Positions 1 through 64,000 of a DNA stretch of 64,000 nt are shown here, one piece after another. The stretch is from Rhizophagus irregularis. Its lineage: Eukaryota > Glomeromycota > Glomeromycetes > Glomerales > Glomeraceae. The notes under the pieces are model-generated. The model searched no databases, was not told the DNA's origin, and saw only the letters and a program-made list of their open reading frames with translations. The first letter of the stretch is position 1. Every line of letters begins with the position of its first letter. Location: assembly GCF_026210795.1 (NCBI RefSeq), contig NC_089444.1, positions 3,276,501-3,340,500 on the forward strand. Reading direction: 5' to 3'. A program made the position numbers and the translations under genes.

Positions 1-158
1 ATTGTTATTTTTGAATAAACGTTAAAAAATTTTTTTTTATTTTTTGATAGATTTAGATCATCTGATTATGTAACACATACAATTTAAGCTTGTGAAACAT
101 AATTCTTGTTAAAATGTGCAAATCTTTATATTTGGCTAATTTCACGAATTGGCAGTAT

Positions 159-1369
159 TAGTGTTTCGATCCGGGCAGAAATCGTCATCCGGATAAATTA
201 AAAAAATATCCGGTTTCTACCCAGATTATCTGACTCGGATAAAAATCCGGATATATCCAGGTAGAAACCGAAATCCGGATAAAATTATTTAAATTTTTTT
301 TACTGTAGATCATTTTAATAAATAAAATTCGTGGCATTCATTTAATTTAATGTGGCATTTAATTAATTAAATATATGGCATTTAATTAACTACTAAATTC
401 GTGGCATTTATTAAATTTATGACAATTAAATTTCGTGGGATTGATATAAAAATTTATTTATAGCATTTATTTTTTTATTTATAAATTTAAGTACAGTTAG
501 TTAATGTAGTCCTAAGCCCTAACCAAAATAAATAAATACTGTAATCATTTTCTTGGATTTTTTTGTAATTTCACTTGAAACATATTTTTGAATAGTGGAA
601 AATAATTCATAAAATTATGGAAAACAGTAACGTTCAAGATTATATTACTTTAAGTGAAAATGAAGAGTCCAGTGATGAAGTTACAGAAATTGCTCTAATA
701 CTAAAAAGAGGATAACCTAAAAAATTATCTAGGACACTTGGAAAATAAAGGATGATAAGTGCTAGTAAAATAAGTTAACTGTACTTGAATTAACAAGTCA
801 AATATCAAATAATCCAAATCCCTTTAAACTAACTACTACAATGACTAAACCACAAACAAAAGTGAGTTGGGTACTATGGGAATATTTTGTTAGAAAACAA
901 AGTGAAAATGGAGAAATACGTGCATATTGTCAGTTTATATCAGATAATGGAGAAAATGTACAAAAAGTTATAAATATGATGGATCTGTTGTTAATCACCA
1001 CCCACAGAACACATTATATCTGAAAACAAATCAATAATAAATGCCGCAAATTTAATATATTAAATTCAAATTATGTGACAAATCTTGTGACATAACTTCT
1101 AATTTTTCCTTGTGGTTAACGAATAATTAAAACAATAAAAAAAAATATTTAAAGTAATCATATATAATATTTTAACTCATCTGAAAATATATGAAATGTT
1201 ATGATTTAAATTTTTTTAAAATTTTTTTTTATTTTTTATCTGGATTCCGGGTCAATCTGACCATTTTTATCCGGATATTTATCCGGGTAAAACCCGTAAT
1301 TATCTGGATACCTAAAAAAAAAATTATCCGGGTTTATCCAGTTGAACCCGGCAACGGATCAAAACACTA
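159..1369. mobile_element. Non-autonomous hAT element (1,211 bp) with perfect 8-bp TSD
   Basis: The termini are inverted: the left end begins TAGTGTTTCGATCCGGG, and the reverse complement of the right end begins TAGTGTTTTGATCC. The 8-mer GGCAGTAT lies immediately outside both ends (151-158 and 1370-1377). An 8-bp TSD with a TAG-starting TIR is the hAT signature. The subterminal 100 bp on each side are dense in ATCCGG/CCGGAT words, which suits transposase-binding subterminal repeats. The interior holds only a fragment of a BED-finger reading frame, so the copy is a deletion derivative that cannot move by itself. The target site lies at the edge of the tandem repeat at 1371-1715. Confidence 0.85.
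601..1023 (+). pseudogene. BED zinc-finger remnant of hAT transposase N-terminus
   Basis: A plus-strand start near 617 gives a short acidic leader and then stops after about 32 codons. A second frame at 841-1023 contains KVSWVLWEYF followed by EIRAYCQF, which resembles the first half of a BED finger (SxVWxYF ... AxCxxC). The second cysteine of the expected CxxC and the distal His pair are missing, and the frame ends 1023. No DDE/RNase H catalytic region follows before the right TIR. The location inside a TSD-flanked hAT element supports transposase ancestry. The BED assignment rests on a short motif and is moderate. Confidence 0.5.
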
Positions 1370-1370
1370 G

Positions 1371-1715
1371 GCAGTATTAAAAAAAATTCACAAGAATTTT
1401 CCTTGATACTGCTTAATTTTTAAATTAAAGCCTTAATACTACTAAATTAGTTAAATTAGAATTAAGCAGTATTAAGAAAATTTTGCAAGAATTTTCCTTG
1501 ATACTGCTTAATTTTTAAATTAAAGCCTTAATACTAAATTAGTTAAATTAGAATTAAGCAGTATTAAGAAAAATTCGCAAGAATTTTCCTTGATACTGCT
1601 TAATTTTTAAATTAAAACCTTAATACTAAATTAGTTAAATTAGAATTAAGCAGTATTAAGAAAAATTCATGAGAATTTTTCTTGATACTGCTTAATTTTT
1701 AAATTATAATTTATA
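1371..1715. repeat. Tandem repeat, about 92-95 bp unit, four copies
   Basis: Units begin with GCAGTATTA at 1371, 1466, 1558 and 1650, giving periods of 95, 92 and 92 bp. Each unit contains an imperfect palindrome: GCAGTATTAAGAAAAATTC pairs with GAATTTTCCTTGATACTGC about 20 bp later, so each copy can fold into a hairpin. The rest of the unit is TTAATTTTTAAATTAAAG-like AT-rich sequence. It may have arisen by tandem amplification of a small foldback MITE. Confidence 0.85.
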
Positions 1716-2344
1716 AAAATGATTTATAATTGAGTTTTGAATTTAGTATTATTAATCAGACTTTGAACTTAAAAATTAAACAGTATTAACAAAAATTCTT
1801 GCAAATTTTTTAATAATTGTGATTTTACATCAGTGAGTTTTTGGGTAGTACATATTAGCGGATACTAGTATTGTTTGATGCTTTAAAGTGTAGAAAAACT
1901 TACCCTATCACACGTCAAATAAATAAAAATTGGCGAAAAAACCAGATAGCCAATTTTTGGCTATATTTGTCTGATTTGTAGCTTTTTGTAGCCGATTTTT
2001 TAGCATGAATTGACAAAAATTAGATATGCCAATTTTTAAATTGCATATTCAAATCGGACTGCTGATTTTAGCTATATTTGTCTGATTTGTGACTTTTTAC
2101 AGCCGTATTACCAATTCTTAACCACATTTTTCAACTTTTTCACTATGCAAAAAAACTGTATATACATTATGAAATATATATTTTTATAAAATTATATTGT
2201 AATATTGAATTAAATTTTAAAAAATATTTTATTAAGCAATATTAAATAAAAAACTAATCTTAAAAAATTAAATTTTAAACAAAATACATTTAAGAATATA
2301 AATTTACTTGTAATTCAATGTAATACACACAATTATAAAAAATT

Positions 2345-3200
2345 AATAACTCCACAAATATTAACTGTGCCTTCATTAAAATAAATATTCAAGTAGATTC
2401 TAAGCTGCTGAACAATTTTCAATTAATTAAAGAAGTCGATTTACTTTGGCTAAAGTACTCAAAATACGCTCTGAAGTAACAAAATAGAAAAAATAAAATT
2501 CGTAAATGAGTACCGTTGTGAAATCGTAAATAACTCATCAAGTATTAACTGTACCTTCGTAAAAATTAATATCCAAGTAGATTTTGACCTGCTGAACAAC
2601 TTTCAATTAATAAAAGAAGTCGATTTACTTTGACTAAAGTGCTCAAAATACGCTCTGATGTGACAAAACGGAAAAAAATAAAATTCGTAAATGAGTACCA
2701 TTGTGAAAATCGTGAATAACTCATCAAGCATTAACTGTACCTTCGTGAAAATTAATATTCAAGTATATTTTGACATGCTAAACAACTATCAATTAATATA
2801 AGAAGTTGGTTTGCTTTGGATAAAGTGCTCAAAATACGCTCTGAAGTGACAAAATGAAAAAAATAAAATTCGTAAATGAGTACTGTTGTGAAAATTGTGA
2901 ATAACTCATCAAGTATTAACTGTACCTTCGTGAAAATTAATATCCAAGTAGATTTTAACCTGCAGAACAACTTACAATTAATATAAGAAGTTGATTTACT
3001 TTGGCTAAAGATCTTAAAATACGCTCTGAAGGTAAAAAAATTTGTAACTTAATACTACAGTATTATATAAAAAATGTAAATAATTCCAAAAATATTAACT
3101 GTACTTTTATGATCTTAACAGTTTTAAACTTACTGAACTACTTTTAATTAAAAGAATAAGATTTACTTCAGCCAAAATGCTTAAACCATACTTTGAAATA
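2345..3200. repeat. Tandem repeat, about 185-bp unit, four to five copies
   Basis: The phrase TCCAAGTAGATTTT recurs at about 2390, 2574, 2760 and 2945 (periods 184, 186 and 185 bp), followed by a more diverged fifth copy to about 3200. Conserved words include CTCAAAATACGCTCTGAAG, ATAAAATTCGTAAATGAGTA and CATCAAGTATTAACTGTACC. All copies have the same orientation. No unit has a sustained reading frame, so this is treated as a satellite internal to the surrounding CACTA-like element. Confidence 0.85.
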
Positions 3201-3389
3201 TATGTAAAAAAAATATAATATTTGTTTATATTTTAAATTATGAGTTATTTAATTTAAATGTATTTATATTTAAGAAAAAAAATATTTTAATTCTATTTTA
3301 TAAAGTATTTAAAAAGTATTTTAGTAAAGTTTTTGAGGCAAAAAAATAATTATAAATGAAATAAAAAAAAAATCTAATAAATAAATATT

Positions 3390-4088
3390 AAACCGTTGTA
3401 AACGGATGAATATTAAGCGTGGGCAAATAATATACCAAATGGACAAATGTAATTGCCAAATATTAAGAACAAACAAATTAATTATGAATTGGCGTAGATG
3501 GATAAATGATTAGCCGAAAAGGATAAACATTTAAGAAAAGTAATGATCTACATGATGCAATATTTATTGGATGATTAATAAAGAACCAATAGAATGATTA
3601 GAGTCGATCAATTGCGGCTTAGCAATCTTTAACAATAGGAACAATTAGAAGGGATAATTATAAGCCACAAAAGATGGATTATAAGCAAAACACATAAAGT
3701 GGGAAGATAGCGGATTAAAAGAACATATAAAATAATGTCAGAAAGATTAAAGGACATAAAATAATATAAAAAAGATAATACAAAGATAATACGAAAAGAT
3801 AATACAAAGACAATATAAAAAGATAATATAAAAGATAATATAAAAAGATAGTATAAAGATGGAACATAAAAGATAACGTATTAAAAAGAACATATATATA
3901 TAAAAAGATAACATATTAAAATAGAAAATACATGCATATTAAAAGATAGCATATTAAAAGATAGCGTATTTAAAATATAGATAGCATAAAGATAGTTCAA
4001 AGATAATATGTAAAAAGAACATAAAAGATAGTATATAGATAGCACATATTAATTAGAATAGAAAGTAGCATAAAATTTGTTTAAATAG
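3390..4088. repeat. Inverted copy of the block at about 4590-5165
   Basis: Starting at CCGTTGTAAACGG and running through TATTAAGAACAAACAAATTA, GGATAAACATTTAAGAAAAG and GATCAATTGCGGCTTAGCAA, the sequence is the diverged reverse complement of 4590-5165 (for example TTGCTAAACCGCAATTGATC). The 3.75-4.08 kb stretch is largely a purine-rich AAAAGATAATATAAA-type microsatellite. Together with the long TIRs at 4089-5693 the order is A-B-A'-B', where A' and B' are inverted copies of A and B. Confidence 0.7.
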
Positions 4089-5693
4089 AGAGCGGTGAGA
4101 TCCCCCAATTCCCTCTGTCATCAATTTACAGAGTTGCCACATCGAACGGGCATTCCCATGGTCGAACGAACGAATAAACGAACGAACGAACAATTAAACG
4201 AACAGCATAATTATCAAACAACATAAACAACGAATAACATACAACAACGTTCTTGGTTCACGACATAAATAGCGTTAGTAATATAAAACGTCGAATGATA
4301 TAAAATAAAATTAACTTCTCTAAATTTTCCCCAAATTATATCCACTTTTACCTTTAATTTCAAACTTCGATAGCTCTCGCTACGAATTATTACTTTCCAA
4401 AAGTGTATATTTAATTCATCTTAAAATTTCCATTTATTCAATTAAAATTAATTAAGCAAACATTAATTAAAGTTTAGGGCGAACCTATTACCTTTAATTA
4501 ACATTAAACTTTACTAACAAATAATTAAAAAAATAAAACTTATATTTTTATTGAGTTCTGTGGATGAGAACTGTGGAATTATTTTGAATTCCGTTCTCTT
4601 TTTATACAAATTTTATGCTACTTTCTATTCTATCTATATACTATCTTTTATGTTCTTTTTACATATTATCTTTGAACTATCTTTCTAATATACTATCTAT
4701 ATTTTAAATACACTATCTTTTAATATGCTATCTTTTATATATATATATATTATCTTTTATAACATCTTTGTATTATCCTTTTATATTATCTTTTATATTA
4801 TTTTATGTTCTTTAATCTTTCCGACATTATTTTATATGTTCTTTCAATCCGCTTCATGTGTTTTGCTTATAATCTATCTTTTGTGGCTTATAATTATTCT
4901 TTCTAATCGTTCTTATTGTTAAAGATTGCTAAACCGCAATTGATCGACTCTATTTATCCTATTGGTTCTTTGTCAATCATTTGATAAATATTACATCATG
5001 TAGATCATTACTCTTCCTAAATGTTTATCCTTTTCGGCTAATTATTTATCCATCTACACCAATCCACGATTAATTTGTTCGTTCTTAATATTTAATAATT
5101 ACATTTGGTGGTTGAATTTTATCATCTTTTCGTGCTTGATATTCGACCGTTTACAGCGGAATTCAAAGTAATTCCACATCTCAGAGAGACTGCACATCCA
5201 CAATGTAATTTAGAATAGTTAAATTTAATTATTTGTTAATAAAGTATAATATTAATTAAAGGTAATAGGTTCACCCTAAACTTTAATTAATGTTCGCTTA
5301 ATTAATTTTAATTGAATAAAATGAAAATTTTAAGATGAATTAAATATACCCTTTTGAAGAGTAATAATTCGTAGCGAGAGCTATCAAAGTTCAAAATTAA
5401 AGGTAAAAGTGGATAGAATTTGGGAAAAATTTAGAGAAGTTAAATTTTATTTTATATCACTTGATGTTTTATATTACTAACGCTATTTATGTCGTGAACC
5501 AAGAATGTTGTTGTTATATGTTGTTGCATGTTATTCATTGATTATGTTGTTTGTTAATTACGCTGTTGATTATTTGCTTGTTCATTTATTTGTTCGTTCG
5601 TCTGATTATTCATTTGTTCGACCATGAGAATGCCCATTCGATGTGGCAACTCTGTAAATTGATGACAGAGGGAATAGGGGGATTTCACCGTAA
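4089..5693. mobile_element. Foldback-type element with about 500-bp inverted termini
   Basis: The left arm begins CGGTGAGATCCCCCAATTCC and continues CTCTGTCATCAATTTACAGA. The right arm ends with its reverse complement (GAATAGGGGGATTTCACCG). The arms continue to pair for roughly 450-500 bp, including GATAGCTCTCGCTACGAAT and the GAACGAACGAAC-type microsatellite. Both arms keep a GGAATTA[CT]TTTGAATTCCG motif next to the unique centre (4590-5165). No TSD is convincing, so the mechanism is unknown. It may be a foldback DNA transposon or a segmental inversion within the host element. Confidence 0.55.
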
Positions 5694-5907
5694 TACATAA
5701 TCACATGTTATATATTAAAATCTAAAATCGAAAAATCCTATTACAAATAACCAAAAATCGGCAATTTCATGTTAAAGATCAGAAATATTATATTAAAATC
5801 AGAAATATTTATTAAAATTGGAAATATTATATTAAAATTGCCAAAAAATTCAGACAGCTATATTAAAAAGGGCAAAAATCTGATTTTTATTTATTTGACC
5901 TGTGTAT

Positions 5908-6222
5908 ATCTGTAGAAAATACGCTATAAACGTATGAATTTTAATATACTGTAGAATAATACGTATACCGTATCCTTCATTTACAATATTTTTGCGAACC
6001 GTATACAAAATACTGATATACAGTAGAAATGATATACGTTATAGACATATGAATTTAATATACTGTATCACACAGTATGTTTACCGTATACTTTATTGTA
6101 TTTTTTACTAAACACATTTTGCGAACAGTATACATTATACTGATATGCTGTATGTAAAAATGCGAACTGTATCAAAAATATGTATATACAGTATAAAAAC
6201 TGTATACATATTTTTTATAGGG
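5908..6222. mobile_element. MITE with CCCTAT terminus, split by the CACTA-like element
   Basis: The right end reads TTTTTTATAGGG (to 6222). The matching left tip CCCTAT sits at 1903-1908, directly before the CACTA-like insertion, and sequence resumes at 5908 with CTGTAGAAAATACG. The interior is filled with GTATAC / CAGTATA / TATACTG words, partly repeated as GCGAAC[CA]GTATAC. The same CCC[TG]TAAAAAA terminus type is found at 18512, 19094 and near 63175. The right end abuts the truncated kinase exon at 6223. Confidence 0.55.
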
Positions 6223-6430
6223 ATGGTATCCATTCAAGCACTATATCATCGTAATTATTAATTTTTAATTGCCTTTCTTGTATAAAATCATCAATTTTTT
6301 CATTTCCACTAGTCCAATTTACTAAATTTATAGAATCATTTTGAACTAAAACATAATCATTTGTAACTGGGTTTTGAGATATTCCGTACAATACAAAAAA
6401 TACATCTTTATCTGTGAAATATCTTTCAGC
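6223..6430 (-). pseudogene. N-lobe array exon 6, cut off by a MITE
   Basis: The acceptor CTAG precedes 6430. The frame reads AERYFTDKDVFFVLYGISQN, YVLVQNDSINLVNWTSGNE and ends at EWIP, where the CCCTAT MITE begins at 6222. The glycine loop and everything downstream are absent from this side of the MITE, and no matching continuation is seen beyond it. Confidence 0.6.
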
Positions 6431-6464
6431 CTAGATATAAATAAAAGAGATTGTAAATTTATTA

Positions 6465-6599
6465 CCACACAGTTCCGAAATTAAGCAACCCCAAAAATAA
6501 GCAACTCTGGCCCGCATTAAGCAGATTTTGGCCGGAATTATGAGGACTTTGGCCAGAATTAAGTGCAAAAAATGGTTGCGTAATTTCGGAACTGTACGG
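6465..6599. mobile_element. 135-bp pogo/Tigger-type MITE, TA TSD
   Basis: Termini: left CCACACAGTTCCGAAATTAA, right (reverse complement) CCGTACAGTTCCGAAATTAC, flanked by TA at 6463-6464 and 6600-6601. The TIR shares its CCGTA...CxGAAATTAxGCA[AC]CC pattern with the pogo-like element at 51869-53692, so it is probably a related non-autonomous derivative. It lies in the intron between exons 5 and 6 of the N-lobe array. Confidence 0.75.
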
Positions 6600-6649
6600 T
6601 AATTAAAAAGAGTATTTAATTATTTAAGAAACTTCATACCTAATTTATT

Positions 6650-7020
6650 AAAGAATCAATAGATTTTTGTAAATTATGCAAACATTTTAAAGCAACATTT
6701 TTATTTGAATCTCTTGTATATTCGCCATACTGATAATGCAATGGACCATCCTTCCAAATTGCTGAATATACTGTTATAAAGCCATTCTTGCCTATCTCTT
6801 TAATTTCATCAAACTGATTGTATGGTATCCATTCAAGAACTATATCATTGTAATTAATAATTTTTAATTGCCTATTTTGAATGAAATTATTAATTTTTTC
6901 ATTTCCACTGATGCATGTATGATAATCATTTTGAATAAAAATATAATCTCCTGTATCAGGATTTTGAGATATTCCATATAATACTTGAAATGCTTTTTGT
7001 TTTATTGGATATTTTTTAGC
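6650..7020 (-). pseudogene. N-lobe array exon 5
   Basis: It begins AKKYPIKQKAFQVLYGISQN and includes GDYIFIQNDYHTC, where the linker is shortened (CISGNEKINNFIQNRQLK), then EWIPYNQFDEIKEIGKNGF and VALKCLHNLQKSIDSLIN. The last codon before the GTATGA donor is TAG instead of the GAG of the sister exons, a transversion. The following intron hosts a 135-bp MITE (6465-6599). Confidence 0.6.
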
Positions 7021-7094
7021 CTAAATATAAATAAAAGAAATTGTAAATTTACTAATTTAAAAAAAATATTTCAATATTTAAAGAAATTTCATAC

Positions 7095-7484
7095 CTCATT
7101 TATTAAAGAATCAATGGATTCTTGTGAATTATGTAAACATTTTAAAGCAACTTTTTTATTTGAATCTCTTGTATATTCACTATAATGATAATACAATGGA
7201 CCATTCTTCTATATTGCTGAATATACTGTTATAAGGCCAATTTTGCCTATTTCTTTAATTTCATTAAATTGATTGTATGGTATCCATTCAGGCACTATAT
7301 TATCATAGTTATTAATTTTTAATTGCCTTTCTTGAATGAAATTATCAATTTTTTCATTTCCACTGATCCAATTTACTAAATTTATAAAATCATTTTGAAC
7401 TAAAATATAATTATTTGTAACTGGATTTTGAGATATTCCATACAATACAAAAAATGCATCTTTATCTACTAAATATTTTTCAGC
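7095..7484 (-). pseudogene. N-lobe array exon 4, with internal TAG
   Basis: The exon has the same layout as exon 2. The codon for the conserved Trp in SAIWKDG is TAG, and the next Asp codon reads AAT. Both differ from the other copies by G-to-A on the coding strand. The rest (RNGPLYYHYSEYTRDSNKK, VALKCLHNSQES) stays in frame down to the GTATGA donor, so this is one nonsense codon in an otherwise open exon. Confidence 0.65.
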
Positions 7485-7564
7485 CTAAATAATACAAATA
7501 AAAGAAATTATGAATTTACTAATTAAAAATAAAAAGTATTTAAATATTTAAAGAAATTTCATAC

Positions 7565-7930
7565 CTCATTTATTAAACAACCAATGGATTCTTGTGAATT
7601 ATGTAAACATTTTAAAGCAACTTTTTTATTTGAATCTCTTGTATAATTGCTCAAAATGTATTTCTTATAAAATGGACCATCCTTCCATATTGCTGAATAT
7701 ACTGTTATAAGGCCATTTTTGCCTGTTTCTTTAACTTTATTAAACTGATTGTATGGTATCCATTCAAGCGGTATATTATTATAGTTATTAACTTTTAATT
7801 GCTTTTCTTGTATGAAATCATCATTTTTTTCATCTCCACTTGTCCATAAAAGAACTAAAATATAATTTCCTGCATCAGGATTTTGGTATATTCCATACAA
7901 TACTTGAAGTGCTTTATGATTTGTTGTATA
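7565..7930 (-). pseudogene. N-lobe array exon 3, distal part; first 9 nt lie at 16023-16031
   Basis: The first nine bases (GCTAAAAAA) are at 16031-16023. The exon then resumes at 7930 after the CACTA-like insertion, whose TSD is TTT (7931-7933 and 16023-16025). Removing the insertion and one TSD restores an open frame: AKKYTTNHKALQVLYGIYQN, LLWTSGDEKNDDFIQEKQ, EWIPYNQF, GKNGLITVYSAIWKDG. The lysine strand is kept (VALKCLHNSQ). An extra segment (KKYILSNY) precedes TRDSNKK. The exon ends at the GTATGA donor. Confidence 0.7.
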
Positions 7931-8389
7931 TTTCACTGGTCGAAATCAAAACTTTTGACTGTTAAGAGCTTTCAGCATAATTTTGCCGATTGGTCATGTG
8001 ATTCATCACATTTTTTGACCAATGGCAAAAATCGGTAAAATCAATCACAAATCGACTGATACTGATTGTTAAATGAATACTTGTTCAGTCTTTTGGTAAA
8101 AAATCAACTTATACCGATTGTTATACAAAAATTGTTCCTTTAAGATCATTCAGTAAAATTATACCGATTGGTCATATAAATCAACACAATTTTGCCAAAT
8201 TTGCCAAACGGTAAAAATCAATAACTAATTGGTAATAATTCGGCAAATCAGTTGGTAAATGACTGAAATCATCAGATCAACATTTTACAGGTCTTTTTAA
8301 ACAAACTTTTTTAAACTTTTTAAACTTTTCGCTTCCTTCCTTCCTTCTTTTTATCCTTTTCCCTTCTCTTTCTTACACCTTAGTTCTTC

Positions 8390-8764
8390 ACATTGAATTC
8401 AGTAACTTTTTATTAAATCAAAAAAGTTTCGAAATTTTCTTTAAAAAACATTTTTTAACATTAAAAAACATTTCTTTTTTATACTTTGTGAAGAAAATCA
8501 GTTTCGGCGTGGATACTGTTTCTCTAAGTGAAGTTTCGAAAGATTTTCAAAACTTTCTTATAAAAAAATGTTTTTTAACAATAAAAAACGTTTTTTTTAA
8601 TATTTTTTTTTGCAGGAAATCAGTTCCGGCGTGGATACCGTTTCCCAGATAAAGTTTCAAAGGATTTTTGAAACTTTTTTCAAAAAATACATTTTTATAC
8701 TAAAAAACGTCTTTTTTATTGATTTTTTGTTTAGGGAATTGGTTCCGGTGTGGATACCATTTCC
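8390..8764 (+). repeat. Micro-exon-like array, left part
   Basis: Three units are seen before the inner transposon: acceptor-like ends GTGAAG, TTTTTTGCAG and TTTGTTTAG, each followed by a segment like GAAATCAGTTCCGGCGTGGA then TACCGTTTCCCAG. After each comes a GT/AT-AAAGTTTC donor-like site, an AAGTTTC...GAAACTT hairpin and an AAAAAACGTTTTTT-type hairpin. The array continues at 13943 after the insertion; the 9-bp TSD ACCATTTCC lies within a unit. Confidence 0.7.
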
Positions 8765-9179
8765 AGCATAGCGAACATGCTTTATATCACTTTGACGATC
8801 ATTTGCCGATCACAAGTTTCATTTTATTAAAAAATGATTAAATTATGAAAAAGTGCAAGGCAAAGTAAATGCCTAAATAGGAAAAAAATAAAATATGCCA
8901 CCTTTTATTGTTGTATAACTTTAAATTAAATAATTTATATAATTTTTAATTTTTATATGCAAAATTATTAATATGTGATAATTTGAAGTTTCGGATAAAA
9001 ATTGAAGGCCGAAGCCGAATACGCAAAGCCGAAACTTGAAATTTTGCATGAACATTCCTTTTATTATATATAATCTGTAAAAAAAATAATGCAAGGTTTC
9101 GACCTATAATGCAGGTTTTTTGCTTATAGAGAAATTAGCCAATTATTTGTTATTAATATATTTCTAATAAAAAAGATTA

Positions 9180-9530
9180 TTTACATCATTAAAGATAATG
9201 AAAAACTTTTAGTTGAAGATGAAGATGATAATAGTTTAAGTGAAGATAATAATGATGAGAATATTGAAAATAATTTAGAAATAATAGTAAGTAATATAGA
9301 TAATCTGTTTGAAATATTATACTAAACATGGGTTAAATTATTAATTGCCAATTCGGATAAGATCGGCACTAATTTATTATAGAAATTCAGGGCGAAAATT
9401 TTCCGATTTATTAAGGTAGCACGAATATTACAAAAAAGGACCTCTTATAACAATGCAAAAAAGTTCCCGGTAACCCCACATTTTTCCACGTTACTTACTG
9501 CATGAATACATAAGGAAAATAATAATGTCA
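9180..9530 (+). other. Acidic reading-frame fragment, uncertain
   Basis: Between the inner transposon's left end and its transposase, plus-strand codons give a Glu/Asp/Asn-rich run (LLVEDEDDNSLSEDNNDENI) that stops after about 50 residues, followed by broken frames. It may be the remains of a second, opposite-strand gene of the inner transposon. Nothing identifies it. Confidence 0.2.
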
Positions 9531-9813
9531 AAAAAAAATATTTTTTATTGACTAAAAAAAAACTTTTATTTGCACGCACGTCAGATTCCTGCCTTCTTAT
9601 ACTACCTATGCTACAAAAAAAATTTCTTAATTCACGAGTTTCAAAGTAACTATTCCAAATTTTATTAGACAGTAAGTTTGTATACAGGTTTTTAGCATAC
9701 TTTATGAAATATTATGACGCTTTAGTATTTTCCTCGTTATGTTTATTATAATATTATCGTACAAATTTGAAATAATAAATTTTATTTTCTTGAATGCGTA
9801 AGAAATTTAATTT

Positions 9814-12800
9814 CTAGGTATGTTCTATTTCTTCCATATTCCTAAAAGCCATAGATTGTTTCCATTTTCGTGAAAAAGTTGTAATCCAGTTGGCAATAGT
9901 TGACTCCTTTGGAATATCATCCAGGCTAATTTCTCCTTCATATCCACGGCGCAATAATTCATTTCGCATTTCTTGAGCTGACATTTTTTGTCTGGGATTA
10001 GCCGTTCCTGTATGAAACATACACTCGAGTAACTCTTTTACTTCAGGTACCATTCTTTTCACTGGTGTTCTGATCTTTTGATTTTCTTTTAGAGCCCATC
10101 CTTTATAAAATGATTCATGACTAAAAGAATAGTTTGAACGCGTTGGTAATATTTACAGCTTAGAAAATTATATACAAAGAGCGATACCTCTTTGATTTTG
10201 GAATAGTATCTGTTGGTGAATTGGTTGGAACAACAATTTCTGCACTCTATTTATTAGTTATTATCAATTACATTACCATACCCTAAATGAAACTACTGTA
10301 TTTTATATAATCAGAAACTACTCACTGATTCTTCATTTTCTTTGATTTCAGAATCATCATCATCTGACAAATGTTGGATTAGTACAAGAACTTCCTATTT
10401 TGAGATGATACAGTTATTGAAACCATACCTTGTTTTTTGATGCTTGATGTTATCCAAGGTTTGTTTGGTTTTGTATGTTGAGTAATTATTGGGTTTGGCT
10501 TGACAAAAATCCGTTCTTTAGCAATTTTTTGTATTTTACTAGGTGAAAATTTATTCCACAAACCAAACCCGGGAAGAGCTCTTCCATATATATAGCCTGC
10601 TTCGTCAGTATCATTTGGCCAGACCCATTCTGCCCAATTTGTAATTCCTTGTATAGTACCCAAAGTACTTTTACGATCTATTTATAATAAAGTATGTAAT
10701 TTTTTTTTGATTTTTGATAATATAGTAAATCAATTCAATCACAAACCTTGTGAACGATTAGGTTGAATGTGTGCTACATGAGTACCCGCTAGATCTTTTA
10801 TTGCATCTTCAATATTTTCGCCAGAAGTAATATCATACCCTAGTTTTACGTATCTTTTGATTGCATGAGTTATCTCATAAATAAATGAAATAATTTGATA
10901 AATGCTTTGCAAATTTTTTTCAAAATTTAAAATATCAAGTATCAAATATTTTATTACCTGCGCATGATGAGAGTCTATCGTTGTCTTGGCCTCACCCGCT
11001 TCCAAAAATATCCAATTTTTTATGCTAATATTATACCATTCCTTCCAATATGATAATATTATCATCAGTTCAGTATTGTGATAATGAGGTCCGTTATCAG
11101 AAATTATGGTAATCCATGATGGCTTCTTTTCAAGAGTTTCTATCACACCATGTAATGAAGAAGCAGTAAACCAGGCGTCCTGTTTCGTGTCATTGGACCA
11201 ATGATCGAATGCTTGAATATTTAGATTTTGTGTTTCAGAATTTTTGGTATAAATGAGTATTGAATGGAGACTCCAGCCACGTTTGCCAAAAAATTCAGAT
11301 TTCGTTTCTCTTGCACTTTTAGGTAGAATCCTCATTTTATAATCTACTATCAACAGAGCTTCATCTGAATCAAGTTGGAGGAGATTCGAATTTAGCTGAG
11401 CATTCAAATATGTTTTTCGGGCATGGTGGGACATAAAGGATATTAGTTGTTTTTTATATTCTTCAAGATCTTGATAATGCATTATATCCAGATTATTTTG
11501 TAATTTCACAAAAAATTCAAATAAACTTTCACAGCTTTGGCAGATTTTTGGGTGGTCTTGATTACAATCACCAAATGCATGTCGAAGACAATGACTTACA
11601 CAGGGAATATGAATAGCGTTGCCCATATCATCAATTTGTAATTGTTTGGTGTAATCTCTATGAAGGTATCGTTTTAAAATTTGTGAATCATTTACCAATT
11701 CTTTCTGTTTTATTATTTATCAATGTTTATATTAGTAAAGTGTTGAATTGAATTTTGTATACAATGAAAAAAATAATAGACTTACCCGAATACCTGGATC
11801 TGTAACATGACTTTCAATAATTTTTTCAATTTCGGCAAATACTGAATAACCACATTCATTACATGTCGTACATAGTCCTCCAAGATCTTCTTAATATTGG
11901 AATCGCCCATCATCTAAACGCGTCATAAATGATGTACGTTGCATACCATTGGGAAATTGCTCATGAAATTTTTTCCATAATGCCTGCTTATGATCTTGAA
12001 GATATAATACAGGTAATCCACTTTTATTGTCAGTTTTATATGAGCTCATATTTACATTTCTTTTATCTGCGAAAAAAGATTCAAATTGACTTAGCATTTC
12101 TTCTTTTAGTTTGATACGATGAATAACTGGTTTTTCCAATAGAGGTGCTCCATAACCATTAATTCGCGCATGTTTTCTAGATTCAGAAATGGTATGTCTT
12201 CCAACCTTTCAATATATAATGCAATAATTATAATTACTATACAACTATTAATATTAGTTTTTTATTATAAACAATCATTGTACTTACGTTCAAATTTGTT
12301 TCTAATTTAGAATAAGAAAATTCATCTGCAATAATTGATAAAACCCTACGTTTACCATCACAATTCTGCTTATTATCATCCAATGCACGTCTAAAAGAAC
12401 TCCAAAAAGTTTTAGTTTTGTTGGGCATGTAAATAGAAGCGCTGGTAAGAAACCCTATTTTGCTAAGTTGTTGAAGTGTTGCACGATCTTGTTCAGGTTG
12501 GGATGACCTAGACCAAAATTGATACTAACAATAATTGTTTGTTAATATTCAATATTATTTTATATAAAATTAGATGATAGATGTATTACCTCTGATTCTT
12601 TATTTGACCAAGGAGTTACGTTATGGCTACCAGCATCTCGAAGCATAGATTGCCTTGCTCTTAATTCTCGATCACCAAATTTATGATTTTTTGGATATAA
12701 AATTTGCAACTGTGAATATAGTTCAACGACTGGACTTTCTTGTTCAAGCCAATCAAGAAAAAACTGATGCCAATTAAGATTTGATATTGTTCTCCGTTTT

Positions 12801-13607
12801 AAATGGTAATCATAAAGTGATTTCATAATAGAATAATCATTCCAATTTTTGGGAAAACACGAGGGTAATTTTGCTACTTTATGCTGATGAATGAGGGTTT
12901 GCACCAAAGAATTTTCAAGGCCAAAAAGTTGATCTCCATTATATTTTTTCATTTTGCTCTGATTTTTCCCATACAGCAATTGGTGTTTCGCCCTCAAATT
13001 TTTTTTTCATTTGATTATCTTGATAAATTTCAAGAATACATTTATCTTCCTTGATTTTAGATACATAAATTGCTTGTTTATTACTTTTAAATTTGTACAT
13101 GAAAGACGATTTGTATCCAGGACCAGCATTAAGCCAGTTTGCTTGAGAAGAAATTCCTATTCCGTATACAAATATTTTCAGTGAATCAACCAAAATTAAA
13201 ATAGGAACAAATAAAACATCCTTTAAAAGTTGGTGGATAATGTCTTCATCTTGCCACCCTAATACTAAAGGACCTGAAAATCGCGTCCCATTTTCAAAAA
13301 TTTGCGCGTATACCGTAGAAATTGCTTTAGAAGGGTCATTTTCTATTTGACTAATATATGTATCACTTTGGCACAAATATCCAGGTACCGCAACATTATT
13401 TTTGTTTCCAACAACAATAGTTATATAAAAGTCACGATTATTCAGACAAGTTTTTGTTTTTTGACCAACACGTAGGGGAAAGTAAGTACCATTTTCTTTG
13501 TCTGTTGTTATTTTTCACCAATAACGAGAATATGGCCCATAGTGAAATTCTTCAATTATTGAACCGAAATCAACTAGACTAACTGTAATTAAGCAGTGTT
13601 TTGGCAT
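9814..13607 (-). pseudogene. Multi-exon DDE transposase-like gene, degraded
   Basis: Start MPKHCLITVS at 13607. Exons near 12590-13607, 12288-12524, 11786-12205, 10747-11704, 10322-10677, about 10185-10252 and 9814-10140 have consistent GT-AG borders. Exon 3 ends with a CxxCxxC cluster (LCTTCNECGY). Exon 4 has CVSHCLRHAFGDC and ICQSC, then an RNase H-like core: LLIVDYKMRI (first Asp), IISDNGPHYHNTEL (second Asp), FLEAGEAKTTIDSHHAQ (third acid). The last exon is helix-rich (ANPRQKMSAQEMRNELLRRG ... STIANWI), perhaps DNA-binding. Defects: TGA at 13517-13515, TAA at 11893-11891, a frameshift in an A-run near 12950 and probably one near 10400. Family not recognised beyond DDE type. Confidence 0.65.
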
Positions 13608-13942
13608 GAATATTGGTCGCGCGCATCAGATTCAGAAAAGCTTTGAATATCATAGTGATAACTATCCCCAAATTTTATTATTACATATATAGTCACATGG
13701 TGCCGATCTTATCCGGATCATCAATTAATATAATTATTAGTATTTGTATTAATTTTTATGTTTTATATAAATTTTTAATAAAATTAAAATTCTGTGAAGT
13801 TATTTGTAAATTTTAAACACTTATTATATTTATTATTGTGTAAAATTGATCTGTCACGACATATGTATTATGTGATAAGATCAAATAAATGATCAGCAAA
13901 TGATCGGCAAATTTGTGATAAAATAGAGATGTTCACTATGCT

Positions 13943-15560
13943 ACCATTTCCCAGGTAAAGTTTCGAAAGATTTTTGAAACTTTCTTATAAAAAAATGTTT
14001 TTTAACAGTAAAAAACATTTTTTTTATTTATTTTTGTAGGAAATCGGTTCCAGCGTGAATACCGTTTCCTTAGGTGAAGTTTCGAAGGATTTTTAAAACT
14101 TTCTTAAAAAAAAACATTTTATAACTAAAAAATGTTTTTTTAAATATTTTTTGTTTAGGGAATTGGTTCTGGCGTGGATACTGTTTCCCTAGGTAAAGTT
14201 TCAAAAAATTTTAAAACTTTCTTAAAAAAAAATGTTTTTTAACTAAAAAACGTTTTTTTTTTGTTTTTTTTGCAAAGAAAATCAGTTCCGGCATGGATAC
14301 CAATATTCTAGGTAAGTTTCAAAACTCTTTTGAAACTTCCTTTTAAAAAAACATTTTTAACGTAAAAAAATGTTTTTTTTTGTTTTTTTTGCAAAGAAAA
14401 TCAGTTCCAGTGTGGATACTGATATTCTAGGTAAGTTTTGAAACTCTTTCAAAACTTTATTTTAAAAAAAAACGTTTTTAACGTAAAAAATGTTTTTTTT
14501 TTGTTTTTTTTTTGCAGAAAATCAGTTCCGAAATGGATACTGATGTTCCAGATAAGTTTTGAAATAAAAATTCGAAACTTTATAAAAAAAAATGTTTTTT
14601 AATATTAAAAATGTTTTTTTTTCATTTTGTATAGGAAATCAACTCCAACGTGGACGCCAATATTCCAGGTAAGTTTCAAAACTAAAGTTTTGAAACTTTT
14701 TAATAAAAAATTTTTAATGAAACGTTTTTTTATATTTAATTATAGGGATATCAGTTCCGGCGTGGATACCAAATCCCAAAGTTAAGTTTCGAAAATTTTC
14801 GAAACTTTAATATAAAAATATTAATTTTTAACATTTTTTTTATTTTTTTGTAGGGATATCAGTTCCAGCATGAATACCGAATTCCAAAGTTAAGTTTCAA
14901 AAATTTTCAAAACTTTAATATATAAAAAACGTTTTTATACTAAAAACGTTTTTTTTTATTATTTTTTATATAGGAATTCGGTTCTGGTGTGGATACCGAA
15001 TCCCAAAGGCAAGTTTTGAACAATTTTGAAACTTTAATAAAAAAACGTTAATTTTAACATTTTTTTTATTTTTTTTGTAGGGATATCAGTTCCAGCGTGG
15101 ATACCGAATCCCATTGGTTAGTTTCGAAAAAGAATTCAAAACTATTTAAAAAAAACATTTATTAACATTTTTTTTTATTATTTTATTGTAAGGAAACAGT
15201 TCTGACTTGGATACCGAATCCATTGGTTAGTTTCAAAAAAAAATTTGAAACTATTAAAAAAAATGTTATATTAACATTTTTTTTTATTTTCTTTTGTAGA
15301 GAATCAGTTCTACCGTTTCCCCAGGTAATGTTTCGATAGATTTTCAAAACTTACTTAAAAAAAAACGTTTTTAGCTAAAAAATGATTTTTTTATATTTTT
15401 TTTATAGAAAATCAGTTCCGGTGTGAATACTGATATTCCAGGTAAAGTTTCAAAAAATTTTTGAAACTTCATTTTTTTTATTAAAAGAAATGGTTGACCA
15501 ACCATTTCTTTACTTTTTTTGTAGGTTTCTTCTTTGGATTTTATCAGATCGGGTAAATTT
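13943..15560 (+). repeat. Micro-exon-like array, right part (about 13 units)
   Basis: Units recur every 100-121 bp, with acceptors for example at 14038, 14157, 14277, 14397 and 14518. The order is polypyrimidine-(G/T)AG, a segment of about 34 nt reading [GA][GA]AATC[AG]GTTCC[GA]GCG then TGGATACC, donor GTAAAGTTT or GTAAGTTTC, hairpin 1 (AAGTTTCGAAA...TTTGAAACTT), hairpin 2 (AAACGTTTTTAAC...GTTTTT), polypyrimidine. A segment of 34 nt (14040-14073 and 14159-14192) is not a multiple of three. All units lie on the plus strand, opposite to the host kinase gene. Some donors are broken (ATAAGT, TTAAGT). Confidence 0.7.
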
Positions 15561-16106
15561 CTTTTAAACCCAATTTTTTTATTTAAAAATGAGTTATTAG
15601 CCATTTTCTCCTTTTTTAGTAGTTTTCTTCAGACTTTTATCAGGTTAGGTGAGGATTATGGTTGGATGATAGATGGTGGATGGTAAATGGTGTATATAAA
15701 TGATAGATAGATAATAATTTAATATGCAATTTTTAATAAAATGAATTAATAAAATTTAATCAATAAATTGTTATTATAAAAATTAAAATCAGCTAAATGT
15801 ATAAAAATTGGTAATAATTATTAGGTTTATTAACAATCGTCAATTTGATTTTACCGATTTGTTGCCAATTTTACTGATCGATTTGTTGACAAGTGGCAGG
15901 CGTTACGGTGCAAATCGTTTATAATGCCAATTTTTTTGGTACTGATCGGCTAAGGTCAGACCAAATTTCGTCCAACATTTGGCAATTTAAAATTTTGCCA
16001 AAATGGACTATTCCGACCAGTGTTTTTTAGCCTAAATATAAATAAAAGAGATAGTAAATATATTAATTAAAAAAAAAGTATTTAAATATATAAAGAAATT
16101 TCATAC

Positions 16107-16496
16107 CTCATTTATTAAAGAATCAGTGGATTCTTGTGAATTATATAAACATTTTAAAGCAACTTTTTTATTTGAATCTCTTGTATATTCGCCATACTGA
16201 TAATGCAATGGACCATCCTTCCATATTGCTAAATATACTGTTATAAGGCCATTTTTGCCTATTTCTTTAATTTCATTAATTTGATTGTATGGTATCCATT
16301 CAAGCACAATATCATCATAGTTATTAATTTTTAATTGCTTTTCTTGAATGAAAATATCAATTTTTTCATCTCCACTGATCCAATTTACTAAACTTATAAA
16401 ATCATTTTGAACTAAAATATAATCATTTGTAACAGGATTTTGAGATATTCCATACAATACAAAAAATGCATCTTTATCTACTAAATATTTTTCAGC
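16107..16496 (-). pseudogene. N-lobe array exon 2
   Basis: The acceptor TTTAG precedes 16496 and the donor GTATGA follows 16107. The 130 codons are open throughout: AEKYLVDKDAFFVLYGISQN, then YILVQNDF, NWISGDEKIDIFIQEKQLK, EWIPYNQ, GKNGLITVYLAIWKDG and VALKCLYNSQESTDSLINE. The glycine loop lacks the second glycine (N instead), so ATP binding is doubtful. Confidence 0.65.
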
Positions 16497-16571
16497 CTAA
16501 ATAATATAAATAAAAGAGATTGTGAATTTACTAATTAAAAAAGTATTTAAATATTTAAAGAAACTTTATAC

Positions 16572-16947
16572 CTCATTTATTAAAGAACCAATGGATTCTT
16601 GTGAATTATGTAAACATTTTAAAGCAACTTTTTTATTTGAATCTCTTGTATATTCGCCATACTGATAATGCAATGGACCATCCTTCCATATTGCTAAATA
16701 TACTGTTATAAGGCCATTTTTGCCTATTTCTTTAATTTCATTAAATTGATTGTATGGTATCCATTCAAGCACAATATCATCATAGTCATCAATTTTTAAT
16801 TGCCTTTCTTGAATGTAATTATCAATTTTTTCATTTCCACTAATCCAATTTACTAAATTTATAAAATCATTTTGCAAGTTCATATTCATAAAGATCATCT
16901 TCAATGTCAAGTTCATCATAATGTTGTCTTATTAAATTTATATTCAT
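16572..16947 (-). pseudogene. N-lobe array exon 1 (leader plus first N-lobe), frameshifted
   Basis: The ATG at 16947 opens an acidic leader (MNINLIRQHYDELDIEDDLY) that closes in TGA after ELAK. The kinase linker LVNWISGNEKID continues in another frame from about 16875. The break lies in GCAAAATGATTTTA. The later exons carry the same CAAAATGATT word at the point where YILVQND joins the linker, which hints at microhomology-mediated duplication. The exon ends GAG|GTATA at 16572. The acidic leader resembles the orphan copy at 62564-62740. Confidence 0.65.
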
Positions 16948-17160
16948 TAAGTTAATTATTCTGTCTCCATAGAAGTATTTTCAAACATGTTTCGTTCATT
17001 TTTTCCCACTTAATAGTTGCAAAGATATCTTGATAATTTTACCATGATAGTGTCTAATATAAATATGATGGAGGTTAAAAGAAGTAATATACTGATTTTG
17101 AGATATTTTATTAAGAGAAAGAAGCGAGTAAAAAAATTCATTTCAGTATTTCAAACTTTT
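16948..17160 (-). promoter_or_regulatory. 5' region of the N-lobe kinase gene, conserved with 62741-62935
   Basis: Upstream of the ATG at 16947 the sequence (AATAGTTGCAAAGATATCT, AAACATTTTATTAAGAGAAA or its ATATTTT variant, GAAAGAAGCGAG) is shared, in the same order and orientation, with 62741-62935. Conservation outside a coding frame in two copies suggests a common promoter and 5' UTR carried along by segmental duplication. Specific promoter elements cannot be named. Confidence 0.5.
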
Positions 17161-17379
17161 ATTACATAATGCAAATAAACTTCATTAATAACTAAAAATG
17201 GAAACAAAAAAATGAGCATAATAACTAACTTTAACCTGCCTAAAATTATATTAAAATTTTAAAGATATATAACTTACTGTTTATTAGTGGTCCATTATTA
17301 TTAAAATGTAAAGAAAAAAAGAATATTAAGAAAAGTTAAGATGAAAATTAAAGAAAGTTTTAGAATAGTTTATATATAG

Positions 17380-18110
17380 GATAAATATCACTTATTAAGC
17401 AAAATAATTATTGGGTCACGATGGTTATAAATATAAAGTGGTAAATATCATTTATTTGATTATTATATTTTTGATTTTTGTACATATAAAAATTTCACAA
17501 AAAGAAAGTGGTTAAATTAAATCCATATAAATAATTGAATTGTATAACATGAAAACTCGTGCCGTAATATGAAAACCATTGATATGCCTGCGCACGACCT
17601 ATTCTCTCGACAAAGCTAACTGGTTAAAGTATAACGGATTTGTTTTTTATTGTATTTTTTTTTTAATAATTCTTTTTTTTTTTTTATAAACCAGGAAATC
17701 AAATACCTTTTTTTCGATTCTTATAAACTGGAAAATTTATTTTATTTAGATACTGATTTTTTTTGTTCTGGGAAATTTATTATTTTTTTAAAAAAAATAC
17801 TATTTTTTTCCGGCTCTTATGGACCTCAATATTTTTAAAATTTTTTCTTCGATTTTTTTATACCAAAAAAAATTTTAATTTGTTTTTTATTTTTCGGTTT
17901 TTTTTTAAATCCAAAAAAAAAATTGATTTTAATTGGTTTTTTAAATCAAAATATTTTTTAAAAAATAATTTATCAGTTTTCTTAAGTTGAATTTTTTTTT
18001 CTTGGTATTTTCATTATCTATTCATGATAAAGAAATATCATTTTGATTTTCTCTTTTTATTTAAATTGAAATAGTTTTCCCTTTTTTAAGGAATTAAAAG
18101 TTAAAACTAT
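17380..18110. repeat. Inverted-repeat arm pairing with about 39590-40400
   Basis: GGATAAATATCACTT, then ATTGGGTCACGATGGTTATA, ATATAAAGTGGTAAATATCA and TCCGGCTCTTATGGACCTCA each recur, in inverted order and orientation, at 39590-40400 (for example TGAGGTCCATAAGAACCGGA and ATCATCGTGACCCAATAA). About 22 kb separate the arms. The ORFs here are low-complexity Phe/Lys frames from poly(T) and are not treated as genes. Confidence 0.7.
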
Positions 18111-18511
18111 TAAGATGCGCTATTGCTTAAGATATCGTGCCACATTGTACGGAATTAATTAAAAAAATGATTGTATAATACAAAAAAAATTAGTGTTTAC
18201 CGAAATTTCAATGCATAAGTAATTCAATACGCGTGTTTTGTTAAGAAAAGGTTGTCATTTTTCATTTCATAATAGTATTTTAGCATTAATAGTTTTAAAA
18301 TTCACTTTTTTTAATGCTATAATTGCTTTTGTGAGAGCCGATTTCAAACTTCCTATAGTCGGGCATATCATAAGCGAGTTGCCATGGAAGCGATAGAACG
18401 CTACATGCATATGCACTATGCAATACTGCTTATGTAATGATTTAAAAAATTTGAACCGAATTTTTATAGAATTTTCAAATTTAGGAATTTAATAAAAATT
18501 TATTTTGTTTT

Positions 18512-18711
18512 CCCTGTAAAAAATCTGATCCGTGTTTTATCTTTCCATGTTTTTTCCGTAAACTGTATCATTTTCATGGAATTTATAGCCTTAAATCATG
18601 GAAATTTTCATCTCGCTAACACGGATATCCGTGAATGTATCATTTTCACGGAATTTTTACGGAAGACACGGAGAAATAATGGAAATATTCGGATAAAAAT
18701 TTTTTATAGGG
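18512..18711. mobile_element. MITE with CCCTGTAAAAAAT terminus (200 bp)
   Basis: Left CCCTGTAAAAAATCTGATCC, right (reverse complement) CCCTATAAAAAATTTTTATC. The interior is rich in CACGGA/TCCGTG and TTCCGT words arranged as nested palindromes. Flanking T-runs make the TSD uncertain (TTTT against TTTC). It belongs to the same family as 19094-19248. Confidence 0.7.
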
Positions 18712-19080
18712 TTTCCTAATAGAAAATGTATTAAATAGTTTAATTTTTATTGGTAAATTTTATGAGAAAATAATTTATAAAAATAGGGTTAACAATAAAA
18801 AGTTTGTGGAAATTTTTTTAATTTTTTAGTCTAAAAATTGGTATTTACAGTTTAAGAGACACATGACGCGACTTGACAAATGAAAATAACACTAAACTGA
18901 TTGACACTTCGGAATCATTTAGCAAAATTTATTTTTATTTTATTTTGTATTTTGGAGAATAAATAGAATAAATAAAATTGTTATAAAATAAAATTGTTAA
19001 ATAATTTGTATATAATTTTTTTGTAGAAGTACTAGTTGTTACGTTTTGAATTTTCATGCTCAATGAAACTATATTCAGTA
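18712..19080 (+). repeat. Dispersed repeat, copy 1 (others 26440-26790, 41270-41600)
   Basis: Shared blocks are GGGTTAA..., TGACGCGACTTGA then ACAAATGAAAAT, AGCAAAATTTAT with a TTTATTTTATTTTGT-like run, and CTCAATGAAACTATAT. The copy at 41270-41600 is in the same orientation, and the one at 26440-26790 is inverted (ACAAAACGATTCCGGAGCGTC). No coding frame. Confidence 0.55.
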
Positions 19081-19093
19081 TTCAGTATGCAAT

Positions 19094-19248
19094 CCCTGTA
19101 AAAAAAGTCGATCCGTTTTTTATATTCCGTCTTTTTTCCGTAAAAGGCTCATATTTCTGGAATTAATAGCCTTATATCACGGAATTTATCAAATTATTTA
19201 CATTTTCCGTGAATTAATCCGTGAATAACGGTATAATTTTTTATAGGG
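19094..19248. mobile_element. MITE with CCCTGTAAAAAAA terminus (155 bp), TSD CAAT
   Basis: Left CCCTGTAAAAAAAGTCGATC, right (reverse complement) CCCTATAAAAAATTATACCG. The flanking CAAT occurs on both sides, supporting a 4-bp TSD. The interior again has TTTTTTCCGTAAAA and TTTTCCGTGAAT words. It is a second complete member of the family. Confidence 0.72.
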
Positions 19249-20220
19249 CAATAATTATTTATAAAACATACTACTGTATTTTACAGTATAAAGTATAAAA
19301 AGGGAAAGTAACAACCCATAATTTATAATTAATTTTTATCCGTTTATAATAGTTACAATTTATTGATTTTTATTGGTTTGCTATTATTATAATACATCTT
19401 AATACATTCACGTTCAGTTTTTACTAATATTATAGTTATATTACAATTAGCGATATGAACTTTCATTCCTTCAGTCACAAAGAGCTGACAAATACAAATA
19501 CACAAAAGTCTAAAATAGTCTATTTTATATGGTGATCACTGATCAACTATGTTTAGTAATAAACAAATGGATTATCATCCGAACTCCGAAGGATAACCCA
19601 TTTATTTACTATGTATATTATAACAGATAAACTATAAATAAAGTTTATTGTAAAAAATGGATGTACAATAAAGGGAAAATGATTGATAAAATAATTCTTT
19701 TTATCTTCCATTAAGAAGGTCTCAAAATTCAGCCAATATCGCATGTAGTAATTTTATGAAAGAAATTTAGCTTAGAATTTTTCTATACGGATATTTTAAT
19801 CATCATAACATTCATTGGAATTCTTAAGATATTCACATGTTACGGAACTATAGTTTACGCCACAAAATAGTAACAGGATGCATGTGGCTGCAATTTGCGG
19901 AATCATACGAAAAGAGAATAAAAAAAAATTAATTGGAAAATTTTTTCTATACAGAAAATACTTGGGTATGATGTGAATAAAATATAAATAATTGGGAAAA
20001 AAGTTTTTTTCTATCTACAAAAATTTTATAATTTCTTTTCAAATAAATGCGTTATTTCTTCTCATTATTACATAAATGCAGCTTACCTCATTAACGTTAC
20101 TAAGTAATAGGATATATTTAATTTTACGGCAAGAATTATATAAACCAGTGAATATGATAAATCATAAACTTGTCCAATATAATTTGGATCTATATTGACT
20201 ATTGGATTTCACATTGATTA
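19249..20220. other. Non-coding, no recognisable gene
   Basis: AT-rich with many stops in all frames. One short imperfect palindrome (CAAATGGATTATCATCCGAA ... GGATAACCCATTTATTTAC) lies at 19564-19605. Nothing else can be supported. Confidence 0.5.
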
Positions 20221-20221
20221 A

Positions 20222-21350
20222 CAATTAAATCCAAATTTGTGGCGTAATGATAAATGTGTCATACTGCTGCAAACGATTTGATTTTTAAACACGATCTGCG
20301 ATGTCTACGAAATCTGAAATCTATGTGAACAGGAAAGTTATTTGTTTAGTTGTAATGACTGTTCTGAAATTTTTTTCATTTCTTTAACTATTTATATTAC
20401 TCCTTTTATTTTTTTTATTAAGTAATAGGATATATGGTATGATTAATCATGTATTCGTTCTATATACCTTACCTAAATTGAAAATTGAATTGAAATTTCC
20501 GATTTGTGGCGTGGCGATAAATTCGCTAACTGCAAACGATAAGATCTAAATCCAAATTTGTGGCGCAATGATAAATTCGTTTTACTGTAAACGATTTGAT
20601 TTTAATACGATCTGTGATGTCTACGAAATCTGAAATCTATGTGAACAGGGAAGTTATTTGTTTAGTTGTAATGACTGTTCTGAATTTTTTTTCGTTTCTT
20701 TATTATTAGTAAATAATTCACCTTAAACTGATGATAAGATCTAAATCCAAATTTGTGGCGTAACGATAATTCGTTTTACTGCAAACGATTTGATTTTAAC
20801 ACGATCTGTGATGTCTGTAAATCTGAAATCTATGTGAACAGGGAAGTTATTTATTTATTTGTAAACGACTGTTCTAAAATTTTCCGTTTCTTTAACTATT
20901 ATTACTCCCTTTATTTTTTATTAATGAACTCGTTCCATATACCCTTACCTAAATTGGAGAATAAATCCTGGTCTCTAGTTACATGCCTTGGTGTGATTGG
21001 CTTTTTAAAAAATTCTACGCCTGGTAGACCCCCTACAAAATGTGAAAAACTCGCTAAAATACTTGTGTTAGAGATATCTTGCATCAAAGATCATAAGAAA
21101 TTGAAAGTTTATAGTTGGATAGTTGGTTAAATGTTTTTATTTATCGTGATCAAATGATCACGTGATGAAATGATAAAACTATGTATAAAAAATCTAAATC
21201 CAAATTTGTGGCGTAACGATAGATTCGTTTTACTGCAAACGATTTGATTTTACAATCGGCAATCTGAAATCTATGTGAACAGGGAAGTTATTTGTTTATT
21301 TGCAAACGACTGTTCTAAATTTTTTTCGTTTCTTCAACTATTATTACTCC
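20222..21350 (+). repeat. Four direct copies of a 165-bp repeat with TTTGTGGCG motif
   Basis: Copies begin at about 20226, 20545, 20742 and 21190 with AATCCAAATTTGTGGCGYAA, continue ...TTTTACTGCAAACGATTTGA, GAAATCTATGTGAACAGGGA and AGTTATTTGTTTAGTTG, and end near CTGTTCTRAATTTTTT. The reading frame of one copy (from 20753) encodes CDVCKSEIYVNRE and runs 125 codons to 21130, but the other copies have stops in it. A diverged inverted relative (TGTAACGACNATCGCTACG) is duplicated at 37740-38180. It may be a decayed coding repeat or a MITE-like unit. Confidence 0.6.
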
Positions 21351-21959
21351 TTTATTATTTTATATAGAGTTTTCTTGAATCTTCGCTAGGCAGGTTTTGT
21401 TATTTTGTTTTTCTTTTAGAACCACATTTTCTTCCCTTTTCATAACTATTTATTCTTCTAATTTTTTGAGGACATTTCTGTGCTTTTTGTAATAAGTACT
21501 TTTTTAGTAGTCTTTTTAGTTTAATATACTAAAATACTGTGTAATCAGTTTTGTTTATTTTATTAAATAACTTTTTAAAAATTTCAACTTAGCTATAGAT
21601 TTATAATATAATTTTTAAGCTTTTATTTCATTTTTTTATAATAAAAAGCATTTTTTGCATTTATTAAACTTAATGTCTATGGTGATTCTATACCTGTTAA
21701 TGACCAATAGGTGGTTTTTGTTTTTTATTTGAAAGTGAATTGTAGCAATGTTATCTATGTGTTTTACTAGAAGTACATAAGTTCTTTTCATAAAAAATTA
21801 TTTTTTCGCTTAAATCTAAATCTTGTTACGAATTCTTGATCTAATTCCTTTTTTTTAAAAAAAAAACTGGAAACTTGATCGGCATAGCGCAACTAACTCA
21901 ATGATTTGCAATTTATATAGGTGACTTGGAATTTTTTTAGTGTGGGGAAGCCCTATTTG
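21351..21959. other. Non-coding AT-rich stretch
   Basis: T-rich sequence without a plausible reading frame, repeat or terminal inverted repeat that I can support. Confidence 0.45.
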
Positions 21960-21969
21960 TAACGCCCCG

Positions 21970-22045
21970 TGTAATAGTAATATTTTAAAATAGTTATTCG
22001 GCACTTCGTGCCGAACAACTGTTATATTAGAATCTATATCTGACA
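21970..22045. repeat. Short inverted repeat with TTCGGCACTTCGTGCCGAA hairpin
   Basis: The core TTCGGCACTTCGTGCCGAA folds perfectly around a TTCG-like loop. It is extended outward by GTTA..TAAC and TAATA..TATTA pairings. A small foldback repeat, possibly a MITE. No TSD is evident. Confidence 0.5.
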
Positions 22046-23703
22046 CACATCAGCTACCAAATTAAAACAATATATACAAATGTGAAGTCCTCAGAAGAAT
22101 ATTGCGCTTATTTATAACTTTGATGTCATTAAACAATTAACTGGAAAACCCAGCATATCTGATATTCACGATAATGCATATCGGCGGATTTTGTTCATCC
22201 GTAATATCACGTGCTAGGCTACCCTAATTAAAAATTATTTAAACAATCCTCTACTATAGAAAAGTAAAAAATAAATAGTATTAAAGAAGCCAATTTTAGC
22301 TTCTTTCAATGTTTATCCTTGAAAATATCTTTGTAAACTACAGAAGAGAAAAAAAGAAATTAGAACAATATTTTGTTAAGAAAAAAATAACAAAAAAGAA
22401 AGAAATAGAAATAGAAAAATGAGCTTAAAAATAAAAAAAACTTTTTACTATAACTATTCATACAACTTATAAAATGACCTACTATAAGTTAGATGTCTTA
22501 CACAGATGCGTCGCCATCATAGTGAAATTAGACAGAGTAAAGTTTTGATTGGCATACAATCTAAGAATTTTTCATCCATAGTTAGGTCATCAAGATTGCG
22601 TATTTTTATCGAAATTTTTATATGTAAAAAATTAGTTTGCGTATTTTTGGCTTAAATTTGGCTAATCTTATATATTTACTGTATGTTAACCGCATTATAA
22701 TATTTAGTATTAATTGAAAGAAATTTCTAAGGATTAAAAAGTGAAAATTTAGAAAATATTATTGAAAAAATGGTAAATTAGAATAAATTCTATTTTTTCA
22801 CATTAGTATTTAGTTTTATAAATAATATAAAAGTCATGATAAAATAATTAATAACTTAATGTCTGAAATTTTATTTGCGTATTTTTGCAGGATTTTCAAT
22901 ATCAGGTGTCAATTATGCGTACTACTCATATAAAAAAGTCTCTGCGTACAGCTCATAGTAAAAAATTTTCGCCACCTGACCCTTATATATATATTTCTCG
23001 TGTATGCTGATCAATTTAACATTACCCATTTTATTATGTAAAACCATCTATAATTGTGATGAACCAAACGGTCCAAGCCTGCCCATATGGAGTTACGTTA
23101 ACTCTTTTTTATAACATATTTTTTTTTTGTTATCTTCATTAAAAGTTAAATTTTCTTATTATTTGTTATGTGGCATTCTTTATTAGAATAACTATGCCGT
23201 GCCGCAATTATTAAAATTACTCCTGTATTGGACAGCAAGTCAGCAACTTATTTAGAAATATTAGAGATTGTGAAAAATAAGGTAACAAAGATCGGCACTC
23301 GTTTACTATTAGCTTCACGCGTCTCTTCAGGGCCAGAATTATATAATGCCGCATGGCATTATCCAAAAAATATTGCTTTTTGTTCTCGTAATATTCAATG
23401 TGGCTATTTCTTTTACTTTTTGCTCTGTTTAGGACCTTCTTCGCTGAATCACTATTAAGAATAGTAAATATTTTAAACGGGATCACTAATTCTTCGATTA
23501 TATAATGTTTATTAATAAGATTTAGAGGCTTCAGAACTGCAGAACGACCAGGACGTGTGTGTGACCAAAATATAATGTTCTTAATATTTATTTATTTATT
23601 TATTGATGAAAATTAATAAATAGACAAAAAATTTCATCTCATATAAATATGAAATACACTATTATATACTGGAGGCATTTTGTAATTATTATATATTTGA
23701 TTC
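22046..23703. other. Intergenic, no supported gene
   Basis: Two opposing open frames at 23217-23486 overlap each other, have no recognisable motif and start near a LILNKLL/ATYLEILEI-type low-information sequence. They are not called. The interval otherwise has A/T runs and stops in all frames. Confidence 0.45.
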
Positions 23704-23784
23704 TTATGTACGTCTCGGGATCATATGTACATTGCCTCCACGCCCACCACGCCCACCACGTCTACCCCGCCTACCAACTTCCAT
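23704..23784 (-). CDS. Tiny RGG-rich reading frame (26 aa), doubtful
   Basis: The ATG at 23784 gives MEVGRRGRRGGRGGRGGNVH followed by MIPRRT and TAA. The codons are unusually GC-rich for this window (GTAGACGTGGTGGGCGTGG). RGG/GAR repeats usually bind RNA and are arginine-methylated. It lies 75 bp downstream of the stop of the UBC/F-box gene on the same strand, so it could be a 3' exon reached by alternative splicing, a decayed C-terminal tail, or chance. The UBC gene ends in AGAAG|GTAATG, which resembles a donor, but no in-frame acceptor joins it to this stretch. Confidence 0.25.
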   Translation of the reverse strand: MEVGRRGRRGGRGGRGGNVHMIPRRT

Positions 23785-23858
23785 GATTATTAATTTTAAT
23801 ATTATTTTTTATATTATTATCCTTTCTGAATTCAGAAAAAGAACTTCTTTTATTATCA

Positions 23859-25796
23859 TTACCTTCTTCGAAAAGTTAAAAATTGCATGACTCCGTATTT
23901 ATCTATTTTAGCAGTTTCATTTTCATTATTTAACCAACTACTAGGAGTAGGAATTTTTTCTTCATGTTTTCTTCTCAGATAAAATAATTCATTATTTGTA
24001 TAAGGGTTTTGATGATATCCACTTATTTCACTATCTTTCACTGCGTTAATTAACATATCACAAACTTCTGATTTCCAATTTTTTTCTGGCAATGGAGAAT
24101 CAATCATATCAAAAAAAACATTCCAGGTCTTCGCCGCATAAATTTTCTTGATAAAAGAAATATTCATTTCATTTGAAGGATATCCATATCTTCTATCCAT
24201 ATCATCTTCTTTTCCTTTCACCATTTTCAAGAATGCAACTTGAAACATAACAAGTCGTAATGAAGTTCCACTTTGAGTAAATGTTTCTTTCATTCTATAT
24301 TGGGAAATATAATCATTTTGTTCGAGAAATGCTAATCCAGGAACTTTATCTAAATACCAAGCTACATTACGTGATAACAACTCTTTCAAGAAATAAGAAA
24401 CAAACCCAGACCAGGAAACATTTTTTGCTAAAAATAGATAAGTCATGAATTCGCCTAAATCAGGTATTAAAGATTTATGACGATTATTTCTACCTGGTTG
24501 AATAAATGTATTAACCTTACTTTCAGCTTCAGTGATAATTTCAGGAAATTTTTTTGATAACATTAATAATAGATGCAACAGAAGACAATATCCTTTTAGT
24601 GCTTTCTCAGAGGCTTTTGATCTTGAGAATTGTCTACTTTCGTCACAAGCTTTCATTAGAGTGACCACTGTTGTGTTCATAAGTCTGGGAATAATCTTTA
24701 GAATTACTGATGAATCCCATGGTTTTCCAATTTCTCCACATAATTCCATTAAAGATGATTTTATTATAGGTAAAGCACGATCGAAATGGGTTATATTTAA
24801 TACTACAGGGAGGAAATTCGTGAAAGTGTTACCCCAAACTCCTTTTCGTAAGCCATAGTCTTTAAATGCCTCATAAGAGAAGAGATCAAAGTCATTTATA
24901 GTTATTTTTCTTTTATTGGTAGTTCCTCCAGTAACATTTACTCCAACTCCAAGAACACATTCATCAAATGTTTTTCTCAGGAAAAAACAAACTAATTGTC
25001 GTCGAGTTAATATATTAGAGAACTGAACGAGAGCACGAATACGTGCATAAACATTTGAGAAGACCACAATATCACGATCCGGCAAAAATTCTAGAATATG
25101 TAACCAAGCATCATCACCTAAATCATTTACTGTAGCTGTCGAAATGTATGAAGAAACATTCACGGGAATATTTTTTGATTTTATCCTTACGCTAGATAAT
25201 ACACTGGAACAGTCAGAATCCATATCATTCATTTCTATTTGTAATTCATCATCAGTAAGGAAGGACATTAAAGGTTTAGAAGCTTTCGAATCATTAAAAC
25301 CGCATAATTTACATTCATATCCTTTTACAATAGCATCAGAATACTCCCTAAAACTTTCGTGTTTGGAGCTAATTTGTGAAATATAACCATCCTCCTGTTC
25401 AACATTATTTTCAGAAAAGAAGCTCAATATTTGTAAAAAAATATATTTAAGTAAATAACCAGGTGTATATCCACCATTATATTCAGAGCTATGATTATTA
25501 TGAGCTTGTAATATATCAGCACAAATAAACGTTCCGAAAACGTTGGGATGCTTTACTGGTGTTAGTATTGTAATAATTGGTGCTATTTGAGGATAACCAG
25601 GTGGTATTTTAACATTACAATGTAATCTTAGGTTTTTATATGGTCCTTGATGTAAAGTTAATATTAAACACATTAAAGTTATATCATCATCGTGAAATTT
25701 CACTTTAATTCCTTTGAGTGGTTCATTATATAATTCAACTATTTCACGTTTTAAACGTGGTAAACAAGCTGTATTATCTTTTTTATTTTGCGGCAT
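23859..25796 (-). CDS. UBC (E2)-like plus F-box fusion protein, 645 aa
   Basis: Single uninterrupted frame. Residues about 10-150 form a ubiquitin-conjugating-enzyme fold: LPRLKREIVEL helix, PPGYPQIAPIITILTPVKHP, the HPN motif at 83-85, and a cysteine at 92 in FICADIL at the position of the E2 catalytic Cys; GYTPGYLLKYIFLQIL follows. A CxxC pair (ECKLC) lies near 161-165. Residues about 225-262 (DLGDDAWLHILEFLPDRDIV) match an F-box, the Skp1-binding motif of SCF ligases. The remaining about 380 residues are helical without a motif I recognise. E2 and F-box in one chain would combine ubiquitin transfer and SCF recruitment; that role is inferred. The start is the first ATG. No intron is needed. 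Confidence 0.82.
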   Translation of the reverse strand: MPQNKKDNTACLPRLKREIVELYNEPLKGIKVKFHDDDITLMCLILTLHQGPYKNLRLHCNVKIPPGYPQIAPIITILTPVKHPNVFGTFICADILQAHNNHSSEYNGGYTPGYLLKYIFLQILSFFSENNVEQEDGYISQISSKHESFREYSDAIVKGYECKLCGFNDSKASKPLMSFLTDDELQIEMNDMDSDCSSVLSSVRIKSKNIPVNVSSYISTATVNDLGDDAWLHILEFLPDRDIVVFSNVYARIRALVQFSNILTRRQLVCFFLRKTFDECVLGVGVNVTGGTTNKRKITINDFDLFSYEAFKDYGLRKGVWGNTFTNFLPVVLNITHFDRALPIIKSSLMELCGEIGKPWDSSVILKIIPRLMNTTVVTLMKACDESRQFSRSKASEKALKGYCLLLHLLLMLSKKFPEIITEAESKVNTFIQPGRNNRHKSLIPDLGEFMTYLFLAKNVSWSGFVSYFLKELLSRNVAWYLDKVPGLAFLEQNDYISQYRMKETFTQSGTSLRLVMFQVAFLKMVKGKEDDMDRRYGYPSNEMNISFIKKIYAAKTWNVFFDMIDSPLPEKNWKSEVCDMLINAVKDSEISGYHQNPYTNNELFYLRRKHEEKIPTPSSWLNNENETAKIDKYGVMQFLTFRRR

Positions 25797-26439
25797 TGTT
25801 AATATCAGAGGTAAGTTTATAATTCTCTTAAAAAAAAAATTTTTTCACGTCCTTATATCCTTATATAAGACAATGGTAACCGAATATTACTAATTAAATG
25901 CTTTATTATATATTAAATGCTTTATTATATCATATAATAACTGTATATATTAAATGACACAAATTTTTTCTTATACCGGTTTTTTTACATATAAATATAA
26001 ACAAAGATGTTTTGTGCGACAAACAGTACGTAGCGGTCGTAGCGTATAATAAAATTAATAAAATATAAATAAAATATACCAAATTTTTCCGGCTGATACT
26101 AGATTTTCCCATTATGGTAACGTGATGAAAAAGGGTGATCACAAATTACGCCTACATAAAATTTTTATTTTCTGCTTTTCTGCAATGCGTTTTGAGTTGC
26201 AAGTTGCAGATGCAGATAAAAACCGATGACAATATAATAAAAACAAGGGGGTAAAAAAAGCGCCCATGCCTTATTACGGTATTCAATTATTATAGTGTCC
26301 AATTAAAGTATTCAACTGATAAATGACCAATAGATATTTGATGATTTGTATGCATCAATAGTGTTTATGTATAATAATTGAGTTGTTGTTACTTTCACTT
26401 TATAATGTCGCAATGAAATACAATAATTTTTTTTTTTCA
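25797..26439. other. 5' flank of the UBC/F-box gene, no gene
   Basis: Upstream of the minus-strand start, AT-rich sequence with a direct repeat TTAAATGCTTTATTATAT (about 25895 and 25915). No TATA or initiator can be fixed from sequence alone. The small open frame at 25930-26142 has no supporting features. Confidence 0.4.
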
Positions 26440-26790
26440 TGGAGATGGATAAAAATTCAAACATACTTCATTAGGCATGAATTCAAGTTAAAAATTATGT
26501 ACAATGATATTTAATCATTTTTATTTTATAACAAACTTTATTTATTCTATTTATTTTCTGAAAAACAAAATAAAATAAAAATTGAGTTTACAAAACGATT
26601 CCGGAGCGTCGCGAAACGTATCTCCTAAACTGTAAGTATCAATTTTAAGCCGAAAATTAAAAATAAATTTCCATGAATTTTTAATTATTAACCCTTTTAT
26701 TATAAATGCTATTTTCGCTATGATATTATAAAATTTTGCGTTGACGTGTACAAACTTTTAATACATTTTTCTATTTGGGAGAAAAAAATC
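26440..26790 (-). repeat. Dispersed repeat, copy 2 (inverted)
   Basis: Reverse-complement copy of the repeat at 18712-19080 and 41270-41600. It holds TTTATTCTATTTATTTTCTG, the CGGAGCGTCGCGAAACGTAT variant of the TGACGCGACTTG block, and TTATTAACCCTTTTATTATA. Confidence 0.5.
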
Positions 26791-28247
26791 TAGATACAAA
26801 CAAAATTGAAGATAAATTAAATTCTTATTAAATCCTAAAGTCGAATTCTACAAAATTTTTTATTTAAATAATTACGTAAATAATGTAAATAACATTCTAT
26901 CAATTCTACAAACTGAATTCCGCTTTAATGATACTATGGTCCATTAAAGAAAATTTGAAATCGTAAAAGCAATTTCAGTATTGTAAAACATGGATTCAAA
27001 ATGGTTCTATACTTTCATAGTTATTAAGAATAATAACCTTTTTTTTTTAATAAAACATGCATAAAGTATTATTTATACATTGTATTTTCGGTAAAATGCA
27101 TTTTAATATTAAAAAACAAATCACATTTTTAAAAGATAGTTAATTTAATAGAATTCTAGGCCTCGTCGTACTACATATTGCTCAATTTTTTTTTGTGTTA
27201 CAGTTAGATTATAGTTTAAATTGGTAACTTAATAATTTTGAAGGGCGTAAAAATGGTTTCTTTGCCTTTATTCAAATGCGGAATGCTGTGCTACAAGTCT
27301 ACAACAAAGAGTTAAATCTAGCGACAAGTATACTTCAACAAAAAAAATAGGGTATTGTAATTTACTTTTTATTATATATATAGTAAAAATAATAAATTAA
27401 AAATAAATAATATAAATGATACTGACATATTGTATAATCAATTTAAAAAAAATTCAGACCGTTTGTAGTATAACGATTTATCGCTATGCCAACAAACTTA
27501 GGTTCAAATTCGAATTTCACGAAGACAAAAACAATTTCGACTTTTAACATTGTCGAAACCCTAAGGTCTCGTCAGGCAACTATAACAAGAAATTATGTCT
27601 TTTATCATTTTGACATAGGATTAAGTTGTAATGTTAACAAAAAAAATCGCAAGTAAATTCAAAATTTTTTGTAGACACTCTAGTTAACCCGTGAGAAATT
27701 GAGTTAAATGTTAATGATTATGTATCGGACGGAAATGAGATATTCCAAGAATTCTCTACAAGAAAAAGTTCTCGTTACATACCGACATAGGTGTAACAGT
27801 AAATATAAATAAACCGAAGAATTCTATAGAATCGTTACTAAGTCCAATCTAATCCGAATAAGTTAATTTCTAAAAGGTGTATATTGTGTCACAAATCCGG
27901 TTAATGATAATATACATATTTATATACTCTTTTTGTACAAAATTACGTAAGCTTTCAAAAAAATTATGTAATATACCACGACGTTAAAATTTTAGCAGAC
28001 ATAGCCATTACTTTTTATTTAATTTTGGAGGGGTGGTATAGTTGTTACATAAGAGGTGAAGCAGGAGGTGCATTTTTGATGTAACCAAATGCAAGTAGTT
28101 TTTAGAATTTGTATAAGTTCTCTTCCTTTGTGTAAACAAAGGACTACATTTACCCCAAAAAAAAAAAAATTACGTAAGCTAACAATTTTGGTAATAAACT
28201 ATTAATATCAGCTACATAATTTTCTTACCAAAAGTTTGTTAAATATA
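26791..28247. other. 5' flank of the plus-strand kinase; dispersed repeats
   Basis: It contains AACAAAACATGC-type sequence (27030-27170) also found at 41690-41830, and a palindromic word AAGAATTCTATAGAATCGTT (about 27820) that recurs twice at 38890-38950. No reading frame is supported before the ATG at 28248. Confidence 0.45.
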
Positions 28248-30621
28248 ATGGAATTTACGAATGAAAATAACTTTGACCCAACGTCAAAATTAAAATCCAG
28301 TCCTGTACCGATATCGTTTCTTCCCTTTAATAACGAAAAACTTAAATGCAATAATTGTGGAAATAAATATACAGTCACAAATTTATATAGACAAAAATAT
28401 TGTAAACAATGTTTATTATCGTACATTGAAAAAATAACGGATAATGACGTATATTTGGATGTAAATATTATTACAAATAATACTCCTTGTATTGAACATG
28501 AGTTAACGAGAAATATAAATTTTCTTACAAGTAATATTCAAGAATGGTGTAAAAATTGTTCTGAAATTTCATATTTTAAAAATTATTATGATCATGTTAA
28601 TACTACAATGCAGTATTTAAATATAGAAAAAGATTGTAAATTATGTGGGAAATTAACTGATAAGAATTCTTTTGGATTCAAGATGTGTTCAAATTGTTAT
28701 TTAATATCTTCTGAGTGGGTAGAATCAACTTTTATCGATAAACATATTCCTATTCTTTATTTACCATGGTGGGATGCTTCCAATAAACATAGAGTTTGTA
28801 ATCGTAACTTGAAATTTTTAACCAATTGTCAAAAATGGTGTTCATATTGCTTCATAGTTTACGTTGGATGTAGATATTGTTTGACAACAAATATAATTTT
28901 TGGAATTACAAATCAAACTCATTGCAAGAAATGTAAAAGAGTATCAAAAATAGATATTGATCTTACAAATACTAGCAGTGGAAATCAAAATATAGATGAA
29001 TTTCTTATTTCCACAAGAACAAATACTGATAGTTACGATAAGATTGCTGGTTACATGAATAATATAAATGATAATTCTGATCCTTTAAACGTATATAATT
29101 TTATTGAACGTGAGATTAAAAATGTTAATTCAAAACGAACAATGGAATGGATTCCATATTCTCAAATTAGTAATTTAGAAAAAATAGCAGAAGGGGGTTT
29201 TGGTATTATTTATAAAGCAATTTGGTTAAAAAAAACTCCTGTTGCTGTGAAAAGATTTTCAAATACGCAAGAAATTAGCGAATGCTTTCTAAATGAGGTA
29301 ATTACGTTTTTATAATACTTATTTAATTGCTGTACGTTTTATTGAATTTGTGATTTTTTAGGTGAGATCACTCCATCGATGTTATGATACAGTTTTTATT
29401 GTTAAATATTATGGTATTACACAAGATCCCGTAATAAAAGACTATATGTTAATAATGGAATATGCGAGTGGTGGAAATTTACATGATTACTTAAAAGAAA
29501 ATTTTACAAATATTAAATGGATCACAAAATTAGCCATCTTGTGTCAAATTTGCGATGGGTAATTATGTTTATATTTTTATAATATTAACCAGATTTATTA
29601 ATAATTATATAACGATAACGTTAATTTATTAATATTTTTTATTTTAGACTTAAGGCTATTCATAATGAAAATTTCATACATCGAGATTTTCATAGTGGAA
29701 ATATATTATCGTTAAAAGATGATAATAAAAAATGGGTAATTGGCGATTTAGGATTATCACAACCTGCAAATAATTCATCAAATGATGAAATATATGGAGT
29801 AATACCTTATGTCGCACCAGAAATATTCAAAGGTGCTACATTTTCAAAAGAGTCTGATATATATAGTTTGGGTATGATTATGTGGGAATTAACAACAGGT
29901 CGTAAACCTTTTTCTAGAGTTGAACATGACGTTGAACTTATTTTAGAGATCATTGATGGTAAAAGACCCGAAATTACAATTGATACTCCCGATTGTTTTG
30001 CTAATTTGATGAAAAGATGTTGGGATTCTGATCCCTCAAAAAGACCTTTCATAACAGAAATTAAAGAAACCGTTGATGATTGGTACAAAAAGCGTAAAAA
30101 AACCGATAAAATATTTAGTAAAGCCGAGGGAAAACGATCAGGATTAATACAATTGAAACAACTTGGTGGCGAATTTACTGAAGAACGGCATCCTGGTGCT
30201 ATTTATACTAGCAGGTCTTTAAACTCTCTTATTTCTCAGGCTTCATCTATATCTACTTCAATGATTTCAAAACGAGGTATGTATTTTATTTTATTTTATT
30301 TTGACAAAATTAATTATCGGTACTTTATTTGATAATACAATTGCTTTTAATCTCATAGTATCCGCTTCGGTAGAAGTAGAATATGATAATACCCAAAGGT
30401 ATTGATTAATACGACCTATTTTTAAATTGTATTATTAGATTTTAGTTATTAATTTATTTGCTTATAATAATAAACTTTAGACCGGCCATTCATAAACGCT
30501 TGAGGTCTGGTAAGTACTATGATAGTACCGCTTAAAATAATTTATTAATTTTATATACTTAAATTTTTTTTTCTATTTAATAGAATATATTTCAAGAGAT
30601 TTAGAATATGATATACCATAG
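28248..30621 (+). CDS. TKL-type protein kinase with CxxC-rich N-terminus, six exons, 660 aa
   Basis: Exons 28248-29297, 29362-29558, 29648-30276, 30359-30398, 30481-30509 and 30584-30621 are joined in frame by GT-AG introns. Residues 35-245 carry repeated CxxC pairs (CNNC, CKQC, CKNC, CKLC, CSNC, CSYC, CRYC, CKKC), probably zinc-binding. The kinase domain starts at EWIPYSQI (300). The glycine loop EGGFG is at 315-319, the lysine in VAVK at 335, HRDFHSGN from 427, DLG at 449-451 and APE at 472-474, so all catalytic residues are present. After the domain come a basic helix and GAIYTSRSLNSLIS, then short exons ending EYISRDLEYDIP. The tail exons are inferred from splice sites; a shorter end in exon 4 (30405) is possible. 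Substrate unknown. Confidence 0.88.
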
Positions 30622-30980
30622 ATGCAAATACTCAAAGTCATATAATTCAGGACTAAATGTTGATTTTGTTTTTTTAATTTGAATTATTCTTTAATAATAA
30701 CGATATATATTGATATTTTAACTGAATGTACATCCAAATTCAATAGACCATTAATTGCATTTAGTGCATTTACTGTATTTCAAATGTAAAGAATAAAAAT
30801 GAATAAAATATTAAAGATTATACAGCTCATTTAAATGTTTATTTATCCGTCGAGTGCAACATTTTATAATGGTGTAGTACTGAAAAACGGAGCTGAATTC
30901 CTGATTGCCGATCATCCGGACCGGTTTAATCGCAGAAAATCTCCTGGAATTCCACGACCATTTACAGGTAGTAGGATAAT
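30622..30980. other. 3' flank of the kinase, possible small remnant
   Basis: After the kinase stop the sequence is AT-rich until about 30880. Codons from 30880 to 30975 then give NGAEFLIADHPDRFNRRKSP, which looks less random than its surroundings. It runs straight into the TIR element at 30981, so it may be a fragment of an interrupted gene. Unrecognised. Confidence 0.3.
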
Positions 30981-31703
30981 CGGTACGGTACGAATTTGCA
31001 AACCTGTACGGTACGGTTGATCACCCATACAAAATTACAAAATTTGATCAACATGACCTTACCGTACCATACTGACACTATAATAAAGAGAAAATCAGTA
31101 CTGACGGTACATTTAGCATATAATTAATTGGACACCAGTGTCCATTTTAATAATTTGGACACTAATGTCCAAAATGTTCATTTTGATAATTTGGACACCA
31201 ATGTCCAAAATGTTCATTTTGATAATTTAGACACCAATGTCCAAAATGTCCATTTTGATAATTTGGACACCAATGTCCAAAATGTTCATGATTTTTGTAA
31301 TTTGGACACCAATGTTCAAAATGTTCATTTTAATAATTTGGACACCAATGTCCAAAATGTTCATTTTTGTAATTTGGACACCAATGTTCAAAATGTTCAT
31401 TTTTGTAATTTGGACACCAATGTCCAAAATTTTCATTTTAATAATTTGGATACTAATGTCCAAAATGTCCATTTAAAACAATAACCGTACTGTACTGTAC
31501 TGGTTCTATATATAGAGAGATTATTATAGAGCCAGTACGGTACGGTACAGTTGGTTAAATTTTATGGTTGATCATTTCGTACCGTACCGTACTGGTTCTA
31601 TATATAAAGAGATTATTATAAAACCAGTACAGTACGGTACGAAATGATTATCACAAAAATTGATCAACCGTACCGTACAGGTTTGCAAATTCGTACCGTA
31701 CTG
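30981..31703. mobile_element. TIR element with GGTACGGTACGAATTTGC ends carrying a minisatellite
   Basis: Left CGGTACGGTACGAATTTGCA, right (reverse complement) CAGTACGGTACGAATTTGCA. The pairing continues through AACCTGTACGGTACGG and TTGATCA. Further nested copies of GTACCGTACTGG lie on the right. The flanks GGATAAT and GGATAAAT suggest a TSD of about 8 bp with one indel, which would fit hAT, but this is weak. The interior is the minisatellite at 31135-31482. No transposase. Confidence 0.6.
31135..31482 (+). repeat. Minisatellite of palindromic TTTGGACACCAATGTCCAAA units
   Basis: Nine to ten units of 36-39 bp, each containing the palindrome TTTGGACACCAATGTCCAAA followed by ATGTTCATTTTGATAA. 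Because most units are multiples of three, a chance 118-codon frame of NVQNVHFDNLDT repeats stays open, and frames on other phases stay open too. I regard these frames as by-products of the repeat. Confidence 0.85.
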
Positions 31704-31749
31704 GATAAATATATATTCCGGATCACGTTGCGGCTAATGAGTTATTTTT

Positions 31750-34350
31750 TTTTTTTTTTTTTAAACTGTAACGCATCTTTATTAAGTTATGTATGATAAA
31801 TCAGAAACTAAAATAAATGATACTTAGAGCCGTCCGTGCAAACCATGAGACAACCCTATAACAGAGTTTAAACTATAACTAATAAAAACACATTACTAAT
31901 AATAAAATAAATACTTATCCTTCCTGTTACCTACCCTATTTTATGAAACCTAACTAATACTACCTAAAATAAAAGAAAAATGGTCCTAATTTATACATAT
32001 TTAGAGAATATCGGTTTGACTATTCCTACATTCTTTGAAGTAAATAGTAACTAAAAACTAATCTATCTCTATGATTAAATTGGGATTTATATTCTACTTT
32101 AAATTGTGTTAGTAATCTAATTGACTAAAAACCTGAAACACTTCTTGAAAATTTTTCTGTCAGAACTTTTTATGACGTGAAGTCACGTGACTTTGACTTG
32201 CAAGAAAGTGTCAGTTGTAAGTCATTTACTTCTTCTTCTTCCCTTTTCTCTTGTTCTTTTTCTTAATTGGGTTTGGCGTTGTCATCATCGTAATTTCCAG
32301 AGGCTGTTCCTTTCCATCCTCTTCATTCTCACTCATATCGATTAACCAAGCTGTCTTTACTGTCGATGGTGATGGCAATTCTAAGATCGGCCTTTTGTCA
32401 CCAACTTCTTTTTTGTCTTGGTATCAGTTATTATCCTTCAACCTTTTTGTGAAATCATTGTTTAGCGTCATGTATTCTAAAAGAATCTTATTTTGTTCCG
32501 CCAAACTAATGATTTTTTTTTTTAGTAAAAGGTAATTATTCTCTTTCTGTATCCATTGGTTGAAGTTCTCCATTCCTTCGATCTTCAATTCATTTTTCAT
32601 CTCTGTCACCGCCTCTGCATTAATTTTTTCCCATTCCATACCATTAGAAGTCTTGATAAAGATATCTTTAATTTTGTCCATCTTTCCACAAATATCTTTT
32701 CTTTTTGTTGAGTCTTTGAATCTCTCGTATACTATTTTTTCTGATCGATAATCTTTAATGATCTCAACTACTTCTTCTGGTGCTACATTGTCTTTATTTA
32801 GCGCTTTGCTGCTCTGTTGTCCTTTATCAAATTGGTCTAATAATAATTGGTGTTCTGCTTCTTCATTTAATCTCCATTTTTTTATCATTTCAACCACTTT
32901 TTCCTCCTCCGGTGATTTTGTTTTCTTTGGTTCCTGCCGACTGAAGTTCACATTTGCCCTAGGTATCAGTCTTCTAAAGAAGTCGTAATTTGCTGTGTCG
33001 AAGTTTTCCAACTCTGCGTAAATTCTATCTACTGGCATCGTCAGTATTTCCGCTACTTTGAACGAATGGGTGAAGGTGGATCATTCAGCAGCGCTGTCTC
33101 TGTTATCTTTACTGGTTCCACTTTCTTCTTTTCTGGTTCTAAATTCTGATTTTCCTTATTCTTTCTATCTTCTCTATATATTGTTTTCTTGTTCCTGACT
33201 AGCCATACCCAGTTTATATCGCCTTGTGTGCACGACTTCCTCCATTTCCTTTTGGTTCTTAAAATATCCAATCACTTTCCAATTTTTTGTGATTTTGATA
33301 ATTTTGATGAATGTGCTTCTGGAGGTTTGTTGCAACTGTTTCGTAAAATCATAAATACTTCCAGTCTTGATTTCATCCATTTCTTTGTTAGTTAGGTCTC
33401 TTACTGCTTGCCATCTATCGCGTTCTTGCCGTCCTTTCAAATCTATCTTCGCATCGTACCATCTGATGAAATGTTTGCTAATACAAATTCCGAAGTGCCC
33501 TTCTTTGAAAGTTTTCTCAAAATTTTTGTTCAAAACAAGTTTTACCTTCACGGTTTTGTATTTGAATTGTCCTCTAGTTTGTATTCTGACCACTTTTCCT
33601 ATTTTCATCAGATTTGTCCTAATTTCTTCTTCGCTCCAATATTTTGGTATATCGTAGAAAAATATGTCACGTGCGTCATTAAAGTTTGGATCGTCACTGG
33701 GAATTTCTGGTAAAACTGGTATTTCAATGATCGCTTTCCATTTTTTTATTTTTCCTGATCGTTTACCTATCTTTCCTTTTTTCGGTTGGGCATCATTTTT
33801 GTTGTTACCAGTTTTTGCTTTTTTAAGCTCTAAGCTCGTTTTCTCTATCTTTTGTGAAATTTTCCTTATTTGCTCATTTTTCTGTGATATTATTTGTTCC
33901 TTTCTTTTCTCCTCATTGCCTTTTCTGACCATCACATGACTTGTCTTCCGCAGTTCTTCTCGCAGCTTTGAATTTTCCCAAGAAAGTCTTTTTATTTCGT
34001 CTATATAGACATCAAAGGAAGTTGCTATACACTTTAAAACTATTTCACTTATAGCTTCTTTTCTTCGTACAGCGTCTTTCTGTATTGACTCCAGGAAGTT
34101 CTATTCTGTTTTGCTGAGACTACTGTCTCTTGGTGCTCTTTCCTGACCCTTTACTCTAATTCTTGAGTCCGCACTGAAAAGGTTTTTTGTTTCTTTCAGA
34201 AATCTATACCTATATTCTGTAAATTTGTATGCTGATTCCATTTTTGTGGTTTTTTATTTGGTTTTATTAATAAAAAAGCTCATAAAAGACATTTTTCTTT
34301 CTGCAAAAATTTGGGCAGAATGATCGTCAGAAAGAGTCCCTTCCTATCCC
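31750..34350 (-). mobile_element. ORF1-only LINE-like retroposon, poly(A) tail, about 20-bp TSD
   Basis: The direct repeat GCGGCTAATGAGTTATTTTT lies at 31730-31749 and 34351-34370. The 3' end (minus strand) is ATGCGTTACAGTTT followed by a poly(A) of about 20, seen as T's at 31745-31762. The 5' end has a leader of about 110 nt before the ORF1 start. The 3' end AATGCGTTACA is shared with the 5'-truncated LINE at 36789-37152, so both use the same 3' recognition sequence. Between the end of ORF1 (32226) and the tail there are only about 470 bp and no endonuclease or reverse transcriptase, so the copy depended on enzymes supplied in trans. Confidence 0.85.
32226..34241 (-). pseudogene. LINE ORF1-like protein gene (672 codons, six in-frame stops, no frameshift)
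   Basis: The frame starts MESAYKFTEY at 34241 and ends in a Lys-rich tail (KKKNKRKGKKKK) at 32226. A coiled-coil-like Lys/Glu stretch comes first, then an RRM-like domain around 33400-33650: DIFFYDIPKYWSEEEIRTNL, GKVVRIQTR, KTVKVKLVLNKNFEKTF, then ISKHFIRWYDAKIDLKGRQE. Nonsense codons are TAG 34103-34101, TAG 33176-33174, TAG 33167-33165, TAA 33158-33156, TGA 33083-33081 and TGA 32426-32424. Coding character continues after each in the same frame. All six could be single C-to-T (or G-to-A) changes from CAG, CAA, CGA or TGG. RNA-binding ORF1 role inferred from the RRM-like pattern. Confidence 0.72.
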
Positions 34351-34399
34351 GCGGCTAATGAGTTATTTTTCAGCTAACTACACTATTATCTGTGATTCT

Positions 34400-35720
34400 C
34401 ACCACTGGTGATTTTCACCGATCACACCCACGTTTTTGATTACATGATTACGTCATCATCAATAAATGTTTATTTGTTTATTATTTCTAGTACTTTCCCA
34501 ACTTTAAAGCTCAGCTGGTATGTTTTTCTTTTTTTCTTTTTTTTTTGTTACTTTATTTTATTCTCTTTAAGTTCTTACTCCTTTCAGTCCTTTTCTCTTT
34601 GCAATTAAGGTGTGTTTAGTATTACATAGTCACAATTTTTTGAAGTTTTTATTTTTTTTTATTTTGTCTCTTACACTTCGCTTCTTATATTTTGTTCCTT
34701 ACATTTCCTTCCTAACTTTATTTTGATTTTTTTTTAGGTCCTTAGTTCTTCTCAGTATGTTCTTTTATTTATTTATTTTTTTATTTGTCTATCATATTTC
34801 GTTTCTTACTAACTTATTTTATGGTTTTTACGTGATCGGTTGGTTTCCTTCATTTTTTTATTCCCTACTGTTCTTTTATCTTTTGTTTCCATTGTTACTT
34901 TCATTTCCTTATTTTTTCATTTCTTTTTCACTCCACTTCATTTTTTTTCATTCCTTTCTACTCGTCCCTCGTTTCTTTCACTCCTTTTCACTCCCCGTTT
35001 TGTACAATAATTCTTGTTCGTTGGACCATGATCAAGTTTCTACTGTTTTCAGACTTTTGTTCGTTCCTTCAAAAAATAAGTTTTGATATCGCGTATGCAA
35101 ATGATTAGAAATTGACAGAGAAGTTGGTTAATTTTTTTCTGTGTCTTTAAGTGGGCTGAAAATATGTTATAAAGGCCATCATTTTCTTTTGTTCCTTTCG
35201 CTCCCCTTCATTTTTTTCATTCCTTTTCACTCCCCCTTCATTTTTTTTTCGTTTCTTTTTATCCCCTTCGTTTTTTTCATCCCTTTTTCACCTCTCTCTT
35301 TTTTTTACTCCACCTTTATTTCTTTTATTACTTTTTATTCCTCTTCATTTATTTTGTTCTTCCCTTCACTTCTTTTGTTGTTCCTCATTCATTATTTTTT
35401 CATTATATTTTGTTTCTTACTCTTTTTATTATTATTGCTTGCATTTTAAATTATTAGCACATTCTCTTCGTTTTATCTTCATTATTTCTGTTATTTCCAT
35501 AAATAAATAAATAATTGTTAATATTTATATTTTTAATCAATAAAACGTATCTTTAATTAATAAATTATTATTATTATCATTATAAACGCGTAACTTTTAG
35601 TATTTAGTTTGCAAATAAAAATTTCATTACATTAAGTTACTTTAAATAATTTTGTTAAAAAATTACAATAGGTTTATAAGATAAATTAAAAAAAAATTTT
35701 GGTGAAAATCACCACCGGTG
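34400..35720. mobile_element. TIR element with CACCACTGGTGATTTTCACC ends and pyrimidine-rich core
   Basis: CACCACTGGTGATTTTCACC at 34400-34419 pairs with the reverse complement of 35701-35720 (CACCGGTGGTGATTTTCACC, two mismatches). The core 34490-35450 is an extreme pyrimidine tract with repeats such as TTCATTTTTTTCATTCCTTT and TCACTCCCC, resembling the pyrimidine tracts in the CACTA-like elements at 8325-8390 and 46335-46690. Plus-strand open frames here are Phe/Ser/Leu low-complexity and are not called. No convincing TSD was found, so the exact ends are uncertain. Confidence 0.5.
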
Positions 35721-36342
35721 AAATTTAGCAATACTCTAAATAAATTACTAGTTTAGCAAAAGTAACGAACGAAAAAATAATTAAATTTTATTTTAATTTA
35801 ACAACAGTTAATATCAAAATTCTTACCGTATAACAATTATTATTTTATACTTTGTCCTTTAGGCCTTTTTTAATAATTTATTCGATTAAATGAAAAAAAT
35901 CGGGTAGTTTTATTATTTATAGATTGAAAAATTATTTAAAATATTTTATTAATAAATAAATATCATATGCATTAGGTATTAAAGATTGGCTCATTTGGGT
36001 TATAATATATAGGGATTTTTTTATATTTATAGAACAATGAACCCTAAAGGAAAAATCAAAAATCGCAAGATTCAGTTATGGTACTTTGTTATGGCAGGAT
36101 TTCGAATAAGTGAGTGTCCCTAAATCTGCTATCGGACTATTTTTAGTGGAATCAGGAACCTTTACGCATTTTGTAATTACCATTGACAAAATGGGATTTA
36201 GTACAATGTATCAAACAAAATTGAAATGTACAAATGAATATTTGTAAGATTAATAAATATAATGACTTTTTATTAAGAGAATTAAATTGTAATATTTATT
36301 TAATTATCAAATTTAATAAATATCAAATTATTGAAGATTTAG
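35721..36342. other. Non-coding AT-rich stretch
   Basis: No sustained frame. A short plus-strand run near 36110-36240 (AIGLFLVESGTFTHFVITID) could be a decayed part of the coding remnant that follows, but it cannot be joined to it without breaks. Confidence 0.35.
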
Positions 36343-36771
36343 CCTAATAATCTTTTAATTGCATGTATGGATGATTATCACAAAATACATGGACTCCAAC
36401 AAATAGCTTATATGACAACGATTTTATTCGATATTACCCAAACTTTACCGATTCCCTATTTTTCCGATCATAATTCCTCAATTCATAATCCTTAATGGCA
36501 TTGCTACTTCTCTTCTCAAATCAATCTGTAAAGAATATATGATAACGTTAGACAACGGTTATAATTCAGTAAAACCAAACTGGGATCAAACATCAAACTC
36601 GATTAGCGATGGGACAGACCTTATTGTTCATTCCTATGATGCAGATATTCAGAAAACTATCAATGAAAATTTAATAAAACAAAGCTAATAGACTGCGTTG
36701 AACTAGATTTAAAAAATACTAAATTATATGTACGGTAGGCCATTAAAACATTTATCGAGTTAATATAATGT
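36343..36771 (+). pseudogene. Decayed coding fragment of an unrecognised fungal protein
   Basis: Three successive plus-strand frames look coding: IACMDDYHKIHGLQQIAYMT then LFDITQTLPIPYFSDHNSSI to a TAA at 36493; LNGIATSLLKSICKEYMITL to LIVHSYDADIQKT ending TAA at 36686; and LIDCVELDLKNTKLYVR with a stop before AIKTFIEL. The order suggests one ancestral protein broken by two frameshifts and some stops. It is cut at 36788 by a LINE 3' fragment. I do not recognise a domain; the DDYHxIH phrase may be diagnostic for a lineage-specific family. Confidence 0.4.
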
Positions 36772-36788
36772 TAAATTTCTTACTTAGG

Positions 36789-37152
36789 TTCTGGTTTTAG
36801 TACTAACTTTGGTTTTGCAGAATGAGTGGGATTACAGGACTTTGACGTGGGAAAAGGTCGGGCTACACGCCAGGCTATGTTTGCTTAATTGTTTTTGTCA
36901 GTGTTTCTTTAGTCGTAGTTTTTGTGATTCTGTTTTTCCTGTATTAGAGATAGATATAATCAGTCGTGTAGTAGGGTTAGGAATGGGTTTGTGTTTTTCT
37001 TTTTTTGTTTTGTTGTTTTTTTTGTGGTTTTTGTTTTTAGGATAGATTAATGTATTGTTATGGAGTCTTATCGTGTTGCACGTATGATTCTAGGTATTTC
37101 TGTAATTGGTTATCTATCCTTAATAAAAAAATGCGTTACAAAATTTAAAAAA
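36789..37152 (+). mobile_element. 5'-truncated LINE 3' end with 16-bp TSD
   Basis: AAATTTCTTACTTAGG is repeated at 36773-36788 and 37153-37168. The insert ends CTTAATAAAAAAATGCGTTA then CAAAATTTAAAAAAA, a poly(A)-type tail with the same ATGCGTTACA terminus as the retroposon at 31750-34350. The 5' part (from NEWDYRTLTWEKVGLHARLC, 36824-36883) may be the last codons of ORF2 but is too short to assign. Confidence 0.75.
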
Positions 37153-37168
37153 AAATTTCTTACTTAGG

Positions 37169-37699
37169 AATTTCAACCAATCCTCAAGTTTCTTTAAAAT
37201 ACCTCGAAGAGTAAGTGTGGCCAACATGAGAATCCATTTGTGAAACCATTTGAACCGTAGCGTCATTATCCCTGTTCAAAAGATCTTGATTATTTAATTA
37301 AACTACAGCCATTTTTCGTTTGAATTTTTTTTGGCAAGCTATGGCAAAATCCAAGCCAAACTGAATTAAAGAAGGAAGTAGTAAGGAAAGTTAAAATAGA
37401 AATGGTGTTACTTTCCTGGTATTGAAGTAAAATTTTCTTTTGGAGCTTTGCCATTAGGTTACCATTCAACATGGATACCACAAAACTCTCTTCCAAATTT
37501 GGGCTTGCGTTGTTTGCATTTCTTTAATTACCTTTCTGACTTCAGTTGAGAGTTATCGTAATCTTATAATCAAAGATTAAAATGAATGTTAATACCAATT
37601 TGAAGAATTAGACAATGCAGAATCAAAGAAAAAGATATCCGGTAAGTTATATCTGGTAAGTCAATTCATTCCTCCTTTAGTATCAGTTAATAAGCCAAT
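37169..37699. other. Non-coding, continuation of the target of the LINE fragment
   Basis: No supported gene. The minus-strand frame 37290-37496 has no recognisable motif. Confidence 0.4.
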
Positions 37700-38185
37700 A
37701 AATGGATTTTAACTATGCTTAAAGTGTTTTTGTTTCATCCAATTCTATGTAAATTAAATCGTTCGCAGTGTAACGACAATCGCTACGTCACAAATTTAGA
37801 TTTAATTCAGTGTAACGATCATCGCTACGCCACAAATTTAGATTTAATTTTTTTGATCAAAGTTAGCATTAATCTCACTGGCAATAGTAAATATAATGAA
37901 AATTGTTAAATGAATAAATTATAAATAATTAAAAAAATTTCATATATGATCAAAACAAATCAAAAATGAATAAATTATAAATAATTGAAAAAATTCCATC
38001 TTTATAATCAGTCAATTCATTCCTCCTTTTAATAAGATAATAAATGGATTTTTAACTATGCTTAAAGTGTTTTTGTTTCATCCAATTCTATGTAAATTAA
38101 ATCGTTCGCAGTGTAACGACGTCACAAATTTAGATTTAATTCAGTGTAACGACCATCGCTACGCCACAAATTTAGATTTGATTTA
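37700..38185. repeat. Direct duplication containing the ACACTGxAACGA / TTTGTGGCG family
   Basis: TTTTAACTATGCTTAAAGTG, TTTTTGTTTCATCCAATTCT and ATGTAAATTAAATCGTTCGC occur at about 37708-37770 and again at 38048-38110. Each is followed by AGTGTAACGA...CGCTACG[TC]CACAAATTTAG. In reverse complement this is CTAAATTTGTGGCGTAGCGA, related to the repeat at 20222-21350. ATAAATAATTGAAAAAATTC words fill the space between the copies. Confidence 0.7.
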
Positions 38186-39589
38186 GATCCATTTAATAAA
38201 TTTTAAATAATTAAAAAAAATCCATCAAAAAAAAAAAAAAAAAAATTAGGTCAAATTTTCTGATTTGTTTTTTTTTTTGATTATAAAGATGGAATTTTTT
38301 TCAATTATTTATAATTTATTCATTTTCATTCCAAGAATTTTCTTATAGAAAGATTCCAAATAATAACTTCTTCATAGAATCAATCATGCTACATATCGAC
38401 ATTGGCTGAATTTTCAGACCTTCTTAATGGAAGGCCGAAGGCAAAAAAAAAATTTTTTAACAATCATTTTCTTTTTAGGATGATTCTCCGAATTACGTAA
38501 CACTTTTATTAGCTAATTGCATCATACTCAATTTTTGTGAATTTTGTGACTTGAAACGACGTTCCGTAACACGAAAGAATATTCTTAAAAATTCCAATTC
38601 TCTGATGTTCCATGGTTAAAATATTATGTGCATCCGTTTTCACGACTTTATTTATAATACAATATAATATAAAAATAATTAATAATGTAACGAAAAAAAT
38701 GCCGTTCATACTGAAAAGTATAACATCTTTAATTAATTTCATGCATAAAATTCCGATTTTGCATTAATTTTCTCAACTAACTAATTAAGGTTAAAGAATT
38801 TCCTGTATGAAATTATGTCATATAATTTATTATGTTACACATGACGCCTATTGACAATGATGGACAGAGTTACAGAATTCTAAGAATTCTATAGAATCGG
38901 TTTTTCTGCGTCATAAAAATAAAAATAAAAAGAATTCTATAGAATCGTTTCATTACTACGCTGAATAGGTTATTTGCCAGAACAAAGCGGAGTGTAAATT
39001 TCAATATTTAGCACTTTCAACCATTCCTTTTTGAATGCGTAAAATTTTCGGCGTTGTATATTTTGCGAATTTTTTTTTTCTGGATATTCAACAAAAAAGA
39101 AAAAATTTGTCACATGAAAAAATGACACATGATCGGATTTATTGACGTTAATTATTATTTTATCTTATTACTTTCTCTTAGGAAGGTTAATATTAAAAAC
39201 GTAAACATTTTTCCTTTTATTATTCTTAGGAATGTTTCTAGAGATGACTCAAACAGTAAGGTGTAAGTTTTAGAGTTTAACCGTCTATATCACTGGTAGC
39301 TGAAGTTTAAAAAATGTTAATAATTTTCTTTTCAATCCCTGTTCTGTTTATCTTTTTCTAAATGAGGTCCTCCGATCACTTCGACAGAATTAAGCCTTTT
39401 GTCTAAATATATATAAAATATAATTTCATGGAATTTTAATGTAAAATATCTTACATATTTCTTTTTCTTTCAATTATTTCATGAATTTACATCTTTTGTT
39501 GCAACAGAAACATAATCAAATTTATTTTTTCCGCCTCGAAAAGTAATTTTAAATTTTTTTTTAAAAAAAAATAATCAAAATATTCTTTA
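38186..39589. other. Non-coding, no recognisable gene
   Basis: It contains an inverted word pair (TTATAATCA and AATTATTTATAATTTATTCA) and two copies of AGAATTCTATAGAATCG (about 38890 and 38935). The minus-strand frame 38509-38742 has two hydrophobic stretches but nothing identifiable. Confidence 0.4.
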
Positions 39590-40400
39590 AATCTACAGTA
39601 CTTCTTCATCTTAAATCTAATGAATTATCATGTTCTAGTAAATATAAAAAAAACCAAGAATTTTGCTACTTCAATCTAAATAAAAAGAGAAAATCATACT
39701 GATATTTTTTTATCCTGAATAGATAATAAAAATACTAAGAAAGTAAAATTCAACTTAGAAAATCTGATAAATAAAATATCTAAAAAAAATTTTATTTTGA
39801 TGTAAAAAAACAAACAAAATCAATTTTTTTTCGGATTGAAAAAAAAATGAAGAATAAAACAGGGTTTGAAAAAAATCGAAAAAAAAAGTTTAAAAATTTT
39901 GAGGTCCATAAGAACCGGAAAAAAAATAGTATTTTTAAAAAAATAAATAAATTTCCCGGAAGAACAAAAAAAAAGGTTATCTAAAAAAATAAAATTCCTA
40001 GTTTATGAGAAAGTACTTAATTTCCCGGTTTATAAAACTGAAAAAAAAATGTTAGCGTTAAAAAAAAAATAAAAGTAAAAAACAAAGTCCGTTATACTTA
40101 CTACCTGCTTTGACGAGGGAATGAAATGACAAATTCGTTAATCAAAATTTATATGGAGATTATTCTAAACGTCAGATAAATTTTTTTAGTTATATAGCGA
40201 AATGTTTATACGTACAGAAAAATTAAAAATATAATAATCAAATAAATGTTATTTACCACTTTATATTTATAATCATCGTGACCCAATAAAAGGTTAATAT
40301 TAAATAGTTATTCAGCACAAAAGTGATAGCGTTAGTTTATATTTATACTGATTGAGTAATTTATCCTATATAAATATAAACTATTATTTAATCTTTTCCT
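39590..40400. repeat. Inverted-repeat arm pairing with about 17380-18110
   Basis: This is the diverged reverse complement of 17380-18110, including TTTGAGGTCCATAAGAACCG, AATTTCCCGG, ATAAATGTTATTTACCACTT and CATCGTGACCCAATAA. There is no open reading frame. The repeat may be an old mobile element with two copies, or the arms of a segmental inversion. Confidence 0.7.
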
Positions 40401-41269
40401 TAACTGTTAATATTTCATTGTTTTTTTTTCTCTTTAATATTTAATACATTTTAATGATGAGCTATTAATAAAGCAGGAAATTATATATATCCTATTGTTT
40501 ATATTAAACGTATATTATTCATTATTCAATAATTCTTGGCTTCTTTTTAGATCTACAGAAGTTGAACTTGTAATATTATAACATACTGAATGTAATTAAA
40601 TGTAATAAAAAAAAATTGGTTAACTTTATAAATGGTCGGCAAATAATGATAATTTGGAAGCAGTAAGTAACAGTAACCCAATTGTCATACATAAACATTG
40701 GACTTTATTTATTGTCACTATTTCATTTTATTTTTTTAAAAATGGATTCTATTACTATTAAGTCTACTTATTACGAAGATGATAACTTCCATAAGTGTCA
40801 AATCCCTATGTATCTATAACAAGGTATCCGAAGAGATAATTATCTAATATTATTTTCAAAATATACAGTAGTATTACTTTATAGAATCCTGATTGCTGTG
40901 GATAAAAAAATATCAGTTTGCCGTTTAATCAAATAAAGTATTTAAGCATTCGAGCGTCATTTTATTTTTATTTTCATTCTTTACATAATGAATTTTTTTT
41001 ATTAAGAATTAATATTTTACATTTAATACAAAAAAGTTTTTTAAGATGAATAATAAAGACTTTGATACACAATTACACATATAATATTACATACAGTATG
41101 TGATTTTACTCAAGTTTATAAAGAAACCAACAATATATTATTTTTGCATTCGTATAGAGATTCATCTAGAGAAAATCCCATAAAGTTTGTAACACCAAAT
41201 ATCGTAACGAGTTTTTATAGAATTCGAATTAAGATACCATGTTAATACAAAAAACCTTATAATATACTA
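40401..41269. other. Non-coding AT-rich stretch
   Basis: No reading frame, repeat boundary or RNA gene that I can support. Confidence 0.4.
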
Positions 41270-41600
41270 TCATTTATGAAAAAGGGTTAATAGTTAAAGT
41301 TCATTTTAATTCTTTAATTTAAAAATTTGATACTTACATTTTAGGAAATTCGTGACGCGACTTGATAAATGAAAATGACCACGTACCATAAGTTTCAAAC
41401 TAATAGACGCTCTGCTGGTGACATTTGGTAAAATTTATCTTTATTTATTCTACTTATTCTTCAAGAAACAAAATAAAATAAAGTTATTCTAAAATAAAAT
41501 TTATTAAGTAATTTAATATCATTGTGCACAATTATTAGAAGTAGTTATTCATTCTGAACTTTATTTTGAATTCGTGCTCAATGAAACTATATATTTTGAA
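41270..41600 (+). repeat. Dispersed repeat, copy 3
   Basis: It contains AAAAAGGGTTAATAGTTAAA, GTGACGCGACTTGATAAATG, TAAAATTTATCTTTATTTAT and CTCAATGAAACTATAT in the same order as copy 1. The block that follows (41690-41830, AACAAAACATGCGTAAAGTA) also recurs at 27030-27170. Confidence 0.55.
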
Positions 41601-41830
41601 TTTTATCATCCATCCCTAAATATACTGTATTTTAATATGCGACAAAAAGAACAAAAAACAAATATTATTGAGAAATAAAAAAATAATAATCTTTTTTTAA
41701 CAAAACATGCGTAAAGTATTACTTATACGTTGTATGTTCGGTAAAATACATTTTATTTTTTTAAAAAAAAATAAATACATTTTTAACTAGAAAAATAAGA
41801 ATAAAATAATCTTGGTAGAATTCTAGGCTA

Positions 41831-43537
41831 TGAAATGAAAAATTTCTTATTTTTTAGGGTTATTTTAATTGCATCTGAATTTTAATTCTTTTTGAGGAAG
41901 AAGAGCTGACACCGCTGCTTAAATAATGAATTCGTACTACATACAAAGAATTTATACAATCGTCTTGATCCTATAATATAATTTATAGCTATGGTCTATA
42001 TTCTTTTTTTTTTAGAAAAAAACTAGGAAAGTAGTCCATAAATGAAATCTCTTATATTAGCCATGAATTAATCATCCAAAAAATTTCTTTAGCTGTTCAA
42101 ATGTGGATTTAATGTGAATTTGATTTATTATATTCAAATAACATTTGAAGGCAAATCAAATATTGTGTCAGTGCCTACAAAACATTATTATCAAATATAA
42201 TGTGGTTTTGAGGTCTTTGTGATGCCCCTCGGGTTATCAATTCACAATATATTGAATACAATCTTGACATAAGATTATGAAATGTAAGATCACAAAGATT
42301 TACAGAACATAAGTTTGTGTAAAGTTATACATCATAGTCTTATAAATATAGGTTCAGTTTGTGCAAACCTACAAGGTGTAAGCTGGCATAAGTTTGCATA
42401 AGTTTGCATTGAGAGTATGAATTTAGTGTAAGTTTATACCTAAAAATTTCCTGATTAGTACAGTAATAAACTTTCTTGTTAAAAAATGGATTTGGCATTA
42501 TCAAGTCTAACATCTTTTCTTAGATAAGAAAATTTTTTTTGAAATATCAGGTAAAGTCCTAAAAAATAATTTATTCCTATAATTTTTCCATAACACATAT
42601 GAACAGCGAGTCTCAAGTATTAGAAAATGCACTAGCACTAGTATTGTGAATAGAAAATGCAGAGTGAAAAAAAAATATAGTACTAGTACATTGCATCTAA
42701 AGAAAATATTCAAAAATTGTGCTATCTATGAATTTCAGAATGAATTGCTACACATTTGTTATGAAGAGTATATATATATTTCAATTGTAGATTATTAAAG
42801 TAGATTTACCTCTTCCTTTTAATATTTTTCTTGCTTAGGACTGATATATATCATGATCTAAATTTTTATAACTAGGAAATAACACAATTTGATGATTATA
42901 CTTACAATATTGTACAATATATCTAGAAGCCTTTTGATAGAAGCTATAAAATTAAATTTCTATTAGAGAATATTATTTCAATTAATTTATTTTTTATTTA
43001 CTAATGTAGGCAATATATGCATATATGCATACTTATAGTTTATGTTGATATTAAATATTAGGTTTGTCCCTAAACTCAGTTTACGTGAAGTGCATTATAT
43101 TAAAGACTTAAATTCTAAAATTCTTTTTACCTTTTTAATATTTTATTCGTCATTAAGTGGTAATTAAAAAATTGTATCCTTAAACATACATCATTTGCAA
43201 TTTTCATGTTATTTTTATTCAAATATTTTAATGTAAAGTTTTACAAATTAACAAATAAGTAAGTTGAATCTATCAATAAATTCATATATTTAGTTTATAT
43301 GAAGAATTATTTCATTAATATCAATGTAATATAAATTCTAGTATTTGTTTTGTTTATTATATATCAAAGAAAATATTATATTTAATACATCCAATTACAA
43401 ACTGTTTATACAGTGTTGGATAAAACTATATAATAATTACAAATTCCTATAAAATAACAGCTATACAAATATAATTCAAGTGAAAAATTTCATATTTTTT
43501 TCAAACAAAATCTAATTAACTTGGATTCCATTTGGAT
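41831..43537. other. 3' flank of the minus-strand kinase, no gene
   Basis: Low coding potential. A short imperfect repeat of GCATAAGTTTGCATAAGTTT lies at about 42380-42410 amid similar GTGTAAGTTTATA words (42310-42440). Nothing else is recognised. Confidence 0.4.
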
Positions 43538-44745
43538 TTATATTACTTCATCTAAACATTGAGAATTATCACCATATGTTGGAAGATCATCTGTAAAAGA
43601 ATTAAGTAATCGAGATGTGTAAATAGCTTGTGGATGTGTAGTTATTTGGTAATTTTTAATAAATGAAAGATTTGCTTTTCTATATTCTTCTGCTTTTTTA
43701 AATTGCATTCCAATTTCTTCAATTTCCACCATGAAAAAATCCCCTCTATATGACCTATGAAATGACATGATTAATTCATTCACTTTAAAAGTATTTGGTC
43801 TATCACTTGGGTTTAAATCCCAACACTTATTCATTAAATCAATATAACATCTTGGTGCTTCTGATTCATTTATTTCAGGTTTAACTCCTTTACAAATATC
43901 TAATGCAAGAATATGATCATGTGCACGATTGTAAAATGGTTGCCTTCCAGTTGCTACAAAATACATTATCATACCAAAACTATAGATATCTGATTCTTGG
44001 GTATAAGATCTCCTTCTTAATACTTCAGGAGCCACATAAGGCATAACTCCATAAATTTTAGTTTCATCTATATAGCCAACCTCTCCACATAATCCCATAT
44101 CTGAAATTGATATAAATTTTTTAAAATTATATACCCTATTTAAAAATAATATATTTCCTGTATGAAAATCACGATGAACTATACTTTTTTGATGAATTTC
44201 TTTAAGACCATTAATAATATTAAGCAATGCAGATAATTTATCTTTCCAATTAAAATTTTCATAGTTTTCATTTATCCAATCATTAAAATTGCCTTCTTTT
44301 GCATAATGGAGAACCATAATATATTCATTTGTATCTGGATTTTGGGATATTCCATATATATTAAGAATACTACTTCTTTTCTTTATTGAGTATTTTTTAA
44401 CCTATAAAATATAAATAACAAAAAATAATTATTTTATTATGTTTAAATTAAATTCACAAAGAATTTTCTATTATAAATAATTTTTAACAATATTCATACC
44501 TCGTTTAAAAATTTATTACTAAGATTTTGTGAACTATGTAAACATTTTAAGGCAATCACTCTATTTGGATTTCTTTTAAATATTTTTTTATCTTCATCAT
44601 ATTCCAATGTACCATTTTTCCAATTTGCAGAATATACTGTAGCAAAGCCACCTTCACCTATTTTCTTAATATTATTAAACTGATCATATGTACGGTGTAC
44701 CGTTTGGATGAAAAGTGCCAAAATTTTGAAAATTTGATTTTTCAA
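43538..44745 (-). CDS. TKL-type protein kinase, two exons, 5'-truncated (369 aa as read)
   Basis: Exons 44500-44745 and 43538-44401 are joined across a 98-bp GTATGA...TATAG intron between NE and VKKYS. Glycine loop GEGGFATVYS (30-39), lysine in ALK at 67, hinge MVLHYAKEGNFNDW, HRDFHTGNIL from 158, DMG at 183-185 in place of DFG, APE at 206-208, CWDLNPSDRP motif, then a tail with HPQAIYTSRLLNSF shared with the kinase at 28248-30621. Family members carry an acidic leader and EWIPY before DQFN; here homology begins at YDQFNN (44690) and the first 18 residues come from unrelated sequence, so the 5' end was replaced. The catalytic core is intact, but expression is uncertain without its own promoter. 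Confidence 0.8.
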
Positions 44746-45084
44746 ATTTTTGAATTTTCAAAATCTCCTTATAAGGAAAATCTCCTTTTATGGCAATGTT
44801 ACATTACACAAATATCCAAATAAGGAGGTCGTCTAAAGCGGAGCAGAGTCACGTGACTTAACCAATTATTACAAGCCACAAGCCACGATGTCAAAAAAAT
44901 TTTTTTTAAAAAAAAACCATAAAAATTTCGCAAAAAAATCATGAAATTTTCATGAAAAATAATGAAAAAGCAAATTTTTCTTTAGAAAAACCATTGAAAA
45001 TTTCAAAAAATACCATGAAAAAAACGAAAAAACCCAAATTTCAAAAAAATAAACAACCAAATTTTCACGAATATTTTATTATAA
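44690..45084. other. Sequence replacing the kinase 5' end; repetitive
   Basis: It starts with a GTACGGTGTACCGT palindrome and AAAAGTGCCAAAATTTTG, then AAATTTTTGAATTTTCAAAA repeats and AAAATTTCGCAAAAAAATCA-type words. This looks like the edge of a repeat element, but its second end is not identified. Confidence 0.35.
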
Positions 45085-46104
45085 TTATTTAAATTGTATG
45101 ATAATAGGATTTAAAGAGGCTTCTAATGTAGAAATAAAAGCCTCTGTTCTCTCAGCATTACCCCTCTTCAACACTCCAGTATCTATCGCGGACTCTTTCA
45201 GTCAATTCGAACACAGTAAGTTTCCGACTTTTGGCTTTTTTTTGTTGTTCTGTTTGTATAAACTTTATCACTAATTCACGATGTCATATACTTCAAACCC
45301 GCTCTTCTCAAATATTTTCTGAAACATTCTCCATACATCAGTAGTTAATAATTTCACATCTCCATACATATGTTCGTGAAAAATATGTTTGCACAGTAAC
45401 AAGTATCAATTGCGAAACAAACAGTAACAATCAAGTGAAGTCAAACCCGGTGCACCTTTACCTTTCTCCAATCTATCCATTATGGCACAGGCCTCTTTAA
45501 TAAGTAGATGTTGAAATGGTAAGGGGAATTTGTGAATCTCCTCGATAATATCCTTTTCTACATTATAAGCTGATACTTTTTTGACACGAAAGTCAAAGGC
45601 GGCACTTTTGGAATCAGATTGTTTTTACAATCAATGGCAACAATATTATGGACAGCATCTAAGATGAATGAATAAACAAAAAGTGAGTGTCTGAGTGAAT
45701 TAATAAGAGTAAATCGGCAAACGTTACATAGAAAATTTGTGTTAGTATGTAATTACTAATTACCTTTAGTATGGAAAAAAAGAAAAAAAATTGCAAATTT
45801 TATAGATTCAAGCATCAAAATAAGAGGCAAAAGGGTGGAAAAAACAACAAAAAAGTAGAATTTTACCAATTAAACCATGCCATCAGCAAGTTTGAAAAGC
45901 GTTGATTCACACCAGTATACGCGTTGATCAACACCAGCTAGTTGTTCAACGCGATTAACAATATTAATCAACACCCGTATACTGGAGTATATCAACGCAT
46001 AATGTTAATATACGCGTTGTTCAACTCTAATGTGTAGTTCAACGCCATATATTAACACAATTATATATATATTTTAATTAAATTATATTATTTATTTTTA
46101 CTCA

Positions 46105-46178
46105 CCTTAGGAACCGAACCGAATACATCAACATAATACTATTAGTTATCTCACAATCTAACCACTGTACTATTTAAT
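46105..46178 (-). ncRNA. tRNA-like SINE head (candidate)
   Basis: On the minus strand, TAGTACAGTGGTTAGATT resembles a pol III A box, and CGGTTCGGTTCCTAAGG about 40 nt later resembles a B box (GGTTCGANNCC). The spacing is tRNA-like, but acceptor-stem pairing is not evident and the region in between does not make a good anticodon arm, so this is not an intact tRNA. The flanks are (TA)n-rich. It may be a tRNA-derived SINE fragment captured by the CACTA-like element. Confidence 0.35.
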
Positions 46179-46334
46179 TTAAATATATATATATACATAT
46201 TAAAATTAATATCTAAAAAACATTTATTTCGGAATACTTTATATCACGTGTATCACATGATATTGGATTTAATAATTACTGCTGCGGCTGCGGTATGGCA
46301 AAAAAAATAATTAAGCTTTTTTTGGCAAAGCTTA

Positions 46335-46690
46335 ATTTTTTTTTTTGCCCCCTTCCCTTTCGTTTTCTATTGCCCTTTCGTTCTCCCCTTCCCTTTCATT
46401 TTCCCATAATCCTTTCGTTCTCCCCTTCATCCCTATAAAAAGTTCTATCCGTTATTTCTGTAAAAACCTGTAAAAATGAGCCTTTTATAGATCCATTCAC
46501 GAAAAATGATAAATTCCGTAATTAAGGTTATTTAATTCCAGAGAGAAGAGTCTTTACGGAAAGATGGAATATAAAAATGGATTATCCCCATTTCCCTTTG
46601 TTCTCCCCTTCCCTTTCGTTCTCCCCTTACGTCCCTTTCACTTTCCCCTTTCACTTCGTCCCATTTTCCCTTTCATTTTCATCCCGGAAT
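46335..46690. repeat. Pyrimidine-rich tract with CCCCTTCCCTTTCGTTCT repeats
   Basis: Plus strand CCCCTTCCCTTTCGTTCTCC-type repeats are interrupted by a normal stretch with TCTGTAAAAACCTGTAAAAA. The placement next to a hairpin/micro-exon array matches the CACTA-like element at 7934-16022, where a CTTCCTTCCTTCCTTC tract precedes its array. Confidence 0.75.
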
Positions 46691-47400
46691 GTTGGCTAAT
46701 AAACATTCCGATTTGTTTTTTTATTTTATTTTTTAACGAAACGTCAAAAAACGTTTCGAAATATTTCTTTTTTTCATATTTTTTTAATTGGAACATTGGC
46801 TAACATTCCGATTTACATTTTTATTTCATTTTTTAACAAAACGTTTTTAACGTTTTGAAAATAAATTTTTTTTTCATTTTTTTAACAAAACGTTTTTTAA
46901 CGTTTCGAAAATAAAATTTTTTTATTTTTTTTTTTAATCGGAACGTTGGCTAACATTCTGATTATTTTTTTTATTACATTTTTTAACGAAACGTTGAAAA
47001 ACATTTCGTAAATAACTTTTTTTTCTTTTTTTTTAATCGGAACATTGGCTAACGTTCCGATTTACATTTTTTTTCTTGTTTTAACGAAACGTTTTTAACG
47101 TTTCGTTAATAACATTTTTTTTTCATTCCTTTTAATCGGAACGTTGGCTAACGTTCCGATTTTTTTATTTTTTCTTTTTTTTAACGAAACGTTTTTTAAC
47201 GTTTCGTAATATTTTTTTTTAATTTTTTAATCGGAACGTTTTTTAACGTTCTGAAATAATTTTTTTTTAATTTTTTTTAATCGGAACGTTGGCTAACGTT
47301 CTGATTTTTTCATTTTTTAACGAAATGTTAAAAAACGTTTCGAATTTTTTTTTTTAATTGTTTGTTTTTTAACGAAACGTACCTAACGTTTCGATTTTTT
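46690..47400 (+). repeat. Tandem hairpin array, two alternating stems
   Basis: Units of about 90-125 bp alternate stem 1, TCGGAACGTTGGCTAACGTTCCGA or variants, with stem 2, ACGAAACGTTTTTAACGTTTCG or variants, separated by T-rich spacers. Stem sequences drift between units while self-complementarity is usually kept. No AG|GT-flanked segments are present here, so it may be a precursor of the adjacent micro-exon array. Confidence 0.8.
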
Positions 47401-49035
47401 ATTTTTTTTTAGGACCGCGGCTTTCTGGATGGCTCACGGACAGGAATTTTGAAGGTAAACCTTCAAAATTTTTTTAATTGTTTGTCTTTAACGAAATGTG
47501 TCTAACGTTTCAATTTTTTGTTTTTTTTAGGACCGCGGCTTTCGGATGGCTCACGGACGGGAATTTTGAAGGTAAACCTTCAAAATTTTTAATTTTTGTT
47601 TTTAACGAAACGTATCTAATGTTTCATTTTTTTATTTTTTTAAGACCGCTTCCTGGATGATTCACGGACAGGTAAAATTATTTTTTTTTTAATTTATTTT
47701 AACGAAACGTGATTAACGTTTCATTTTTCTTTCTTTTTTAGGTCTGTGGATTTCTTTTTCTAAACGGGATTTTGAAGAACTTTAATGTTATGGTAAGTTT
47801 CGCAACGTTTCGTTGCGAAACTTCATTTATTTTTTAATTTTTTTTTTAGAAACGTTTACTAACGTTTCTTTAAATTCTTTTTGTAGGTCTTTTTTTTGGG
47901 AAACAGGAAAAAGGGTAAGTTTCAAAGCGTAATTTTACGCTTCGAAACTTTAAAAAAAAATTTTTTTTTTAGTTTTTTATAAGGAAACGTTTCTAACGTT
48001 TCCTTTATTTTTTTTGTAGGTTTTTTTTGGAAAATGGAGGAAAGGGTAAGTTTCGAAGCATTTTGCTTCGAAACTTTTTAAAAAATTTTTTTTTTAATTT
48101 CTTTTATAAGGAAACGTTTCTAACGTTTCCTATATTTTCTTTGTGTAGGACCTTCGGCGTGTTCAAACTTCGGATCTTGGATATTGTAAGTTTCGAAGGG
48201 TTTCCCTTGAAATTTTAATGTTTTTAATTTTTTATTAGGAAACACGTTTACTAAATATTTCCTTTATCCTTTTGTAGGATCGGAAAGTTTGGAACGGAAG
48301 AATGATTGTGTAAGTTTTGTAATGTTTCATTACGAAACTTAATTTTTTTTATTAGGAAACTCTTACTAATGTTTCCTTTATTCTTTTTTTAGGTTTCAGG
48401 AAACAATGTTAGAAAAGGGTCTTTAAATGGTAAGTTTCGTAAGAAACTTCCATTTTTTTTTTGTCTTTTTTTCTTTAAGATACATTCTAACCGAACGTTT
48501 CTCTTATTTTTTGTAGGTTCGGCCAACCTCCGGGACTTGGAATTTTGGAAAACGGTAAGTTTCGTACATTTCGTTACGAAACTTCCGTTTTGTTTTATTC
48601 TTTAGTAAGAAACATTTTAACTGAACGTTTCTCCTTTTTTTGTAGGTTTGGTTTCTGGGAATATGGAAATTCAAATAATGTAGGTTTCGTAACATTTTTT
48701 TGGTACAAAACCCATTTTTTTTATTTTTTTTAATTAGGAAATGTTTACTGACATTTCCATTTTCTTTTTTTTATTAGGCCTCGGATTTTGAATTGCGGAT
48801 GGTAATGGGTAAGTTTCGCAACGAAACGTTACGAAACTTTATTTTATAATTTTTTTTTTAAGAAACGTTGACTAACGTTTCTTTTCTTATTTTTGTAGGT
48901 CTACGGATTTTCTGGTAGACAAAATGGTAAGTTGACTTTTTTTTAAGAAACGTTTGTTAACGATTCCTTTTTTTTTTGTAGGCTTTTTGAAATATGAATC
49001 AGATCATGTAAGTTTCGTTAACGAAACTTTTAATA
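47400..49035 (+). repeat. Micro-exon-like array of 14 units with structured introns
   Basis: Acceptors lie at about 47411, 47531, 47643, 47741, 47886, 48019, 48148, 48277, 48392, 48517, 48644, 48777, 48897 and 48980, usually TTTTTGTAG or TTTTTTAG. Each is followed by a 26-51 nt segment and then a donor, mostly GTAAGTTTCG. The intron-like part holds a hairpin that includes the donor (AAGTTTCGAAGC...GCTTCGAAACTT) and a second hairpin GGAAACGTTT...AACGTTTCC. The segments are largely unrelated to each other except the first three (GACCGCGGCTTTC...), while introns are near copies. Segment lengths (for example 42, 41, 27, 51, 28, 26, 37, 32) are not phase-constrained. Confidence 0.72.
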
Positions 49036-50891
49036 TTGTATTTTTTTTAATCGAAACCCCACCTTGTTATGGTTATGTCACCAGGGGCGCTATGTCAACA
49101 GAAATTTAGTACGTTGATCGCTTAAAAATCCGTGGCAATCCAATTATAACAAGAGTTTTAAACATTTGACAATTTACATTACTGAGAAATATCAATTTGT
49201 AGTGTAGTTGGATAGATAATGAATGTATTTGTATTGTACTATTACTACTATATATATAAATAAATTTACAATATTTTACAATTAATAAAATTTATATGTT
49301 GCTATACGTGTTTTTAATATCGATATACGCGTTTTTATACAATGTATACACGTTTTTAAACTATCGTTGTTTTACTATGTGTAGTTTTACACTTAAATGA
49401 GTGTTTATTTACGCGTTTTTCAACGTTTTTAAGTGGTGTTGATTGACAAGTAGTTCGTTTCCCTACGTTTTTTGGTGTTGAGCAACACATGGCGTTTTTC
49501 AACACTTTATACGCCTGTTTAAAACTTGCTGATGTGTAAGGACGATGTTTTCCTTTTCAATTCACTGTGGTAAGATTCTAACAGATTTGTGGAGGTGACT
49601 TGCAAAAGCAAAGGGGAATGTTAGCACGCCCACAATGCCCATTGTTGTGTATTTTTCATGTAATTCCTTCTAATATAATTCTGAATAGTAGGAACAGGAC
49701 AGTTGTTAATAGCTTCTTGGATCAGTTTTTCGCAACCGATCTTTGTCCTTTTATGCATTGCTGCAATCATAACATCACGGGGTTTTTTTTCATGAATTTT
49801 TGACATCCACGTCCGCATAATATGTACAACACAAAGTAATACTTCGCACTCTTGCTCACCGGTGTTTACACCAGAAAAAACAATTTTAACACTTTTAAAC
49901 TCAACACTACTTTGATCAGATAGGATGTAGCAGAAAGTCCAATGGCAATAGCTGCGAATTTTTTTTAAAGCTTCTGCAACAGTGTCACTATCCTCACTGC
50001 TCACAAAAAAGTGTGCACCTATATTTTAGCATCCATAAGTGTTGCGAACATACAGTGTAAATAGACGCCAATCATATCTATTTGTTTTATGGGTGGAATC
50101 AATTAGAGTCAACCATCCATGATTCTCAAGTTTCTCAAGTTGCTTAGGATGTGCAAAAACAATGCCCTTAGTAGATCGTTGGTGGACACGATAAATTTCA
50201 ACTTGATATCCTTGCTCTTTTAAATACGATACTGATTGTGAAATATCTAACTTTAAATCAGAATTGCCAACGAGATGAACTTCCATAGGTCCACGAACTT
50301 TATACTTAATGTTCGTTACTTCCTTGTGCTTTAATTCTTGTGCACTTGCACCAAGACCTAATTCAATCGTTGCATATTCTTTAACGGCAGCAGTAATTGC
50401 TGGAGGCAAATAATTTTGACTGCTTTTTTTTCAACTAAAGTTCGAATAACTTGAGGACGTTTAAGCCTATCGACATCTAACAATAAGTGTGTATGGTTGG
50501 AAGAGTCTTTATAACGTTCAACTTTAACTATTTTCAACGAGACTAACCATTCAACTTTAATTTTAGCATGTCATAATCCAGATGGTCTTGTTTTCATTAT
50601 TTGGCGTTTTTCATTAGAAATATTTTCTTTTTGTCATGTACTAGAGTCTCGATACTTTGTAAAACGGCAGGTAAAAATCTTCCAAAAGTTTCCATTTACT
50701 TGTTTATATGAAGTCCATTGTGTCCATATATTTGAAACTAATGGCCACCAATTTTCATCAAAATCCTCCATTTGAACTTCCAAAAAGCAATTTACATCAA
50801 AAAGGAGATTCCACTTTTCTTCTGAAGTGATATTTGTCATTTGCACGGCAACCAAAGTGGTAGCGGAAGTATTAACCGAAGAGACAGACAT

Positions 50892-51172
50892 GATAACAAA
50901 AAAGACAGAAAAAATGTTTAATTTAACTATTAATTTATAAGTTTAATATTAGTAAAAAGAAAAAGGACTAAATAAAAAAAACTTACAAAAAAAACAAAAA
51001 AAAATATTTACAATATTTTTTTGAAATACGTGAACTTAATATGAAAATAGTACGATGCTATTCATAAAACGAACAAAAGGAAAGGTTTACATGATTTGTA
51101 AATCCTAAGGCTTGAAAGAAAGAAAGAGCCTGACAAAAAAATTTTTTTTAAAAAAAATAAATAAATAAACAG
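50892..51172. other. 5' flank of the MULE gene
   Basis: A-rich sequence with no supported gene. The outer end of the MULE element and its TIR could not be placed with confidence. Confidence 0.35.
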
Positions 51173-51481
51173 CCATGTATAAAGTGCAAGAAGGAAACTG
51201 AGACGGCTAGTGAAATACAAGATATGACTACAAATGGGCGTTACCGGCTGCATGGTGACTGCACAATTTGTGGTATGCATAAGAATACTTTTACTGGAAT
51301 AGACTGGGTGATCAAGAAGAAGACTAAGGAGAAAAAGAAAGAAACCGCTGCTAAGAGACATCAGATGGCTTACAATCGGCAATGCAAAAAACTCGGACAG
51401 AAAATTTTAGATGCTGATGACACTTGCAAGCAGTGTATTGATAAATGTCTTAAAGAGGCAAAAAAGAGGAAGACGGATTAG
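51173..51481 (+). CDS. Small zinc-ribbon protein fragment (DUF5679-like)
   Basis: The frame from 51173 reads PCIKCKKETETASEIQDMTT, NGRYRLHGDCTICGMHKNTF, then a Lys-rich helix and CKQCIDKCLKEAKKRKTD. The spacing CxxC...NGRYxLxGxCxxCG is the pattern of DUF5679 zinc ribbons, which occur in eukaryotes and in some large DNA viruses. An in-frame internal ATG exists at 51224, but it would lose the first CxxC. An acceptor-like AAACAG precedes 51173, so an upstream exon is likely. Function unknown. The family match is from memory and needs a profile search. Confidence 0.5.
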   Translation, partial: PCIKCKKETETASEIQDMTTNGRYRLHGDCTICGMHKNTFTGIDWVIKKKTKEKKKETAAKRHQMAYNRQCKKLGQKILDADDTCKQCIDKCLKEAKKRKTD

Positions 51482-51868
51482 TACTGCCTTCTAAAAGTAT
51501 TCTTTATCATCTGAATCGTCTTGGTATACCCATTGTTCAATTACTTATTTTTTCTGACGGGAGCTGGACGGGGTTAGTCTTACTGGCTCTATAGACCTTC
51601 TAGGGGCTTACCTGCTAACCTACCTGTTAATTTACTGGGTTTGCTGTCTCACTGCTTCTGACAGATGAATAGACTGAATCCTGATCATATGACAGATTTA
51701 TGACAGAATGACAGATCTGGAGGGTAAAATCAAAACTTTTTTCTGGGGATTATCCTCTCCCGATATTTCTGAAACATCTGTCATATCTGTCATATCTGTC
51801 ATACCCCTCTGATTCTCTCTTATTTTCCTCTCTTTTCCCTTATTTTATCATTTTTTAGTATATTATTA
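51482..51868. other. Flank of the pogo element with TGACAGAT repeats
   Basis: TATGACAGAT/ATCTGTCATA words occur at 51690-51810, including three ATATCTGTC units in tandem, and again at 53694-53730 on the other side of the pogo element. This shows that the pogo element inserted into a TGACAGAT-type repeat. Confidence 0.5.
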
Positions 51869-53692
51869 CCGTATAATCCTGAAATTAAGCATCCTTTTTT
51901 TACTATAGGGGTGCTTAATTTCAGGTGATTTTTTTCTCTTTAAAAATTTTCGAAAATTGCATCGCAAAATTGAGATTTAGACTGCTAATTCATACTACGA
52001 TGATACTACGATCGATAATTTGTACAACCGAATGATTTTTATAAACACGGGACTTACGCGAAACACGTTTCGTAATCTGTTTAAAATTCTCACAAAAAAT
52101 GCCGAAGGCTTTGCGCAATAAGCAAAAGCGTTTCTCATATTCTGTTTATCAGAAGAAACAGGTTATCACTTACGCTAAGCTACACGGATGAAATAAAGCG
52201 GCAAGACACTTTGATCTTAACGCCAGTATGGTAGGATGTTGGATTACGGCAAGCAAAGGCTGGGATTCTGAACTTAACCAAGACAGTAAACGAATTGGCT
52301 CAGGCCGAAAAGCCTTTTATCCTAAGGCTGAAGAAAAGCTGTATACTTGGCTTATTGAACAAAGAAAGCAAGGATTGGCTGTTACTTATACAATCCTACG
52401 AATTAAAATGCAAAATATCCTGAAGGAGCGTAAAATGATAACTTTATATGGTGGTTCAGCAAAAGAATTTAAAACTTCATGTCAGTGGATATCCTCCTTC
52501 ATGAAAAGATATAAGCTATCCTGGAGACGACGCACAAAGATTTCCCAGAAGCTACCAAGTCAAACAGAAGAAACTTTGGCTAAATTTCATCAATTTATTA
52601 ATAACTTGAAAACCAGAAAATCTTTTGACTTATGCAATATTTTCAATATGGATGAAACCCCAGTGTGGTTCGATATGGCGGGTAATTTTACTATTGATCA
52701 AAAAGGGGAAAAAACTGTTCAGATCCGCAGCACTGGCAATGACAAAAACTGATTTACAGTGGTTTTGACATGTGCTGCGGGTAGTATCTTTTTTTTTCAA
52801 TTTTATGATAAGAAACTTTTAAATTTTACAAAAAATTCATGATTCCAATTTACAGATGGAACCAAACTTCCTCCGATTTGTATCTTTAAGGGTAAGCGAT
52901 TATCAAAAGGTGAAAAAATACCTCCTGGAGTAGTAGTATGGTTTCAAGATAAAAGTTGGATGGATAGCGAATTGATGAACCGGTATATTGATTATCTAGG
53001 TAACGAAATTAATAAGAGAACTGGAGCCAGAGCTCCAAAGTTAATAGTTTATGATTCTTTTCGAGGACACTTGGAGAAATCAGTAAAAGAGAAGTTCCGT
53101 GATTATGGATTTGATTTAGGCATTATTCCGGGTGGCCTAATAAGTTTATGTCAGCCACTTGATGTTGCGATAAATAAACCATTTAAAGCAAACTTATGTA
53201 AGGAATGGCACCTATAGATGGCTGCTGGTGGTGCTGGACAAACAAATAAAGGTAACCTTTGACGTGCCAAATTCAGTGATGTGTGCGCATGGGTGAAACG
53301 TTCTTGGGATGGAATTTCTGATGAGATCATCATTGATTCTTTTAAAACTTGTGGTATCTCAAACGCTTTGGACGAAGTAGAAGATTTTGATAATGAAATT
53401 ATTGATATTAGTGATGATGATCTGGAGGACGATAATTTGGAACACGATGTTAGTGATAACAATTTGGAGGATGATATAAGCTGTGATGATTCGGACATTG
53501 GTATAAATGTATAGATAAAGTAATAATTTTGTATCATTTAATAAAGTTAATAAAGTTAATCGATTTGTAATTATAACATTTATAATGTTTAAATAATAAA
53601 AAACTTCAATTTTTTGGGGGTGCTTATTTTTAGTATATATATATAATGTGGGGTGCTTAATTTCGGGGGTGCTTAATTTCAGGATTATACGG
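51869..53692 (+). mobile_element. pogo/Tigger-like DNA transposon (1,824 bp), TA TSD
   Basis: Termini CCGTATAATCCTGAAATTAA (left and, reverse-complemented, right) are flanked by TA (51867-51868, 53693-53694). Extra copies of the subterminal word GTGCTTAATTTCAGG or GTGCTTAATTTCGGG sit just inside each end (about 51907 and 53652). It encodes one degraded plus-strand transposase (52099-53514). It is related to the 135-bp MITE at 6465-6599. Confidence 0.9.
52099..53514 (+). pseudogene. pogo-type DDE transposase, four in-frame stops, one intron
   Basis: Start MPKALRNKQKRFSYSVYQKK, a helix-turn-helix region, then a CENP-B-like segment (WLIEQRKQGLAVTYTILRIK). The DDE_1 catalytic acids are in FNMDETPVWFDM, LIVYDSFRGHL and CQPLDVAINKPFK. 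An intron at 52781-52854 (GTAGTA...TTACAG) joins LTCAA to DGTKLPP. The C-terminus ends in Asp/Glu-rich repeats. In-frame stops: TGA 52189, TGA 52750, TAG 53215 and TGA near 53262. The frame is otherwise unbroken over about 447 codons. The codons fit CGA, CAG or TGG ancestors by one transition. Inactive as written. Confidence 0.85.
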
Positions 53693-53694
53693 TA

Positions 53695-53935
53695 TATGAC
53701 AGATGTTTATGACAGATGGTGACAGATATATGGGGATTCCTGAGCCCCGTAAGGGCCATATAGGTACTGCGAGGCCATGAGGCCGAGGTGGGTGGAGCGG
53801 TAGCGAGACCCACATCCAGCCTGATGACTTACAGCATTACGGCATTACGGCATTACGGCAATTACGGTTTACAGTTTTTAATTACGGTGTTTACAGCACG
53901 TGCCGTAACCGTATTAATAATTTTGGCGGCAACTA
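53695..53935. other. Repeat-like flank with CATTACGG tandem words
   Basis: A locally GC-richer stretch (GAGGCCGAGGTGGGTGGAGC, 53780-53799) is followed by three tandem GGCATTAC units and GTGCCGTAACCG. No gene. Confidence 0.4.
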
Positions 53936-54595
53936 TATTAATATATCGCTTAAATACAGATATTGGAAAATGCTAGCCATTAGTAAAATTGATAATCATT
54001 TTAAAAAAAAGTTAAAAAGTTTTTTAAGAAAAATTAAAAGATAAAAATATAAAAATTATAAAAAAATTTATTAAAAAGAATATTAAATAAGTTCATTATA
54101 TATTGTATATATTGTTTTCTTTTTATTAAAAACATATTTAATATATTACTTAAATACAAATATTAAGCCATTAGTAAAATTAATAATTATTTTGTATAAT
54201 TAAAAATTCGTTAAAAAAAAAAAAATTAAAATGTTTATTAAAAAAATTAAAAAGCTTATTAAAAAAAAATTAAAATGTTTATTAAGAAAAATTAAAAAGT
54301 TTATAAAAAAAGTTTATTATAATTTATTAAAAAAACTATAAAAATTATTTAAAAAGAATATTATATAAGTTTTATCATATATTGCTTTCTCTTTATTAAA
54401 AACATTAATATATCGTTTAAATACAAATATTGGAAAATGCTAGCCATTAGTAAAATTGATAATCATTTTGTATAATTGAAAATAATTTGATAAAAAAAAA
54501 ACAAAAAAAATTAAAAAGTTTATTAAAAAAAGTTAAAAGAAAAAAAAGTTTTTTAAGAAAAATTAAAAAATAAAAATATAAAAATGGGTTTTATT
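53936..54595. repeat. AT-rich satellite, copies on the left side
   Basis: The anchor phrase TTAAATACAGATATTGGAAA followed by ATGCTAGCCATTAGTAAAAT recurs at about 53950, 54145 (ATTAAGCC variant) and 54420. It is separated by AAAATTAAAAAGTTTATTAA runs and ...ATATATTG(T/C)TTTCTTTTTAT. The period is roughly 200-280 bp. The same satellite is at 60955-61372 in the same orientation. Confidence 0.7.
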
Positions 54596-55324
54596 TTTTA
54601 TCACACCTGTGTTATGTCGCATTCCTATAACACATTACATATAAAAGTCAAAATGACAATCTAAATCTCTTTTGATATATTAAGAAAACTTGCAGAGCGG
54701 TCAAAAATACATATAGTATAAGGTTTCTTATAGTACATAATAAGTGCATAAGGTTTCACACCAGGATTTTTTAAAAAAATGGGAAATCTTAACAAAGTCA
54801 TGTGATCAAAATGATCAACATAATTAATACACTAAAAGATTTGTTGGTTGCCGATCGTACTAAAATAGAAAAGCTTGATTTGAAATGTATTTATATAATC
54901 AGCAAATCAATACCAAAGATGGGGGATCAGCATCTTAAAATGGAAATCACTCAAAAACTAATCTTATGTTAACGTTAAGTTAACGTTAACCTATCATGAC
55001 ATGTCAATCATTTCAAGTCATAACAATAACGCGATGCGCCACCCACCCACCCATAGGGTGATATTGCACTTATATAGAATGATCTTTCTTGCTTAAAAAT
55101 TATGGGATAAAATTTTTAGCAAATCATGTGAAAACTGAATAATTTTTTTGTTAGCCAAAAATGATCAACAACCGGATGACAAATTTTAATATTATGTAAA
55201 TAAACAATTTGTTTGTATTACTTATTTAAATATAGATACATTTTTTTTTTATTTTGAACCAAAAAATAAACAATAATCAAATGGTAAATTTTCATTATCG
55301 TCGTCATTACATTATCGTTATAAT
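54596..55324. other. Non-coding; part of an AT-rich repeat
   Basis: It includes GTTAACGTTAAGTTAACGTT (about 54968-54990) and the first copy of the CCAAAAAATAAACAA repeat that continues at 55866-56400. No gene. Confidence 0.45.
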
Positions 55325-55857
55325 TAAAGTTCCCTGCCGAAATTAGGGAGTTTCGGCATGTCAAAATTGTCAAAACTATTTTGACATGTCAAAATTGTCG
55401 AAACTTAAAAATATTACATTTCACGTAATAACTCGGCGTCCAATGATCATAGAAAGATGCACCATAGCTCGTTGGAATCGTCTCATAACGACGAGTCGAA
55501 TGGTGGCTAAATCGTCTTTCTACGATCACTGGATGCCGAGTTATTAAGTGAAACGTCAAATGGCGCAGTATCGCAAAATACAAAATGCTGATTTTTGACG
55601 TTTCGCTCAATATTTCGGCATCCAGTGATCGTAGAAAGACGATCTAACCACCATTCGACTCGTCGTTATGAGACGATTCCAACGAGCTATGGTGCATCTT
55701 TCTACGATCATTGGACGCCGAGTTATTACGTGAAACGTAATATTTTTAGGTTTCGACAATTTTGACATGTCGAAACTATTTCGGCATTTCGGCATTTCTA
55801 CAGGTTTTAGTTTCGACATTTCGACAATAGCCTGTAGAGTTTTGGCAGGCAACTTTA
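55325..55857. mobile_element. Foldback hAT-type element (533 bp), 8-bp TSD GTTATAAT
   Basis: TAAAGTTCCCTGCCGAAA at the left and, reverse-complemented, TAAAGTTGCCTGCCAAAA at the right are flanked by GTTATAAT (55317-55324 and 55858-55865). About 170-bp arms (for example CGTAATAACTCGGCGTCCAA, GCACCATAGCTCGTTGGAAT, CTCATAACGACGAGTCGAAT) pair almost perfectly around a centre near 55585. ORFs within the arms are palindrome artefacts. Confidence 0.85.
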
Positions 55858-55865
55858 GTTATAAT

Positions 55866-56824
55866 GCTATCATGAAAATTTTTTCAGGGTAGTAATTCTA
55901 AAAATGATTAACAATCAGATAATAAGATTGTTGTTTTATTATAATGTTATCATAAAATTTTTTTTTTCTCAACAATTTGATGATAAAATTAAATAAATGT
56001 TATATCAAGTAATTTTTTATTTTGAAACAAAACAATAAACAACAACTAAATGGTAAAATTTCATTATCATTGTCTTATTATTATGATATTCAGTTATCAT
56101 AATTTTCCAGAACTAAAAATGATCAACAATCGGATAGTAGAATTGTTTTATTACAATATAATCATGAAAAATTTTTTTCCAGAGCCGTAATTCCAAAAAT
56201 GATGATAGTAAATATTAAATAAATGCTTTATCAAGTAATAAACAATCTTTCTGTATTGTTATTTAAAGTTAATCACATATTCTGATATATATATTTTTTT
56301 ATTTTTAAACCAAAAAATAAACAACAATCAAGATAATTAACCTTAAAATGATTAACAAGTGAAATAACTAAGCCAAAAATGATTAACAAGCAAAATAAAC
56401 CGAAAATGATCATCCTTTACCAAATGAGAAAAAAATTATGTTAATAGCTAGTTAAGAGTAATTTCTCATTTTTTTTTATAGATATGTTAAATATAATCAA
56501 AAATTTTGCAAATAAAGTGAAAGTTATGGTTTGGCTAGAAAAGCCCGGCGAGCGAAGCGAGCCAAATGAAATTGCATCATCATAATAAATCACATGAATA
56601 TTTAATACACAATCACATGATCTACCAGTAATTTTTCCACCAGTTAAAATTTAGAAATTCTCTTTAAATCTTAAAAACTATTTATCATAATAATTATGAT
56701 ACTGTATGGTAGTATAAACCAACTTAATTAAAAAAAAAGTCAGAATTATTACAGTTCTAATTATACTATGACTATAGCTCCCTGCCATGTTTAATGTTAA
56801 CTTGTTAATATATAAAAATTACCA
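55866..56824. repeat. Diverged direct repeats with AAAAATGATCAACAA words
   Basis: AAAAATGAT[CT]AACAA...CGGAT followed later by AACCAAAAAATAAACAACAA recurs around 55150-55300, 55905-56075 and 56115-56335, a period of about 200-300 bp. GGCGAGCGAAGCGAGCC, a short GC-rich palindrome, lies at 56548-56564. No gene. Confidence 0.55.
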
Positions 56825-57452
56825 AAAAAAAGGAAGATGACGAAGGAGAAAACTCTTTCCCACAAAATTCGGAACAAAAATTTATGACAACATCGTACGT
56901 TTATTTTTTTTTAAATTTTACAAAAACGTTTGTCTCCGTATAGTTTCGTTAGAGTTTTTTCTACCTCACAACACTTTCACATATATTTTACTACTATTTT
57001 ATTATTTACTTTTCTCGAGTTACTTGTCCATTTTCCTTGCCCTGTCGTTCTGCGTGATAAAAGTTGGAACAACCTTTTTCTTTACCCGGTCTTTTTATAA
57101 AGTACCACTCTTCATCTGACATAAATCCACAAAGTCTTCTCAAGCTCGGCCTATGGACTTCCCACCCGACTCTACTACCCCTCCGCCTATTTCACAGGCT
57201 ATTTTACGTCTTTACAAACCTCTAAAAAAATTCTTTGACATTTCCATGAGAATTTCCAAGCTCTCACCTTACCTGTCATGTGATACTCGTGGCAGTGGAA
57301 CTTTGTACAATACTAAGAAAGGACGATATTACCTTATTCGGTTGTCTGAAAAAGCCGATCTTCCTCTTACGGAAATTGACAAATACCTGATTTACACCAA
57401 TGATATTGAATTATCAAAAAATCATCATCACACATTTCGATCTACATCTAAC

Positions 57453-59231
57453 TAGAGCTCCGCAACCTGACCTGACAGATCGGGTGACCCGACGGGTTGA
57501 CCCGAAATATTCAGGTCAGGTCATCAATTTCATGACCTGACACGGGTCGGGTCAGTGCTAGTCGGTACCCGACCCGACCCGTTGACCCGACATATATTTG
57601 GGTCAAATAAATTAAAAACACCGAAACTAATAGTTCCGGAGTTTTTACATGTAAAATCAAAAGGAAAAACGCCGGAACTAATGATTCCGGCGTTTTTACA
57701 TGTAAAATTGAAAAAAAACGCCGAAACTAATAGTTTCGGCGTTTTTACATGTAAAATCAAAATGAAAAACGCCGGAACTAATGATTCCGGCGTTTTTTTA
57801 CATGTAAAATTGAAAAAAAAATGCCGAAACTATCAGTTTCGGCGTTTTTACATGTAAAATCAATATGAAAAACGCCGGAACTAATGATTCCGGCGTTTTT
57901 ACATGTAAAATTGAAAAAAAAACGCCGAAACTAATAGTTTCGGCGTTTTTACATGTAAAATCAAAATGAAAAACGCCGGAACTAATGATTCCGGCGTTTT
58001 TACATGTAAAATTGAAAAAAAAAATGCCGAAACTATCAGTTTCGGCGTTTTTTATGTAAAATCAGTATGAAAAACGCCGGAACTAATGATTCCGGCGTTT
58101 TTACATGTAAAATCAAAATGAAAAACGCCGGAACTAATGATTCCGGCGTTTTTACATGTAAAATCAAAGAAAACGCCGAAACTATCAGTTTCGGCGTTTT
58201 TTATGTAAAATCAATATGAAAAACGCCGGAACTAATGATTCCGGCGTTTTTACATGTAAAATTGAAAAAAAAAAACGCCGGAACTATCAGTTTCGGCGTT
58301 TTTACATGTAAAATCAATATGAAAAACGCCGGAACTAATGATTCCGGCGTTTTTACATGTAAAATTGAAAAAAAAACGCCGAAACTAATAGTTTCGGCGT
58401 TTTTACATGTAAAATCAAAATGAAAAACGCCGGAACTAATGATTCCGGCGTTTTTACATGTAAAATTGAAAAAAAAACGCCGGAACTATCAGTTTCGGCG
58501 TTTTTATGTAAAATCAATATGAAAAACGCCGGAACTAATGATTCCGGCGTTTTTACATGTAAAATCAAAATGAAAAACGCCGGAACTAATGATTCCGGCG
58601 TTTTTACATGTAGAATCAAAAAAAACGCCGAAACTATCAGTTTCGGCGTTTTTACATGTAAAATCAATATGAAAAACGCCGGAACTAATGATTCCGGCGT
58701 TTTTACATGTAAAATTGAAAAAAAAAACGCCGGAACTATCAGTTTCGGCGTTTTTACATGTAAAATCAATATGAAAAACGCCGGAACTAATGATTCCGGC
58801 GTTTTTACATGTAAAATCAAAATGAAAAACGCCGGAACTAATGATTCCGGCGTTTTTACATCTAAGATCGAAACAAAAATGCCGAAACAAATAGTTTCGG
58901 CGTTTTTATATATAAAAACAAAAGTAAAACGCCGGGACCCGACGTTTTTTCAATAAAAATTAAAAAAATCTTTTTTTTTAATTAAAAACGTCGAACCTGA
59001 CGTTTTTTGTATAATTAATAAAAAAAAAACGTTACATAACGTTTTTTTAATTGAAATATTTAATAATAAAACTTCGGGTAACCTGAGTTACCCGAAGTGA
59101 CACGAATACTTTCGGGTCAAATGGGTCAGGTCGGGTCAGAACGGTTTACCCGACCCGACCTGACCTGAAAAAAAATTTTCGGTTCAGGTTAACCAGGTAA
59201 CCCGACCCGACCCGACCCGTGCGGAGCTCTA
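57453..59231. mobile_element. Non-autonomous hAT element (1,779 bp) with internal palindromic satellite
   Basis: TIR TAGAGCTCCGCA at both ends, with the 8-bp TSD CATCTAAC at 57445-57452 and 59232-59239. Subterminal zones are dense in GACCTGACC, GGGTCGGGTC and CCCGACCCGA words in both orientations (57470-57595 and 59085-59220). The core (57609-58960) is a satellite of hairpins. No transposase. Both ends and the rebuilt host frame confirm the boundaries. Confidence 0.9.
57609..58960. repeat. Palindromic satellite, about 28 units of 46-48 bp
   Basis: Each unit is a near-perfect hairpin: AAAACGCCGGAACTAATGAT then TCCGGCGTTTTTACATGTAA (type G), or AAACGCCGAAACTATCAGTT then TCGGCGTTTTTACATG (type A). 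Types alternate as G, A or G, G, A. Paired changes (GGAACT with TTCCGG versus GAAACT with TTTCGG) keep the stems complementary. Spacers are AAAATCAAAATG, AAAATTGAAAAAA or AAAATCAATATG. Long frames on both strands (TNDSGVFTCKIKMKNAG) are artefacts. Confidence 0.92.
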
Positions 59232-60954
59232 CATCTAACAAACCAAATTTAAATTACATTTTAGGAATTTATCTCACATTCGTTTTTTCTCTAAATAGAC
59301 AATTCCACAAGGATGATGTGAATAAATATTTTAACCGTTTACGCCATTTATTAAAAGAAAAACTCCTTGCACTACGACACCGATTAGAATCAACTGATAA
59401 CAACGAAAGAAAAACTAAAACATTTATCCGGTTCAGCTGCGGCCCCCACGTGATTTACTTGGGTTTTTATTTCCCTTGCGGCACAATACATTTCAAACCT
59501 GGTGAAAATACGGGTTCACTATGTATCCACCCTCCCGCCTTCGTACAATCAAAAAATCATTGGCGTTGTGGAGCTCATCTCAAACACATCTGACAGGTCT
59601 CACACACTACTACTCGTCATCCAGTAGAGCCTAGATTCTATGCTGAACAGCTTAGACTTACGGTAAACCGACATAACAAGGATAAAAGACACCATAAAGA
59701 AATTCACTCTAATCGCCTTGGCATTAGCTACGTCGTTCAATTTAAACGATTTCGCTCACAAGATTTAGATTTACCTAGCGTTAACAACAAAACGGTTTGA
59801 CCATACTACAAACAATACCGCACGTTACGTTTCGATGTGGTCCATTCACCTCAACAGAAGGCACGATGGAATAGACTTACTACGTCTACACTTAAACAAA
59901 ATCACTTCAATCGCACTATCACACCTCACTTACTTCCAAACTCACCTGGACAAAGGGTTTTTAAAACCATTCAACATCTTCCGTACCATTATAAAGGATA
60001 CACTCCTACAAAATATTCTGACATATATAAAAATTCATCTAATGGTTTTATGTACTTTAACCGACAACGTGAACGCCAAAGGATTAAGAATTGGATCCGT
60101 CGTACTAAAAAACGCAACCGTCTCAAGAAACAATTACCTCCACTACCTGCCGGTTTCGTTGGGGACCAGCGTATATATTACCACGATACGTATAACATCA
60201 ACCTGTTTGATTATAATATTCGACGACGCTATAACGTCAGTTCGATCCCTCAATACAATTACGGTTATTCCAAAGCGGTTGAGCTATACCGTCAACATCA
60301 TGATAAATACGTCACGATGAATTTTATACAACCACCTCCTAACGTTTCCTACCATATTAAAAAGAATGATCATTATATTTTTAATGATCCAAACATTTTT
60401 TTCCGGCACACACCTCCTCCGGATAAGGACTCGCACACTACCATGAGCGACATTTCTTACGTTTCGGCTAGTGAAGGACCTTCCGTTGTGGAATTTCCGC
60501 CTACGCCGTCACATGATTAACTCACTTGATTGAGTTTAATAACACCGGACCTTCAATATGCATCATTCCACACCTGACAGTATTTACGTGTGGTGTCATT
60601 ATGACAAAAGAAAAATACGGATTCTAGTGATCGAATTGAACTAACCCTTTTGTAACATTCCTCTCCCTTAGGTTTAGGTTCCATTTTCTTTTTTTTCGTT
60701 CTTTGATTACTGTTTTGTTTAGACACCCGGTTATGCCTGATTGTTCTATTGAATAGTGGGCAAGACGACCCCTTCGGGCTCCTCCCGAGAGGTTGGGTTT
60801 AACATTAGCTTAGAATTTATTGTTCTTTTAGATCATGTTTATTCCTATTTAGTGTTCGACCCCAGTCGTGTCCGTATTTTAAAAATAAAAATAAAATAAA
60901 AAAAGGAAGATGCGACATATTGCAGGTGAAAAAAAAACATATTCCTATAAAATT

Positions 60955-61372
60955 ATAAAAAATTTTATTAAAAAAAATATTAAATAAGTTTATTATATAT
61001 TGTTTTCTTTTCATTAAAAATATGTTTAATATATCACTTAAATACAAATATTGAGTTATTAATAAAATCAGTAATAATTATTTTGTATAATTGAAAATTT
61101 GATAAAAAAATTAACAAAAAAAATTAAAAAAAATTAAAAAGCTTATTAAAAAAAATTAAAATGTTTATTAAGAAAAATTAAAAAGTTTATAAAAAAAGTT
61201 TATTAAAAAAAATATAAAAATTATTAAAAATTTATTAAAAAGAATATTATATAAGTTTTATCATATATTGCTTTCTCTTCATTAAAAATATTAATATATC
61301 GCTTAAATACAGATATTGGAAAATGCTAGCCATTAGTAAAATTGATAATTATTTTGTATAATTGAAAATAGA
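60955..61372. repeat. AT-rich satellite, copies on the right side
   Basis: The same unit as 53936-54595 (anchors at about 61030 and 61300, TATATCGCTTAAATACAGAT). Its position on both sides suggests that the intervening 54.6-60.9 kb was inserted into, or grew within, one satellite block. Confidence 0.7.
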
Positions 61373-62101
61373 CAAAAATCTGCCTATTTGCAGTAATATT
61401 AAAATACATGAGCTGATATTATTTAAATAGCGGGAGTTGGTATTAAAAAAATACCAATCTGTCCACATCAGCGCGCCATATATTTTGAAATATTTTATAT
61501 AATAATATATACTAAAATTTTACATACTCTTTTATAACCTTTAAAAGTGATCATATATTAAATTTTATTAAAATTGGATGATTATTGAAATACTTTTACT
61601 ATTAACAACTTTTTAAAATTTGTCAAATTATAAAATTTAATAAATATTGTAAATATATAAAATATTATTTTACTATAATATGTAATTTGCAAATAAAATT
61701 GTATTTACACAAAAAAATTGGTAATTATTTATGTAAACTTTATAAGTTTAATATTGGTTAATTTTTGCAAAAATCATAAATTTTGAATTTACCATAAATT
61801 TTATTAAGAAACCTGCTTTTTATTTCTTAAGTAACCTGATTCCTCATAAAAAATTACATATATTTATATATTTAAAAATAATACTTATCTTTTACTAATA
61901 AGTTGCATCTGGAGGTTGAAATTATAAAAGTTAGCTTAATATAAATTTTTTATATAAGTATTGTATTAATAAAAAAGGTATTTAAATAAGTAAATTAGAC
62001 CCCAAAGAACAAAAATATATAAAGTTTTTATAATATACAACTTAAAAAAAATTTTGTTATATAAATTATAAAAAATCATTATTTATTAAGAAAAAATGTA
62101 T
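61373..62101. other. Non-coding AT-rich stretch
   Basis: No reading frame or repeat boundary that I can support. Confidence 0.45.
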
Positions 62102-62416
62102 TTGTAACAGCCTGTTACATATCTTATTTGTAACATCCTTTTTTTATTTTTTTTTAATAATAAATTTAATATGTGTTTCACAAATAAATTTTTTATATGC
62201 AAAATTTAATTTGGAAAACTTTTACTTAATGTACTTAAGACAGTTTCATAGACAAAATTTAAGTTATAAGCAGTTTCTTGAAATTTTTTAAAAAATTCTT
62301 TTGTCTTAATTACATGACTGATCTTTTGTTTTTGTTTACATTACGCCCGATCTTAAATTTTAATTGGATAAAAATTGGGGGTTGTTACAAATAAGACGCG
62401 TAACAGGCTGTTACAA
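62102..62416. mobile_element. TIR element with TTGTAACAGCCTGTTAC ends (315 bp)
   Basis: Left TTGTAACAGCCTGTTACATA then TCTTATTTGTAACATCC; right, reverse-complemented, TTGTAACAGCCTGTTACGCG then TCTTATTTGTAACAACC. The TIR is about 37 bp with a small internal palindrome GTAACAGCCTGTTAC. No clear TSD. Non-coding interior. Confidence 0.65.
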
Positions 62417-62563
62417 TTAGATTTATCCATTTATTAATAATTACGAGAGAAATGAAATTTCCACTGGTTGATATATTTAGTGCTAGATAATTTTATGTGA
62501 TTTATACATTATTTGTATTTTCTGATCTAATAATAAATAATAAAATAATTTATATTTAATTCT

Positions 62564-62740
62564 TCAAAGTTCATATTTATTGTCAAGTTCATATTCATAA
62601 AGATCATCTTTGGCGTTAAATTCATCATATTCATTAGGTTTGTCATCTTCATTAAATTCATCTTCATTAAATTCATTATATTCATTGAATTCGCCATCTT
62701 CATTCAACACAAGTATTATTTTTGTCTGGTCTGTCTTCAT
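62564..62740 (-). pseudogene. Orphan acidic leader exon of an N-lobe-type kinase gene
   Basis: The ATG at 62740 opens MKTDQTKIILVLNEDGEFNE, then NEYNEFNEDEFNEDD and DDLYEYELDNKYEL before TGA. The DDLYEYEL stretch and the 5' flank match the first exon of the kinase array at 16572-16947. No kinase domain follows on the minus strand (62100-62560 holds only a TIR element and non-coding DNA), so this is a 5'-end fragment of a duplicated gene. Confidence 0.55.
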
Positions 62741-62935
62741 GGAAGTATTTCAAATATGTTTTTTTCATTTTTTTTCATTTAATAGTTGCAAAGATATCTC
62801 TAGTAAATTTAACCATGAATAGTTTCTAATATAAGTATGATGGAGATTGAATGAAGTAGTATAACGATTTTGAAACATTTTATTAAGAGAAAGAAGCGAG
62901 CAAAAGAATTAATTTACAGTATATATTTTTGTATA
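62741..62935 (-). promoter_or_regulatory. Duplicate of the kinase-array 5' region
   Basis: AATAGTTGCAAAGATATCTC, ATAGTTTCTAATATAAGTAT, GATGGAGATTGAATGAAGTA and ATTAAGAGAAAGAAGCGAG align with 16960-17160 in the same order. It marks a segmental duplication that included the promoter and first exon. Confidence 0.55.
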
Positions 62936-64000
62936 AAAGTACTTTCAACTTTTCTAATTTATCATAAACATTTAAATTTTTCCAAACATCAAAAAAAAAC
63001 TGGTATAAAGGGATCATTAGAAACTTTCAAAATAGTATTAGATGAATAAAATATGAATCAATGAAAAAATCTCATCGATTTGAAGAATATTAGTTACATT
63101 CTTGAAATAAAAATAAAAATAAAAAATAACTTCACACCCTGGTTAATACTTACATAATAGTCAAAGGTCAATCCCTATAAAAAAGACGTTACATTAGTTA
63201 AGTTTTTAAAATTAACAAACTAAATTTCCAAAAGATTTTAATACTTGAAAGAATGTTATTCAAGTTTCCTTTCCTTACATGAGATTACTGTTTAAAGAAC
63301 TAATTTTGAAAATAACCTTTGAAATTGTTATTCATATTACTGGAGTACCGAGATTATTATCACCGTTTTCAAAATGACGTACGCAGTTAAATTTGAATAA
63401 AAAAAAGAAAACCGAAAACCGGATGAAAACCGGACGAAATATAGACAAAAAACGGATGAAAACCGGGCGAATATTGATATTCGAATATACAATCACAAAT
63501 AAACTGCGTACACCAACGCATTCACATAACATATACTGGCATGTTATGAGATCATTAAACGGTTGCTGATTTCCCACAAAAGGACAGAATGATTGACTAA
63601 ACAAGGTGTGATGTTTTCCTCATGTATGGTTAGAGTATAAATTCAAGACATATCTAATAATTACTTAAAGATTATTATAAGGTTAATTATGAATATTATT
63701 TTAATAGATTGATATTTTTTTAGGAACAGAGCAATACTGCATGAAAATCTTTCCTTTTATAGATAATTATCTATAATGTTGGTCAGAATTTTATTACTTA
63801 TTTTAGTAGTTGACTGAAATTATCATAATTCCGACCCTGAAAAAATGCGTAGAGTTAATATATATTGTTCGGGATGACGGGTCCTAATTATTTATTAACT
63901 AAGATGAATAGATTATTATTGGCTTGTTACTTTATATTTATTCAGAATTGGGAACCTAATTCGATTAGATGTACTGTTAGAATTTACCATTTTTTTATAA
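62936..64000. other. Non-coding end of window, repeat words
   Basis: A CCCTATAAAAAAGACGTTAC MITE-type terminus lies at about 63174. AAAACCGGATGAAAACCGGA-type repeats lie at 63408-63470. The minus-strand frame 63332-63604 has no motif and overlaps those repeats. No gene is supported. Confidence 0.45.

Follow-up and report, generated by a model that had tools for sequence, protein, structure and literature searches.

Location of the array within a Plavaka-type element

The window analysed here, a 64,000-nucleotide stretch of Rhizophagus irregularis contig NC_089444.1, contains at 45881-49534 an element which, to judge by its ends and its relatives, is a non-autonomous DNA transposon of the Plavaka type with an array of micro-exon-like segments as its interior. 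The element starts with the terminal inverted repeat CATCAGCAAGTTT (45881-45893) and finishes with AAACTTGCTGATG (49522-49534), and, among the matches listed, the homology limits of its copies fall at these ends or within a few bases of them. Along the plus strand, on which all the features described here were placed, the first repeat is followed by an upstream module with CACGTG-like motifs and AATTAAGCTTTTTTT.GCAAAGCTTAATT (46238-46344), by CT-rich tracts that were read directly and may be promoter-like (46346-46690, including TATAAAAA at about 46434), by tandem hairpins with CTAAC loops and no exons (46700-47400), by the array itself (47413-49007) and by a last donor hairpin, GTAAGTTTCGTTAACGAAACTTT, that was also read directly (49008-49030).

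A genome search with the array returned 141 matches from the 40 scored out of 621 candidates, and twenty element stretches were retrieved. Of the candidates found with the two ends (207 and 171), 40 were scored in each case, which makes all copy counts lower bounds. Read by eye, 15 of the 16 copies in which both ends are present show a 2-bp target duplication; the exception is the window copy, which is flanked by GC and TG. One relative that could be followed end to end over 7.8 kb (L029) has the same terminal sequences as the window element and an open reading frame for a Plavaka transposase (PF18759, E 2.4e-32), whose own relatives are named R. irregularis proteins. No open reading frame of at least 100 aa was found within 45881-49534 and the window element was therefore filed as non-autonomous. 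Inverted ends and a 2-bp duplication are common to Plavaka transposons (CMC/CACTA group, PF18759) and the family of the window element, which differs in having no transposase and an interior made up of a micro-exon array. The Plavaka family is described as prevalent in R. irregularis (PMC11075540). The first reading of the array had overlooked this transposon carrier.

Segments, introns and donors of the array

Fourteen exon-like segments, each flanked by AG and GTA, were located on the plus strand at 47413-49007, confirming the array of 14 segments of 26-51 nt that had been described in the original prediction. Their borders come from direct reading and from a parser with weights trained on the window array. 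Segments 1 to 3 (47413-47454, 47531-47571 and 47645-47671) have lengths of 42, 41 and 27 nt, segments 4 to 8 (47742-47792, 47887-47914, 48020-48045, 48149-48185 and 48278-48309) of 51, 28, 26, 37 and 32 nt, and segments 9 to 14 (48393-48429, 48517-48554, 48646-48679, 48778-48808, 48899-48926 and 48982-49007) of 37, 38, 34, 31, 28 and 26 nt. The thirteen introns between them are 55-105 nt long.

A donor of the form GTAAGTTT or GTAGGTTT was found in ten of the fourteen units (4-12 and 14). The uniform donor predicted for the array thus holds for these ten, and units 1-3 and 13 deviate from it: GTAAACC is the donor in units 1-2 and GTAAAAT in unit 3, while unit 13 has GTAAGTTG and no hairpin. In units 1-2 the donor of intron 1 (47455-47530) and of intron 2 (47572-47644) is held in a hairpin loop whose stem is formed with the exon end (AATTTTGAAG|GTAAACCTTCAAAATT), and no donor hairpin was seen in intron 3 (47672-47741). 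Pairwise identity was 74% for introns 4-12 (61% when shuffled) and 55% for segments 4-14 (49% when shuffled); the spacers are therefore more alike than the segments, as had been claimed, but are not near-identical.

A branch-like YTRAY was located 21-26 nt 5' of the acceptor, with no intervening AG, in 12 of 13 introns. Intron 7 was the exception, its closest YTRAY being 50 nt from the acceptor with one AG in between. On sequence criteria, the window introns appear to combine GT-AG borders, a branch site and a pyrimidine tract at the proper spacing. Neither an acceptor for the last donor hairpin (49008-49030) nor a transcription start was found.

Splice grammar compared with chance

A generic splice grammar, consisting of a donor, a CTRAY branch, a T-rich tract, YAG and length limits, was applied to the array; it was untrained on the array, yet written after the array had been seen. 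On the plus strand of the window array the grammar joined segments 5-14 into a chain of 10 exons, for a score of 73.6, and rated the donors of units 1-3 below its limit; among 100 dinucleotide-preserving shuffles the highest score was 4.5, with a single exon. The reverse strand scored 0. An excess over shuffled versions of the array had been proposed as a check on the sequence and was clearly present, which supports the suggestion that the locus may be a device for making spliced mini-exons, at least in so far as the mini-exons look spliceable. Scores were similarly high at three other loci, L045 (67.5), L046 (72.6) and L037 (60.3), with the reverse strand (1.5, 1.5 and -0.5) as the only comparison. 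At L032 the opposite strand outscored the expected one (20.1 against 14.4).

Two further candidates were rejected. A second array in the window (8418-8764 and 13942-15660) was alike by eye, and its part at 13942-15660 did not rise above shuffles in the grammar. An exclusion of AG from 46700-47410 was considered as well, AG being rare in most copies with this region; CT is low too and the repeats confound the comparison.

Hairpins and RNA structure

Eleven introns (1 and 4-13) were folded. Strong structure, with z from -4.0 to -7.4, was obtained for five introns with two hairpins each, namely intron 4 (47793-47886, z -7.4), intron 5 (47915-48019, z -6.4), intron 6 (48046-48148, z -6.8), intron 8 (48310-48392, z -6.0) and intron 12 (48809-48898, z -4.0). 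Moderate values were obtained for intron 10 (48555-48645, hairpins, z -2.4) and intron 11 (48680-48777, two hairpins and the donor GTAGGT, z -3.7). No structure was detected by z (-1.1 to +1.0) in intron 1, intron 7 (48186-48277, z -0.4), intron 9 (48430-48516, weak hairpins, z -1.1) and intron 13 (48927-48981, donor hairpin lost, z +1.0). Two hairpins per spacer had been predicted; seven of the eleven folded introns have strong or moderate values and the other four do not. RNA folding at the donor might act as a switch of splicing. Folding of the exons gave no consistent signal, and a search of 45800-49700 against Rfam gave three matches, all under gathering scores.

In a set of 29 hand-picked introns the donor hairpin (helix 1) was 98.2% paired, with both-side changes at 7 of its 13 pairs, and hairpin 2 was 78.9% paired. 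The covariation score was reached by none of 500 shuffles and the number of further pair types by 48 of 500. Such shuffles can be exceeded by related sequences even without structure, and deamination erodes CpG columns; the covariation therefore shows that the palindromes have been kept and not why. Across 210 hairpins, a set that includes one duplicate row, G-U pairs were not in excess of A-C pairs (79 against 64, p=0.24), and there is hence no sign of RNA-level selection. A looser version of this count (38 against 20 for private changes and 51 against 16 in majority sequences) was discarded for a T-rich-loop bias.

Donor palindromes were also collected from 23 loci, 21 of which were the window and picks by array similarity and two of which were picked by transposon ends. 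Among the 151 distinct palindromes, GT stood directly at one or both ends in 135 and at neither end in 16. Such repeats could belong to a hairpin satellite acting at the DNA level, for example as protein-binding or cruciform repeats, with the splice look being incidental. Hairpin arrays without the grammar do adjoin the array (46700-47400, score 0) and occur again at 57609-58935, and the stem pairs show no strand asymmetry. A satellite of this kind is nevertheless quite improbable, as GT was found at one palindrome end only in 133 of the 151, the spacing from branch to acceptor is steady and the grammar is missing from the reverse strand. An array is also present in an element with other ends, and is thereby not tied to one transposase, whereas the transposase-bearing L029 is without an array (grammar 5.7, one exon).

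Recurrence of the array and a second carrier

The trained parser recovered at least six chained introns in 17 of the 20 element sequences, with some units misparsed. The copies were sorted by eye into subfamilies A1, A2, B, C and D, in which the segments are homologous yet drifted. Unbroken chains of 10, 11, 7 and 9 units run through the majority sequences of A1, B, C and D, respectively; the A2 sequence was cut by hand after the automatic parse had slipped.

A similar array lies inside a second element, represented by the two copies L045 and L046, whose ends (TA.CACAGGTC ... GACCTGTGTA) are unrelated to those of the window element. TA is a possible target of this element, judging by two copies only. 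The upstream module of the window element matched L045 and L046 by BLASTN at 84-85% over 108-111 nt (E 1e-23 and 9e-25) and matched L030, a Plavaka-type member, at 82% over 215 nt. This module of about 108 nt has the same position and direction in both carriers, ahead of a CT-rich tract, and CT tracts precede the arrays of L045/L046 and L041 too. With a like array and the same module also present in a carrier whose ends are unrelated, the cassette is not bound to the window transposon. Among the papers listed from open-licence PubMed Central text, none dealt with such arrays.

Genome-wide, the exact donor palindrome preceded by GGT was found at 523 places (0 for a reversed-pattern control) and the palindrome alone at 981 (9 for the control). 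Ten lone-looking places were chosen from about 100 listed of the 523, and on inspection by eye each of them proved to be part of a further array, nine of them chaining 1 to 6 exons in the grammar and the tenth, in a longer stretch (L041), chaining 2. No isolated intron within a gene native to the host was among the ten.

Within the longer stretch, L041, lie 477 bp of a mitochondrial carrier gene of the host. This fragment matches its parent at C31 with 98% identity, keeps the parent's own intron and has a hit to PF00153 (E 7.3e-12). It starts directly 3' of an array acceptor and, as read by eye, ends inside a donor hairpin. This is a capture at the DNA level and a single case. L034 had been considered as an array intron within a native mitochondrial carrier gene, but the parent gene (L043) revealed a captured fragment, which is thus no proof of splicing. 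Pack-type transposons carry gene fragments, as L041 does with its piece of host sequence. The difference is that capture was seen once, within a ready-made intron array, and that no captured piece was noticed in the window copy.

The original prediction had also offered introner-like proliferation, in which each intron is a mobile unit that inserts into sequence, and this was not supported by the ten fetched places of the 523, all of which sit in arrays. The introns are indeed more alike than the segments and are structured in the manner of fungal introner-like elements. Segments are homologous between subfamilies, however, which fits the duplication of whole units, and the sole gene found beside an intron of this kind, in L041, is a piece captured from the host. 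Independent insertion of the introns is, on the ten places fetched, very improbable. Fungal introner-like elements and sister stwintrons are reported as multiplied spliceosomal introns that are symmetric or structured, a property common to the introns of the window array (PMC9860276, PMC8469720). In these reports they integrate at new gene positions, whereas the window introns alternate with micro-exons in a tandem array carried by a transposon.

Deposited gene models and coding potential

Two R. irregularis gene models splice, as modelled, at array borders. RIR_jg2243.t1 (89 aa), the one candidate found with the translation of the joined segments, was mapped by exact pieces and its pieces match the window copy in the 3' part of segment 3, in segments 4 and 6, in the end of intron 7 (exonic in the model from about 48241) together with segment 8, and in segments 9, 10 and 11, at the end of which TAA comes next. 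The model skips segments 5 and 7 and needs one T fewer in segment 6, and no single GT-AG path through the window spells all of it as this one T differs. OCT59_000045 (96 aa), one of 14 candidates, has 95 of its 96 residues on copy L016 in nine pieces, and 91 and 90 of 96 on L017 and L015, respectively. Every piece begins behind an acceptor that the parse of subfamily B had placed, while two donors differ from those of the parse and one segment is skipped. Both models are gene-finder products, for which an open frame is required, and both skip segments and use some other sites.

The set that includes RIR_jg2243.t1 was produced by AUGUSTUS with RNA-Seq intron hints (PMC6123716), and OCT59_000045 appears to come from the annotation of PMC10234402, which is described as RNA-Seq-based and refined with long reads. 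Deposit as such was not accepted as proof of expression: in the account given by PMC6123716 models with any support are termed standard genes, and their accession range (GBC10881-GBC54553) spans as many entries as the complete set of isoforms.

These annotations on array copies could be taken at face value as a protein-coding and fast-evolving orphan gene family. Three of the fourteen segments have a length that is a multiple of three, and the symmetric exon lengths and kept reading frame of a protein-coding micro-exon gene were not found. Compared with letter-shuffled segments, the joined segments gave longer frames in three of 11 sets (6 of 300 shuffles were as long for the window, 0 for B and 6 for C), the A2 set containing misparsed units. 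Against random segment order none of the 11 sets was clearly longer; the window frame is 83 aa against a mean of 87, and the closest set, B, has 99 aa against a mean of 88, with 87 of 300 random orders as long. Since the frames are long relative to shuffled letters and are the same under random segment order, the segments are stop-poor in general and no frame has been kept. The two models skip segments and neither had a match in Pfam. An orphan gene family is therefore very improbable and the exons look non-coding, in agreement with the earlier statement that a coding role would need frame selection or be absent; any coding role is probably incidental. Schistosome micro-exon genes have very short exons in tandem whose lengths are multiples of three and encode secreted proteins. 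The tandem arrangement is common to them and the window array, and lengths in multiples of three and a kept frame are absent from the latter.

Conservation of splice sites and stems

Changes were counted in 14 copies, with L020, L022, L023, L024, subfamily C and units 1-3 excluded and with the subfamilies set by eye. Private changes after filtering were 3/725 for donors, 6/367 for acceptors, 6/608 for branch sites, 56/3934 for exons, 73/4661 for stems, 25/3074 for spacers and 3/1202 for tracts. The corresponding changes between subfamilies, which were the sum of A1-A2 (8 units), A1-B (8 units) and B-D (4 units, one pairing being doubtful) and were not refiltered, were 1/120, 2/60, 8/98, 61/621, 36/722, 49/525 and 12/191. 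Between lineages, donors were better conserved than exons (Fisher p=2.3e-4), with a bias towards conserved donors to be expected as units were recognised partly via their donors, and stems were also better conserved (p=7e-4). No clear advantage over exons was seen in this comparison for acceptors (p=0.11) or for branch sites (p=0.71).

When set against private changes, the pooled splice sites (3 between and 9 private, compared with 110 and 81 for exon plus spacer) gave p=0.036, with p=0.36 for donors alone and p=0.16 for acceptors alone. The value for stems (p=0.005) is inflated by CpG, which accounts for 45 of the 73 private stem changes. An initial form of the test (17 private donor changes against 0 between, p=0.0015) was inflated by alignment slips and was rejected. 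Selection on the splice sites is accordingly suggestive and not firm.

The same counts bear on whether the array is a dead passenger, that is, an array that was once spliced, was multiplied with the transposon and has been kept only by recent descent and by palindrome repair at the DNA level, with no present function or selection. Of 126 scorable units, 10 have lost an intact GT/AG in a single copy and a further 3 are gapped. The predominance of CpG among private stem changes would be expected of methylated, silent copies, template switching could preserve palindromes without selection, and the filtered test is weak and significant only when pooled. Donors are nevertheless near-unchanged between subfamilies in which exons and spacers have changed by 9-10%, and the chains of the A1, B, C and D majority sequences are unbroken. 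We consider an inert passenger rather unlikely.

A probable spliced non-coding cargo

The array is probably a non-coding, spliced and gene-like cargo of a non-autonomous Plavaka-type transposon, with a related cassette in an element with other ends. The anatomy, the transposon, the recurrence, the constancy of donors and stems from one subfamily to another and the two gene models that use these borders were observed directly. Transcription, splicing, the non-coding role and selection for spliceable introns are what we infer from them. The array would resemble a multi-exon non-coding gene, in which an upstream module is followed by tandem copies of one old unit of exon plus intron. In a typical intron a first hairpin carries the GT donor at its foot, and another hairpin, tipped by a branch-like CTAAC, is followed by a T-tract and AG; a plus-strand transcript would be spliced by the spliceosome into micro-exons. 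The intron grammar would be kept while the sequence, length and frame of the exons drift, and spliceable introns may be selected, perhaps since a spliced transcript is handled like that of a host gene. That introns shield the transcript, and that the array is maintained for this reason, is a guess.

A bolder version is a selfish intron-array cassette whose only conserved product is splicing itself. Such a cassette would hop between unrelated DNA transposons, mimic host genes with many introns, ease escape from silencing and offer landing places that turn pieces of host genes into ready-made exons. We regard this as speculative and unlikely.

If they are spliced, the arrays would be natural tandem test beds, with a dozen slightly differing introns per transcript and donors that sit either at a hairpin foot or within a hairpin loop. 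A cassette common to unrelated transposons would raise the question of why a number of introns is worth carrying and, as a map of cytosine methylation exists for this fungus (PMC10234402), would open shielding from silencing by introns to testing. At least two deposited R. irregularis proteins (RIR_jg2243.t1 and OCT59_000045) probably represent non-coding transposon arrays read as genes, and counts of lineage-specific genes may be inflated by models of this kind.

Micro-exon arrays and a possible second gene in other elements

A second type of donor hairpin (TTTCGAAG/GTAAATATTTACCTTCGAA) was located at 5180-5830 of L045, an element with unrelated ends carrying a similar array, in which the intron start is paired with the exon end and GTA is left in the loop. 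Both donor hairpin types were found among the units of this one element. At 3300-5500 of the genomic stretch L041 (from contig C1 of the searched genome G000), a micro-exon array includes a captured 477 bp piece of a mitochondrial carrier gene, which was 98% identical to its host parent gene on contig C31. L029, the transposase-bearing Plavaka-type copy, seems to carry a second, multi-exon gene at 1012-3073 on the minus strand, opposite the transposase strand, and a Pfam search of three of its ORFs gave no match.

Other repeats in the window

A second array, with exon-like segments alike among themselves (GAAATCAGTTCCGGCGTGGATACC...), occupies window 8418-8764 and 13942-15660 and had at least 221 matches elsewhere (best 40 of 312 candidates scored). 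Its 13942-15660 part did not pass the generic splice grammar. By eye, the array is interrupted by a nested element at approximately 8771-13941 with the ends CATAG.GAACAT, and none of four ORFs from this element had a Pfam match above the cut-off.

Window 57609-58935 holds a satellite of a 51-bp palindrome (AAAAACGCCGGAACTAATGATTCCGGCGTTTTT), which appears to sit within another repeat element and in which the splice grammar found no match. A 36-bp tandem repeat of about nine copies, with the hairpin TTTGGACACCAATGTCCAAA, is located at 31139-31474.
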